A stretch of DNA of 47,079 nucleotides from NCBI GenBank assembly GCA_903842505.1, contig CAIMMI010000271.1, positions 1 through 47,079 of the forward strand, written 5' to 3'. The translations under genes were made by a program, and so were the position numbers. The notes beneath the pieces are model-generated. The model searched no databases. It was not told where the DNA came from and was given only the letters and a program-made list of their open reading frames with translations. Below, piece by piece: positions 1 through 47,079 of this stretch. Position 1 is the stretch's first letter. Each line of letters opens with the position of its first letter. The DNA is from an uncultured Verrucomicrobiota bacterium (GTDB lineage: Bacteria > Verrucomicrobiota > Verrucomicrobiia > Limisphaerales > UBA9464).

Positions 1-876
1 ACGGCCCGACGGACGCTTCAAGACGAGGGAAACCTGACGGTAAGCCACGGCCTGCTTGGAGAGATCATCAAAGATGATCAACGCATCCATGCCGTTGTCC
101 ATGAACCACTCGCCCATCGCTGCACCGGAGAACGGAGCGAGGTACTGGTTCGCCGCGGAATCGGACGCCGCCGCTGCCACGACGATCGTGTACTTCATGG
201 CGCCGGCCTTCTCGAGCTCGGCGATCACGCGGGCGATGTTCGACTGCTTCTGCCCGACAGCGACGTAGATGTTGTAGACCGGGCGGAAGCCAGCTTCACC
301 GGACGCGAGGCCCACTTCATTGATGCGGGCCTGATTGATCATGGTATCCACGCCGATCGTGGTCTTGCCCGTGGAACGGTCGCCAATGATCAATTCGCGC
401 TGACCGCGGCCGATGGGGATCATGGCGTCGACAGCCATGATGCCGGTCTGCAGCGGTTGGTTGACCGACTTACGCTTCACGATGCCCGGAGCAATCTTCT
501 CAACCGGGTACTGCACGCTCGATTCGATCGGCCCCTTGCCGTCGATCGGACGGCCGAGAACGTCCACCACGCGACCGAGCAGGCCCTTGCCCACCGGCAC
601 AGAGAGCAGCTTGCCCGTGGTCTTGACCTCGGAGCCCTCGTGAATGGAGAGGTAGTCGCCCAGGATGATCGCGCCGACCTCGGTCTCTTCGAGGTTCAAC
701 GCCAGGCCGATGACGCCGCCACCGAAGTCGAGCATCTCGTTGGCCATGCAGTCCGACAGGCCCTCGACCTTCGCCACACCGTCCGAAATTTCGCGGACAT
801 AGCCGACGTTCTGCTTCTGGACCGACGTCTTCGCGCCGGTGATCTGGGCTTCAATGTCCTGAAGTAGGGAACTCAT
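1..876 (-). CDS. atpA: ATP synthase F1 subunit alpha (partial)
   Basis: Non-catalytic nucleotide-binding subunit of the F1 head of the proton-driven ATP synthase, on the cytoplasmic face of the membrane. Only the first 292 codons are present; the gene runs off the left edge and lacks the C-terminal part of a protein that is normally about 510 residues. The start [14 protein letters not shown] is typical, the beta-barrel domain covers roughly residues 25-95, and the Walker A loop GDRSTGKTT lies at 165-173. Most alpha subunits have Gln where this loop has Ser. It is the last visible gene of atpB-E-F-H-A, 56 bases after atpH. No Shine-Dalgarno sequence precedes the ATG at 876. Identity is secure. 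Confidence 0.97.
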
Positions 877-932
877 AGGATTCAGACTTGGCTGACTGTT
901 GGATGAAAAGGGAACTCAGACTCAATTTCGAC

Positions 933-1325
933 TCAGAACGACTCATTCAGCGCAGCCAGGCGACCCGCCACGCTTCCGTCGTAGATGTGGGAACCAACCT
1001 GCACCCGCAGGCCGCCCAGCAGCGACGGATTGACAACAAAGCTCAAACGAAGGCCGGCTCCATGCCGGGCCCCCAGATTCCGGGCGATCTCACCCTGAAG
1101 ATCCGGCGTCAGGGCAGTCGTGCTCTCGACCACCCCGGTCATCCGGGCCAACTCGATCTTCACCAGGCGCTGGAAATAATGCAGCACGCCCAGATAACCA
1201 CGGGGCTTGCCCTCGATCACCTTCGTCACCACCTCGCGCACCTTCGCCTCATCCAGCAGGCCGTTCGGACGGCACGCCTGGAACAGGGACTTGGCATCGC
1301 GACGGGCCTGTCGATTGATCTTCAT
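933..1325 (-). CDS. atpH: ATP synthase F1 subunit delta (short form)
   Basis: Peripheral-stalk subunit joining the b subunit to the top of F1. The C-terminal signature PSLLGGLRVQVGSHIYDGSV (about residues 99-118) is the conserved end of the OSCP/delta family. The protein has only 130 residues, against about 175-185 in most bacteria. The first part (RRDAKSLFQA, then LLDEAKV) recalls the family's first helix, but most of the six-helix N-terminal domain that contacts alpha appears to be missing. The gene sits in its normal place between atpF (26 bases before) and atpA (56 bases after), so its identity is firm. Whether the shortening is lineage-wide or local cannot be seen here. No in-frame upstream extension would restore the missing domain. 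Confidence 0.9.
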   Translation of the reverse strand: MKINRQARRDAKSLFQACRPNGLLDEAKVREVVTKVIEGKPRGYLGVLHYFQRLVKIELARMTGVVESTTALTPDLQGEIARNLGARHGAGLRLSFVVNPSLLGGLRVQVGSHIYDGSVAGRLAALNESF

Positions 1326-1351
1326 GGCTGGCGTTGACTCGGTTCTTCAGT

Positions 1352-1915
1352 TCAGGCGGCCAACTCGCGGTTGGCTTCCTCGGCGAGACGCTTCTGGTCG
1401 TCGATCGTCAGGATCTTGCCCGTGACCTTCGTCGACGTGGCAACCACCAGGCGACCCACCTCGCGGCGCAACTCGGCCTTCATGCGGGCCAGATCAGCGT
1501 CATTGGCCTGCTTGGCCTTCTCGATGATCTCCTTGGCACCGGCAACCGCTTTCTGCATCTCCAACTCCGTGATCCGGGCCGACGCCGCACGCGCCTCCTC
1601 GATGATCTTGTTGGCCGCCAAGCCCGCTTCCGACAGCACCCGCTTGCGCTCCTCGTCCGCCTTGGCCAGATCCGCCTTCATGCGCTCCGCAGCCGCCAGG
1701 CTTTCGGCGATCTTGCTTTCACGCTCCGAAAGGATCTTCTGCAGCGGCTTGAACGCAAAGCGCTGAAGCACGAACGCCACGACGAAGAACCCAATCAGCT
1801 GCGAGATGAAGAGCGACGTGTTGAAGCCGAACTTGTGTCCGATTTCAGAGGCGGTCGTCTTCAGACCGTCCACCACGCCACCTTCCGCGGCGGCAAGAAT
1901 GAGACCGAGCTGCAT
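1352..1915 (-). CDS. atpF: ATP synthase F0 subunit b
   Basis: Peripheral stalk subunit: one N-terminal membrane helix (ISQLIGFFVVAFVLQRFAF, about residues 36-54) followed by a long charged coiled coil rich in Ala, Glu, Lys and Arg. At 187 residues it is slightly longer than the usual 156-170 because of a leader of about 30 residues before the membrane helix (AAAEGGVVDGLK). I chose the ATG at 1915 (MQLGLILAAA) over an in-frame ATG 13 codons earlier, because the earlier one lies close to the atpE stop and adds residues unlike the family. It lies 68 bases after atpE and 26 before atpH. Confidence 0.93.
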   Translation of the reverse strand: MQLGLILAAAEGGVVDGLKTTASEIGHKFGFNTSLFISQLIGFFVVAFVLQRFAFKPLQKILSERESKIAESLAAAERMKADLAKADEERKRVLSEAGLAANKIIEEARAASARITELEMQKAVAGAKEIIEKAKQANDADLARMKAELRREVGRLVVATSTKVTGKILTIDDQKRLAEEANRELAA

Positions 1916-1983
1916 ATTCGTGTGCTGTTCTAAGTGTCGAGAAAGGAAGTGCACGGGATCGCAAGCGATCCCATGCAGTGTGA

Positions 1984-2178
1984 TTACTTGGTCGCGCCCA
2001 TCAGGATCGTGATGATCAAGGCGCCTTCCGCGAGCGCGGCGCTCAGGAGCGCCTGCACGAGGATCTTGCCGGAGGCTCCGGGGTTGCGCCCCACCGCCTC
2101 GGCAGCCTTGTAGCCGATCATGCCGAGAGCAATGGTTCCGCCCAGTGCGGCGGTTGCGATGGCGATGTTTCCAGTCAT
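1984..2178 (-). CDS. atpE: ATP synthase F0 subunit c
   Basis: Proteolipid that forms the rotor ring. It is a hairpin of two membrane helices joined by the polar loop GRNPGASGK (residues 30-38), with the ion-carrying glutamate at E51 (ALAEGALI). At 64 residues it is shorter than the usual 70-85; the second helix ends almost at the C-terminus. The sodium signature is absent: there is no Gln in helix 1 and no Ser or Thr after E51, so proton coupling is expected from family knowledge. It lies between atpB and atpF. No Shine-Dalgarno sequence precedes the ATG, which is surprising for the most highly translated gene of the operon. Confidence 0.96.
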   Translation of the reverse strand: MTGNIAIATAALGGTIALGMIGYKAAEAVGRNPGASGKILVQALLSAALAEGALIITILMGATK

Positions 2179-2271
2179 GTTGTCTGCTTTATTGGTGTTA
2201 CTCGGACGTCCCCGCAGAGCTTTGCCACGGTCCGACGGCCAAAATTTTCTTGAAGCTTCCGTGCCCCTTGC

Positions 2272-3291
2272 TTAGTGGCCAGCCCCCTCGCCGTGTTCCT
2301 CGGAGTGTCCTTCGTCGTGCGTGCACATCAGGGAGGTGAACACCGCCGTCAGAAGCGTGAAGACCAACGCCTGGATGGCGCCCAGCAGCAACTCCAGCCC
2401 GTAGAACGGCAGCGCGGTCAGGAAGCCAAGATTGCCTCCCAGATGGAGCATCGTTTCCAGCAGGGACTCGCCTGCGTAGACGTTGCCGAAAAGACGGAAG
2501 GTCAGCGAAATCGGCCGGATCATGATCGAGATCACCTCGAGGAACCCGACCAGGAAGAAGATCAGGAACAGCAACGCCCGCATCCCGCCGGTCGCGTCCC
2601 CATGATAGACGAAAATGTGCGACAGGAAGCCGCCGAGGCCGTTGGCTCGGATGGACCAGATGATCCACATGGCGAAGAACCCGACCGCCAGCGAGAAGGT
2701 CATGTTCAGATCCGCATTCGCACCACGAAGCACGGGCTCGGTCACATGAAATCCGTGCGCACCCGCCGAACCCCAACCCACCGTGCCAACGCCCGGCAGC
2801 AGGCCGAACCAGTTCGCCGAAAGGATGAAGAGGAATACCGTCGCGAAGTACCAGAAGGTCTGCTTCACCAACTTCGGGCCAAGGATGCCGCCGAGGAAGT
2901 CCTGCAGCGATTCGATCACCCATTCCGCAAAATTCTGGAGCCCCTTGGGAACCATCTGGATGTTCCGCGTGGCCAACTGCGCAAACACGATCAACCCGAG
3001 CGCCACGATCCCCATCGCCACCATCGAATTCGTAATCGCGAAGATCAGAGGCTTGCCCGCCGAGATGGCTTGCCCTGCTGCACCTGCGGGGAGGAATTCG
3101 ACACCGTTGGAACCCTTGAACCAACCACACAGGACCGGCGCCGCGATCGGAACCCCTTCGTCCACATGAGCCGCGCCATGGGCGGCTTCCGCCGCGCCAT
3201 GCCCCGCCACTACCGCGTTTTCAGCCGCGTTGGCGATGCTGCCCAGTCCCACCGACAGGAACAGCGCCCAGATCCACTTGTACAGCCGCAT
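2272..3291 (-). CDS. atpB: ATP synthase F0 subunit a
   Basis: Stator membrane subunit that forms the proton half-channels against the c-ring. The essential arginine is R266 in SLTFRLFGN, followed by VYAGE, exactly as in the family. At 339 residues it is long because of an N-terminal signal-like segment (residues 1-22) and a His/Gly/Ala-rich stretch before the first conserved membrane helix. The C-terminus is also rich in His and Glu (residues 324-339). It is the first gene of the operon; no atpI precedes it. The sequence AGAGG lies six bases before the ATG, one of the few clear ribosome sites in this window. Confidence 0.96.
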   Translation of the reverse strand: MRLYKWIWALFLSVGLGSIANAAENAVVAGHGAAEAAHGAAHVDEGVPIAAPVLCGWFKGSNGVEFLPAGAAGQAISAGKPLIFAITNSMVAMGIVALGLIVFAQLATRNIQMVPKGLQNFAEWVIESLQDFLGGILGPKLVKQTFWYFATVFLFILSANWFGLLPGVGTVGWGSAGAHGFHVTEPVLRGANADLNMTFSLAVGFFAMWIIWSIRANGLGGFLSHIFVYHGDATGGMRALLFLIFFLVGFLEVISIMIRPISLTFRLFGNVYAGESLLETMLHLGGNLGFLTALPFYGLELLLGAIQALVFTLLTAVFTSLMCTHDEGHSEEHGEGAGH

Positions 3292-3297
3292 GCTAAT

Positions 3298-3302
3298 CCT
3301 CT
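3298..3302 (-). promoter_or_regulatory. Ribosome binding site of atpB
   Basis: AGAGG on the minus strand, six bases before the ATG at 3291. It supports the long form of subunit a, which includes the signal-like N-terminus. Confidence 0.6.
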
Positions 3303-3379
3303 GTTACTCCAATCGCTTCAACGCAAAGCACCACCCGAAAGGTGGCGTTGCCCGAAAGAGGCGAAGACCTTCAATAATA

Positions 3380-3393
3380 GTGAAATTTTTCAC
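3380..3393. promoter_or_regulatory. Palindrome GTGAAA-TT-TTTCAC upstream of the ATP operon
   Basis: Perfect six-base arms around a two-base centre in an AT-rich island about 90 bases before atpB. It could be an operator, or simply AT-rich promoter sequence. No regulator can be named. Confidence 0.35.
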
Positions 3394-3503
3394 AAGACGT
3401 TTCTTTTGGATTTTTTGGCAATTCCTTTTTCGCACGTCCCGCATCCCGATTGTCCCGTTCCGCGCCTCGGGCCACAGCGCATCCTGACGCGGCCGTGGGA
3501 TCG

Positions 3504-3567
3504 GTGGGGCGAGACTCTGTCGAGCCCCTCGGCTGCGTCTGCCGGCTCGTGAGGACACTCGCCCCAC
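3504..3567. repeat. GTGGGGCGAG palindromic repeat, copy A (both half-site forms)
   Basis: Left half: GTGGGGCGAG, then ACTCTGT, then CGAGCC (3504-3526). Right half on the opposite strand: GTGGGGCGAG, then TGTCCTCA, then CGAGCC (3544-3567). The halves can pair through a ten-base outer stem and a six-base inner stem, leaving an asymmetric internal loop of 7 and 8 bases and a 17-base apex. The right half is identical over 24 bases to the left half of the copy at 20628. Confidence 0.85.
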
Positions 3568-3660
3568 TCCGCAACAGCCTCCGACATCAAGACGCAGCTC
3601 CCCGATTCGAACCCGACCTCCAGACTTCCTGCCGGGCCGCCTTGCCCGTACCCTTTCCCC

Positions 3661-6600
3661 ATGGCTCAACCGCAGAAATCCCGCGCCCCGCTGGGTGCGC
3701 TGCTCGTCCTGGGGATCGCCGCCGGCATCGGCACCATCGCCGGACTGGCATGGTGGTCCCACCGGAGCGATCCGGATTCCGAGCAGCGTTTTGCGGGTTT
3801 GCTGGGTTCGGGACGGACCTATCTCGAGGCGGGTGACGCCATGAAGGCTGTGGAGGTCTTCCAGCAGGCTCGGGGGATGAATCCCGCCAACCCGGACGTG
3901 CACGTCAATCTGGCCATCGCCTATCTGACAGCCAACCAACCCGCCCAGGCAGCACTGCACGCGGGTGAAGCAGCCCACCTCGAACCGACCGTCGGTGCCG
4001 GCCCGTACTTGCTCGGATGCGCGCTGCTTCGCCAAAACCAGCACTCCAACGCCGTCCAGGCCCTCCAGGTCGCCAAGGACATCGACCGGACCATCAACAC
4101 GGTCAGCTTCCAGATGGGCCGGGCGTACGCCGGTTGGGGCCGATTCCAGGAGGCCGCCGACCAATTCGCTGAAGTCACCCAGTTCGAGACGAATCATCCC
4201 TCCGCCCATTACCAACTCGCCCAGATGCTGCTCCGTCTGGGCCAAAAGGACCAGGCAACCGCCGCACTGGCCGCCCACCAGCAGGCCAATGCCGGCAAGT
4301 CCCAGATCGCCGACAATCCCTCCGTCTACGAGAGGTGCGTCTACACGACACCGCGCTTCCAACCGACCCTCGAACAGCCCGAGACCTCCGGTATCCGTGT
4401 CGCCTTCTCCGACCAGACCGCCGCGGCCTTCGGCGAGGCAGCCGGCCGGTACGCCGGTCCGATCGCCACCGTGGACGTCAACCGCAGGGCTTGGAACGAC
4501 CTGCTGGTCCTCGACGGGGGAAGCCTCCGGCTCCTCTGGAACTCCAACGGCGTCTTCTCCCCGAAGGCCGAGCCGATCCCAGTCCCCTCGGCTGGCACCG
4601 TCCGTTCAATCCTCGTGGGTGACCTCAACAATGATCGCCACGAAGACATCGTCCTGACCGGCGACAACGGCGTCGCCGTCATTCGCTCCGCCACCAACGG
4701 CATCCTTTCCGACGCCACCCGCATCTCGAACCTCGCTCCCCTCGCCGGTCCCGGCGGAGTGCTCGTCGACCACGACTTCACCGGAAAGCTCGGGTTCGCC
4801 AGCCTCACGGCCAAGGGCGGTCTCCGGCTCTTCCGTGGTTTCGGGAACCTCGCCTTCCGCGAAGTGCCCACCACCTCCGGCATTCCCTTCCAGGTAACGG
4901 GCGCCACGGCCATCACGGTCGATGACTGGAACAACGACGACCTACCGGACCTCATCGTCACCCGCGCCTCCCAACCGCCACTGGTCCTCTTCAACCAACG
5001 CGGCGGAAGCCTCAATGCCAGCAACCAGCCCATCGGCTGGCCGACTGCCCGAGCCCTCGCCACCGCCGACCTGAACAACGACCTCCGTACCGACGTCGCA
5101 CTCGCCACCGACAAGACGATCGACCTCTTCCTCGGCGGGCTCAGTGAGCCCCGCCGCCTCGCTGCCCGCGACAACCAACTCACGAACCTCCGCTTCGTCG
5201 ACTATGACAACGACGGCTGGCAGGACCTCCTCGGGTGGGGGCCCACGGGCGTCAAGGTCTGGCGTAACCGCGGGCGCCTCGGCTTCCTCGAAGTCTCCGA
5301 GGTCCTGGGACTCGCTTCCCTCCGCGACGTCCGCCAGGTGCTCCCTGCCGACTTCGACCAGGACGGAGATACCGACCTCGTCGTTGCGCTCAATGCCGGC
5401 GGCGTCCGCTACCTCCGGAATGACGGAGGAAACGCCAACCACTCCATCAAGGTCCGACTCCTCGGCAACAAGTCCAACGCCAGCGGCATCGGCACCAAGA
5501 TCGAGGTCAACGGCGGTTCCTGGCGCACCCTCCGCAGCGTCCAGCAACTCCCGATCGAGATCGGTGTCGGCAAGCGCACCCGACTCGATTCGGTGACCGT
5601 GCGCTGGTTCGACACGCAACTCCCCTCCGTCGACGTCACCGTCGAACCCAAGGTCGTCCTCAATCTCGTCGAACTCACCGTGCCCGGCGGATCCTGCCCC
5701 TACCTCTACGCCTGGGATGGCACCGGCTTCCGTTTCGTCACCGACCTTCTCGGCGCCGCTCCGGTCGGATTGCCGGTGGCCCCGAAGCGCTACATCGAGG
5801 CCGACCCCGAGGAATTCGTCCGGATCGGTACCGCCGCGCAGTTCCCGCCTCGCAACGGCCGCCACGTCCTGCAGGTGACCGAGGAACTCCGTGAGATCCT
5901 CTACCTCGACGCCGCCCGCTTGGTCACGGTCGACCACCTCCCCGACGTCGAAGTCCACGCCACGAGCAAGCTCATGCCCGGTCGTCCCTTCCCGGAACAT
6001 CGACTGGTCGGCCTCCACCAACCCATCCCCCTCCGCAAGGCAACCTCGCTTGACGGCTCGGAGGTCACCCCGCTCCTCGTCGCCAGCGACCGCCAGCGGG
6101 TCTCTCCTCCCAAGCCGCTCGGCGAAGCCTACCGTGGGCTCGCTGAACCCCATGGCGTCCTCCTCGACTTCGGCCCGATTCCGATCCACGAACCCCTCGT
6201 CCTGGTGCTCGACGGCTGGCTTCGCTTCGGGGGTGGCATGGCCAACATCGCGGCCTCTCATCGGACCGACTTCGGATTTCCCTTCCCCGTCCTCGAGGCG
6301 GAAATCGCCGATGGCTCCTGGACCAAACTCGACGTCTCCGTTGGCGCCCCCGCCGGCAAGACCAAGACGATCCTCGCCGACCTCAGCGGCATACTCCCCG
6401 CCGGTACCCGCCGGCTCCGCCTTACCCAGTCCTTTGAGGTCCACTGGGACCGGATCGCCCTCCTGCGGCGGGCGCCCGCGGCCAGCTTCCGCGAGTTCCG
6501 ACAGGATCCCGTCCGCGCCGACCTGCATCCCCGTGGCTATTCCGTCTTCGCCAACCTCCCATGGACGGAACCACTGACTCCGATCTACGACCAACTCCTG

Positions 6601-6990
6601 GCCAAACCCAACTGGCGCTACACCCCGTCCGGCTGGGCCACCCGCCCCGGCGATGTCCGCGAACTGCTCCGCGAACGCGACCAAGGACTCGCCATCGTCC
6701 CTGCCGGAGACGAACTCACCCTCGAGTTCGACTCGGCCGCCCAACCCACCCTGCCCACCGGCCACCAACGCTCGTACTTCATCTGGACCGTCGGATGGGA
6801 CAAGGACGCCGACTACCACGTCGCCGCGGGCACCACCATCGAACCGCTGCCGTGGACCGGTATGAACGACCAACTCCACGGGATCGAGGAGCGGCCCGCA
6901 TTTCCTTCCGACCGTCTCCATGCCGAGTACAACACACGCTGGGTCGGGCCCCATGCCCTCACCCAGCGCAACGCCGCCGGTAAACGCTGA
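3661..6990 (+). CDS. Large TPR / FG-GAP (VCBS) / ASPIC-UnbV surface protein
   Basis: 1109 residues. An N-terminal membrane anchor or uncleaved signal (about residues 11-32) is followed by tetratricopeptide repeats (about 35-210). Next come FG-GAP/VCBS blades with calcium-type loops such as DLNNDRHED, DDWNNDDLPD, DYDNDGWQD and DFDQDGDTD (about 240-590), then an ASPIC/UnbV module starting near 592 (VRLLGNKSNASGIGTKIEV). The last 430 residues begin CPYLYAWDGTGF (about 678) and form a further region I cannot assign. The protein should be exported and cell-surface or periplasmic. Related fusions are common in Verrucomicrobiota, Planctomycetes and Acidobacteria; their function is not established. 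It overlaps nothing and precedes the RNA methyltransferase by 46 bases. Confidence 0.85.
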   Translation: MAQPQKSRAPLGALLVLGIAAGIGTIAGLAWWSHRSDPDSEQRFAGLLGSGRTYLEAGDAMKAVEVFQQARGMNPANPDVHVNLAIAYLTANQPAQAALHAGEAAHLEPTVGAGPYLLGCALLRQNQHSNAVQALQVAKDIDRTINTVSFQMGRAYAGWGRFQEAADQFAEVTQFETNHPSAHYQLAQMLLRLGQKDQATAALAAHQQANAGKSQIADNPSVYERCVYTTPRFQPTLEQPETSGIRVAFSDQTAAAFGEAAGRYAGPIATVDVNRRAWNDLLVLDGGSLRLLWNSNGVFSPKAEPIPVPSAGTVRSILVGDLNNDRHEDIVLTGDNGVAVIRSATNGILSDATRISNLAPLAGPGGVLVDHDFTGKLGFASLTAKGGLRLFRGFGNLAFREVPTTSGIPFQVTGATAITVDDWNNDDLPDLIVTRASQPPLVLFNQRGGSLNASNQPIGWPTARALATADLNNDLRTDVALATDKTIDLFLGGLSEPRRLAARDNQLTNLRFVDYDNDGWQDLLGWGPTGVKVWRNRGRLGFLEVSEVLGLASLRDVRQVLPADFDQDGDTDLVVALNAGGVRYLRNDGGNANHSIKVRLLGNKSNASGIGTKIEVNGGSWRTLRSVQQLPIEIGVGKRTRLDSVTVRWFDTQLPSVDVTVEPKVVLNLVELTVPGGSCPYLYAWDGTGFRFVTDLLGAAPVGLPVAPKRYIEADPEEFVRIGTAAQFPPRNGRHVLQVTEELREILYLDAARLVTVDHLPDVEVHATSKLMPGRPFPEHRLVGLHQPIPLRKATSLDGSEVTPLLVASDRQRVSPPKPLGEAYRGLAEPHGVLLDFGPIPIHEPLVLVLDGWLRFGGGMANIAASHRTDFGFPFPVLEAEIADGSWTKLDVSVGAPAGKTKTILADLSGILPAGTRRLRLTQSFEVHWDRIALLRRAPAASFREFRQDPVRADLHPRGYSVFANLPWTEPLTPIYDQLLAKPNWRYTPSGWATRPGDVRELLRERDQGLAIVPAGDELTLEFDSAAQPTLPTGHQRSYFIWTVGWDKDADYHVAAGTTIEPLPWTGMNDQLHGIEERPAFPSDRLHAEYNTRWVGPHALTQRNAAGKR

Positions 6991-7036
6991 TCCATGCCAT
7001 GACCCGGACGGGCTCCCGCAATCCTCATTTTCTCCG

Positions 7037-8224
7037 ATGACTTCCACCACGGATTATCCCGCACCCATCGTCCCGCCCTTCACCAACGGCGAACGCATCC
7101 AACTCTCCATCCACGACCTGGCCTTCGGCGGCGAAGGCGTCGGACGGGTGGGCGAGTTCGTCGTCTTCGTCCCCTACGCCTGCCCCGGCGACGTGATCGA
7201 GGTGAAGATCACCGAGATCCACAAGCGCTTCGCCCGCGGTGTCCTCACCCGCATCCACACGGCCGCGCCGGAACGCGTCGAACCCCGGTGCACCTACTAC
7301 GGCGAGTGCGGCGGATGCCAGTACCAGCACATCGACTACGCCGCCCAACTCCGCTGGAAGCACAAGCAGATCGGCGACCTCTTCCAGCGCGTCGGCGGCT
7401 TCGATCCTTCCCTCGTCCATCCGGTCGCCCCGTGCCCTGAGCCCTACGGCTACCGCAACCGGATCCTCGTCCGCTCCCAGTGGAACCGGCCGGCGAAGAA
7501 GCTCGATCTCGGTTTCATGCGGCAGGACTGCGGCCTCGTCTGCGACGTCGAGTCCTGCGCCATCGCCGAACCCGCCCTCAACGAAGCGATCACCGAATGG
7601 CGGAGGAACCCGCCTCCCAAGGGCGGCCTCAAGACCACCCTTCGCATTCCCCCCGAAAACTGGGAGGTCCCGGAACACTCGTTCTTCCAGAACAACTTTT
7701 TCGCCCTCCCCGCACTGCTCGACGCCACCCGCAACGCCCTCCGCAGCGCCGGTTCCCGCCACCTCATCGACGCCTACTGCGGCGTCGGCTTCTTCGGCAT
7801 CGAACTCGCCGCTGAGGTCGAGTCCTTCCTGGGGGTCGAACTCGACGCCCCAGCCATCCGCGCCGCCCGCAAAAACGCCACCACCCACGGCGTAACCAAC
7901 GGGGAGTTCGTCGCCGGGGACACCGACCTCCTCCTCCCATCGCTCCTCAAACGCCTCGACCCGGCCCTGACCACCGTCCTGCTCGACCCGCCCCGGGTCG
8001 GTTGTCGCCCGCCCAGTCTCGCCATCCTCCGCGAGACCGGTCCCAACCAGATCCTCTACGTCAGCTGCCACCCCGCCACGCTCGCCCGCGATCTCAAGAT
8101 CCTCTGCGCCGACGACCGCTACCGCCTGAACGCCGTCCAACCGATCGACATGTTCCCACAAACCCAGCATGTCGAATGCGTCGCCGACCTCCGCCTGAAC
8201 GCCACCGCTCCCGCTTCCGCCTGA
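7037..8224 (+). CDS. 23S rRNA (uracil-5-)-methyltransferase, RlmD/RlmCD type
   Basis: SAM-dependent enzyme that methylates C5 of a uridine in RNA. A TRAM domain (about residues 18-75) is followed by an iron-sulfur site with C85, C91, C94 and, after the insert, C174 (DVESCAIAEP), matching the C-x5-C-x2-C...C pattern of RlmD. The catalytic domain carries DPPR at 317-320 and the nucleophile C344 in YVSCHPATLARD. Length (395 residues) fits the family. I used the ATG at 7037; an earlier in-frame ATG at 6920 would overlap the preceding gene by 71 bases and add a low-complexity tail. Which uridine is modified, in rRNA or tRNA, cannot be decided from sequence, so no gene symbol is given. Confidence 0.9.
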   Translation: MTSTTDYPAPIVPPFTNGERIQLSIHDLAFGGEGVGRVGEFVVFVPYACPGDVIEVKITEIHKRFARGVLTRIHTAAPERVEPRCTYYGECGGCQYQHIDYAAQLRWKHKQIGDLFQRVGGFDPSLVHPVAPCPEPYGYRNRILVRSQWNRPAKKLDLGFMRQDCGLVCDVESCAIAEPALNEAITEWRRNPPPKGGLKTTLRIPPENWEVPEHSFFQNNFFALPALLDATRNALRSAGSRHLIDAYCGVGFFGIELAAEVESFLGVELDAPAIRAARKNATTHGVTNGEFVAGDTDLLLPSLLKRLDPALTTVLLDPPRVGCRPPSLAILRETGPNQILYVSCHPATLARDLKILCADDRYRLNAVQPIDMFPQTQHVECVADLRLNATAPASA

Positions 8225-8922
8225 ACACACCTCCCCAACTCCTCGCCCTCGACGAGGCCGCGCTCGACCACGTCGAGGAACACGGCGGACCCGGCCTGCT
8301 GTGGTTCTGGGAATCCCCCAGCAACTGGGTCGTCGTCGGATACGGCCAATCGATCGCCCGCGAAGTCCACGTCGAGGCCTGCAACCGGGACAACATCCCG
8401 ATCTACCGCCGCTGCAGCGGGGGCGGCACCGTCGTCCAGGGACCCGGCTGCCTCAATTACGGGCTCGCCCTCCCCATCGGACTCGACCCGGACCTCGAAT
8501 CCATCACCGGGGCCAACCGCTGGATCATGGAGCGTCAGCGCCGCGCACTCGCCGGACTCCTCCCGGGCAACGTCACCATCGAAGGCCACACCGACCTCGC
8601 CGTCGACGGACGCAAGTTCTCCGGGAACGCCCAGCGCCGGAAGCGGAGCGCCCTGCTCTTCCACGGCACCTTCCTCCACCGATTCGAACTGCCGCTCATC
8701 AGTCGCTGGCTCGCCTTTCCTTCCGCTCAACCCGGCTATCGATCATCGCGCGACCACTTGGATTTCGTCACCAACACCAAACTCGATCCGCAGGCCATCC
8801 GCACCGCTCTCGAAGCCGAATGGAGCGATCTGGAGACGGGACTTCCGGACGATGCGAAAACCCGCATCCCTGCTCTGCTCGAATTGCGCTACGCCAGGCC
8901 CGACTGGCACGCCAGCCGGTAG
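8176..8922 (+). CDS. Lipoate-protein ligase A-like protein (BPL/LplA family)
   Basis: Attaches lipoate, or possibly octanoate or biotin, to a lysine of a carrier domain through an acyl-adenylate. The signature blocks are RRCSGGGTVVQ (78-88) with GCLNYGL, then DGRKFSGNAQRR (144-155, with the catalytic-type lysine K147) and FHGTFL. About 248 residues, so a single catalytic domain without the C-terminal accessory domain of E. coli LplA. The start is uncertain. The ATG at 8176 overlaps the methyltransferase by 49 bases; an in-frame CTG at 8221 overlaps its stop codon and would begin closer to the conserved core. Either way, the two genes look translationally coupled. No lipA or 2-oxoacid dehydrogenase gene is nearby. 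Confidence 0.85.
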   Translation: MRRRPPPERHRSRFRLNTPPQLLALDEAALDHVEEHGGPGLLWFWESPSNWVVVGYGQSIAREVHVEACNRDNIPIYRRCSGGGTVVQGPGCLNYGLALPIGLDPDLESITGANRWIMERQRRALAGLLPGNVTIEGHTDLAVDGRKFSGNAQRRKRSALLFHGTFLHRFELPLISRWLAFPSAQPGYRSSRDHLDFVTNTKLDPQAIRTALEAEWSDLETGLPDDAKTRIPALLELRYARPDWHASR

Positions 8923-8930
8923 CGCCCCGT

Positions 8931-9680
8931 TCACCCGCCCCGGAACTGCGTCGGAGTCACGCCCGTCACCGCCCGGAAAGCCCGCGTGAAGGCGCTGTGG
9001 TCGTAGAAACCGCACGCCACGCCAATCTCCGCCACCGATGCCTCGGTCTCCCGCAGCATCCGGGATGCCTCGGCAATCCGGGTCTTCGCGATGAACTGCC
9101 GCGGGGTCAACCCGAAGAACCGCTTCATCAAACGCGCAAACCGCTGCGGGGCGATCTTCGCCCGCCGCGCCAACCCCGACGGCGTCACCGACTCGGCAGG
9201 ATTCAACTCCACCTGTTCCAACGCGGCCGCAAATCCCACCGGAATCTCGTGGGCCGACACCGGCACTCGCACATCCCGCGAGATGCCAATCAACCCAACG
9301 CACTTCCCTGCCGCATCGCGGATCGGAAGCTTCGTCGTCAGGCACCAACCCGGCTTGTGGGGCGCGTACCAGTGCAACTCCAGGTGATCCAGGATCGGCA
9401 ACCCGGTCCGCACGACCTTCTCATCCTGGGTCGACGGAATCTTCCCGTAGTCGCCCGGGCAGATGTCCGAGGGTCGACGCCCCACCACCTGCGACTTGTG
9501 CCGGAGTCCATGCCGCTCGACAAGGGACTGGTTCACGGCCGTGTACCGACCCGCCGCATCCTTGATGAAGAAGACAACGTCGGGCGCCTGATCAAACAAC
9601 TGCACCAGCAAGTCCGCATCTACGGACTGGAGCGAGGCTTCCTTCAAGCGGACCGGCGTGTGGAGTGTGCGCGAATTCAC
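8931..9680 (-). CDS. PAS-domain AraC-family transcriptional regulator
   Basis: An N-terminal PAS-like sensor domain (about residues 20-135; LFDQAPDVVFFIKDAAGRY, with GISRDV near its end) is joined to a C-terminal AraC/XylS double helix-turn-helix (about 155-247). The latter shows the usual IAEASRMLRE and VACGFYDHSAFTRAFR pattern. 249 residues. The start is GTG at 9680. It is transcribed divergently from the peptidase-dehydratase-esterase operon with 58 bases between the starts, so that operon is a plausible target. The ligand is unknown. Its stop lies eight bases past the end of the lipoate ligase gene on the other strand. Confidence 0.9.
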   Translation of the reverse strand: MNSRTLHTPVRLKEASLQSVDADLLVQLFDQAPDVVFFIKDAAGRYTAVNQSLVERHGLRHKSQVVGRRPSDICPGDYGKIPSTQDEKVVRTGLPILDHLELHWYAPHKPGWCLTTKLPIRDAAGKCVGLIGISRDVRVPVSAHEIPVGFAAALEQVELNPAESVTPSGLARRAKIAPQRFARLMKRFFGLTPRQFIAKTRIAEASRMLRETEASVAEIGVACGFYDHSAFTRAFRAVTGVTPTQFRGG

Positions 9681-9738
9681 AGGACCCTGACCTTACCGGC
9701 CAAGACGGGCCGGAAGGCGAAGCGGATAGTTTCACATT

Positions 9739-10590
9739 ATGCCCACCGGAGCCAATCCTCCACCCCTCCCCGGGCCACCCCACTCCGGGGGGGCGAGCCG
9801 ATCCAATATCTCATGCAGCCCAGGTGGGGCGAGTGTCCCCACGAGCCGATCCCTCTGGTCCCACTCCCTGCTGCTTCTGCTGCTGCCCTTCCTGTTCCGC
9901 CTCAGTGCCGCCGATCTTCCCACTCCGCCAACCCCCACCCACCAGACCAACCAGATCGAAGGTTGGACCCTTCACATCGACCTGCGACTCCTGAAGGACG
10001 AACCCGAAGCAACCCCCAAGGCCATCGAACTCCTCCGGATCCAGCTTCAGGAAATCGTCCGCGTCGTCCCCGCTCCGGCCGTCGCCCGATTGCGCGAGGT
10101 CCCGCTCTGGTTCTCCTCCCCCTACCCCGGTGTCGGTCCGCGCGCCGAGTACCATCCCGATGCCGGTTGGCTCCGCTCCAATCACCGGAACCCCGCCATG
10201 GCCCGCGCTGTCGAGTTCACCGATATCAAGGACTTCGAGGCTGAAACCCGCCGCATGCCGAACTTCACGCTCCACGAACTCGCACACGGCTACCACGACC
10301 GGGTGCTGCCGGGAGGCTTCGGCAATCCAGACCTAAAGTCCGCCCACGCCCGGGCCAAAGGCTCCGGGAAGTACGACAAGGTCGAACGCAAGGATGCGCA
10401 GGGCCGTTCCCACACCGACCGCGCCTACGCCCTCGTCGACCCCATGGAATTCTTCGCTGAGTCCACCGAAGCCTTCTTCACCCGCAACGACTTCTTTCCC
10501 TTCGACCGCACCCAACTCCACGACGCCGATCCGGAAACCGAGAAACTGATCGGCCGTCTCTGGGGTGTTCCTTCCTTTACCAAGCCATGA
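9739..10590 (+). CDS. Secreted zinc metallopeptidase-like protein
   Basis: The zinc-binding HELAH lies at residues 179-183 ([13 protein letters not shown]), and a downstream acidic helix [14 protein letters not shown] (from 234) can give the third ligand. This arrangement recalls anthrax-lethal-factor-like (ATLF) peptidases. A hydrophobic run ([13 protein letters not shown]) ends near residue 57 and looks like a signal peptide, but it begins about 44 residues after the only ATG of the frame. The bases between encode repeat sequence (9794-9852). No ATG, GTG or TTG lies in frame between, so either the ATG at 9739 is used and repeat DNA is translated, or a CTG just before the hydrophobic run is. 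The stop overlaps the next gene by four bases (ATGA). Substrate unknown. Confidence 0.75.
9794..9852 (+). repeat. GTGGGGCGAG palindromic repeat, copy B (single half, inside a coding start)
   Basis: One form-2 half at 9824-9847: GTGGGGCGAG, then TGTCCCC, then ACGAGCC. It differs from the other form-2 halves by one base. Just before it, at 9788-9804, is a shortened version in which GGGGCGAG runs directly into CCGATCC, and the same CCGATCC follows the full half. In the reading frame of the peptidase gene this gives the repeated peptides GGASRS and [10 protein letters not shown]. Confidence 0.75.
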
Positions 10591-11690
10591 AAATTACCCG
10601 CATCTTCGCGCATCGCGTCGATCTCCCCCTCCACGAAACGACCTACAAGTGGTCCGGCGGCAAGTCCGTCACCGTATTCGACAGCACGATCGTCGGTGTC
10701 GAGACCGACTCCGGACTCATCGGGTACGGCGAAGTCTGTCCCCTCGGGCCCTTCTACCTGCCCGCCTACGCCGAGGGCGTCCGCGCCGGACTCCGCGAAC
10801 TCGGGCCGCACCTGATCGGCGAAGATCCCCGCGAACTCTCCAAGCTCAACCACCGCATGGATGCTGCCCTCAAGGGCCATCCCTACGTGAAGTCCGGGAT
10901 CGATATTGCCTGCTGGGACATCCTCGGCCAGGCCACCGGGCTTCCCGTCTGCGTGCTCCTCGGCGGACGATACGGCGAGTCCGTCCGACTCTACCGCGCC
11001 ATCTCGCAGGAAGATCCCGAGATCATGGCCGCCAAGGTCGCCGGCTACCGAGCCGAGGGCTATACCCGCTTCCAACTCAAGGTCGGCGGCGATCCCGATC
11101 TCGACATCGCCCGCATCCGCGCTGTCCGCTCAATCCTCCAACCCACCGACCGCCTCGTGGCCGATGCCAACACGGGCTGGACCCAGCATGACGCCGTCCG
11201 CGTCGCCCGCGCCGTCCGCGACGTCGACGTCTACATCGAGCAACCGTGCCTCACCTACGAGGAATGTCTCGCCGTCCGACGCCAGACGGACCACGCCTTC
11301 GTCCTCGACGAAAACATCGACAGCCTCGACGTCCTGCTCCGCGCCCGCGCCGATCTCGCCGCGGATGTCGTGAACCTCAAGATCAGCAAGCTCGGCGGCC
11401 TCACCAAGACCCGCCAGGCCCGCGACCTCTGCGTCTCCATGGGCATCGCCATGACCCTCGAGGACAGCTGGGGCGGTGACATCACCACCGCCGCCATCGC
11501 CCACCTCGCCCACAGCACGCCCGAGGCGTATCGGTTCACGTCCACGGACTTCAATTCCTACGTCACCGTCAGCACCGCCGAGAACGCGCCACAACGCGTC
11601 AACGGCTACATGTCCGCCGGCACCGCGCCCGGTCTCGGCATCCGTCCGCGCCTCGGCGTTCTCGGCCGCCGCGTCGTCGAGGTAGCCTGA
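10587..11690 (+). CDS. Mandelate racemase/muconate lactonizing enzyme family, likely cis-3-hydroxy-L-proline dehydratase
   Basis: Enolase-superfamily enzyme, 367 residues. Family positions visible are K165 on the second strand (FQLKVGG), metal ligands D193 (VADANTGW), E219 (YIEQPC) and D241 (VLDENID), and the second catalytic lysine K265 ([10 protein letters not shown]). The N-terminal lid ([14 protein letters not shown], then [17 protein letters not shown]) closely resembles sequences annotated as cis-3-hydroxy-L-proline dehydratase. That is a memory-based call; 4-hydroxyproline betaine epimerase and dipeptide epimerases are alternatives in the same superfamily. The start overlaps the peptidase stop as ATGA, indicating coupled translation, and the esterase gene follows 13 bases later. 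Confidence 0.75.
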
Positions 11691-11703
11691 AAAGCCCGCT
11701 CCC

Positions 11704-14667
11704 ATGAAAGCCCTCCACCTCGCGCTCAGCTCTGGCGCAATTGCCGCAGCCATCCAACTCGCTGCCGCATCTCCCGGATCCGGTTCACTGTGGATCCTCA
11801 CCACTCCCAGCGGCGCCGCACTTCCCGCCGGCGCGTCGGTCGAGGGCTTTCCCCTGCTGGTCCGACTCAACGGTGACTCGTTCCCGTTCGCCAACGCCCT
11901 TCCGGACGGCTCCGACGTCCGCTTCACCTCCGCTGACGGAACCGCACTCGCTCATCAGATCGAGGACTGGGATACAGCCAGCCAGCGCGCCGCCGTGTGG
12001 GTGCGAATCCCGGTGATCCGCGGAAACGATCAGCAGGAACTCCGCATTCAATGGGGCGCGACTTCCACGCCAACCCGGGACACCGGCCCGGTCTTCGACG
12101 CCTCGAACGGTTACGCCGCGGTCTGGCACCTGGGTGCCACTCCACGCGACGAGGTGGCCGGAACCAACGCCAAGGACACCGGCACGACCGCCACGACCGG
12201 AATCATCGGCACGGCCCGCCATTTCGACCGTGATCACGGACTCGCCTGCGGCACCCAACCCACGAGCTTCCCCTCCGGTTCCGCCTCGCATTCCACCGAG
12301 GCCTGGATCCGCCCGCTCCGCCCCAACGCCACCATCGTCGGCTGGGGAACCGAAAAGGCCCAGGGCAAGGTGGTCGTCCAGTTCCGCAGCCCGCACCACG
12401 TCCAGGTCGACGCCTATTTCTCCGACGCCAACGTCAACGGGAAGACCCACGTCCCGACAGGCGAATGGACCCACGTCCTGCACACGTATGAAAAGGGAAT
12501 GCCGCGCCTGTACGTGAACGGCCAGCTCGACACCGAATCCCCGCGCCGCGCCACGCCCCTCAACATCCCGTCCCCAGCCCGCCTCTGGATCGGCGGATGG
12601 TACGACAACTTTGATTTCGAAGGCGACATCGACGAGGTCCGCATCTCCCGCGTCCCCCGGTCCGCCGAATGGGCGAAGCTCCAGTTCGAGAACCAGAAGC
12701 CCCTCCAGACGCTCGTCGGCCATGTCGTCCAGCCTGGCAATCAATTCCGCATCTCGACCAAACGCCTCACGATCACCGAAGGCTCCGAGGCCACCGTCAC
12801 CGCCGAGGCCGGCGGCGCCCGCAAGATCACGTGGACGCTCCTGCGCGATGGCCGCGAATCCACCCTCGCCGTCGATCAACTCCACTGCACCATTCCCGCG
12901 CCTCGCGTGACTGGAAACACCCAGGCCACCCTGCGCGTCACCGCCGCTTACGCCGAAGGCGTCCGCACCCAGGACATCGCCGTCACGTTCAAGGAATCGA
13001 TCCCGGATCCGGCCTTCACGCTCCGCGCACCGTCGCGGTGGGATGGCCGTAGCCCGATCGAAGTCCTCCCGCAGATCTCGAACCTGAAACGGCTCACCTC
13101 CGCCAAAGCTCCTGCCATCCAGTACTCCTGGAAGGCCGGCGAGATCGCCACCACCCGCGAGATCGCCCCCGATCGGCTCCGTCTGCTGCGCGCCGAACGC
13201 GACGGCGCGCTGACGATCTCCGCCACCCTCGACAATGGCGGCCAGCCCGTCACCCGCACCTGCACGATCCAGGTCACCACGCCAGAGTCACAACCCTGGA
13301 TCACCCGCTCGCCCGAACCCGACGAATCCCCGGTCGACAACCAGTTCTACACTCGCGAACCCAGCGGCTTCGGCACCGTCTTCTGGACGGGCCGCCTTAC
13401 CAACCGGGTCGACACCGTTTTCCTCCGCTTCCGCGACGACTCCAACGGCAGTCTCGAATCGACGGCTTCACCGAATGCCAGCGGTGCCTTCCAGCTTTCC
13501 GCCCGGGTCACCGCCGGACGGATCCGTTACCACTTCGAGATGGGTACGCGCACTGGCGGCCGCGAAACCATCCTGCGCACCGCGACCAACGTCGTGTGCG
13601 GCGATGCCTATCTGATCCAGGGCCAGTCCAACGCCGTCGCCACCGACTGGGGCAAGGAGGAACCCGACTTCCGCAGCCCGTGGGTCCGCAGTTACGGCAC
13701 GATGTCCGGCGACCCGAACGGACTCCGGCTCTGGGGCGAGGCCGTTCCCCGCAGCCACGACGGCGAACGCTTCCAGATCGGTTACTGGGGCATGCTGCTC
13801 GCCCGCCAACTGGTCGAATCGAATGGCGTCCCCGTCTGCATCCTGAACGGTGCGGTCGGCGGGACCCGCATCGACCAACACCAGCGCAGCGCCACCAACC
13901 CCACCGACCCGCGCACGATCTACGGGCGCCTTCTCACCCGTGCCCAACAAGCCCGTCTCACCCACGGCATCCGCGCCGTGTTCTGGCATCAGGGCGAGAA
14001 CGATCAGGGCGCCGACGGCCCCACCGGCGGCTTCGGTTGGGAGAACTATCGTAACTTCTTCATCGATCTCACCGCTGCCTGGAAACAGGACTTCCCCAAC
14101 ATTTCGAAGTACTACGTGTTCCAGATCTGGCCGAAGTCCTGTTCGATGGGATTCGACGGATCTGACAATCGTCTCCGCGAAGTCCAACGGACGCTCGGCT
14201 CCAGCTACAACAACCTCACCGTCCTCTCCACCCTCGGCATCGATCCCCCTGGCGGCTGCCACTATCCCGCCGCCGGGTACGCCGAGTTCGCCCGCATGCT
14301 GTTCCCCCTGGTCCAAGGCCACCATTACGGCAAGCCCTCTCAGGAACAGCTCACGCCGCCCAACCTTCATATGGCGCAGTTCGGGAACGCCGAGCGCACC
14401 CGGGTCGTCCTGACCTTCGACCAATCCGTCGTCTGGGCCGCCAATCTCACCAACGAATTCCGGATCCCTGGCAGCCCCGCCCGGGTCACCGCCGGTCGCG
14501 CCGACCGCAACCAACTCCACCTCGATCTCGATGTCCCAGCCCCGCCCCAGAAACCAACCATCACCTACCTCGATTCCGACCGGTGGAACCAGTCCCGCCT
14601 CTTGAAAGGCACCAACCAACTCGCCGCCCTCACCTTCTGCGAGGTCCCCATCGAGCCCGCGCGGTGA
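11704..14667 (+). CDS. Secreted multi-domain SGNH (sialate O-acetylesterase-like) esterase
   Basis: 987 residues. A signal peptide (about 1-22) is followed by a DUF2341-like domain (about 28-120) and a LamG/concanavalin-like domain (about 135-335, ending in DIDEVRISRVPRS). Immunoglobulin-like linkers precede a catalytic SGNH domain with GQSNA (nucleophile S642), GAVGGTRI, WHQGEND (761-767) and GGCHY with H853. This is the SASA fold of sialate O-acetylesterases and acetylxylan esterases, which removes O-acetyl groups from glycans. The LamG domain suggests carbohydrate binding outside the cell. It is the last gene of the three-gene operon starting at 9739. The true substrate cannot be told from the sequence. 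Confidence 0.85.
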   Translation: MKALHLALSSGAIAAAIQLAAASPGSGSLWILTTPSGAALPAGASVEGFPLLVRLNGDSFPFANALPDGSDVRFTSADGTALAHQIEDWDTASQRAAVWVRIPVIRGNDQQELRIQWGATSTPTRDTGPVFDASNGYAAVWHLGATPRDEVAGTNAKDTGTTATTGIIGTARHFDRDHGLACGTQPTSFPSGSASHSTEAWIRPLRPNATIVGWGTEKAQGKVVVQFRSPHHVQVDAYFSDANVNGKTHVPTGEWTHVLHTYEKGMPRLYVNGQLDTESPRRATPLNIPSPARLWIGGWYDNFDFEGDIDEVRISRVPRSAEWAKLQFENQKPLQTLVGHVVQPGNQFRISTKRLTITEGSEATVTAEAGGARKITWTLLRDGRESTLAVDQLHCTIPAPRVTGNTQATLRVTAAYAEGVRTQDIAVTFKESIPDPAFTLRAPSRWDGRSPIEVLPQISNLKRLTSAKAPAIQYSWKAGEIATTREIAPDRLRLLRAERDGALTISATLDNGGQPVTRTCTIQVTTPESQPWITRSPEPDESPVDNQFYTREPSGFGTVFWTGRLTNRVDTVFLRFRDDSNGSLESTASPNASGAFQLSARVTAGRIRYHFEMGTRTGGRETILRTATNVVCGDAYLIQGQSNAVATDWGKEEPDFRSPWVRSYGTMSGDPNGLRLWGEAVPRSHDGERFQIGYWGMLLARQLVESNGVPVCILNGAVGGTRIDQHQRSATNPTDPRTIYGRLLTRAQQARLTHGIRAVFWHQGENDQGADGPTGGFGWENYRNFFIDLTAAWKQDFPNISKYYVFQIWPKSCSMGFDGSDNRLREVQRTLGSSYNNLTVLSTLGIDPPGGCHYPAAGYAEFARMLFPLVQGHHYGKPSQEQLTPPNLHMAQFGNAERTRVVLTFDQSVVWAANLTNEFRIPGSPARVTAGRADRNQLHLDLDVPAPPQKPTITYLDSDRWNQSRLLKGTNQLAALTFCEVPIEPAR

Positions 14668-14682
14668 GCCTCTGGATTGAAG

Positions 14683-14702
14683 GCCGGGTGCCCCCACCCG
14701 GC
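14683..14702 (+). terminator. Hairpin after the esterase operon
   Basis: Eight-base perfect stem (GCCGGGTG, loop CCCC, CACCCGGC) 15 bases past the stop codon. The following T run is weak (GCGCTTTC), so it could be a terminator or an RNA-stabilising hairpin. Confidence 0.55.
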
Positions 14703-14852
14703 GCGCTTTCATGGATCACTCCGTAGGAGGGCACGCGGCTGACGCCGGAAAAGGGAAGACAGGACCGTCTCCCGCAGAGGCGCTGAGGCGCAGAGGGGAG
14801 AAGCCCACAGCGCCCGTGGCCTCTGTCATCCCGGAGGGATGGAAGCCGATAG

Positions 14853-14882
14853 CCCCGGGTCGTGCGCAGCACGCACCCGGGG
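14853..14882. repeat. Long hairpin CCCCGGGT / ACCCGGGG
   Basis: CCCCGGGT then CGTGC, a three-base loop GCA, then GCACG, one bulged C, then ACCCGGGG. This is a 13-pair stem with a single bulge, far more stable than needed for a chance hairpin even at this GC content. Confidence 0.6.
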
Positions 14883-15150
14883 AAGCGGGCGTTGTTTGTG
14901 CGTCCGCACCTCGGCAGGGGTGCGAAGATCGAGGCCACCCGTAATGGATGCCCCCACCGAATCCACCCAGGTTCCCGACACGACACCCTTGCTCCAACGG
15001 GGCAAACGGTGAAAGCGGGGTGGAAACCCGGACCGCCCGCGTCGCCGCTAGACTTCTCGCCGATACCGACGAGCAGCAAGGCACCGGGTCAACCGACGAC
15101 GATCAACACCGGATCATTCCCGGACCCAACCCAACCTCCTTCTTCGAGTC

Positions 15151-15176
15151 CTCGCGGCTTCGCGCGAAGCCGCGAG
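15151..15176. repeat. Perfect 26-base palindrome
   Basis: CTCGCGGCTTCGC followed immediately by its exact reverse complement. There is no loop, so as DNA it is a two-fold symmetric site and as RNA it would need a small loop at TTCGCGCGAA. It lies between convergent genes. Confidence 0.7.
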
Positions 15177-15309
15177 GGAGCGAAGGGACAGGGCTGTTTA
15201 CAACCACGAGAGCGACGGCAGCCACGTTCCGTCTTCCCTGCGCCTCTGCGCCCCTGCGGGAACCTGCTCCTCCGCAGGATGGGCCGGGCCTCGTCGGCAC
15301 CCACGGCCG

Positions 15310-16254
15310 TCACCGACGCCCCAGCACAAAGCCGAGCCCGAACCGGACCCATAGCGGGATCGTCACGAATCCGATGACCGAAGTGGACACGACCACGCGC
15401 ACGGCAGTGAGCGTGTCACCGCCGTAGTGCCGTGCGAGGACGATGGGAAACACGGCTGCCGGCATCGAAGCCTGCACGACCAGCACCTGCTTCAATTCTT
15501 CGGAAGCCGGGAGGTAGCGCGCGGCGAGGAACAGCAGCACGGGCGCGGCGCCACAACGAACCGCACAGGCGCTCAGCATCAACCGCCACCCGCCACCCGA
15601 ACTCAACTGGCCCGTCGTCTCGGCGAGCGTCGCTCCGATGAGCACCAGGCCCAGAGGGAAGCAGCACTGGCCCAGCATGTGGTTCGTCGTCTTCACGAAC
15701 TCCGGAAAATGGAGCCCGCCCAGATTCAGGATCACGCCGACGACGATCGCCACCAGCGGCGCGTTCACCAACTTCCGCCATTCGGTCACACCGGCATGGC
15801 CGAGCGTTACCAATCCCAATGTCCACATGGCTGTGTCGACGCCGAGGTTGTGCAGGAACAGCACCCCGGTCGTCTCGCGGGGAAAGAGTTGGATGATCAG
15901 CGGCAGGGCCGCGTACCCGAAGTTCTGGAACCCCGCCGCACAGGCGAACGTCCGCTGCTCCCGTTCGGTCGTCGCGCCAACCCAACGGCGTGCCAACCAG
16001 GCCACCGCCACCCCCATCAAGACGCCGCCAAATCCGAACAATGGCGGAAGCAGCAGATTGTCCGCGCGTCGAAGGGCCTCGTTGTTCAGGACGTTGTCGA
16101 GGATCAGGCAGGGGGTGAGCACGTTCACCACGACGCGGATCAGGCTTTCGTCCGCCTCATGCGTCAGCCACTCCGCCTTCCGAAGCAGCACGCCCACCGC
16201 CACGAGGCAGTAGGCAGGCATCACCGCCGAGAACACCGTCCAGAAATCAATCAT
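15310..16254 (-). CDS. AEC-family (auxin efflux carrier-like) permease
   Basis: About 314 residues with roughly ten hydrophobic segments. The family hallmarks are AGFQNFGYAALPL in the first half, and QASMPAAVFPIVLARHYGGD with a following VVVSTSVIGFVTIPLW in the second half. AEC carriers move small organic anions such as malate or malonate; the substrate here is unknown. I used the ATG at 16254 (MIDFWTVFSAV); five residues upstream is another possible start. The gene is convergent with the esterase operon and followed by the repeat-rich stretch. Confidence 0.88.
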   Translation of the reverse strand: MIDFWTVFSAVMPAYCLVAVGVLLRKAEWLTHEADESLIRVVVNVLTPCLILDNVLNNEALRRADNLLLPPLFGFGGVLMGVAVAWLARRWVGATTEREQRTFACAAGFQNFGYAALPLIIQLFPRETTGVLFLHNLGVDTAMWTLGLVTLGHAGVTEWRKLVNAPLVAIVVGVILNLGGLHFPEFVKTTNHMLGQCCFPLGLVLIGATLAETTGQLSSGGGWRLMLSACAVRCGAAPVLLFLAARYLPASEELKQVLVVQASMPAAVFPIVLARHYGGDTLTAVRVVVSTSVIGFVTIPLWVRFGLGFVLGRR

Positions 16255-16303
16255 CGTTGCCGCACCCACGCGGATGCCACGAAAGCCTGCATGCCCCGGG
16301 GCC

Positions 16304-16446
16304 GAGTTCCCAGTTTCAAGATTCGAGTTTCAAGCCCGGTGCCAGCTTCAAACCGGAAGCTGTGAACTTCGATCTCCGAAGCGGCTCGACGGAGTCTCGC
16401 CCCACCGGTTTCCCCGCTTCAAACTGGAAACCTGAAACTTGAGACT
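16304..16446. repeat. GTGGGGCGAG/TTTCAAG composite repeat, copy C
   Basis: Three modules in order. A TTTCAAG-rich core on the plus strand (from GAGTTCCCAGTTTCAAG at 16304) comes first. Next is a form-1 half on the minus strand (16383-16405: GTGGGGCGAG, ACTCCGT, CGAGCC). Last is a second core on the minus strand (GAGTCTCAAGTTTCAGG, ending at 16446). The form-2 half seen in copy D is absent on the left. It lies between two minus-strand genes. Confidence 0.75.
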
Positions 16447-16455
16447 CCCTCCCCC

Positions 16456-17022
16456 CTACCCCACCACCAGATGGTCCAGAAGCGCCTCGAACTCGGCGTG
16501 CTGCAACCGACGCAGGAACTGCGCGACCGGATCCGCAGCGCCCTTTCGGACGACGGACTCGCACGCATCGACGAAGGCCAGCGGGTCCAACGTGCCCGAA
16601 AGAACCAACCTTCGCGCCACCGAACTGGTCGCGTCGGTTCCTGCCAATTCGACGACCCGACCCGTCATGCTCCGATAGATCGGGTGATCGCCCACCCGCC
16701 GGTACCAATATCGGGCATTCCAGAAGTCCGGCTCCCGACGATGGACGATGGCGTGGATGACCGCTCCTTCCGCATCCGTCATGTCCTCGACGAGGTCGTG
16801 CGCCTCGTTGTGGTGGTCGTGGTAGAGCAACCCGGCTGAAACCACCCGGTCGGTTGTCTCCGTACCCAGCATCAACTCCGCGCAAAGTCCCCGAAGGCGC
16901 ACTTCGAGTTGGCGGCATGGAAGCACACCGGACCGCGGGCCTTGCTCAAGGTCCGGCAATTCAGGCGTGCGCAAAAGGGTCCAAATCGCTGCGACACGCT
17001 CAGGCGTGGTGGTACAAATCAT
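16456..17022 (-). CDS. Conserved protein of unknown function
   Basis: 188 residues, cytoplasmic by appearance, with no signal or membrane segment. Two motif-like regions stand out: a His/Glu/Asp cluster YHDHHNEAHDLVED near the middle, which could bind metal, and IVHRREPDFWNARYWYRRVG about 30 residues later. I recall hypothetical proteins in Verrucomicrobiota and relatives with the same HRREPD...NAKYWFRRVG text, so I believe this is a real family, but I know of no function. The start at 17022 (MICTTTPERV) was chosen over a start 35 codons earlier because the extra segment is basic and unlike the rest. It diverges from argA, with about 120 bases between the starts. Confidence 0.65.
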   Translation of the reverse strand: MICTTTPERVAAIWTLLRTPELPDLEQGPRSGVLPCRQLEVRLRGLCAELMLGTETTDRVVSAGLLYHDHHNEAHDLVEDMTDAEGAVIHAIVHRREPDFWNARYWYRRVGDHPIYRSMTGRVVELAGTDATSSVARRLVLSGTLDPLAFVDACESVVRKGAADPVAQFLRRLQHAEFEALLDHLVVG

Positions 17023-17145
17023 CGGGAGGACGCGATGGATCTTCCGACGGCAAATGGCCGGCGTCAAATTCAAGCTGAACTTCGGCCTTGCCGCCGCCCG
17101 CTGCTTTCGTAGTTCTAGGGGAAACATGACGACTGCTCAGCCCTC

Positions 17146-18426
17146 GTGAAGCCGACCGACCTCCGGGGAATCCTCCGATACATCCCGCGTTTCCGGGAGA
17201 AGACCTTCGTCATTGCGGTCGACGGGGCCATCGTCACGGACGACAACTTCCCCAATCTCCTGCTGGATATCGCGGTCCTGCGCTCGCTGAACATCCGCAC
17301 AGTGCTCGTCCACGGCGCTGCGCTCCAGATCAGCAGCCTGGCCGCCGAGCGGGGTCTGACGGCCTCCAATCTCGACGGTGTCGGCATCACGGACTCCACC
17401 ACACTCCAGCTATCGCTGACGGCGGCCAACCGGTTGACGCACGAAATCCTCGAGGGTCTGTCGGCCAACGACCTTCGGGCCGCCTCCACCAACGCCGTCA
17501 TCGCCCATCCCCTGGGCATCGTCGGCGGGGTCGATCACCAGTTCACCGGCAAGGTCGAACGGGTCGACACCGAGATGCTCCAGGGCCTGCTCCAGCAGGG
17601 CATCGTTCCGGTCGTTCCGCCGCTCGGCTTTGATGGCGATGGCAAGACGTTCCGGGTCAATTCGGACGCCATCGCGTTCGCCCTCGCCTCGCAACTCCGC
17701 GCGGTGAAGCTCGTCTACATCACGACCTCCGACGGCCTCTATCATCAGGATCGACTCCTGCGCCAACTACCCGTCAGCGAATTGCAGGCACTCCTCCAGA
17801 TGCACGCGTCCGAATTGCGTCCGGAGACGCTTTCCAAGGCCCGCCATGCCGTGGCCGCTTGCGAGGGTGGCGTGCCGCGCGTCCACATCATCAATGGCTG
17901 CGTCGATGAAGGCCTCCTTGCCGAAGTTTTCTCCAACGAAGGCATCGGCACCCTGGTCTACGCGAACGAATACACCCAGATCCGCCGGGCCCTGAAGAAG
18001 GACATCCGGACCCTGCTCAACCTGACCAAGGCGCCCATGGCCGCCTCCGAACTGGTCAAGCGCACCCGGACTGCGATCGAGCGCCAGTTGGCCGACTACT
18101 ACCTGTTCGAGATCGACAAGAACCCGGTGGGCTGTGTCGCCCTCCATCTCTACCCGGAGCAGAACAAGGGCGAACTCGCCTTCCTGTTCGTCAGTCCCTC
18201 CCACGAGAACCAGGGTATCGGCAGCAAGCTCGTTCAGTACGCTGAGAATCGAGCCCGCGAACTGGGCCTTTCGGAACTGTTCACCCTGTCAACTCAGGCG
18301 TTTACCTGGTTCCAGAACAAGGCTGGTTTCGTGGAGGCTTCCCCGGATGACCTGCCACCCCAACGCCGGGAGCGCTACGACGCTTCGGGCCGGAATTCGA
18401 AGGTGCTGCTCAAGCGGCTCCGCTGA
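17146..18426 (+). CDS. argA: Amino-acid N-acetyltransferase (N-acetylglutamate synthase)
   Basis: Transfers acetyl from acetyl-CoA to glutamate, the first step of arginine synthesis. It has the classical two-domain layout: an amino-acid-kinase fold (about residues 15-280, with VHGAALQIS in the GG-loop region and RVNSDAIAFALASQL) fused to a GNAT acetyltransferase domain (about 290-425, with LAFLFVSPSHENQGIGSKL as the acetyl-CoA loop). 426 residues fits the bacterial ArgA form, in which the kinase-like domain binds arginine for feedback control. The start codon is GTG at 17146. No other arg gene is in the window. A diverged repeat copy follows it. Confidence 0.93.
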   Translation: MKPTDLRGILRYIPRFREKTFVIAVDGAIVTDDNFPNLLLDIAVLRSLNIRTVLVHGAALQISSLAAERGLTASNLDGVGITDSTTLQLSLTAANRLTHEILEGLSANDLRAASTNAVIAHPLGIVGGVDHQFTGKVERVDTEMLQGLLQQGIVPVVPPLGFDGDGKTFRVNSDAIAFALASQLRAVKLVYITTSDGLYHQDRLLRQLPVSELQALLQMHASELRPETLSKARHAVAACEGGVPRVHIINGCVDEGLLAEVFSNEGIGTLVYANEYTQIRRALKKDIRTLLNLTKAPMAASELVKRTRTAIERQLADYYLFEIDKNPVGCVALHLYPEQNKGELAFLFVSPSHENQGIGSKLVQYAENRARELGLSELFTLSTQAFTWFQNKAGFVEASPDDLPPQRRERYDASGRNSKVLLKRLR

Positions 18427-18773
18427 ACCTCCCACGCGGACGGATAAGCGGGACTTCGTCAAACCGCTCCGAAGGTTCAAACAGCCCTCCGCCTGTGTTC
18501 TGAACCGGTCCTTGCGGACTCGCACCCCACTCCCTCACACCCTGGGTGTGTCTGGGTTCGACCGCATTGACCCACTCCAGCCTGCGGCGCCCCGCTCCAT
18601 TCCCCTCACATCCTCCTGCCCCTCAAGCGGTCCCGCATTTAAATAGTGAAGATTCGCGGACCGGCCCACGTCTGCCGCGACCCTTGGGTGCAGCAGGGGG
18701 AAACGTTCTTGAGGGGGACGGCTTGGGCCGTGGTCTTGGCCAACGCTTCCCCCAATCCGCACCGTCCATCCGC
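18427..18773. other. Gene-free stretch between argA and the response regulator
   Basis: 347 bases. Positions 18441-18530 resemble a decayed copy of the GTGGGGCGAG repeat. At 18536-18550 is a perfect seven-base hairpin (CACACCC-T-GGGTGTG). An AT-rich patch ATTTAAATA near 18640 is the only promoter-like sequence before the regulator gene, but no matching -35 was found. An open frame extends upstream of the regulator through this stretch; it runs across the repeat and looks non-coding. Confidence 0.6.
18441..18530. repeat. Possible decayed copy of the GTGGGGCGAG repeat
   Basis: AGCGGGACTTCGTCAAACC resembles the form-1 half (GGCGAGACTCNGTCGAGCC). About 40 bases later, GGTCCTTGCGGAC then TCGCACCCCAC resembles the inverted form-2 half. 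Spacing and order match copy A. The similarity is by eye and several positions differ. Confidence 0.4.
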
Positions 18774-19454
18774 ATGAAAACCAGTGCCGCCAGAAATCCG
18801 GTCAAACCGGTCAAACCGTCACGCATCCTCCTGGTGGATGAGCACCCGCTCATCCGGGTTGGATTGCGTCAACTCTTCGCCGAGACCTCCAACCTCGAAC
18901 TCGCCACCGGCGTGACCTCCGCCAACGAGGCGATCGCAAGCCTGAAGCGTCGCCAACCCAGCCTGGTCCTGACGGAGATCCATCTCCCCGGGCGCAGCGG
19001 CTTGGACCTCGCGAAGGAGATCCATTCCCGGTTCCGCGAAGTCCCGGTCCTGTTTTACTCGTCCGCGGACGAACACCTTTACACGGAACGTGCCATCCAG
19101 GTCGGCGCCGTGGGATTCGTGCCGAAACGCTCCACCCCACGCGCCCTTCTGGCTGCCATCCGGACGGCGATCGCCGGCGGCCGGGTCATCCCATCCCAGA
19201 CCGCAGCGCCCCGGAAAGCCATCCGCGGCGCCACCGCCCTGGGAACGCTCACCGACCGGGAATTCGAGGTGTTCCGGCTCATCGGCCAAGGCTCCAACAG
19301 TCACGCCATCGCCGACCATCTGGACATCAGCCTGAAAACGGTCGATGCCCATCGCGAGCACCTGAAGCAGAAGCTCGCCCTCGACTCCGGCACCGCGCTC
19401 AACCTCCTGGCGATCCGGTGGGTCACCACCGACGGTCAGTCTCCTACGGATTGA
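18774..19454 (+). CDS. LuxR/NarL-type response regulator with Glu at the phosphorylation site
   Basis: 226 residues: a receiver domain (about 15-130) and a LuxR helix-turn-helix (about 158-215; LTDREFEVFRLIGQG, then LKTVDAHREHLKQKL). The acidic pocket D22-E23, the switch Ser (S96) and the conserved K118 are present. The phospho-accepting aspartate is replaced by E68 (LVLTEIHLPG; codon GAG at 18975-18977). Glu at this site is a known phospho-mimic in other regulators, so the protein may be locked active or controlled otherwise. No sensor kinase gene adjoins it. I chose the ATG at 18774 because the upstream frame crosses repeat sequence. It is convergent with the next gene and overlaps its end by 11 bases. 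Confidence 0.9.
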   Translation: MKTSAARNPVKPVKPSRILLVDEHPLIRVGLRQLFAETSNLELATGVTSANEAIASLKRRQPSLVLTEIHLPGRSGLDLAKEIHSRFREVPVLFYSSADEHLYTERAIQVGAVGFVPKRSTPRALLAAIRTAIAGGRVIPSQTAAPRKAIRGATALGTLTDREFEVFRLIGQGSNSHAIADHLDISLKTVDAHREHLKQKLALDSGTALNLLAIRWVTTDGQSPTD

Positions 19455-20523
19455 CCTGAAGTGACTCCATGCAGGCGTCCGTTACTTCCTGGGTCGCCAT
19501 CGCGATCCGGGACCAGTGCGGATCCACGGATCCTGACTGCACCTGCCGTGCGAAGGTCGCGAACATCCGGGACTCCTGCGCCCCGACATCCCGTGTCGGA
19601 AGCTCGTCGATCACCACCGACTCCATCCCGGACTTCATCCGGAAATCACAGCCCCGGACCACAAACTCCGACCGGACCACGTCGTACTGGAGCTTGCGCG
19701 CATCGAAAGGCAGCACGAAGTCCGCAACGCGGACGCCGGCGCGGGTGCCGCTGATGTGGGCCCACTGTTGATCCGCCGCCGTGAACGAACAGTAGAATGA
19801 GGCAGTCACCCCATTGGCAAAATCCAGCGTGGCGCTGACCTCGGCAGGGACCCGATCCGAGCCGGGTCCGCCAATCCACCGATGGCACCTGGCCATCACC
19901 CGGCAGGGGCGTTGCCATCCCATGGCCCAAAGTGTGAACCGGATGTTGTACCACCCGAGATCGCCCAGGCAGCCCATCGGTTCCAGACCCGCCTGACCCC
20001 GGATGTTCGCTTCAGCGAATCCCGCGTCTGCCAGGAAACTGAAGGCCGAATCAATGCGGCGGATCTCCCCAAACCTGGCCCCATCCGCCAAAACCGCCCG
20101 GATGGAGTCCAGACGCTGACTGTGCTGGAACATCACACCATCCATGAACTGCACACCGGCGGCCGAGCAGGCCTCAATCATCCCGCGCAGTTCAGTCGCG
20201 CTTCCGGCACAGGGCTTCTCGCAGAGGACATGCTTCCCCGCCGCCGCCGCCTTCCGAACCCACTCGCCCCGGACTCCGGTCGGCAACGGAATGTACACCG
20301 CATCCACGTCCGGCCTCGCCAGCAGGGCATCGTACCCGCCCACGGCGGCTGGCTTCGTGTCGAACGGGGCCTCGGCCTGGCACTGGTCCACAAACGTCGC
20401 CGCCCGGACCACGTCCCGGCTTGCCACGGCCGTGACAATTCCGGTCCCGGAAAGCCGGATGGCCTCCCAATTCTTCCGGGCGATTCCGGCGCCGCCCAGG
20501 ATTCCCCATCGCAGTGGATTCAT
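19444..20523 (-). CDS. Gfo/Idh/MocA-family oxidoreductase
   Basis: NAD(P)-dependent sugar or polyol dehydrogenase-like protein of 359 residues. The Rossmann loop is WGILGGAGIA (6-15), and the family's EKP motif with the catalytic-type lysine is E102-K103-P104 (LCEKPCAGS). The C-terminal half is the alpha/beta domain with GCLGDLGWYNIRF. No signal peptide or Tat motif is visible, so it is cytoplasmic. The substrate cannot be predicted. The start at 20523 (MNPLRWGILGG) sits at the usual distance before the dinucleotide loop. It follows pheT on the same strand after a composite repeat, and its stop overlaps the convergent response regulator. Confidence 0.88.
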   Translation of the reverse strand: MNPLRWGILGGAGIARKNWEAIRLSGTGIVTAVASRDVVRAATFVDQCQAEAPFDTKPAAVGGYDALLARPDVDAVYIPLPTGVRGEWVRKAAAAGKHVLCEKPCAGSATELRGMIEACSAAGVQFMDGVMFQHSQRLDSIRAVLADGARFGEIRRIDSAFSFLADAGFAEANIRGQAGLEPMGCLGDLGWYNIRFTLWAMGWQRPCRVMARCHRWIGGPGSDRVPAEVSATLDFANGVTASFYCSFTAADQQWAHISGTRAGVRVADFVLPFDARKLQYDVVRSEFVVRGCDFRMKSGMESVVIDELPTRDVGAQESRMFATFARQVQSGSVDPHWSRIAMATQEVTDACMESLQVNP

Positions 20524-20627
20524 CGTTGGTAGGCCACCAGCCTGCTGCCCTCCCGCAACCCGGGTCAATGCGGGATACCTGTCGCTGGACAGCCATGCAC
20601 ATCACGACACTGCCCCCTCATCGAGGG

Positions 20628-20759
20628 GTGGGGCGAGTGTCCTCACGAGCCGTTGCTGAGTTCCGAGTTTCAGGGTTCAAGTTTCAAGCCCGGCTCCTGC
20701 CACCAACTTGAGCTTGAAAACCTCGATCTCTGGGACAGCTCGTCGGAGTCTCGCCCCAC
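20628..20759. repeat. GTGGGGCGAG/TTTCAAG composite repeat, copy D (complete)
   Basis: Form-2 half at 20628-20651 (GTGGGGCGAG, TGTCCTCA, CGAGCC), then a TTTCAAG-rich core (about 20657-20730, with GAGTTCCGAGTTTCAGGG and TTCAAGTTTCAAGCCCGG), then a form-1 half on the minus strand ending at 20759. The ends are exact ten-base inverted repeats. It lies just past the pheT stop, between pheT and the oxidoreductase gene. No target-site duplication is obvious. Confidence 0.85.
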
Positions 20760-20772
20760 CCGCCCGGGCGCG

Positions 20773-23250
20773 CTATTCGCGAACGGTTGCCTTCAAGGTC
20801 GCCTTGAACGCCTCCACCACGCGTTGGTGGGCCGCGTTGACTTCTTCATCCTTCAACGTGCGATCCGCAGCCCGATACGTGAACGTGTAGGCCATGCTCT
20901 TGTGTCCCTCGAGCACGTGCCGACCGCGGAACACGTCGAAGAGGTCCACCGACTCCAGATTGGACGGCTTCGCCTGCCGTACCACCGCCAATACCGCATC
21001 GTGGGTGGTCGCCTCGGGCACGACCATCGCCAGATCCCGGGCGGAGGCGGGGAAAGCCGGCAGCGGCTTGAACGATCTCGCCGGGTTCCGCTTCGCCAAC
21101 AGCAGGTCGAGATTCAACTCGGCCAGGAAAACCGGATCCCGAAGGTCATACCGGCGCGCGAGCGAAGGCTGCACCTGCCCCAACTGTCCCAGTTCCAACT
21201 TACCACCCAGGGCCACGACCGCGGACTCGATGAAGAGGCTGCCAGGCTCACCGCGACGGACATACGAGACACCCCGCACCCCCAACGATTCCATGAACTC
21301 CTCGACCAAACCCTTCAGGTCCGAAGCATCACACCGCGCCTCCCGATCGGCTCCGGACCAGAAAGCCGGCGACCTCGCCCCAGTCAGGGCGATGGCCAGA
21401 CGCCAACCCTCCTTGGGACCACCTTCCGTGGCGGTGAAGACGCGGCCGAGTTCGAACAACTGCACGTCATTGCTCCGACGCGAGAGATTGTGTCGCAGAG
21501 TATCCAGCAAGCCGGGCAGCAACGAAGGACGCAGAACGTTCATGTCGCTGCTCAACGGATTGGCCAGCGCCACGACATGGGGGGTCACGAGCCTGGCCGC
21601 AGCATCGTTCACCAGCGTCTGTCCCTGCGCCTCCGAAAGCCCAAGCCCAGCCATCAGTCGCCGGACCTCCATCAGCACATCGTACACCGAGTCATAAGGA
21701 TGCTCGCCCATCGCCCGCCGTGGCGTCGTCGAGGGAATGCGGTCCACCCCATGCAACCGAGCCACCTCCTCGATGAGGTCCACCTCGCGCTTGAGGTCCA
21801 CACGGTACGAAGGCACCTGAAACGTCACCGGCTCCGGCTCGCCCTCGGCGTCCACCGGACGCGGCTTCCGCGACGTCAACTTCAGCCCCAACTGCTGCAG
21901 GTGACACTCGATGACCTCCGGTTGGAGGTCGATTCCCAGGACCTCCTTGACCCGACGATGGCGCAACGTGACTTCCTTCGGGGCCGCCGGAGACGGATAG
22001 GCGTCCACCACGCCTTCCACCACCACGCCGCCTGCCAGTTCCAAAATCAGAGCCGCCGCCCGGCGACTGGCGAATTCGGCCACACCGATGTCCGCACCCC
22101 GCTCGAACCGATAGCTGGCATCCGTCCTCAAACCCAGAGCCTTGCTCGTGCGCCGGATCTGGGTCGGATGAAACCAGGCACTCTCCAGAAGAACATCCTG
22201 CGTCTCGGTCTGGATCTCCGTGTTCTGCCCACCCATGACGCCGGCCAGCGCGATGCCCTTCTGGGGATCCGCGATCAGAAGCATCGCTTCATCCAGCTTC
22301 CGAACCGTGCCATCCAGGGTCGTGAATCCTTCACCAGACACCGCCCGCCGCACCACGACCGTCGGCACGCCGGACTCGGACTTGCCCACCAGATGGTAGT
22401 CGAAGGCGTGCAACGGCTGGCCGGTCTCGAGCATGACGAAGTTCGTGACGTCGACGACGTTGTTGATCGAACGGAGGCCGACCTGCTCCAGACGGGACTT
22501 CAGCCAATCCGGACTCGGTCCCACGCGCACCCCCTTCAGGACCCGGGCCGTGTAGCGGGGGCACACATCCGTCGCCTCCATGCGCACCGCAACCACTTCA
22601 TCGACCTTGGGCCCGCCGTTCCCGGAGGGAAGCGCCGGCTCGGGAAGCCGAAGCGGGTTCCCCGTCAGGGCTGAGATCTCGCGGGCAATTCCAATGACGG
22701 AATTGAGGTCAGGGCGGTTCGGGGTGATCTCCAGGTCGTACACCACGTCTGCCCCGGATCGACCGAGATACTCGGCAAACGGCTGCCCGACGACGGCGTC
22801 CGCCTTGAGGAGGAGGAGACCGTCCTCCTTGCGGTGTCCGATCGTCTCCGGGTCGATGCCCAACTCTTCGTGGGAGCACATCATTCCGTGCGACTCCACG
22901 CTCCGGATCTTGCCAACCTTGATCACGAAGGGCTGCGCCTCACCCGGCTTCGGAGGCAGCGCTGCGCCCGGCAGGATCAGCGGCACCTTGTCGCCTGCCT
23001 GGAAGTTCTGCGCGCCACAGACGATCTGGCGTTCGCCCCGTCCGTCATTCACGCGACACACGGACAGCTTGTCCGCGTTGGGGTGCTTGTCGCGCGTGAG
23101 GACCTGCGCCACCACGATCCCTTCAAACTCGCCGGCCCGCTTCTCGATGCCTTCGACCTCAAGTCCAAGCATGGTCAACCGCTCGGACAACTCCTCGGGA
23201 GTCCAATTGAAGTCTACGTACTGCTTGAGCCAGTTCAGGGTCACTTTCAT
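20773..23250 (-). CDS. pheT: Phenylalanine-tRNA ligase beta subunit
   Basis: Beta chain of the alpha2-beta2 phenylalanyl-tRNA synthetase, 825 residues. In order it has the typical start MKVTLNWLKQYVDF, the tRNA-binding OB domain (about 40-150, VAQVLTRDKHPNADKLSVC), the B3/B4 domain, the B5 domain, the core synthetase-like fold, and the C-terminal ferredoxin-fold anticodon-binding domain (about 730-825, PAFPASARDLAMV). The ATG at 23250 is the family start; the open frame continues upstream but adds unrelated low-complexity sequence that overlaps the methyltransferase gene. Unusually, it is separated from pheS by a methyltransferase gene. No Shine-Dalgarno sequence is visible. Confidence 0.97.
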   Translation of the reverse strand: MKVTLNWLKQYVDFNWTPEELSERLTMLGLEVEGIEKRAGEFEGIVVAQVLTRDKHPNADKLSVCRVNDGRGERQIVCGAQNFQAGDKVPLILPGAALPPKPGEAQPFVIKVGKIRSVESHGMMCSHEELGIDPETIGHRKEDGLLLLKADAVVGQPFAEYLGRSGADVVYDLEITPNRPDLNSVIGIAREISALTGNPLRLPEPALPSGNGGPKVDEVVAVRMEATDVCPRYTARVLKGVRVGPSPDWLKSRLEQVGLRSINNVVDVTNFVMLETGQPLHAFDYHLVGKSESGVPTVVVRRAVSGEGFTTLDGTVRKLDEAMLLIADPQKGIALAGVMGGQNTEIQTETQDVLLESAWFHPTQIRRTSKALGLRTDASYRFERGADIGVAEFASRRAAALILELAGGVVVEGVVDAYPSPAAPKEVTLRHRRVKEVLGIDLQPEVIECHLQQLGLKLTSRKPRPVDAEGEPEPVTFQVPSYRVDLKREVDLIEEVARLHGVDRIPSTTPRRAMGEHPYDSVYDVLMEVRRLMAGLGLSEAQGQTLVNDAAARLVTPHVVALANPLSSDMNVLRPSLLPGLLDTLRHNLSRRSNDVQLFELGRVFTATEGGPKEGWRLAIALTGARSPAFWSGADREARCDASDLKGLVEEFMESLGVRGVSYVRRGEPGSLFIESAVVALGGKLELGQLGQVQPSLARRYDLRDPVFLAELNLDLLLAKRNPARSFKPLPAFPASARDLAMVVPEATTHDAVLAVVRQAKPSNLESVDLFDVFRGRHVLEGHKSMAYTFTYRAADRTLKDEEVNAAHQRVVEAFKATLKATVRE

Positions 23251-23282
23251 GGGAAACAGGGGCTGAGTTCCGGCGACTCGCG

Positions 23283-24131
23283 TCAAAGCCGGAAACCGGG
23301 ATCGAAAGGGGTGTAGAGATCGGTGTTGTCCACGGAGGCCCACCGGCGCTCGCGGCGCTGCCGGTGCAACTGGTCGAGCGTTCGGAACAAAGGCAGCTTC
23401 CGAAGGCGCGCCTTCCATGCCGCCCCGGCTCCCCCGCCCTGCCCACCCGTCCACGCCGCCACGTAATCGCTCTGCTGCGGCGTCCGGCTGAAAATGGGCA
23501 CGACAGACTCACGCACCGCCTGCACCAGCAGGAAGACCGGCCGATCGTTGACCAATTCAACCCGCGACCGCGCCTCGGCCGGATCCCGGATACTCCACCA
23601 ACGGGAAGCATCCAATTCCGCCAGATACATTCCCTCGACGCGAAATCCGTTCTCGGCGGAGAGCACCCGGAAAAACAGTTCGGGAGAGAATTGGTAGAAA
23701 CCGTGGCCGCACCAATTGTTGGGAATCGTCGCCGAGAAGAAACGCCCGCCCGGACGGACCATTTCCATGCAGTTCCGGATCGCGACCGGAAAGTTGAACA
23801 CGTGCTCCAACGTTCCCCCGTCCACCACCACGTCAAAGCCCGCCCGATGGACATCCGGGACCGGTTGGTTCAGGTCATGCAGCAGGTTGGCCCCCTCGTA
23901 GTCCGAGAAGTCCATGACGTCGACCTGCGTCGCTCCCAGTGCCCGGAAGAGCCCGTCGGCATAGGCCGGCATCGGCGTCTCCGCCTGCGCTCCCGCCAAC
24001 TGCTGGAACCGATCGTACTCCGTACGACTCAGTCGCAGTCCCTGATGTCCGAGCATCAAGGAACGACCGAAGGTCACGCCCTCCCGGCGCGCCTTCAGCA
24101 TCAGGGTCGCACAGTTACGCTCGATGGCCAT
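23283..24131 (-). CDS. SAM-dependent methyltransferase-like protein between pheS and pheT
   Basis: 282 residues. The central part resembles a class I methyltransferase: DVMDFSDYEGANLLHDLN (acidic residue after strand 2), FDVVVDGGTLEHVFNF (strand 4 and following helix) and EMVRPGGRFFSATIPNN (strand 5). The glycine-rich SAM loop of strand 1 is not obvious, so binding of SAM is likely but not certain. The basic C-terminal tail (KARLRKLPLFRTL, then RQRRERRW) resembles proteins found in surface-polysaccharide clusters. It lies 48 bases after pheS and 32 before pheT, so it should be co-transcribed with the synthetase genes. A role in tRNA or synthetase function is possible but unsupported; its target is unknown. 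Confidence 0.75.
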   Translation of the reverse strand: MAIERNCATLMLKARREGVTFGRSLMLGHQGLRLSRTEYDRFQQLAGAQAETPMPAYADGLFRALGATQVDVMDFSDYEGANLLHDLNQPVPDVHRAGFDVVVDGGTLEHVFNFPVAIRNCMEMVRPGGRFFSATIPNNWCGHGFYQFSPELFFRVLSAENGFRVEGMYLAELDASRWWSIRDPAEARSRVELVNDRPVFLLVQAVRESVVPIFSRTPQQSDYVAAWTGGQGGGAGAAWKARLRKLPLFRTLDQLHRQRRERRWASVDNTDLYTPFDPGFRL

Positions 24132-24179
24132 GTGGAGATGGATGGCTTCCGGGGCTCTCGACCCGGGACCAGGCTGGAT

Positions 24180-25184
24180 TCAGAACTGCCGCAGGAACCG
24201 GACGTCGTTCTCGTAGAAAAGTCGGATATCGGTGATGCCATAGCGCAGCATCGCAATTCGCTCGATCCCGAATCCAAAGGCCCAACCGCTCCAGACCTCC
24301 GGGTCGTAACCGACGTTCTCGAACACCTGCGGATGCACCATGCCGCAACCGGCGATCTCGAGCCACTCCTTACCCAGTTTGCGCACGAGCGCATTCGTGA
24401 AGTCGATTTCGAGGCTGGGCTCCGTGTAGCTGAAGTAGTGCGGGCGAAACCGGAGCTTCACATCGTTGCCGAGAACCTCGCGGAAAACCGCTTCCACGGT
24501 CCCCTTCAGGTCACCCACCGTCACCCCACGATCCACGTAAAGGCCCTCGATCTGATGGAACGTGGGATTATGCGTGGCGTCGGCGTTGTCCCGTCGGAAT
24601 ACCCGACCCGGAACCACGATGCGGATCGGCGGCGGCATCTTCTCCATCACGCGGATCTGCACAGAACTGGTGTGCGTGCGAAGGAGCGGCCGCGAGGCGG
24701 CATCCAGGAAGAAGGTGTCCTGCGAGTCGCGGGCCGGATGGTCGGCCGGCGTGTTCAGGGCATCGAAGCAGTGGTACTCGTCCTCGATCTCCGGACCATC
24801 CGCCACGGCAAATCCGAGCTTGCGGAAGGCACGGACGATGTCGTCGGTCACCTCGGTCAACGGGTGCAACCGGCCTACAGCCCGGCGACGACCCGGCAGG
24901 GTGAAATCCGTCGGTTCTGTTGGCAGCGCCGCCTTGAGTTCCAATTCGGCCCGCCGCGCACCCAATGCCGCTTCGATCTCGACCTTCACCGCATTCAGCG
25001 CCTTGCCGACAGCCGGGCGCTCCTCCTTGGGAAGGCTGCCCAACTGCTTCAGCAGGACGGTGAATCGACCATCGCCGCCAAGGACGGCCCCCTTGGCTTG
25101 ATCGAGGCCGGGCAGATCCGTTGCGGCACCGAATGCAACAAGGGCCCCGGCCTTAACGGCCTCCAGTTCATTGAGCAGGCTCAT
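24180..25184 (-). CDS. pheS: Phenylalanine-tRNA ligase alpha subunit
   Basis: Catalytic chain of phenylalanyl-tRNA synthetase, 334 residues. An N-terminal coiled-coil tRNA-binding region (about 1-90) is followed by the class II catalytic core: HPLTEVTDDIVRAFRKLGF, RTHTSSVQIR (motif 1 area), FHQIEGLYVDRG (motif 2 area), GCGMVHPQV and GFGIERIAML (motif 3). It charges tRNA-Phe with phenylalanine together with PheT. It is the first gene of pheS-methyltransferase-pheT and follows the rplT terminator. No attenuator or T-box-like leader was recognised in the 200 bases before it. Confidence 0.97.
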   Translation of the reverse strand: MSLLNELEAVKAGALVAFGAATDLPGLDQAKGAVLGGDGRFTVLLKQLGSLPKEERPAVGKALNAVKVEIEAALGARRAELELKAALPTEPTDFTLPGRRRAVGRLHPLTEVTDDIVRAFRKLGFAVADGPEIEDEYHCFDALNTPADHPARDSQDTFFLDAASRPLLRTHTSSVQIRVMEKMPPPIRIVVPGRVFRRDNADATHNPTFHQIEGLYVDRGVTVGDLKGTVEAVFREVLGNDVKLRFRPHYFSYTEPSLEIDFTNALVRKLGKEWLEIAGCGMVHPQVFENVGYDPEVWSGWAFGFGIERIAMLRYGITDIRLFYENDVRFLRQF

Positions 25185-25282
25185 GGCTTGGAATTACTGA
25201 GGAAAACCTTCGATCTCTAAAATATCCAACTTCGCCTCCCGAATCCGCCCACCCCGTCCTCCGGCGGAACCAGTCCTTCGGA

Positions 25283-25320
25283 AAGCAAAAGCGGGCGCCT
25301 CCCTCGGAGGTCGCCCGCTT
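25283..25320 (-). terminator. Rho-independent terminator of rpmI-rplT
   Basis: On the minus strand AAGCGGGCG, one bulged A, CCTCC, loop GAG, GGAGG, CGCCCGCTT, then TTGCTTTCC. This 14-pair stem with a T-rich tail lies 69 bases past the rplT stop and closes the ribosomal-protein operon before pheS. Confidence 0.85.
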
Positions 25321-25388
25321 TGGCTGGGAACGCTCGGTTGGCACCAGACAGCGGACTCAACACCCACTGCCCCAACCTCTCGTCCGAC

Positions 25389-25760
25389 TCAGGCCTTGGC
25401 TGCCTTGGCCTGCAGGGCGGCCACCGCCACCTTGACCAACTCGGCGAAAGTCGCGGAGTCCGTCGCGGCGATGTAGGCGAGGACCTTGCGGTCCAGCGTC
25501 ACCTGGGCGGCCTTCAGGCCTTCCATGAAACGGCTGTAGGTCGTGCCGGCAGAACGGGCAGCGGCGTTGATCCGGGCCTGCCAGAGCGCACGATAATTGC
25601 GCTTCTTGGTCTTGCGGTCGCGGAACGAGTACACGAGGCCGTGATAGACGGCGTCCTTCGCATACCGGTAGAGCTTCGAACGGCGCATCCGGAATCCGGA
25701 CGCGCGCTCGATCATGTTTTTGCGGCGTTTGCGGGAGGCAACGGCGTTGGTAACACGCAT
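25389..25760 (-). CDS. rplT: 50S ribosomal protein L20
   Basis: Binds 23S rRNA early in large-subunit assembly. 123 residues with the family pattern throughout: RVTNAVASRKRRKN at the start, YRYAKDAVYHGLVYSFRDRK, then RNYRALWQARINAAAR and YSRFMEGLKAA. It follows rpmI by 79 bases and is closed by a strong terminator. In many bacteria L20 represses its own operon by binding the leader; I could not see a matching pseudoknot here. There is no Shine-Dalgarno sequence before its ATG. Confidence 0.98.
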   Translation of the reverse strand: MRVTNAVASRKRRKNMIERASGFRMRRSKLYRYAKDAVYHGLVYSFRDRKTKKRNYRALWQARINAAARSAGTTYSRFMEGLKAAQVTLDRKVLAYIAATDSATFAELVKVAVAALQAKAAKA

Positions 25761-25839
25761 GGCAGTAAATCAGTGTTGGTTGGCTTTTTGTCGATCGGGG
25801 CGGGCGCCCTGCAGGCTCCCGCTCACCGGGTCTATCGGA

Positions 25840-26049
25840 TCAGTGCGACCAAGGCAGGCTGGCCTTGATCTTGTAAACGTCGGTGGGGTGAACCTCCTTC
25901 ACCTCGCCGAGGGCGCGACGACGCTTCGCACTCTTGCTGGACAACAGGTGGCGCTTGCCAGCATGGCGCGTCAGCACCTTGCCGCCAGCGGTGATCTTGA
26001 ACCGCTTGGCCACGGACTTTTTGGTCTTAATACCCTTCGGACGACGCAT
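25840..26049 (-). CDS. rpmI: 50S ribosomal protein L35
   Basis: Small basic ribosomal protein of 69 residues (RRPKGIKTKKSVAKRFKIT, then GKRHLL with KRRRALG). The start at 26049 is fixed by homology and by AAGGAAG five bases upstream; the open frame extends further upstream but is not L35-like. It heads rpmI-rplT. infC, which normally precedes rpmI, is not here; ispE is instead. Confidence 0.97.
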   Translation of the reverse strand: MRRPKGIKTKKSVAKRFKITAGGKVLTRHAGKRHLLSSKSAKRRRALGEVKEVHPTDVYKIKASLPWSH

Positions 26050-26054
26050 ATCAG

Positions 26055-26061
26055 CTTCCTT
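26055..26061 (-). promoter_or_regulatory. Ribosome binding site of rpmI
   Basis: AAGGAAG on the minus strand, five bases before the ATG. It is one of the few strong Shine-Dalgarno sequences in the window and decides the rpmI start. Confidence 0.8.
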
Positions 26062-26151
26062 GCTTACGAAAAGGAGCGCGCAGTCTATGGAGAAAGGACC
26101 CGGGAGCAAGGGGGATTTTTCGGTTCTCCACGAACTTTTTGCACTCACCCC

Positions 26152-27024
26152 TCACAATCCCACCACCTGGGTCCAACCCGACCGGCCAAATTCCCCTTCA
26201 AAAGCCCCAATTGCAGCCTCGCCGGACGCACGATCCGGGAAGATGGCAAAAGTTGTGGATCCGCTTCCCGACATCAAAGTCCCGAGCGCCCCATGCGCTT
26301 TCAGGAACTCCTGGATGAGGAGTAGGACCGGGTATTTTTCCAGCGCGGGCGCCTCCAGCGAGTTGTACAGGCCCGCCATCGCCCCCGGAAGATCCCCTGC
26401 CTGCAGCATCCCAGCCAACTCGGCGGCCCGCCCACCCCGTCCATTCAGCGCCTCCGGAAATCGACCCAACTGCTGGTAGGCCCACGCCGTCGAGATCCCG
26501 AAACCCGGATGATGCAGGAACAGCGCTCGTCCCGACAGCACCTGGAACGGCTCCAGCGGCGTCACCTGCTCGCCCCTTCCGACCGCCAGGGCCGGCCGCT
26601 CCTGCAGGAAGAAGTTCACATCCGAACCCAGACCCGCCGCCAACCGATCCAACGTCCCGAAATCCAGGGGCCGACCGAAGAGTTCGTTCAACCCCACCAA
26701 TGTTTGCGCCGCGTTCCCACTGCCCCCACCCAACCCGGCCGCCATTGGAATGTGTTTTTCCAGATGGATGCGGACCCCTTCCCGGATCCCAGCCTCCCTC
26801 AGGAAGGCCGTCGCGGCCCGATGGACGAGGTTGGTCCCGTCCACTGGCAGATCGGCGCGACTGCAACTCAACTCAACCCCAGCCCCCAGCCTTTCAAAGC
26901 TCAACCGATCGTGCAGGGGAACCGGCAGGAACAGCGTCTCCAGATCGTGATAACCGTCTGGTCGCCGCCCAAGGATGTTGAGCAGCAGGTTGACCTTGCA
27001 GCCGGAGAGTCGGGTGATGGACAT
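26152..27024 (-). CDS. ispE: 4-diphosphocytidyl-2-C-methyl-D-erythritol kinase
   Basis: GHMP-family kinase that phosphorylates CDP-methylerythritol in the non-mevalonate isoprenoid pathway. Family signatures are the catalytic-lysine segment GCKVNLLLNILGRRPDGYH (from about residue 8), the ATP loop PMAAGLGGGSGNAAQ (about 93-107), GSDVNFF and the C-terminal GTLMSGSGST. 290 residues is typical. I used the ATG at 27024 (MSITRLSGCKVN); the longer frame runs back through the terminator of the upstream lipoprotein gene. rpmI follows about 100 bases later on the same strand. Confidence 0.95.
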   Translation of the reverse strand: MSITRLSGCKVNLLLNILGRRPDGYHDLETLFLPVPLHDRLSFERLGAGVELSCSRADLPVDGTNLVHRAATAFLREAGIREGVRIHLEKHIPMAAGLGGGSGNAAQTLVGLNELFGRPLDFGTLDRLAAGLGSDVNFFLQERPALAVGRGEQVTPLEPFQVLSGRALFLHHPGFGISTAWAYQQLGRFPEALNGRGGRAAELAGMLQAGDLPGAMAGLYNSLEAPALEKYPVLLLIQEFLKAHGALGTLMSGSGSTTFAIFPDRASGEAAIGAFEGEFGRSGWTQVVGL

Positions 27025-27032
27025 GGTAGAAA

Positions 27033-27062
27033 TGAAAAACGCGCCAACGTGGGTTGGCGCGT
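27033..27062 (-). terminator. Rho-independent terminator after the TIGR04073-type lipoprotein gene
   Basis: Perfect ten-base stem on the minus strand (ACGCGCCAAC, loop CCAC, GTTGGCGCGT) followed by TTTTCATTTC. It begins 20 bases past the lipoprotein stop and ends only eight bases before the ispE ATG, so ispE must have a promoter within or past it, or depend on read-through. Confidence 0.85.
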
Positions 27063-27082
27063 CCTTCGAAAAATCAGCTGGA

Positions 27083-27496
27083 TCACTCGAAGATCTTGAA
27101 GCGGCTGCCGGGGAACATCGGAGCCACATCCGTCGAATCAAACCCAAGCGACGTGTCGGTACGCACCGAACTCGAATCCAGAATACCCGGCTTGTAGGTG
27201 TCCGGATAGACCGGGCCCTCAGGCTTGATGTAAGGCTTCGAGGGGATCGGGAAAGTCAGGACCTCGACCGCACCCACAACCGTCCGACCGACCGTGCGGT
27301 TGAATCCCTGGATCACGCCACGACCGTAGGCCGCATCCGGCCCATCCCACAGGTAGGTTTGCTCGTAGGAACGGCTCATCTCACCGAGACGAAGCGGTTC
27401 GCTGAGGTTGGTCAGCCCGCGGCCGAGCTTTCGCTCCGCACTGGCACATCCAGCAGAGAGGGCAGCGATGCAAACGAGAAGGGAGAGATGCTTCAT
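27083..27496 (-). CDS. Lipoprotein, exosortase system-associated TIGR04073 family
   Basis: 137 residues. A lipoprotein signal with lipobox LSAGC (13-17) predicts acylation at C17 and membrane attachment. The mature part holds KLGRGLTNL, then GVIQGFNRTVGRTVVGAVEVLTFPIP, the text I associate with the exosortase-associated TIGR04073 family. That family is found in genomes with an exosortase/PEP-CTERM protein-sorting system; its role is unknown. The assignment is from memory of the family. I chose the ATG at 27496 over one four codons earlier because it gives a normal signal peptide. Its terminator (27033-27062) lies directly before ispE. Confidence 0.8.
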   Translation of the reverse strand: MKHLSLLVCIAALSAGCASAERKLGRGLTNLSEPLRLGEMSRSYEQTYLWDGPDAAYGRGVIQGFNRTVGRTVVGAVEVLTFPIPSKPYIKPEGPVYPDTYKPGILDSSSVRTDTSLGFDSTDVAPMFPGSRFKIFE

Positions 27497-27594
27497 TCCG
27501 AGGCGCATATTCTTGTGAAGTCTGCCGCGCAGCCTATCGGCGAAGCCTCAGGGCGCAAGCGTCGAGTTGGACCAACGTCCAACGATTTGGTCAC

Positions 27595-28023
27595 GTGCCC
27601 ACCTCCAGCCTGTTCCTCCGCCCCTTCCGGACGCATCCTTCGGACGTGGATGCCAACACCAAATGGCTGCTGAAATCCGCTCAGGACGAGGTCCGCAAAG
27701 CCCTCGATGAGCTCCCCGCGGAATTGGCAGCCCAAGCCGGTGCCGTCACCGTCATCTACGAACCGACCCCTGGCCAGTACCTGCTGGACGAAGGATGGGA
27801 GGAAGACTTGCTCGGAATGTTCTCGGGCTACGCCCGCCACGAGGCATCCGAGGCCCAGCCTCCGATGCCGCCCCAGATCCTGCTCTTCTACGAAAACCTC
27901 TGGGACTTCGCAGGAGGCGAGGAAGAAACCTACCGCGAGGAGGTCCGGATCACCTATCTGCACGAACTCGGACACTACCTGGGACTCGACGAAGACGAAC
28001 TCGACGAACGAGGCCTTCTCTAG
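27595..28023 (+). CDS. Small zincin-like metallopeptidase (DUF1025-type)
   Basis: 142 residues, no signal peptide, so cytoplasmic. The zinc motif HELGH is at 123-127 near the C-terminus (ITYLHELGHYLGLDEDELDERGL), and acidic residues after it match the short zincin family in which the motif is the last conserved block. The upstream block ILLFYENLWDFAG also fits. Peptidase activity has not been shown generally for the family, so the function is open. The start is GTG at 27595. It stands alone, divergent from the lipoprotein gene and convergent with the glutathione peroxidase gene. Confidence 0.8.
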   Translation: MPTSSLFLRPFRTHPSDVDANTKWLLKSAQDEVRKALDELPAELAAQAGAVTVIYEPTPGQYLLDEGWEEDLLGMFSGYARHEASEAQPPMPPQILLFYENLWDFAGGEEETYREEVRITYLHELGHYLGLDEDELDERGLL

Positions 28024-28080
28024 GCCTGCAGGCCCGGGCAGACAACCTCACGCCATCCGCCCAGGCTGCGGTAGGCAGGC

Positions 28081-28623
28081 TTACTTCGCCTTCAAGGCTG
28101 CCTCAATGGCCTTAGAAACCTCCTCGGACGTCGGTTCAGTTCCCGAGTCCCAGCGCTTGAGGATCTGCCCATCCTTGCCCAGCAGGAACTTTCCGAAGTT
28201 CCATTTCACGTCGCCCGGGAATGGCGAATCCTTGCCGGTCAGGGCTGCGTAGATCGGATGCTGCTCCGCACCCTTGACGTGGACCTTTTCCATCAACGGA
28301 AAGCTCACGTTGTAGGTCAACGAGCAGAATTCCTTGATCTCGGATGCCGTACCCGGTTCCTGCTTGCCGAAGTCGTTGCAGGGAAACCCGACGACGCTGA
28401 AACCCTGGTCCTTGTACTTGCGATGAGCGGCCTCCAACCCCTTGTACTGCGGAGTATATCCGCACTTCGAGGCCACGTTTACGACCAGCAAAACCTTGCC
28501 TTTGAAGGCTTTCAGGGAGGTATCCTTACCGTCGATGTCCTTGACGGAAATATCCTGGATGGGAGATGCAATCATGCTGAACGAGGCGGCCAAGGCCGCG
28601 AGAAGGGAGATGAGTTTTTTCAT
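28081..28623 (-). CDS. Exported glutathione peroxidase-family protein
   Basis: Thiol peroxidase of 180 residues. The catalytic tetrad is visible: C54 (NVASKCGYTP), Q88 (FGKQEPG), W141 and N142 (VKWNFGKFL). Cys replaces selenocysteine, as in most bacteria, and thioredoxin rather than glutathione is the usual reductant for such forms. An N-terminal signal peptide (about 1-20, MKKLISLLAALAASF) predicts export to the periplasm, which is less common than the cytoplasmic form. I used the ATG at 28623, which starts exactly at that signal. It follows the leucine-rich-repeat gene by 96 bases on the same strand. Confidence 0.92.
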   Translation of the reverse strand: MKKLISLLAALAASFSMIASPIQDISVKDIDGKDTSLKAFKGKVLLVVNVASKCGYTPQYKGLEAAHRKYKDQGFSVVGFPCNDFGKQEPGTASEIKEFCSLTYNVSFPLMEKVHVKGAEQHPIYAALTGKDSPFPGDVKWNFGKFLLGKDGQILKRWDSGTEPTSEEVSKAIEAALKAK

Positions 28624-28719
28624 GGCTGACCTTTGGACGTTGCGCCTGCTTCCGACGCTGTCAACCGGTTCAACGTTCAACCCCATTCATCTCCCCCTGA
28701 CGGATCCACCCGCAATCAC

Positions 28720-29559
28720 CTACTTCACCACGACGCGCATGCCGTCTTTCTCCAACTCGGCCACCTGCTTCTTCGAAGCAGAGGACAGCTTGTTGCCCTT
28801 GAGATAAAGGCGCAGGAAGGGCGCCCAGTTCTTCGCCCCCGCCAGGTCCGCCTTCGCCGCCGCGTACAAAGGCCCAAGATCCTTGACCTTGTTTCCATCG
28901 AGGAGAATCAGGCTGGGCGCGCGCAGTCCCGCCAGCGGCTTGATGTCCGAAATCTGGTTGTTCGCGAGGGACACCGTCGTCAACCACTTCAACTGCTCCA
29001 ATCCGGCAACGCTCTTCAACCCGTTCCCATCGGCATAGAAGGTCACAACCCGCGGAAGCTGCGTCAGCGGCGCAACCGTCTTGAGTTTGTTCCTGGAAAG
29101 ATAGATCGACGCCAGATTCGTGCACGCCGCCAGCGGCGCAGGGTCCACCACCTGGTTCGATTCCAGCTGGATATATTGCAGGGCCGGCAGGGTCCCCAAG
29201 GACGTCACGTCCGCAATCCGGTTCGAGGCGAGGTGCACATACTGCAACTGCCGCAACCCGCTGAGCGGCTTTAGGTCGGAGATCCTATTACCCGCCAACT
29301 CCAATGACGCCAGAGACTTACAGTGCTCCAAACCCGTCAGGTTGGTGATCCCACGAAAATTTCCCTGCACTACCGCCACCGTCGCAACGTCTGCCGCCGT
29401 CAACGGCTTGTCCGTGTCGCGCTTCGAGAAAACCTGCTGACGGACCGCCGCTTCCAGATTGCGGTCGGTAAACACCGAAACCTCGGAGGCTGCATTGGTG
29501 GCGTCGGCAGCCCTCAACACGGGTGCCAGCATCAAACAGAAGAAGATCAGACGTTTCAT
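28720..29559 (-). CDS. Exported leucine-rich-repeat protein
   Basis: 279 residues. A signal peptide (about 1-18, RLIFFCLMLAPVLRA) is followed by a short cap (ENLE-like DRNLEAAVRQQVF) and about seven to eight leucine-rich repeats of the 22-residue internalin type. Examples are LASLELAGNRISDLKPLSGL, LQYVHLASNRIADVTSLGTL and LTTVSLANNQISDIKPLAGL. It has no sorting motif or membrane anchor at the C-terminus. Such proteins bind other proteins; the partner is unknown. The start at 29559 is chosen for the signal peptide. Confidence 0.88.
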   Translation of the reverse strand: MKRLIFFCLMLAPVLRAADATNAASEVSVFTDRNLEAAVRQQVFSKRDTDKPLTAADVATVAVVQGNFRGITNLTGLEHCKSLASLELAGNRISDLKPLSGLRQLQYVHLASNRIADVTSLGTLPALQYIQLESNQVVDPAPLAACTNLASIYLSRNKLKTVAPLTQLPRVVTFYADGNGLKSVAGLEQLKWLTTVSLANNQISDIKPLAGLRAPSLILLDGNKVKDLGPLYAAAKADLAGAKNWAPFLRLYLKGNKLSSASKKQVAELEKDGMRVVVK

Positions 29560-29688
29560 GGGACTGTTGAGTTTGACGGCCCGACGCCCCCCAGCGTCAA
29601 GAGGCTTCACGGATCGTTTGGCGAGCCCTTGACACCCAGGCTGGCTCGCCTCACCGGATCCCAGACAGCAGCTTGAACCAAAACCCGT

Positions 29689-29717
29689 TTGACCCGATCA
29701 AGGGTCCTGTGGCTAAT
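29689..29717 (+). promoter_or_regulatory. Promoter of the RRM protein gene
   Basis: -35 TTGACC (five of six) and -10 GCTAAT (four of six) with a 17-base spacer. It predicts a start near 29724 and so a leader of about 130 bases before the ATG at 29855. Confidence 0.5.
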
Positions 29718-29854
29718 TTGGCCCGCCCGATTTCAGCATGCGGTGTCGGCGTCACGGTGACGGTTTGCAGGGGTCGCTTCAGGTTTTTGCGCCCTTCAAT
29801 CTGAGTTCTGCCCGGGGCAGATTCCCACGCGGTGTTTGAAGCGGCCTTCGTGTT
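29718..29854 (+). promoter_or_regulatory. Long untranslated leader of the RRM protein gene
   Basis: About 130 bases with an inverted repeat CGTCAC-G-GTGACG at 29750-29762 and no ribosome site near the ATG. Long leaders are common on bacterial cold-shock and RNA-binding protein genes, where the RNA fold controls translation. That role here is inference. Confidence 0.4.
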
Positions 29855-30373
29855 ATGGACAACCAGAATCGTCTCTTCGTGGGCAATCTGTCCTACCAGA
29901 CGATGGAGAATGACCTGCAGGACCACTTCGCAGCTGCCGGAGTCGTTCTGAACGTCAACCTCATGCTCGACAAGTTCACGGGCCGCTCACGCGGCTTCGC
30001 CTTCGTTGAGCTCGCCACGGCCGAAGAAGCCCAGCGAGCCGTGGACTTGCTCCATGGCAAGGAGCTCGGCGGTCGGCCTCTCACCGTCAACATCGCCCGC
30101 CCCCGCGAAGAGCGCCCGCCCCGTGAGGGTGGTGGCGGTGGTGGTGGTGGTGGATACCGCGGCGGCGGCGGTGGCGGAGGTGGCGGTGGATACCGGGGCG
30201 GCGGCGGTGGCGGAGGCGGTGGCTATCGCGGAGGTGGTGGTGGAGGTGGAGGTGGCGGTGGTGGTTGGCGCGGCGGTGGCGGCGGAGAACGTCGCGAACG
30301 CGGTGGCGGAGGCGGCGGTGGTGGCTGGCGCGGTGGTCGGGAAGACCGCAACTCCGGCGGCGACCGCTACTAG
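29855..30373 (+). CDS. RNA-binding protein with RRM domain and polyglycine tail
   Basis: 172 residues. One RNA recognition motif with RNP2 LFVGNL (7-12) and RNP1 RGFAFVEL (46-53) spans residues 5-83. A tail of about 85 residues is almost pure Gly with regular Tyr-Arg, Trp-Arg and Arg insertions (units of GYRGGGG type), like eukaryotic and cyanobacterial glycine-rich RNA-binding proteins. It probably acts as an RNA chaperone, and the tail may favour self-association; both are inference. The tail DNA is a run of GGT/GGC/GGA codons with near-repeats, so length variation between strains is likely. It has its own promoter and two terminators. Confidence 0.93.
   Translation: MDNQNRLFVGNLSYQTMENDLQDHFAAAGVVLNVNLMLDKFTGRSRGFAFVELATAEEAQRAVDLLHGKELGGRPLTVNIARPREERPPREGGGGGGGGGYRGGGGGGGGGGYRGGGGGGGGGYRGGGGGGGGGGGGWRGGGGGERRERGGGGGGGGWRGGREDRNSGGDRY
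30127..30345 (+). repeat. Imperfect tandem repeats coding the glycine-rich tail
   Basis: Units of about 36-42 bases, each coding Tyr-Arg (or Trp-Arg) followed by 8-11 glycines, repeated about four times. Codon choice varies between GGT, GGC and GGA. Confidence 0.75.
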
Positions 30374-30417
30374 TCGATCCTCGCCCCGTTCTGGGTTCGC
30401 CCTCAAACCCGCAAGCA

Positions 30418-30444
30418 CGGTTCCCGGAAGGGAACCGGATTTTT
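30418..30444 (+). terminator. First terminator after the RRM protein gene
   Basis: CGGTTCCC, loop GGAA, GGGAACCG, then GATTTTT. Eight-pair stem with a run of five T, 45 bases past the stop. Confidence 0.85.
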
Positions 30445-30462
30445 CAAACCCTCTCTTTTCAC

Positions 30463-30502
30463 GGCCGTGGAACTGCCTCACATGCGGATTCCACGGCCTT
30501 TT
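30463..30502 (+). terminator. Second terminator after the RRM protein gene
   Basis: GGCCGTGGAA, 16-base loop, TTCCACGGCC, then TTTT. Perfect ten-pair stem 19 bases after the first terminator. The tandem pair isolates the RRM gene from the next operon. Confidence 0.8.
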
Positions 30503-30513
30503 GGTCAAACCAT

Positions 30514-30543
30514 TTGACAGCGAACCGGCCACGTTCCTAGCGT
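30514..30543 (+). promoter_or_regulatory. Promoter of the membrane protein-trxA operon
   Basis: Perfect -35 TTGACA at 30514-30519, 18-base spacer, weak -10 TAGCGT at 30538-30543. The ATG at 30562 would leave a leader of only about 12 bases. Confidence 0.5.
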
Positions 30544-30561
30544 GGCTCAAAAGCACGCCAT

Positions 30562-31023
30562 ATGTCGGAAAATAATCCCGTACCGCCGCCCGCCCCCACG
30601 CCGGAACCGCCCAAGCCGGCGGATGCCGCGCAAAAGAAGCAGACCGTCCGCATCAGCCTCCCGCCCAAGCCGGCGGGTGGACCGTCGATCCGGATTCCCT
30701 CCGCCGCGGCTCCGGCAGCTGCGTCGACCCCGGCTCCTGCTGCCGCACAGGCTGCCCCGGCTGCCCCGGCCGCCGCACGTCCGGCACCGCCCTCTCCCGC
30801 CTCCGCTGCTCCGGCATCCATGTCCAAGCCGGCCACGGCGGCTCCTGCTGCCGCCGCTGCCCCAGCCGCCCCGGCCGCGAAGCCCGCGGCTGCTCCGCGC
30901 CCTGCTCCAGCGCGTTCCGCGGGAGTCAGCGGTCTGGATGTGGGTCTGGCCTTCGCGGTGGCGCTGCTGGCAATCGCCGCCGTCGCCGTCCAGTACTGGT
31001 TCGTTGCGCAGACCAATTCCTGA
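30562..31023 (+). CDS. Ala/Pro-rich protein with C-terminal membrane anchor
   Basis: 153 residues. The first 120 are a Pro/Ala-rich, presumably unstructured region with the motif QTVRISLPPKPAGGPSIRIP (about 27-46). The end is one membrane helix (about 125-148, GLDVGLAFAVALLAIAAVAV) and a short tail. The long part would face the cytoplasm if the protein is tail-anchored. I recall similar proteins with the SLPPKP motif in Verrucomicrobiota, without a known role. It lies 14 bases before trxA and shares its promoter. The low-complexity sequence makes homology searches hard. Confidence 0.75.
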   Translation: MSENNPVPPPAPTPEPPKPADAAQKKQTVRISLPPKPAGGPSIRIPSAAAPAAASTPAPAAAQAAPAAPAAARPAPPSPASAAPASMSKPATAAPAAAAAPAAPAAKPAAAPRPAPARSAGVSGLDVGLAFAVALLAIAAVAVQYWFVAQTNS

Positions 31024-31037
31024 GCTACTGATCCATC

Positions 31038-31370
31038 ATGGCTGCGAAGAACATCGTCACCCTCACCTCCGAGAACTTTGACGCGGAGGTCATCAAGTCC
31101 ACCCAGCCCGTCCTCGTGGACTTCTGGGCTGAATGGTGCGGCCCCTGCAAGATGCTGGGCCCCGTGCTCGACGAACTGGCAGCCGAATACGACGGCAAGG
31201 CCCGTATCGCCAAGGTCAACATCGACGACCATCAGGACCTCGCCGTGCAGTTTGGCATCCAGTCCATTCCCACCCTGCTGGTCTTCAAGGGAGGCCAGGT
31301 CGTCAACCAGAGCGTTGGCGCCAAGCCCAAGGGAGCCCTCAAGCAGGTGCTTGATGCCGCCATCAAATAG
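31038..31370 (+). CDS. trxA: Thioredoxin
   Basis: Cytoplasmic protein-disulfide reductase, 110 residues. Active site W33-C34-G35-P36-C37, the cis-proline segment IQSIPTLLVFKGG, and the usual VLVDFWAEWCGPC and KVNIDDH segments. Reduced by thioredoxin reductase, it serves ribonucleotide reductase and peroxidases; the glutathione peroxidase-family protein of this window is exported, so it is not an obvious direct client. It is second in an operon with the Ala/Pro-rich membrane protein. A strong terminator at 31408 follows, overlapping the next gene. Confidence 0.97.
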   Translation: MAAKNIVTLTSENFDAEVIKSTQPVLVDFWAEWCGPCKMLGPVLDELAAEYDGKARIAKVNIDDHQDLAVQFGIQSIPTLLVFKGGQVVNQSVGAKPKGALKQVLDAAIK

Positions 31371-31393
31371 CCTGTCGTGACCGCACTACGGTC

Positions 31394-32395
31394 ATGACGC
31401 TCCTGAAAGCGCCCGCCGGCTCCCGCCAGCGGGCGCTTTTCTATCACCAACTTGCCAGCCTGCTCCAGGCAGGCCTCCCTCTGTTCTCAACCCTGGAGCA
31501 ACTCGCCCGCAATCCCCCCGCCGCGAGTCTTCGCACCCCAGCCCTCTCCATCCTCTCCGGCCTCAAGGCAGGCCTGACTTTCACGGAAAGCTTCAAGACC
31601 CTTTCGGGATGGGCACCGGATTTCGATGTCGCCCTCATCCAGTCCGGCGAGCATTCCGGTCGCCTGGATCAGACATTTGCCATCCTCGCCCGGCACCACG
31701 ACGCCCTGGCCACGAACTGGCAACTCGTCCTGCAGGAAGCAGCCTATCCCGTGCTCGTCCTTCACGTCGCCGTCTTCATCGTTCCCCTCCCCCTGTTCGT
31801 CCGTACCGGCAGCATCCCCCAGTACCTGCTCCACTCCGTTGGAACCCTTGCTCTCGGTTATGCGGCGGTTGCGGCCACCCTATGGGCTGTCCGCCCGGAT
31901 CGCCCCCGCCCATGGCGATCCGGCATTGAACAGATCCTCGTCCATGTCCCGATCCTGGGCTCGGCCCGGTCCGACCTCGCATTGGCCCGCCTGGCTGGAT
32001 CTTTGGAAGCCCTGCTGAGCGCAGGGATTCTCGTGACGGAAGCTTGGCCCATGGCGGCACGTGCCAGCGGGTCCGACGTCATCGAACAAACCGTCGCATC
32101 CTGGGATGATCCGCTGTCGGCAGGCATCACCCCAGCGGAACTGGTGCAATCCTGCGGTGTCTTTCCCGAACTCTTCGCGAGTGCCTACGCCACAGGTGAG
32201 ATCTCCGGAAGCCTCGAAGAGCAATTGCGCAGGATGGCCCGCATCCACGAGGAGGATGGGTTCCGGAAACTCCGCGCATTCAGCCAGTGGAGCCCTCGGA
32301 TCTTCTATGGGCTTGTGAGCATCTGGATCGTCTTTCAGATCCTCGCCCTCGCAGGTGGCTACGTCAGCACCCTCCAACAACTCCTCGGCGAATGA
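31394..32395 (+). CDS. Type II secretion / type IV pilus inner-membrane protein, GspF/PilC family
   Basis: 333 residues with two copies of the T2SSF domain. The first begins FYHQLASLLQAGLPL (about 17-31); the second, after membrane helices near 125-170, contains LARLAGSLEALLSAGILV. A last membrane helix lies near 305-325. GspF/PilC proteins are the polytopic platform for the assembly ATPase. At 333 residues it is shorter than the usual 400 because the N-terminal cytoplasmic region before the first domain is missing. No other gsp or pil gene is near, so it may serve a distant system. The ATG at 31394 precedes a terminator hairpin; no later ATG lies before the conserved domain. Confidence 0.85.
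   Translation: MTLLKAPAGSRQRALFYHQLASLLQAGLPLFSTLEQLARNPPAASLRTPALSILSGLKAGLTFTESFKTLSGWAPDFDVALIQSGEHSGRLDQTFAILARHHDALATNWQLVLQEAAYPVLVLHVAVFIVPLPLFVRTGSIPQYLLHSVGTLALGYAAVAATLWAVRPDRPRPWRSGIEQILVHVPILGSARSDLALARLAGSLEALLSAGILVTEAWPMAARASGSDVIEQTVASWDDPLSAGITPAELVQSCGVFPELFASAYATGEISGSLEEQLRRMARIHEEDGFRKLRAFSQWSPRIFYGLVSIWIVFQILALAGGYVSTLQQLLGE
31408..31440 (+). terminator. trxA terminator lying inside the start of the GspF-like gene
   Basis: AGCGCCCGC, 12-base loop, GCGGGCGCT, with the last T running into TTTT-C. Nine-pair stem plus T run, 37 bases past the trxA stop. It overlaps codons 5-16 of the next reading frame as annotated. Confidence 0.75.
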
Positions 32396-32410
32396 ACGCC
32401 GGCGACGGGG

Positions 32411-33346
32411 TCAATGAACCTCGCCAGGCCGGCCCCCATTGATCAGGTAAAGCACCGCCATTCGCACCGCCAAGCCGTTCGTCACCTGTTCGAGGATCAC
32501 CGAGCGACCGCCGTCCGCCAGCTCACTTTCGATCTCCACGCCCCGGTTGATCGGCCCTGGGTGCATGATCAAGGCCTCCGGATGCAACAGGGACATCCGG
32601 GCCTGGTTGAGCCCAAACAACGACGCATACTCGCCAATCGAGGGAAACATCGTCTTGCGCTGCCGCTCGTGCTGGATGCGAAGCAGGTTCACCACATCCG
32701 CGCCGCGGATGGCCTCCTCCACGTTCCACGTCACCCGGCACCCCATCTGCTCGAACACGCGCGGAACGAGAGTTGGAGGTCCGCAAAGAGTCACATCTGC
32801 ACCCAATTTCTTCAGGGCCCAGATGTTGGACCGAGCCACCCTGCTGTACAGGATGTCTCCAAGGATCGTCACTTTGAGTCCGGCGATCCGCCCCTTGCGC
32901 TCCCGGATCGTGAAGGCATCCAGCAATCCTTGGGTAGGATGCTCGTGTGCGCCGTCCCCGGCATTGATCACATGGGACCGTGCAAACCGTGAAAGGAAGT
33001 GCGGCGCACCGCTGGCCCCGTGGCGCAGGATGATGAAGTCCGCGTTCATCGCCTCGAGGTTGCGAACCGTATCCTTCAGCGTCTCTCCCTTCTTCAGGGA
33101 GGATGCTTCAGCCGTGAAGTTGATCACATCCGCGCTCAACCGGAGGGCCGCCAGTTCAAAGCTGATCCGGGTCCGTGTACTCGGCTCCACGAACAGGTTC
33201 ACCACCGTCTTGCCCTGAAGTGCGCTCACCTTCTTGACGTCGCGCTCCCCAACCGCCCGGAATTCACGGGCTACGTCCAGGATGAGGTTGATCTCCTCCG
33301 AACTCAGCGATTGGAGGTCCAGCAGATGTCTCCGATTCCAGATCAT
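32411..33346 (-). CDS. pyrB: Aspartate carbamoyltransferase catalytic subunit
   Basis: Condenses carbamoyl phosphate with aspartate in pyrimidine synthesis. Carbamoyl-phosphate site STRTR at 56-60, SLKKGETL loop near 83-90, HPTQ at 136-139, then HPGPINRGVEI (about 262-272) near the C-terminus. 311 residues is typical. The ATG at 33346 (MIWNRRHLLDL) is preferred to a TTG eight codons earlier because other members start there. No pyrI regulatory subunit or pyrC lies beside it. It is convergent with the GspF-like gene, only 15 bases away. Confidence 0.96.
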   Translation of the reverse strand: MIWNRRHLLDLQSLSSEEINLILDVAREFRAVGERDVKKVSALQGKTVVNLFVEPSTRTRISFELAALRLSADVINFTAEASSLKKGETLKDTVRNLEAMNADFIILRHGASGAPHFLSRFARSHVINAGDGAHEHPTQGLLDAFTIRERKGRIAGLKVTILGDILYSRVARSNIWALKKLGADVTLCGPPTLVPRVFEQMGCRVTWNVEEAIRGADVVNLLRIQHERQRKTMFPSIGEYASLFGLNQARMSLLHPEALIMHPGPINRGVEIESELADGGRSVILEQVTNGLAVRMAVLYLINGGRPGEVH

Positions 33347-33521
33347 GTTCAGCTTACGGTCCTGACTCAATCTACTCCCGTGCCTGCCTCCCTGTCACCC
33401 ACGGCCCGAAAGGGAAAACAGGATCCGATCTCGAAGGCTCGATTCCACGGTGGGCACAGGTACCCGCGGAAGACTGGCGCGGCTTCGAACACCGCCCCTT
33501 CCCGCCGGTCCATGCAGGATC

Positions 33522-33743
33522 TCAGCGCACCAGACTCATCTGGCGTGCGCTGCGCCAGGAAGAGCGGTACTTGGAAACCCAGTCGATCAGCGCGGCGTCG
33601 AATCCGATGTCACGCCCCGCCTTCTCCGACTCGATCCACTTGTGTCGGAGGATTTCCTCGCGCTCAGCCAGAAACTCCCGGTACAGCGTCGTACTTTGCA
33701 GCAAAGCATGCGCCTCCCGCCGCAGATCAATTTCGTTACTCAT
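33522..33743 (-). CDS. Small conserved protein of unknown function
   Basis: 73 residues, highly charged and helical-looking, cytoplasmic. The block EREEILRHKWIESEKAGRDI, then GFDAALIDWVSKYRSSWR, resembles small proteins I have seen in several phyla with the text HKW.ESEKAG.DIG....ALIDW, so I think it is real. AAGGAG lies 12 bases before the chosen ATG and three bases before an alternative GTG three codons upstream. It stands alone, about 175 bases before pyrB. Function unknown. Confidence 0.65.
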   Translation of the reverse strand: MSNEIDLRREAHALLQSTTLYREFLAEREEILRHKWIESEKAGRDIGFDAALIDWVSKYRSSWRSARQMSLVR

Positions 33744-33882
33744 ACGTGCCACCCGCTCCTTTACATCGTAACCCGCCCCAGTCCCGTCTCAACCGGCAAC
33801 TTTGAGTATCTTGTCTCCATCCGGACGCTCACACCCGGTCCAGGCTTGGCTCCGGCCCAACGCCTGCTAAACCTCGAACGCC

Positions 33883-34827
33883 ATGCGCCGCCTGCTGCTG
33901 ATCCTCCTGCTCGCCTGCGCTGCGCTGCGCGGCGTTCCCCAGGATTTCAAATCCACCACCGCCGAACCCGCCCACCCAATCTACGTTCTGGCCTCCGATG
34001 CCCACTGGCTCCTCCAACCTTCCTCCGGCCGATTCGACGCCTCGGCCCTGCTCCGCCTGCCGGACGGCTCGCTGCTGACGGTCAACGACAAGGAACTTCC
34101 CCCGTGCCGGATCGACCTCGGCACCAACGGCGTCGCCCGTCTCGTTCCGCAGAAGCAGTGGTTCCCCCTCGACGCCGTCCGGAAGGCTTCCCCGAACCCG
34201 CGATTCGCCCCGGATACCGAGGGACTCGCCATCGACCGGGAAGGTCGACTCTACATCTGCACGGAAGGCCAACGTTGGATCTTTCGCTCGGGCCCGAGCG
34301 ATGGGCAGGTGGAGCGTCTCGAAATTGACTGGTCTCCCGTCCAGAAGTGGTTTTCGGCGAAGGACGGCAATGCGTCCTGGGAGGGAATCGCTGTCGGTGG
34401 AGACCACCTCTACCTTGCCAACGAACGTGCCACAGGCCGCATCGTGGTCGTCGACCTGAAGACACTCCGGGTGATCGACGACTTCCAGGTCGGACCGTCC
34501 GGCAACACCAGCTCCGACGTCCACTACACCGACCTCTGCTGGTTCAAGAACGAGCTATGGGTCCTTTGCCGGGACATCCGAAAGGTCCTCCGCGTCCAAC
34601 CCACCACCCGCACTGTCCTTGCCGAGTTTGATTTCGCCGACGCGGAACTCGCCCCCCAGAACGCCTACATCACGGCCCTCCCCTACGGCTTCGTCGAGGG
34701 CCTGTCGGTCGACGACACCCACATCTGGCTCGCCGTCGACAACAATGGGATGCCGCGCCGCGCCGCCCCCACCGACTTCCGCCCCCTCCTGCTCCGCTGC
34801 CCTCGCCCGGATCAAAAGTCTCCCTGA
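33883..34827 (+). CDS. Exported beta-propeller, phytase-esterase-like/SdiA-regulated-like
   Basis: 314 residues. A signal peptide (about 1-18, RRLLLILLLACAALRG) is followed by a domain with propeller-like blades: LLRLPDGSLLTVNDKE, DTEGLAIDREGRLYICTEG, SWEGIAVGGDHLYLANER and VEGLSVDDTHIWLAVDNNG. The repeated EGLA/EGIA plus acidic-loop pattern is that of the 'esterase-like activity of phytase' and SdiA-regulated families. Enzyme activity cannot be claimed from this. A TPR gene follows 75 bases later on the same strand. Confidence 0.7.
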   Translation: MRRLLLILLLACAALRGVPQDFKSTTAEPAHPIYVLASDAHWLLQPSSGRFDASALLRLPDGSLLTVNDKELPPCRIDLGTNGVARLVPQKQWFPLDAVRKASPNPRFAPDTEGLAIDREGRLYICTEGQRWIFRSGPSDGQVERLEIDWSPVQKWFSAKDGNASWEGIAVGGDHLYLANERATGRIVVVDLKTLRVIDDFQVGPSGNTSSDVHYTDLCWFKNELWVLCRDIRKVLRVQPTTRTVLAEFDFADAELAPQNAYITALPYGFVEGLSVDDTHIWLAVDNNGMPRRAAPTDFRPLLLRCPRPDQKSP

Positions 34828-34902
34828 ACCTCACCGGATCGAGGCCAACTTCCATAGGATTCAGGGTCGACACACGGGCCGCTGCCCGCTACCGAAACAC
34901 CC

Positions 34903-35400
34903 ATGGAAGGGCTGACCTATCCGGAACTTCATCATGCACACGCCGCCGAAGGGTGGCTCGATCTGAACGTGCCCGCCGAGGCCCGACTGGAGCTCGAACA
35001 GATCTCCGCGCAAGCCCGTGCCCACCCCGAGGTCCTGGACCTCCGATGGCGGCTCGCCAGCCATATTCCGGACTGGAACGACGCCGTATCCGTGGCTGAT
35101 CAGATCATTGCCGCAGCGCCTGGGATCGTGACCGGATGGATCCATCGCAGCTTCGCGTTGCATGAACTGCGACGGACCGCCGAAGCCCTCGACAACCTGA
35201 TCGACGCCGAAGCGCGGTTCCCGACCGACTCGCTCATCCCATACAATCTCGCCTGCTACGCGTGCCAACTGGGCGACCTGCCTCAGGCGCGCCGTTGGCT
35301 GAAGCGGGCTCTCGAACTGAAGGGTATCGAAAAACTCCGAACCCTGGCCCTCGACGATCCGGATCTGGCTCCGCTCCGAAGCGAGATCGCCAGCTGGTGA
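34903..35400 (+). CDS. Tetratricopeptide-repeat protein
   Basis: 165 residues, no signal peptide. About three to four TPR-like helix pairs, the clearest being GWIHRSFALHELRRTAEALD (about 84-103) and PYNLACYACQLGDLPQARRW (about 112-131), each followed by the consensus Pro/Leu turn. Likely a cytoplasmic protein-binding scaffold; partners unknown. It is followed by a long inverted repeat and then by genes on the other strand. Confidence 0.8.
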   Translation: MEGLTYPELHHAHAAEGWLDLNVPAEARLELEQISAQARAHPEVLDLRWRLASHIPDWNDAVSVADQIIAAAPGIVTGWIHRSFALHELRRTAEALDNLIDAEARFPTDSLIPYNLACYACQLGDLPQARRWLKRALELKGIEKLRTLALDDPDLAPLRSEIASW

Positions 35401-35409
35401 TCCGCTCAA

Positions 35410-35576
35410 CCCAGAAACGGCGGTTGTATCCGTAGATGGCGCAGATCGGCGGGACTTGAACCGAGACCGCCTTCCGCCTTGCACCCGCGGAGTGAGCGCC
35501 CGACGGGTTCGAATCCGGGCCTTTTGCCACTTCATCTGCGCAATCGGCCCCATCTGCGGATAGATGAACTGCCGGT
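35410..35576. repeat. Long imperfect inverted repeat with CATCTGCGGATA arms
   Basis: Left outer arm: CAGAAACGGCGGTTG then TATCCGTAGATGG. The right arm read on the other strand is TGAAACCGGCAGTTC, ATC, TATCCGCAGATGG. Inner arms carry CGCAGATCGG / CGCAATCGG-type words and the pair GGGACTTGAACCG / CGGGTTCGAATCC, which resembles a tRNA T-arm on each strand. The whole could fold into one branched structure. It lies between convergent genes. Confidence 0.65.
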
Positions 35577-35583
35577 TTCAGGC

Positions 35584-36195
35584 TCAATCCACTTGGCCGA
35601 GGTCGTGACCCGTCCCGTACTGCCAGCGATTCTCCACCTCCGCCATCACCGCTGCCACCCCGTGCGTCGCCAGGGCCGTGCCCAGCGCTGCGCATCCACC
35701 TTCAATTCCAGACGGCCCCCGCTCCAGTAACCGCGTCACCGCATGCCGTGCCCGGTCACGAACGCCATCCGTCAGGCGCGCTCGGGCGACCACGGCAGCC
35801 AGGACTTCTCCAACGCCCTCAACACCTACTTCCGCAACCGCCTCGCGAAACACCGTTGCTCGCGCTGCACTGTCAAAACCCGGCTTCCCGAAGACACCAT
35901 CCAACTGCTCTGCCAGCGGTACCGGGGCAGGTTCCGGACCCGATTCTGCAGCACCGGCGGATCCTGCATCACCCGCAGGGCCGTGCCCACGCTGCCATTC
36001 AAGCTCCACCACGTGTGCGGAGGGCGATGAAGATGGCCGCCACCCAACCCGCCCGCCGCTGCCGTCCTCTGCCCATTCCACACCCAACCGAAGTTTCACC
36101 CTGTCCAGGTGCCACGCCCGCCGAGGCCCGCCTCCACCGAACACTTCGTCCACCTCCCGCTGAAGGGCCTGGAGTGCTTTCTGCAAGTCGGTCAT
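35584..36195 (-). CDS. Hypothetical protein
   Basis: 203 residues, no signal or membrane segment. An N-terminal helical part (MTDLQKALQALQREVDEVFG) leads to a segment that looks like a short beta sheet (RVKLRLGVEWAED). A Gly/Ala/Pro-rich linker and a C-terminal Ala/Val-rich helical domain (about 110-195) follow. The composition of the linker is low complexity. I do not recognise the family. The gene ends 65 bases before the PQQ-type propeller gene starts to be read out on the same strand, so they could form a unit (propeller first, then this). The start at 36195 is chosen as the ATG before the helical segment; 12 codons upstream is another. Confidence 0.6.
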   Translation of the reverse strand: MTDLQKALQALQREVDEVFGGGGPRRAWHLDRVKLRLGVEWAEDGSGGRVGWRPSSSPSAHVVELEWQRGHGPAGDAGSAGAAESGPEPAPVPLAEQLDGVFGKPGFDSAARATVFREAVAEVGVEGVGEVLAAVVARARLTDGVRDRARHAVTRLLERGPSGIEGGCAALGTALATHGVAAVMAEVENRWQYGTGHDLGQVD

Positions 36196-36259
36196 CGGGT
36201 CCATGGGAACCCCTGCCGCTCCAGAAGGCAACCGGTCAAAGCCAGATCAACCGACTGGC

Positions 36260-37600
36260 TCACTCGACCCGGTAAACCCCGGACTTGCTCCGAAGGAGCA
36301 GCGCATTGTCGACGATCGCCGGCGACGCCATGAATCCGTCGCCCAACTGATTCTCGGCCAACTTCCGAAACTCGCGGGAAACCGCCACCACCGTCGTCTT
36401 CCCCTGCTCGCTGCAGAAGTAGATCCGCCCGTCCGCACTGACCGGCGACGCCGAATAGTTGCCGCCGATCCGCTCGTTCCACAACGAGGCCCCGGTCGCC
36501 GCTTCCCAGCAGGTCGCCACCCCGTTGTCATCAATGCCAAACAGCAACCCGCCCACCAGCAGCAACGCCGGCTTCTTCGGCACGTTCCGCTTCGACCTCC
36601 AGGCCACCGTCAACGGACCGGAGTTCGTCTCCGTTCCGTTGGCGTCCAGGACCTCCCCGGCACGGCCTGGTCGGACGGCCAGAACCTGTCCCTGCGACCA
36701 TCCGGTCGGGAAGAAGACCAAACCGCCCCCCACCACCGGTCGCGTTCCAGCAGAATGGCTCGTCCGTTCCTCGACCCGCCACAACTCCCGCCCGGTCGCC
36801 GGTTCATAGCCATAGAAGGCCTTCGCCCCCTGGCTCAGCAACTGTGTCTTGCCATCGATCTCCGCCACGTGACAGGTCGCAAACGCCTTGCGCCAATCCC
36901 CCTCGCTCTCCGGTTTCCCATCCGCACCGAGGTCCTTGTAGTCGATGGACCGATCCACCTTCCAGACCGTCTTCCCCGTCTCCGCTTCCAGCGCCACCAC
37001 GTACTGACGGTCGCTGCCATCAAAGTTCAGGAACAGCTTTCCGTCATGCAGCACCGGCGACGATCCAGCACCGCGGTAATGGTTGCACTCCAGGTCCCGC
37101 CGCTCCCACTGCACCTTTCCGGTCTGCGCATCCAGACAGGCTGTCCCCGGAGATCCGAAGGTCACCCATACCCGGTTCCCCTGCACGACCGCGGAAGGCG
37201 ACGCCCCGGAGTTGAACGCATGGATGAATTGCGGCCTCTCGACGTCGTAAAGCTTCTGGTCGATCAGCACCTTGCCGCTGGCTGCATCCAGACAAACCAC
37301 GAACAACTCGGTTCCCTTCTCGGTCGCCGTCGTGATCCAGACCTTCCCTCCGCCAACCGCCGGCGAGGACCACGCCTTGCCATGCACCGGGGTGAACCAT
37401 TTCACGGCCTTGCCCTCTCCCCACTCTATCGGAGGCTTGGACCCGGGTGCCGTTCCATCCCCCAGTGGCCCCCGGAATTGCGGCCACTCGGACGAAGCCA
37501 GCAAGGCCGTTGCGGCAGTAGGAAGCCCCAGCACGCACGCCACACGGAGGACACGGCAAAGGCCCGGCCAAATCGTTCGAGGGGAATGAATGGAACGCAT
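36260..37600 (-). CDS. Exported PQQ-like beta-propeller (outer membrane protein assembly BamB-like fold)
   Basis: 446 residues. A signal peptide (about 1-36) is followed by WPQFRGPLGDG, the usual opening of these proteins, and then about seven WD-like PQQ blades, each with a pattern such as CLDAASGKVLIDQK, CLDAQTGKVQWERR, ALEAETGKTVWKV, YEPATGRELWRVE and CWEAATGASLWNE. Such propellers are abundant in Verrucomicrobiota and Planctomycetes; without the quinoprotein dehydrogenase catalytic residues they are not expected to bind PQQ. The ATG at 37600 gives the signal peptide; the frame continues upstream without homology. The cellular role is unknown. Confidence 0.85.
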   Translation of the reverse strand: MRSIHSPRTIWPGLCRVLRVACVLGLPTAATALLASSEWPQFRGPLGDGTAPGSKPPIEWGEGKAVKWFTPVHGKAWSSPAVGGGKVWITTATEKGTELFVVCLDAASGKVLIDQKLYDVERPQFIHAFNSGASPSAVVQGNRVWVTFGSPGTACLDAQTGKVQWERRDLECNHYRGAGSSPVLHDGKLFLNFDGSDRQYVVALEAETGKTVWKVDRSIDYKDLGADGKPESEGDWRKAFATCHVAEIDGKTQLLSQGAKAFYGYEPATGRELWRVEERTSHSAGTRPVVGGGLVFFPTGWSQGQVLAVRPGRAGEVLDANGTETNSGPLTVAWRSKRNVPKKPALLLVGGLLFGIDDNGVATCWEAATGASLWNERIGGNYSASPVSADGRIYFCSEQGKTTVVAVSREFRKLAENQLGDGFMASPAIVDNALLLRSKSGVYRVE

Positions 37601-37685
37601 TTCCCAAACCCTAGCCACGCCCCCTGCCGCCGGGAAGCCGGGATGCTCCCGCACCCGTGAGAACGGCAGGTTCAAGATGTCCCCC

Positions 37686-38384
37686 TCATCGGGCCTTCGA
37701 CACCAACTCCCCGCCTCCCTTGGCCTCCACCTTCCGCCAGTCCTTCTCCCGCCGCCGGATTTCGCCCCGCAGCAACTCCTCGGCGGACCACCCCTGATCC
37801 TGGCAAGCCTGCGCGATCCGAAACAACTCACGCCCCAACGCTTCCCTCGTGGCCTTCTGCTTCTTCCCAGCCTTCCGCTTTTCCACCAACCCCGCTTTCG
37901 TCGCCTTCTTCACCAACTTCTGGGCCCGCATCAGCGACGGCATCCTCCGCGGTATCCCGTCCAACGCGGACTTCCGCTCGCGGATCGACCCCTCTTTCTC
38001 CGCCCGCTTGATCTTCTCCCAGTTCGCCCAGACCTGGTCGACATCCCGGACCTCGACATCCCCGAACACATGGGGATGGCGCCGCACCAATTTCTCCACC
38101 AGCACCCGGCAGACCGCATCAAAGTCGAACGTTCCCCGCTCTTCCCCCAACCGGGCATGGAACACCACCTGCAACAGCAGATCGCCCAACTCCTCCACCA
38201 TCTCGGGCTCGTCCCCGGCCTCGATCGCATCCAACAACTCGTAGACCTCCTCCACCGCATGCCATCGCAGCGTCTGATGATCCTGCTCGCGATCCCACGG
38301 ACACCCATCCGGCGCCCGAAGCGCCGCCATGACTTCGAGTACCTGTCGGATCGGAGACAGTCGGGTGGAAGGGGGCTTTCGCAT
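37686..38384 (-). CDS. mazG: Nucleoside triphosphate pyrophosphohydrolase MazG
   Basis: Hydrolyses NTPs to NMP and pyrophosphate, cleaning the nucleotide pool. Typical start VLEVMAALRAPDGCPWDREQDHQTL, then the metal-binding EEVYELLDAIEAGD and VEELGDLLLQVVFHARLG. 232 residues; the first MazG domain is complete, while the second (about 120-232) has become short and Lys/Arg-rich (KKATKAGLVEKRKAGKKQK). I used the ATG at 38384 (MRKPPSTRL). It follows proB by 38 bases on the same strand, so the two are probably co-transcribed. Confidence 0.94.
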   Translation of the reverse strand: MRKPPSTRLSPIRQVLEVMAALRAPDGCPWDREQDHQTLRWHAVEEVYELLDAIEAGDEPEMVEELGDLLLQVVFHARLGEERGTFDFDAVCRVLVEKLVRRHPHVFGDVEVRDVDQVWANWEKIKRAEKEGSIRERKSALDGIPRRMPSLMRAQKLVKKATKAGLVEKRKAGKKQKATREALGRELFRIAQACQDQGWSAEELLRGEIRRREKDWRKVEAKGGGELVSKAR

Positions 38385-38422
38385 GAAAGGAAAGGAGCAG
38401 GGTTCCGTCACGATTCCATCGG

Positions 38423-39499
38423 TCAAAGCACAACCAGGTCATCCCGGTGGACCACCTCGGCTCGTCCGGTGGACCGTCCAAGGAGAGCCGCGGAGTCGAA
38501 TCTCACCAACCCACGAGCGAACTCGCGTCCATCCGGACCGCAGATCCGCACTACATCCTCGGCATCGAATTCGCCTTCGCATCGAGTGATCCCGGGGGCC
38601 AGCAGACTCCGCCCCTGCGCCGCCAGCGCCTGGACCGCTCCCTCATCCACGTGGATCGTCCCGCGGGCATGGTGATAGAAGGCGATCCAGCGCTTCCGAC
38701 TCGGCAACTTCCCATGGACCGGCAGGAACAAGGTTCCTTCCTTCTCTCCGGCCAGGATCCGGGCCAACCCGTCATGGCGCCTCCCAGGCGCAATCACCAA
38801 GGGAATCCCGGACCGAACCACAATCTTGGCCGCCGTGATCTTCGTCGACATCCCTCCGGTCGCCGTGACGCTCGTCGTTCCCCCGGCCATGCCCTCGATC
38901 CGTTCATCGATCCGCTCCACGACGTCCAGAAGACGCGCTTGCGGCGTCCCGAACCCTTCGATCAACCCATCCGCCGTCGTCAGGATCACGAGCAGGTCCG
39001 CCGGAAGCAGGCTGGCCACCAAGGCCGAAAGACGGTCGTTGTCCCCGAACTTCAACTCGGTCACGGAAACCGCGTCATTCTCGTTGATGATCGGCAGCAC
39101 GCCCCGCTTCAACAGCGTCAGCAACGTGTTTCGTGCGTTCAGGTGCCGCTCATGGTCCGCAAGGTCCTCGTGCGTCAACAGCACCTGCGCAATCGGTTGG
39201 TCGAAGTGCCGGAACAGGCTGTCGTAAGTCGCCATCAACCGCGATTGCCCCACCGCCGCACAAGCCTGCCGCTCCGCCAGGCTCCCCGGCCGACTCTCGT
39301 ACCCGAGCACCCCCATCCCTGCACCGACAGCACCCGACGTCACCAGCACCACCTCGAGGCCCGATGCCCGGAGGGCCGCCACCTGCGAAACCAACTGGGC
39401 GAACTGAACCAGGTCCGGACGCTTGCGGGAATCCGTCAGGACTCCGGTCCCCAGTTTCACCACCAGACGTCGGACAGATTGGAACACGGCGGAACGCAC
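38423..39499 (-). CDS. proB: Glutamate 5-kinase
   Basis: Phosphorylates glutamate in the first step of proline synthesis. The amino-acid-kinase domain (about 1-250) has VVKLGTGVLTD, VTSGAVGAGMGVLG, NENDAVSVTELKFGDND and GGMSTKITAAK. A C-terminal PUA domain (about 270-355) completes the usual ProB layout. About 358 residues from a GTG at 39499; another GTG four codons later is equally possible, and the frame continues upstream into non-homologous sequence. proA is not in the window. It diverges from acyP. Confidence 0.94.
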   Translation of the reverse strand: MRSAVFQSVRRLVVKLGTGVLTDSRKRPDLVQFAQLVSQVAALRASGLEVVLVTSGAVGAGMGVLGYESRPGSLAERQACAAVGQSRLMATYDSLFRHFDQPIAQVLLTHEDLADHERHLNARNTLLTLLKRGVLPIINENDAVSVTELKFGDNDRLSALVASLLPADLLVILTTADGLIEGFGTPQARLLDVVERIDERIEGMAGGTTSVTATGGMSTKITAAKIVVRSGIPLVIAPGRRHDGLARILAGEKEGTLFLPVHGKLPSRKRWIAFYHHARGTIHVDEGAVQALAAQGRSLLAPGITRCEGEFDAEDVVRICGPDGREFARGLVRFDSAALLGRSTGRAEVVHRDDLVVL

Positions 39500-39650
39500 C
39501 GGCTGAAGAAACGGAAATCCCGGCCCCGAGACAAGCCTAGGCCTCGCTCGCCTCCCCACTCTCGGCTCCTTCCCTGCCCACCGGGTCCAGCGATTCCCCG
39601 GGATCCGGGTGGGAATTTCCCGCAAGAAATGCGCCGCCAGACAAAAGATT

Positions 39651-39664
39651 TGCCGGTAACGGCA
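39651..39664. promoter_or_regulatory. Inverted repeat TGCCG-GTAA-CGGCA between proB and acyP
   Basis: Five-base arms in the 245-base divergent region, about 80 bases before acyP. It could be an operator; no clear promoter elements were placed around it. Confidence 0.25.
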
Positions 39665-39744
39665 TGGATATGGCTTAGTTGCCGTTCTGTTGAAACCGGT
39701 TGAACGCACCAAGGCGAGCGACCGGAGAAGACTACGGAAGACGG

Positions 39745-40023
39745 ATGAACCGCCGCCGCATGCAGGTATTTTACTCCGGCCGCGTGCAAGGAGTGGGATT
39801 CCGCTACCAGACCCGACAGGTCGCCTCCGGTTTTGAGGTGACTGGTACAGTTCGAAACCTGCCCGATGGGCGGGTCGAACTGATCGCCGAGGGTAAGGAA
39901 GCGGAGCTCAAGGAGTTCCGGACAGCCATCCGCGAGAGTGGCCTCGGGCCGATGATCCGGGACGAACAGGAGTTTTGGACAGAACCCAGCGGCGAGTCCC
40001 GCGGGTTCGAGATCGTGCGTTGA
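39745..40023 (+). CDS. acyP: Acylphosphatase
   Basis: Small enzyme that hydrolyses carboxyl-phosphate bonds in acylphosphates. 92 residues. The catalytic Arg is R20 (VQGVGFRYQT) and the catalytic Asn is N38 (TGTVRNLPDG), matching the family's R and N spacing. The ATG at 39745 has GGAAG five bases upstream; an earlier in-frame ATG 15 codons before lacks this. Its stop overlaps the start of the phosphoesterase (TGATG), indicating translational coupling. Confidence 0.93.
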   Translation: MNRRRMQVFYSGRVQGVGFRYQTRQVASGFEVTGTVRNLPDGRVELIAEGKEAELKEFRTAIRESGLGPMIRDEQEFWTEPSGESRGFEIVR

Positions 40024-40745
40024 TGAGATACGGAATCATTGCCGACATTCATGGCAACCTGGAAGGTCTTCAGGTGGTTCTGGCTGATATCCAGGCCCAG
40101 CGATGCACCCATGTGGTGTGTCTGGGCGATGTCGTCGGCTACGGAGCCAATCCAAAGGAGTGCCTGGACATCATCCGGGGCATGAACATTCCTGTCGTGA
40201 AGGGCAACCACGACGAATACATCGGCAGCAGCGAGGATCCCGAGGGGTTCAACGATGCCGCCGCCGAAGCAGTCTCCTGGAGCCGAAACCAACTGACCGA
40301 GGACGACCGCAAGTGGCTGCGGGAACTGAAGTACTTCCGTCTGGTCGCCAATTTTTCCATCGTCCACGCCACCCTCGATGCCCCCCAACGCTGGGGTTAC
40401 GTCTTCGAGAAACTGGAGGCGGCCGCCAGCTTTACCTACCAGAACACCCAGGTCTGCTTCTTCGGCCACACCCACGTCCCGGTCGCCTTCATCCGCGACA
40501 CCGGTGTCCGGGGCGGCACCTACTCGAAGTTCCGGGTCGAGTCCGGCAAGAAGTACTTCGTCAATGTCGGCTCCGTCGGACAGCCCCGCGATGGCGATCC
40601 CCGAGCCGCCTATGTGATCTACGACCTGCCCCAGCAGACCATCGAACTGCGTCGTCTGGAGTACGACATCCCCACCGCTCAACGGAAGATCCGCGCTGCC
40701 GGACTCCCCGAGCGACTCGCCGATCGGCTTGCCACCGGTCGCTGA
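40023..40745 (+). CDS. Metallophosphoesterase (YfcE/MJ0936-like)
   Basis: 240 residues, cytoplasmic. The calcineurin-like metal motifs are in order: DIHGN (8-12), CLGDVVGYG, KGNHDEY, then VHAT and GHTHVP. C-terminal YVIYDLP is also typical. The family includes small phosphodiesterases and 2',3'-cyclic phosphodiesterases; substrate unknown. The start overlaps the acyP stop as TGATG. Confidence 0.92.
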   Translation: MRYGIIADIHGNLEGLQVVLADIQAQRCTHVVCLGDVVGYGANPKECLDIIRGMNIPVVKGNHDEYIGSSEDPEGFNDAAAEAVSWSRNQLTEDDRKWLRELKYFRLVANFSIVHATLDAPQRWGYVFEKLEAAASFTYQNTQVCFFGHTHVPVAFIRDTGVRGGTYSKFRVESGKKYFVNVGSVGQPRDGDPRAAYVIYDLPQQTIELRRLEYDIPTAQRKIRAAGLPERLADRLATGR

Positions 40746-40875
40746 TACCCCGAACCGCCTGCTGCCCGCCTTGGCGTGAGCCATCCTGGTCGCCTCGGTC
40801 CAATTCCAGCCCCGCCCCCTCTCCAAATCGGGAGTCAGGCTTGCCGCAAAGTTCCCTGCTCTTAGTGTCCCCGCC

Positions 40876-41766
40876 ATGAAGCACATCCTCTCGGCCCTCC
40901 TCGGCGTCTTCTTCGCCGCGCGACTCCTCGCCCAGGTCGATGTGCGGGTCAGCCTGACCCAGGAGCAGTTCCTGCCGGGCGAATCCATCGAAGCCGCCGT
41001 CCGCATCGCCAACTTTACCGGCCAGAAACTCACCTTCGGCAACCGCACGGATTGGATCCGCTTCAATGTCGAATCCACCGACGGCCGCATCGTGAACCGG
41101 ATCTCTGAAGTTCAGGAAAGCGGCGAATTCCAGCTCGAATCCTCGACCCGAGGAACCATCCGGTACGACATCCAACCCCATTTCGACCTCTCCACCCCCG
41201 GCCGGTACCGGATCTCCGCCACGGTCCAACTCGCCGAAGATCAGGAGTACACCAGCCCCGCCGTCCACTTCGAGGTCTTCCGCGGCACCCGACTCTGGGA
41301 ACGGGAGATCGGCATCGAGACCGCCGACGTCAGTACTTCGAACCGGCGCAAGTACATCCTCCAGCAGGCGACTCACCTCCGGAATGTCCGTCTCTACATC
41401 CGCGTCACCGATGATTCCGAGGCCGCAACGTTCAAGGTCATCCCCATTGGTCCCACCGTTTCATTCGGGCGCCCCTCCTGCGCCGTGGATCGCAAATCCC
41501 GCCTCCACGTCCTTCACCAGATTTCGGCCGACACCTACCGCTTCCACCTCGTCACCCCGGAGGGCCGTGTCGAAACCCGCCGGATCTACGCTTTCTCCGA
41601 TCGTCGTCCTCAACTGCGGGTGAATGAAGCCGGCGAAGTCGCCGTCATCGGTGGCGAACGTCGCCGTGCTTCGGATGACATCCCCCAGGAAGCCGTCCCC
41701 GCACCGACGTCCGCCAAGCCGGATGATGAACCTCCCGCAAAGCCGACGCCTGCTGCAGCCAAGTAG
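40876..41766 (+). CDS. Exported protein of unknown function
   Basis: 296 residues. Signal peptide (about 1-19, MKHILSALLGVFFAARLLA), then a beta-rich domain resembling an immunoglobulin-type fold (VRVSLTQEQFLPGESIEAAV, then PGRYRISATVQL), and a second beta-rich part, ending in a Pro/Ala/Lys-rich tail (about 270-296). The N-terminal text is like that of bacterial 'intracellular proteinase inhibitor/BsuPI'-type or macroglobulin-type beta domains, but I do not assign it. The next gene starts inside its last 44 bases, so the two are coupled. Confidence 0.7.
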   Translation: MKHILSALLGVFFAARLLAQVDVRVSLTQEQFLPGESIEAAVRIANFTGQKLTFGNRTDWIRFNVESTDGRIVNRISEVQESGEFQLESSTRGTIRYDIQPHFDLSTPGRYRISATVQLAEDQEYTSPAVHFEVFRGTRLWEREIGIETADVSTSNRRKYILQQATHLRNVRLYIRVTDDSEAATFKVIPIGPTVSFGRPSCAVDRKSRLHVLHQISADTYRFHLVTPEGRVETRRIYAFSDRRPQLRVNEAGEVAVIGGERRRASDDIPQEAVPAPTSAKPDDEPPAKPTPAAAK

Positions 41767-42799
41767 CCTTACGTACGTGGCTGTTGCCGTCCTGCTGGCC
41801 GTTTCCCTGACGGCCGCGGCGGCCCCTCCGACTCCGCCAGTCGTCCTTCACCTGCGCAACGGCGACCGGATCACCGGCGAGATCCTTCGAGAAGATACCA
41901 AAGGCCTCGTCATCCGGTCCCCTGTCGCCGGCAAGCTCACGGTCGCCCGGGATGCCATCCTCCGCCGGGAAGTCCCGGGGACCACCGACTCCCCGTCTGC
42001 TGCCGTCAGACCAGATCCACCCCCCAAGGCCGCCACGCCCGTTCCCCTACCTACGGTTGCCTCGCCCGCTTCCACCAACGCACCCACCCAGGTCCTCTCG
42101 CTTTCCGGGAACCCCTGGCTGCCCTCCTGGATCGCGCCGTTCATCACCAACTGGCACGGAAACGTGGGCCTTGGCATGAACCTCGGTTTCGGCACCACCG
42201 AGCGCCAGACCTTCTTCGTCACCGCCAATGCCACGCACGCCTGGCAACGGATCGCCAACTCCGTCAACTACAACGCGGCCTATGGCCTCGTGAACGACGT
42301 CGAGGCCGCCAACCGCATGGAGGGCTTGCTCAAGACCGACGTCTTCGTCGACCACAGACACCGCCTCTACGTCTACAACCTGATGCTCGGCGGCTACGAC
42401 GCCATCCGCCTCATCAACCGCCGCCTCGAAGAGGGTGTCGGCGTGGGTTACCGGATCTACGAACGCCCCCGCCTCATCGTGAACGTCGAACTGGGTGGCC
42501 AGTACCAACGCTTCGACTACTCCCAGCAGGGTGACCGCTCGATCTGGTCCGCCCGTATCTCCGAGAGCCTCATCTGGAAACCCTCGGACAAATTGGCCCT
42601 GACCCAGAAAATCCAGTACATGCCCAACGTCTCGGACCTGTCCGACTACCGGGTACGGTTCGACCTCATCGCGTCCTATCCACTCTTCAAGCGGATCACG
42701 ATGAGCCTCAATGCAGTCAATGAGTACGAGTCGTTGCCGCCGCGCGGTGTCGACAACAACGACCTCCAGATCACCACGAACGTGAACATCACGTTCTGA
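41723..42799 (+). CDS. DUF481-family outer-membrane barrel protein
   Basis: About 358 residues. Signal peptide (about 15-33, YVAVAVLLAVSLTAAAA), then a small beta domain LHLRNGDRITGEILREDTKGLVI with VARDAILRRE (about 40-80), seen in many Verrucomicrobiota and Planctomycetes envelope proteins. A Pro-rich linker precedes a C-terminal DUF481 barrel (about 145-358) with alternating aromatic strands, ending in NVNITF. A terminal Phe is typical for outer-membrane barrels. The start (ATG 41723, or the next codon) lies within the end of the preceding gene. It is convergent with the flavin reductase gene, nine bases away. Confidence 0.85.
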   Translation: MMNLPQSRRLLQPSSLTYVAVAVLLAVSLTAAAAPPTPPVVLHLRNGDRITGEILREDTKGLVIRSPVAGKLTVARDAILRREVPGTTDSPSAAVRPDPPPKAATPVPLPTVASPASTNAPTQVLSLSGNPWLPSWIAPFITNWHGNVGLGMNLGFGTTERQTFFVTANATHAWQRIANSVNYNAAYGLVNDVEAANRMEGLLKTDVFVDHRHRLYVYNLMLGGYDAIRLINRRLEEGVGVGYRIYERPRLIVNVELGGQYQRFDYSQQGDRSIWSARISESLIWKPSDKLALTQKIQYMPNVSDLSDYRVRFDLIASYPLFKRITMSLNAVNEYESLPPRGVDNNDLQITTNVNITF

Positions 42800-42808
42800 T
42801 CCCAAGCC

Positions 42809-43528
42809 TCAACCCCACTTCTCCGTCTTCATCTGCTCCTTCGGCAGGGCCAGATCGTGCGTCACGAGGTGTTCCACCGCGTTGACCATCTCGTTCGTGC
42901 CGCAGGCGTAGAAGACCGTGTTCGCCGGATCATCAACAAAGCTCTTCACCCATTCGGGCGTGATCCGACCCCGACGCCCCGTCCAGGGATCCTCCGGTTG
43001 CAATCGCGTGCAGGTCACATGGAACCGGACCCTCGGGTTCTTCGCTTCCAACTCCCGGAACTCCTCCCCGAAGATGATGTCCGAAGTCGTCCTCACCGTG
43101 TAGAGGATCGTGATCCGGGTATCGAGGTTCCGCGCCGTTGCCTCCCGTGCGAATCCGCGGAAAGGCGTCACTCCGGAGCCCCCGGCCACACAGATGAGAT
43201 GCTTCGCCGGCGGATCAAACACCGGCAGGAACCGACCCGTCGGAGGAATCACGAACATCTTGTCCCCAGCCTCCACCCAATCGACCACGCTCGTTCCCAT
43301 CTTCCCGTCCCGCTTCACGGTCACCTCGTAGTGCCCCCGGTCCAGCGCACTCGAACTCAGGGAGTAAGCCCGCTTGTACTTCGGCTTGTGCGGCCAGTAG
43401 ACCGTGATGAACTGACCCGTCTTGAAGTCTGGCTCGTAGCCCGCAGGCCACTGAAAACGGACCGTCTTCACGTCCGGAAGCTCCATCTTCACGGACTCCA
43501 CCAGCATCTCAGCGATGACTTTTGACAT
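42809..43528 (-). CDS. Ferredoxin/flavodoxin-NADP reductase-like flavoprotein
   Basis: 239 residues, FAD and NAD(P) domains only, no iron-sulfur domain. FAD-binding RAYSLSS (about 53-59), NAD(P)-binding GGSGVTPFRG (about 113-122), and the C-terminal YACGTNEMV (about 208-216). It transfers electrons between NAD(P)H and a one-electron carrier; the partner is not encoded nearby. The ATG at 43528 starts directly before the first strand; the frame extends upstream through repeat-like sequence. It diverges from the DUF5009 gene with a repeat module between. Confidence 0.9.
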   Translation of the reverse strand: MSKVIAEMLVESVKMELPDVKTVRFQWPAGYEPDFKTGQFITVYWPHKPKYKRAYSLSSSALDRGHYEVTVKRDGKMGTSVVDWVEAGDKMFVIPPTGRFLPVFDPPAKHLICVAGGSGVTPFRGFAREATARNLDTRITILYTVRTTSDIIFGEEFRELEAKNPRVRFHVTCTRLQPEDPWTGRRGRITPEWVKSFVDDPANTVFYACGTNEMVNAVEHLVTHDLALPKEQMKTEKWG

Positions 43529-43634
43529 GTCGGGAAGGAATCGGGCCCGTCGTGAACCCAGAATGACAAGATCATGAAGAAGAGCTTCCCGGTGTAAAGC
43601 CTCAGGCCATCCCGCCCCCAGCTTCTCCCACACA

Positions 43635-43676
43635 CACCGTTCCGCACCGAAACCCGCATCTTGAAACTTGGAACTC
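43635..43676 (-). repeat. TTTCAAG core module, copy E
   Basis: On the minus strand GAGTTCCAAGTTTCAAG then ATGCGGGTTTCGGTGC, clearly similar to the core at 16304 (GAGTTCCCAGTTTCAAG then ATTCGAGTTTCAAG). It lies between divergent promoters. No complete GTGGGGCGAG half is next to it; CCCCAC at 43682-43687 may be a remnant. Confidence 0.6.
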
Positions 43677-43707
43677 CCCAGCCCCACCGGTACACACCGT
43701 ACCGAAC

Positions 43708-44946
43708 ATGGAAGCCACCCCCAATCCACCCCAGCAGCGGGCCGTATCCCTCGATGCCTACCGCGGCTTTGTCATGCTGCTCATGGCCGGCGAGGTCCTC
43801 CGCTTCCATGCGGTTTCACAGAACCTGCCCGAGAGCGGTCTCTTTCGTTTCCTGGCCCACCACCAAGACCATGTTGACTGGCGTGGCTGCACCCTCCACG
43901 ACCTGATCCAACCCTCGTTCTCGTTCCTCGTTGGTTGCGCCCTGCCTTGGTCCATCGCCAACCGCAAGGCCCGCGGCCAAGGCTCCGCCGGCATCTGGCT
44001 CCATACCTTCTGGCGTGCCTTCATCCTCATCGCACTCGGCGTGTTCCTCCGTTCCACCGGCTCGAAGTTCACCCACTTCACCTTCGAGGACACCCTTTCC
44101 CAGATCGGACTCGGCTACGTCGGTCTCACCTTCCTCGCCTGGCGCTCCGTCCGTGTCCAGATCCTGGGTCTCGTCACCCTCCTCTTCGGCTACTGGGCCT
44201 GGTTCGCCATCACTCCCCTCCCGGGCCCCACCTTCGATCCCACCGTCGTCGGCGTCCCCAGGGACTGGCCCGAAACCCTCACCGGCTTCGCTGCCCACTG
44301 GAACAAGAACGCCAACCCGGCCCATTTCTTCGACCTCTGGTTCCTCAACCTTTTCCCTCGGATCAAGCCCTGGCTCTTCAACGGGGGTGGCTACCTCACG
44401 CTCAGCTTCATCCCCACCCTCGCGACCATGGTCCTCGGCCTCCTCGCCGGCCAATGGCTCCGACGCACCGACCTCACCGCCTTGAACCGCATCGGCGGCC
44501 TGATCTTCGCCGGCCTCACCGGCCTTGCCCTCGGCACCACTCTCGACCTCACCGGCGTCTGCCCCTCCGTGAAACGCATCTGGACTCCGTCCTGGGTCCT
44601 CTTCAGCGGCGGCTGGGCCTGCCTCTTCCTCGCCGCCTTCCACGCCGTCGCCGACGTCCGCCGCTGGACCCTGCCCGTCTTCCCACTCGTCGTCGTCGGT
44701 ATGAACTCGATCTTCACCTACGTCATCTCCCACCTCTGGGACGGATTCTTCCGCAACAACACCACCAACCACCTCAATACCTTCCTCCTCTGGCTCAAGG
44801 GACCCGATACCTTCACCGAAGGCAGCACCTTCTGGAAGATCGTCAGCGGCCCCTACGCCCCCATGCTCGAAGGCGCTGTCGCCCTCCTCTGCATCTGGTT
44901 GTGCTGCCTCTGGCTCTGGCGCAGGAAAGTCTTCATCCGGATCTGA
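43708..44946 (+). CDS. DUF5009 / heparan-alpha-glucosaminide N-acetyltransferase-like membrane protein
   Basis: 412 residues with about ten to twelve membrane helices. The opening AVSLDAYRGFVMLLMAGEVL (about 12-31) is the family hallmark, followed by HDLIQPSFSFLVGCALPWS with a His-Asp pair, and late FPLVVVGMNSIFTYVISHLW. Members related to human HGSNAT and bacterial NagX are thought to move or transfer acetyl groups across membranes onto amino sugars. The activity here is inferred from family only. No operon partner is visible; a hairpin follows. Confidence 0.85.
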   Translation: MEATPNPPQQRAVSLDAYRGFVMLLMAGEVLRFHAVSQNLPESGLFRFLAHHQDHVDWRGCTLHDLIQPSFSFLVGCALPWSIANRKARGQGSAGIWLHTFWRAFILIALGVFLRSTGSKFTHFTFEDTLSQIGLGYVGLTFLAWRSVRVQILGLVTLLFGYWAWFAITPLPGPTFDPTVVGVPRDWPETLTGFAAHWNKNANPAHFFDLWFLNLFPRIKPWLFNGGGYLTLSFIPTLATMVLGLLAGQWLRRTDLTALNRIGGLIFAGLTGLALGTTLDLTGVCPSVKRIWTPSWVLFSGGWACLFLAAFHAVADVRRWTLPVFPLVVVGMNSIFTYVISHLWDGFFRNNTTNHLNTFLLWLKGPDTFTEGSTFWKIVSGPYAPMLEGAVALLCIWLCCLWLWRRKVFIRI

Positions 44947-44958
44947 TCCCGCCCGCCT

Positions 44959-44988
44959 CCGGGATCCGGCCGGAGACCCGGATTCCGG
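44959..44988 (+). terminator. Hairpin after the DUF5009 gene
   Basis: CCGGGATCCGG, eight-base loop, CCGGATTCCGG: eleven positions with one mismatch. No T run follows, so termination is uncertain. Confidence 0.4.
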
Positions 44989-45046
44989 AATCCTGTCACA
45001 CCCTGCCAGCAGGCGGCCCGCTAGTTGCTCTCGGGTTTCCCAAAAG

Positions 45047-45063
45047 GATGAACCTCCTTCATC
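45047..45063. promoter_or_regulatory. Inverted repeat GATGAA-CCTCC-TTCATC before the LysR gene
   Basis: Six-base perfect arms ending one base before the start codon. As RNA it would mask the start region; as DNA it could be an autoregulatory site. Low confidence, because half of the palindrome may arise from local duplication. Confidence 0.3.
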
Positions 45064-45064
45064 G

Positions 45065-46009
45065 ATGAAGCCTCCGATCGACTCCCGCCAACTCTACGCC
45101 TTCGTAATTCTCGCCAGAACCGGCAGCTTTACGCAGACCGCACGCGAACTGTTCCTCACCCAGTCCGCCGTCAGCCACTCGATCAAGTCGCTGGAAACGG
45201 ACATGGGCTGTCGCCTTTTTGACAGAGTGGGCAAGACCGTGATGCTCACCCAGGCCGGCGAACAACTCCTTCCCCACGCCGATCGCATCCTCCGCGAAAT
45301 GGATGTCGCCCGTGGAGGAATGACCGGCCTCCGCCAATGGGGATTTGGCCGACTCCGCGTCGGCGCTCCCGCTCCCATCGGCGACAGCCTCCTCCCTCCC
45401 GTCATGGCCGAGGTCCGCCGACGCGAACCCCGTACCCTCCTCAAGACCGAGGTCGCCGACGAATCCAACCCCATCGATCTCCTCGAAGCCCGACGCGTCG
45501 ACCTCGTCCTCAGCCCCGCCGGCAAGCCCGACGAACGCTTCGCCACCGAAACCCTCTTCGCCGAGGAATACGTCTTCGCCGTCCCCCGGGAGCACCCTTG
45601 GTGCAGCCTGCAGGCCGCCCCCCTCGAAGCCGTCGGCCCACAACCCGTCATCGTACCCGGCCTTCACACCATCACCTGGCGATTCATCGACGAGTTTTTC
45701 CGCGCCGAACAGATCAGCCTCAACGTGCAGGGCGAAACCGGAACCCCGAACCAAGCCCTCGCCCTCGCCAAGGCCGGTCTCGGCGCAGCCCTCATTCCCG
45801 CTTGGTCGTTCAATGGTTCCCCCCTTGCCAGCGGCCTCGCCGCCCTCCCGCTCGGCCGCCGCCGCCTCCGGATTCCGTGGGTCATCACGTTCTGGCGCGG
45901 ACGCCGCCTCAGCCTTCCCGAAAGCCTCTTCATCGAGGTCGCCCGTCAGCAGATCGCCCAACTCGCCGGTGAGATCAGCCCGCCCAGGAAGCCCAGGGCA
46001 GCTCATTGA
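45065..46009 (+). CDS. LysR-family transcriptional regulator
   Basis: 314 residues. N-terminal winged helix (about 6-65) with FVILARTGSFTQTARELFLTQ and AVSHSIKSLETDMGCRLFDR, then a LysR substrate-binding domain (about 92-300). Co-inducer unknown. Just before the ATG, GATGAA-CCTCC-TTCATC (45047-45063) is an inverted repeat, and GATGAA(G)CCTCC recurs across the start codon, so self-control at this site is possible. It lies between the DUF5009 gene and the PAP2 gene on the same strand, with no divergent target gene, which is atypical for LysR regulators. Confidence 0.92.
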   Translation: MKPPIDSRQLYAFVILARTGSFTQTARELFLTQSAVSHSIKSLETDMGCRLFDRVGKTVMLTQAGEQLLPHADRILREMDVARGGMTGLRQWGFGRLRVGAPAPIGDSLLPPVMAEVRRREPRTLLKTEVADESNPIDLLEARRVDLVLSPAGKPDERFATETLFAEEYVFAVPREHPWCSLQAAPLEAVGPQPVIVPGLHTITWRFIDEFFRAEQISLNVQGETGTPNQALALAKAGLGAALIPAWSFNGSPLASGLAALPLGRRRLRIPWVITFWRGRRLSLPESLFIEVARQQIAQLAGEISPPRKPRAAH

Positions 46010-46156
46010 TTTCCGACGCCCGCCTGACCCGATAAATCGCTTCAAGCGACGCGGCCCACCTGGGGCAATCGCTGCCGCGTGTTCGATCCTGCCTCCACCA
46101 CAGGACTCCGCTGGATCGACCTGCACGCTGAATCCATGCAACGTCCGGGGGAACGC

Positions 46157-47079
46157 ATGACCGTTGCCTCCGCCCGCCCCACCGACACCTCGGCTCCACC
46201 CACTCGCGGACTCCTGCTCCACGAATGGACCTTCGGCGCACTCCTGATCTACCTCGCCCTCCGCTCAGCCATCCAGATCAGCCCACTGGATACCGCCACC
46301 GCCATCCCCATTCTGCTCCTCGGCTTCGACGCTGTCCTGATTGCCTGGGACCGACGCGCCCGGACCATCCCCTCCGGTCGCAGCCGACTCCTCTTCCATG
46401 TCGTCGCCATGAACGTGGTTTACCTGCGCCTCGGAGTGGATGTTCCCCGCATGGGGAACCCTTCCGCGGATGCCTGGTTACTTGGCCTCGACCGACGATG
46501 GTTTGGCGAAACTCCGGCCCTCCGCCTCGCATCCCTCGCGAACCCGGTAACCTCGGAACTCGTCTCGCTCTGCTACTTCCTCTTCTTCCCGGCCATGCTC
46601 GGATACCAACTCACATGGCTCTTCTCGGACCCCCTTCGGGCACGCCGCTTCTTCGCCGGACTCTACCTGGTCTACTCGGTCGGGTTCGCCGGCTACACCC
46701 TCGCCCCCGCTACCGGCCCCTGGGTCCACCTCGCCTCGTCTTTCCAACCCCTCCAGGGCGGGCCGATCACTTGGCTCACCGATCGGATCGTCCGAACCGG
46801 CTGCAATGGCATTGATGTCTTCCCCAGCCTGCACGTCGCCGTGACCACCTACTTCGTCGGATACGATGCCATGTCGGGCCAATATCGACGCTTCCTGTTC
46901 GCCTTGGTTCCCGCAATCGGCCTGTGCGTCGCGACCGTCTACCTCCGGTATCACTACGCCGTCGACGGCATCGCCGGAATCATCCTCGGCGCTGCCGCCC
47001 TCTTCATGGTGCGTCCATCACGCCCGACATCCGCAAACATTCCATCAACACCTGCATCCCGCTCGAATCCCGCCTCGTC
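46157..47079 (+). CDS. PAP2-superfamily phosphatase (Aur1/Ipt1-like), partial
   Basis: Integral membrane lipid phosphatase or phosphotransferase-like protein, at least 307 codons, cut by the right edge. About seven hydrophobic segments. The catalytic motifs of the PAP2_3 branch are visible: FPSLHVAVT with H226 and RYHYAVDGIAG with H266 and D270. The first phosphatase motif is the shorter variant TGPWVHL rather than KxxxxxxRP. Members act on lipid phosphates or inositol phosphoryl groups; the substrate is unknown. GGGGGA lies just before the ATG at 46157; another ATG seven codons earlier is possible. It follows the LysR gene by 147 bases. Confidence 0.85.
   Translation, partial: MTVASARPTDTSAPPTRGLLLHEWTFGALLIYLALRSAIQISPLDTATAIPILLLGFDAVLIAWDRRARTIPSGRSRLLFHVVAMNVVYLRLGVDVPRMGNPSADAWLLGLDRRWFGETPALRLASLANPVTSELVSLCYFLFFPAMLGYQLTWLFSDPLRARRFFAGLYLVYSVGFAGYTLAPATGPWVHLASSFQPLQGGPITWLTDRIVRTGCNGIDVFPSLHVAVTTYFVGYDAMSGQYRRFLFALVPAIGLCVATVYLRYHYAVDGIAGIILGAAALFMVRPSRPTSANIPSTPASRSNPAS

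Follow-up and report, generated by a model that had tools for sequence, protein, structure and literature searches.

The window, the whole stretch of 47,079 nucleotides that was analyzed, contains four loci of a short repeat whose halves come in two forms. Two of the loci are intact doublets (3504-3567 and 20628-20759) and the other two are single halves (9824 and 16383), rather than the five or more loci in 47 kb counted in the first-pass annotation. At 3504-3567, the two-form sequence was as that annotation had described: an inverted pair with form 1 on the plus strand at the left and form 2 on the minus strand at the right. The exact frame, GTGGGGCGAG-N7/N8-CGAGC, has six matches in the window, which start at 3504, 3545, 9824, 16384, 20628 and 20738. 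The bare 10-mer, searched in the window with one mismatch allowed, was not enriched (14 found and 11.3 expected), and therefore it is the longer frame that matters. The features of the four loci are listed below.

3504..3526, plus strand: REP form 1, left arm of doublet A, with a GTGG head and a GAC-TCT-GTC upper stem and loop; predicted fold ....(((..(((...)))..)))
3527..3543, no strand: spacer of doublet A
3544..3567, minus strand: REP form 2, right arm of doublet A, with a GTG-TCCT-CAC upper stem and loop; predicted fold ....(((..(((....)))..)))
9824..9847, plus strand: REP form 2, single half, exact frame match
16304..16382, no strand: spacer remnant of a long-class doublet, AGTTTCAAG...GCTTCAAA..., assigned by eye from its likeness to the consensus spacer
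16383..16405, minus strand: REP form 1, single half, exact frame match
20628..20651, plus strand: REP form 2, left arm of doublet B (a long-class unit of 132 bp), exact frame match
20652..20736, no strand: conserved spacer of doublet B, from the consensus of the long units
20737..20759, minus strand: variant of REP form 1, right arm of doublet B, with the middle ACTCCGA and one upper-stem pair broken

The half at 9824 overlaps a called reading frame within its first 110 bases and may be upstream of where the gene really begins. Judged by its sequence, the half at 16383 appears to have been the right arm of a unit, the spacer of which is still recognizable; no form-2 arm could be recognized by eye beside the remnant at 16304..16382 when the locus was compared with the consensus. 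The intergenic stretch that holds the doublet B spacer has dozens of partial relatives in the same genome. Elsewhere in the window (17146-18426), a Pfam search identified an amino-acid kinase fused to a GNAT domain, a combination found in N-acetylglutamate synthase.

Structure of the Two Forms

Each half is an imperfect hairpin of its own, 23-24 nt long, with the arrangement 5'-GTGG-GGC-GA-[upper stem, loop]-GA-GCC. Form 1 folds as 5'-GTGG followed by GGC GA [GAC TCC GTC] GA GCC, and form 2 as 5'-GTGG followed by GGC GA [GTG TCCT CAC] GA GCC. The difference between them resides in the upper stems (GAC/GTC versus GTG/CAC), which covary across relatives, and the GA/GA irregularity below the upper stem is conserved in both. 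The single-half fold was the computed optimum of the isolated strand for both forms; the isolated hairpins were no more stable than shuffled sequences (z -0.37 and -1.04).

Covariation was analyzed in 56 distinct hairpins from this and related genomes, all of which consist of a G[GT][AG]G head followed by GGCGA, 10 nt of middle sequence and GAGCC. The three basal pairs say nothing on covariation because the search pattern fixed them and made them invariant. For many of the hairpins, the search that located them had also fixed the outer G-C pair of the upper stem and left the two inner pairs free. At the middle upper-stem pair, C-G and G-C were found 16 times each, T-A eight times, A-T four times and T-G once, and 11 hairpins were unpaired at this position. 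Over all six pairs, 93.5% of the cells were paired, compared to 77.5% in shuffled sets and 24-41% in slid registers, and 56 cells had changed on both sides, compared to 22.6 after shuffling. The covariation is in the upper-stem pairs, and therefore the middles, which the first-pass annotation had set facing each other as the mismatched internal loop of one palindrome, are the upper stems and loops of two separate hairpins. A single arm-to-arm palindrome was rejected as the conserved structure since the covariation falls within the halves. The arm-to-arm fold was also the computed optimum in both doublets tested (z -3.71 and -4.95), so two folding states are possible, and the long fold may, on the basis of these computations, exist as a second state beside the separate hairpins. 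Two such folds have been discussed for REPINs (PMC3116915).

Copy Number, Location and Pairing

The first-pass annotation had anticipated very many copies per genome. The genome of origin (G000; 5.21 Mb in 362 contigs, 95.6% complete) has 156 exact frame copies with N7 and 173 with N8, while the reversed control gave 1 and 0; among the matches listed, about 100 per spacing, nearly all were form 1 or form 2. Doublets and positions were counted in the window and 40 chosen stretches of this genome (629 kb), 34 of them picked for REPs and 6 for RAYT matches. Because the stretches were chosen, the repeat densities in them are not genome averages. A total of 215 loose matches were found in the 41 stretches; 53 were like neither form and were left out, and 162 copies were kept (77 of form 1 and 85 of form 2). 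All but four of these (158 of 162) lie outside called genes, though 86% of the bases in these chosen stretches were called coding by a home-made gene caller. For the 148 copies with a called gene on each side, the gaps were convergent in 35 cases, tandem in 75 and divergent in 38; 31, 72 and 45 were expected from gap length (chi-square p 0.41, with the same home-made caller). These repeats are REPs (repetitive extragenic palindromes), imperfect hairpins with a GTGG foot, in high copy number and extragenic. The REP-like nature proposed in the first-pass annotation was borne out by copy number, hairpin covariation and intergenic position.

The copies form 99 clusters in the 41 stretches, and 49 of the clusters are single halves. 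Sixty-three pairs of neighbors lie within 250 bp of each other: 53 are inverted and unlike, one is inverted and alike, nine are direct and alike, and none is direct and unlike. The lone inverted pair of like halves consists of two form 2 copies. Random pairing of the two forms had been named as the outcome that would speak against the family, and 53 of the 54 inverted pairs were unlike (binomial p 2.7e-15 for one alike in 54). As 62 of the 63 neighbor pairs obey the pairing rule, the strand fixes the form within clusters. It had also been pointed out that, in one polarity, form 2 is always at the left and form 1 at the right; this is true, but it is uninformative, since it follows from any inverted unlike pair.

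The heads point outward in 37 of the 53 inverted unlike pairs and inward in 16. Of the 37 head-outward pairs, 6 have a spacer of 13 nt and 16 have one of 84-89 nt; in 15 of the 16 head-inward pairs the spacer is 19-21 nt long. The head-inward doublets hold this length of 19-21 nt despite widely differing spacer sequences (e.g., L086:5506 and L077:17127). A doublet copied as a unit would have a conserved spacer and flanks that are not conserved, as is seen in 23 long units, in which the mean identity was 0.68 in the spacer and 0.27 and 0.23 in the 80-bp flanks. The edge of the unit is not absolute, with an identity of 0.39-0.43 within 20 bp of it, and about a fifth of the copies share extra flank beyond the edge. 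This extra flank of about 11 bp reads CCCCAGCGAG outside form 2 (17 of 85) and CGTTTCGGGG outside form 1 (11 of 76). Very long doublet spacers at L080:1678 and L086:18311 hold an extra repeat of GTACTC/GAGTAC units. The repeats are of the BIME type, with two REP types in alternating orientation and regular spacing, and of the REPIN type, with an inverted doublet and its conserved spacer as the unit.

The frame was intact in 85 of 113 clustered copies and 36 of 49 single copies; by this crude measure, taken over 162 copies, doublet REPs are not better conserved than single REPs. In searches for an empty site within the genus, the flanking genes of both doublets had matches in relatives, and no single match in the match tables spanned both flanks of either doublet. 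The joined sequence CCCC-GCGAG/GTTTCGG, a candidate "empty target", was absent from the 41 stretches.

RAYT Transposases

The first-pass annotation had seen no REP-type transposase and had suggested a search for a linked Y1 (REP-associated) transposase. Its absence holds for the window, in which no transposase was seen, but not for the group: such genes were found in relatives between the hairpins. RAYT genes, which encode REP-associated HUH/Y1 single-strand transposases, were first met between GTGG hairpins in genomes G058 and G028. A profile made from four such RAYTs (A1) was searched in named genomes, in 96 relatives and in 320 genomes of the order. The named genomes yielded 47 loci, mostly from Verrucomicrobia/Limisphaerales, with others from, e.g., Lentisphaerae, Kiritimatiellae, Planctomycetota and Acidobacteria. 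Hairpins of the same frame stand on both sides of the gene at 11 of these 47 loci and on one side at two. For the 56 distinct RAYTs used in the tree, the numbers were 16 with hairpins on both sides, 4 on one side and 36 on neither, within 300 bp. Five distinct RAYTs (L223, L224, L226, L227 and L268) have exact form 1 on either side, inverted around the gene; at L226 the whole unit of about 550 bp consists of form 1, a 156-codon gene and form 1 inverted. The L230 RAYT has exact form 1 on one side and a copy with one mismatch on the other, and the L225 RAYT is flanked by GGC-TCC-GCC versions. Form-2-like GCG...CGC hairpins are present at L188, L189, L219, L220 and L221, with exact form 2 downstream of the L220 RAYT, and GTAG-headed and GGAG-headed versions were found at other RAYT loci. 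The REPtron layout, a RAYT flanked by two inverted cognate REPs, is thus present in relatives.

The PDHLH and Y[VL]xENP motifs are invariant in the four RAYT members, and the profile matches the solved E. coli TnpAREP structure (4er8, E 4.5e-8). Seven proteins of the subfamily scored 58-78 bits on NF047646, below its cut-off of 80; a Pfam search with the same seven produced no match in six and Y1_Tnp only at E 0.064 in one. A GTGG-family REP that leaves the reading frame unbroken was observed inside a RAYT at L169:2348-2371 (RAYT at 1972-2604), and REPs also lie within the L220 and L221 RAYTs. In the P0002 RAYT, the in-gene REP sits between the HuH and Tyr motifs.

In a tree of the RAYTs, from which identical proteins and rows below 110 bits or 140 residues were left out, the GTGG group came out as a single branch (99/97) and the GTAG group as a separate one (91/92); the form-2-like RAYTs make up a branch (100/98) that sits inside the form-1 RAYTs. 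The hairpin labels required 5 changes on this tree, compared to 19.2 when shuffled, so that hairpin type tracks the RAYT phylogeny. Among RAYT carriers, 37 of 61 genomes had at least 10 REPs of the GKRG...N10 frame, versus 34 of 259 other genomes (Fisher p 1.4e-13, a test in which kinship is ignored). Of the 71 REP-rich genomes of the order, 34, including the genome of origin, have no RAYT of the A1 profile at E 1e-30.

Six RAYT-like matches were obtained in the genome of origin, one of them (C245) above the family cut-off, and this RAYT is surrounded by hairpins that belong to a different REP family. The assembly of 362 contigs at 95.6% completeness yielded no close cognate RAYT; the best match in it (82 bits) lies beside the other REP family. 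This second family has a GTAG head (GTAGGCTGCGTGCCCCCACGCGGC, GTAGGCCCGGGTGCCCTCACCCGGC and variants, at L069:1-1070 of contig C245 in G000), with 35 copies in the 41 stretches and none in the window; its unlike hairpins alternate at 13-15 nt around the RAYT P0005. At L108:4934-5105, one of its doublets is nested inside the spacer of a form 2/form 1 unit. Another RAYT-like protein, in C309 (L070:3687-4532), has its HLH motif intact and an Asn aligned to the catalytic Tyr, and may be inactive or domesticated; a form-2 REP copy lies 180 bp upstream of its gene.

Proposed Spread of the Repeats and Alternative Explanations

Most likely, these repeats are a hairpin family spread by a small transposase, the gene of which is bracketed by these hairpins in related bacteria. 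More specifically, the copies in this genome are very probably non-autonomous REPINs with a GTGG head, mobilized in trans by a RAYT that has since disappeared or is missing from the assembly. A GTGG-recognizing RAYT would have been supplied in trans, would have bound the folded single-stranded hairpins by reading the head and the GA/GA stem irregularity, and would have cut beside the hairpin and carried whole doublets into the DNA between genes. The cognate RAYT would later have been lost, or would lie in an assembly gap, and the resident REPIN population would have remained. This mechanism of binding, cutting and moving is established for E. coli TnpAREP, and we infer that it applies to the Limisphaerales REPs. 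With E. coli TnpAREP, the head and the stem irregularity both matter, and with a Marinomonas enzyme a GTGG head permitted cutting at CC (PMC8266576).

The same evidence bears on three other explanations. A single functional structure made up of the entire inverted pair (a long hairpin, a cruciform or an RNA), in which the facing mismatched middles are the recognition site, would agree with the computed arm-to-arm optimum of both doublets and with the nearly obligate unlike pairing in this genome. Yet the middles covary inside each half and not between arms, 49 of the 99 clusters are single halves, form 1 makes like-with-like doublets without the mismatched loop in genome G107, and no Rfam match was present in the window, all of which makes this explanation very improbable. 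A described Rfam RNA was rejected because no family matched the window at gathering thresholds; this result and the lack of a gene-orientation preference also go against the structured RNA that the first-pass annotation had offered as an option. It is equally hard to credit that the hairpins are transcription terminators or mRNA 3'-end stabilizers kept for gene expression. The copies do sit between genes, and such roles have been reported for some E. coli REPs (PMC6006769), but there is no preference among convergent, tandem and divergent gaps (chi-square p 0.41) and the hairpins have no T-run following them. The lack of an orientation preference led to the rejection of this role as a general explanation, and a secondary role in expression may exist at single sites. 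The 132-bp unit, with its inverted ends and conserved interior, could be taken for a conventional MITE that has terminal inverted repeats and depends on a DDE transposase for its movement; however, each of its ends is a hairpin headed by a GT[AG]G-type sequence, and where genes were found between ends of this kind they code for RAYTs, leaving this origin with a very slim chance.

Under the preferred explanation of REPINs mobilized in trans by a RAYT, the pairing of unlike forms has to be accounted for as well. Genome G107, where a form-1 RAYT is resident, has form 1/form 1 combinations in 19 of 33 close inverted pairs, a tally made among the matches listed for a genome with 127 places; there are none among the 54 inverted pairs counted in the genome of origin. 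Since form 1/form 1 pairs are common in G107 and missing from the pairs counted here, unlike pairing belongs to the population of the genome of origin and not to form 1. The simplest explanation is that whole units descend from a founder with unlike halves. The idea put forward in PMC3733652, that dimers with imperfectly pairing arms are protected from clearance, is compatible with the data as a cause of unlike pairing. It is also conceivable, though unlikely, that two REP lineages, which in relatives go with separate RAYT lineages, have fused here into a near-obligate two-ended unit. If so, the mobile element would need two RAYT specificities or a relaxed one, and its unlike ends would prevent the formation of a single perfect, easily cleared long hairpin.

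Comparison with Known Systems

Published work already covers REPs, BIMEs, REPINs, unlike dimers, GTGG heads and in-gene REPs (PMC3733652, PMC3116915, PMC2817692, PMC6006769 and PMC8266576), and REPs in Verrucomicrobia were already shown in Opitutus terrae (PMC3733652). A text search for the letters of the repeat returned no title on this repeat among the matches listed. PMC4666352, a text match for GGGGCGAG, deals with E. coli intrastrand triplex motifs, which are of another design, and this candidate was rejected. In a search of the REP/RAYT literature for the phylum, PMC3733652 was the only paper on REPs there among the matches listed. As far as these searches reach, the hairpin family and its strict two-form pairing appear to be newly described; the family may be the same as GTAG-20 of O. 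terrae.

The closest parallels described in PMC3733652 are the GTAG-tagged REP families, including GTAG-20 of O. terrae. These are also short stem-loops with a terminal GTAG or GTGG, and most O. terrae GTAG-20 elements have the GTGG terminus. They too form head-outward and head-inward dimers, with unlike dimers being exclusive in some families, and their spacers are conserved in the head-outward dimers and variable in the head-inward ones. An unpaired GA in the stem is shared with P. aeruginosa GTAG-24 (PMC3733652). Unlike the host of GTAG-20, the host of the present family belongs to the order Limisphaerales. As in the E. coli BIMEs, with their Y and Z REPs (PMC8266576 and PMC2817692), two REP types alternate in opposite orientation, the 5' head is GT[AG]G, the stem has an irregular zone and the RAYT is related to 4er8; the GTGG head, the GA/GA irregularity and the RAYT subfamily found here set the present system apart from the E. 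coli BIMEs and TnpAREP. The REPINs of Pseudomonas fluorescens SBW25 (PMC3116915) resemble it in that an inverted doublet with its spacer is the probable unit of spread and that the RAYT has adjoining REPs. In SBW25, however, 93% of the doublets are inverted pairs of the 16-mer of one REP type (PMC3116915), whereas the halves described here are of two forms, and the doublets here, unlike those of SBW25, are not better conserved than the singles. The three G-C pairs at the base of the REP stem are shared with TnpAREP subclass 2.4 (group 4), as is an in-frame REP that lies, as in P0002, within tnpAREP and separates its HuH motif from its Tyr motif (PMC6006769). The motifs of that subclass are NH[IFV]H and YIxNNP (PMC6006769), in contrast to PDHLH and Y[VL]xENP in the present proteins.

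Across Limisphaerales, these results reveal a REP-RAYT system whose hairpins and transposases visibly change together: form-1, form-2-like, GTAG-headed and GGAG-headed hairpins map to branches of one RAYT subfamily. The hairpins keep a fixed GGC-GA...GA-GCC frame with a covarying upper stem, and their natural variants make the recognition code open to testing. Unusually, the two forms go with separate RAYT lineages in relatives, yet both are joined in this genome. According to the discussion of unlike dimers in PMC3733652, there is no obvious explanation for why some REP families pair only unlike. The genome of origin, where pairs are unlike, and G107, where pairs are often alike with the same form 1, offer a natural contrast.
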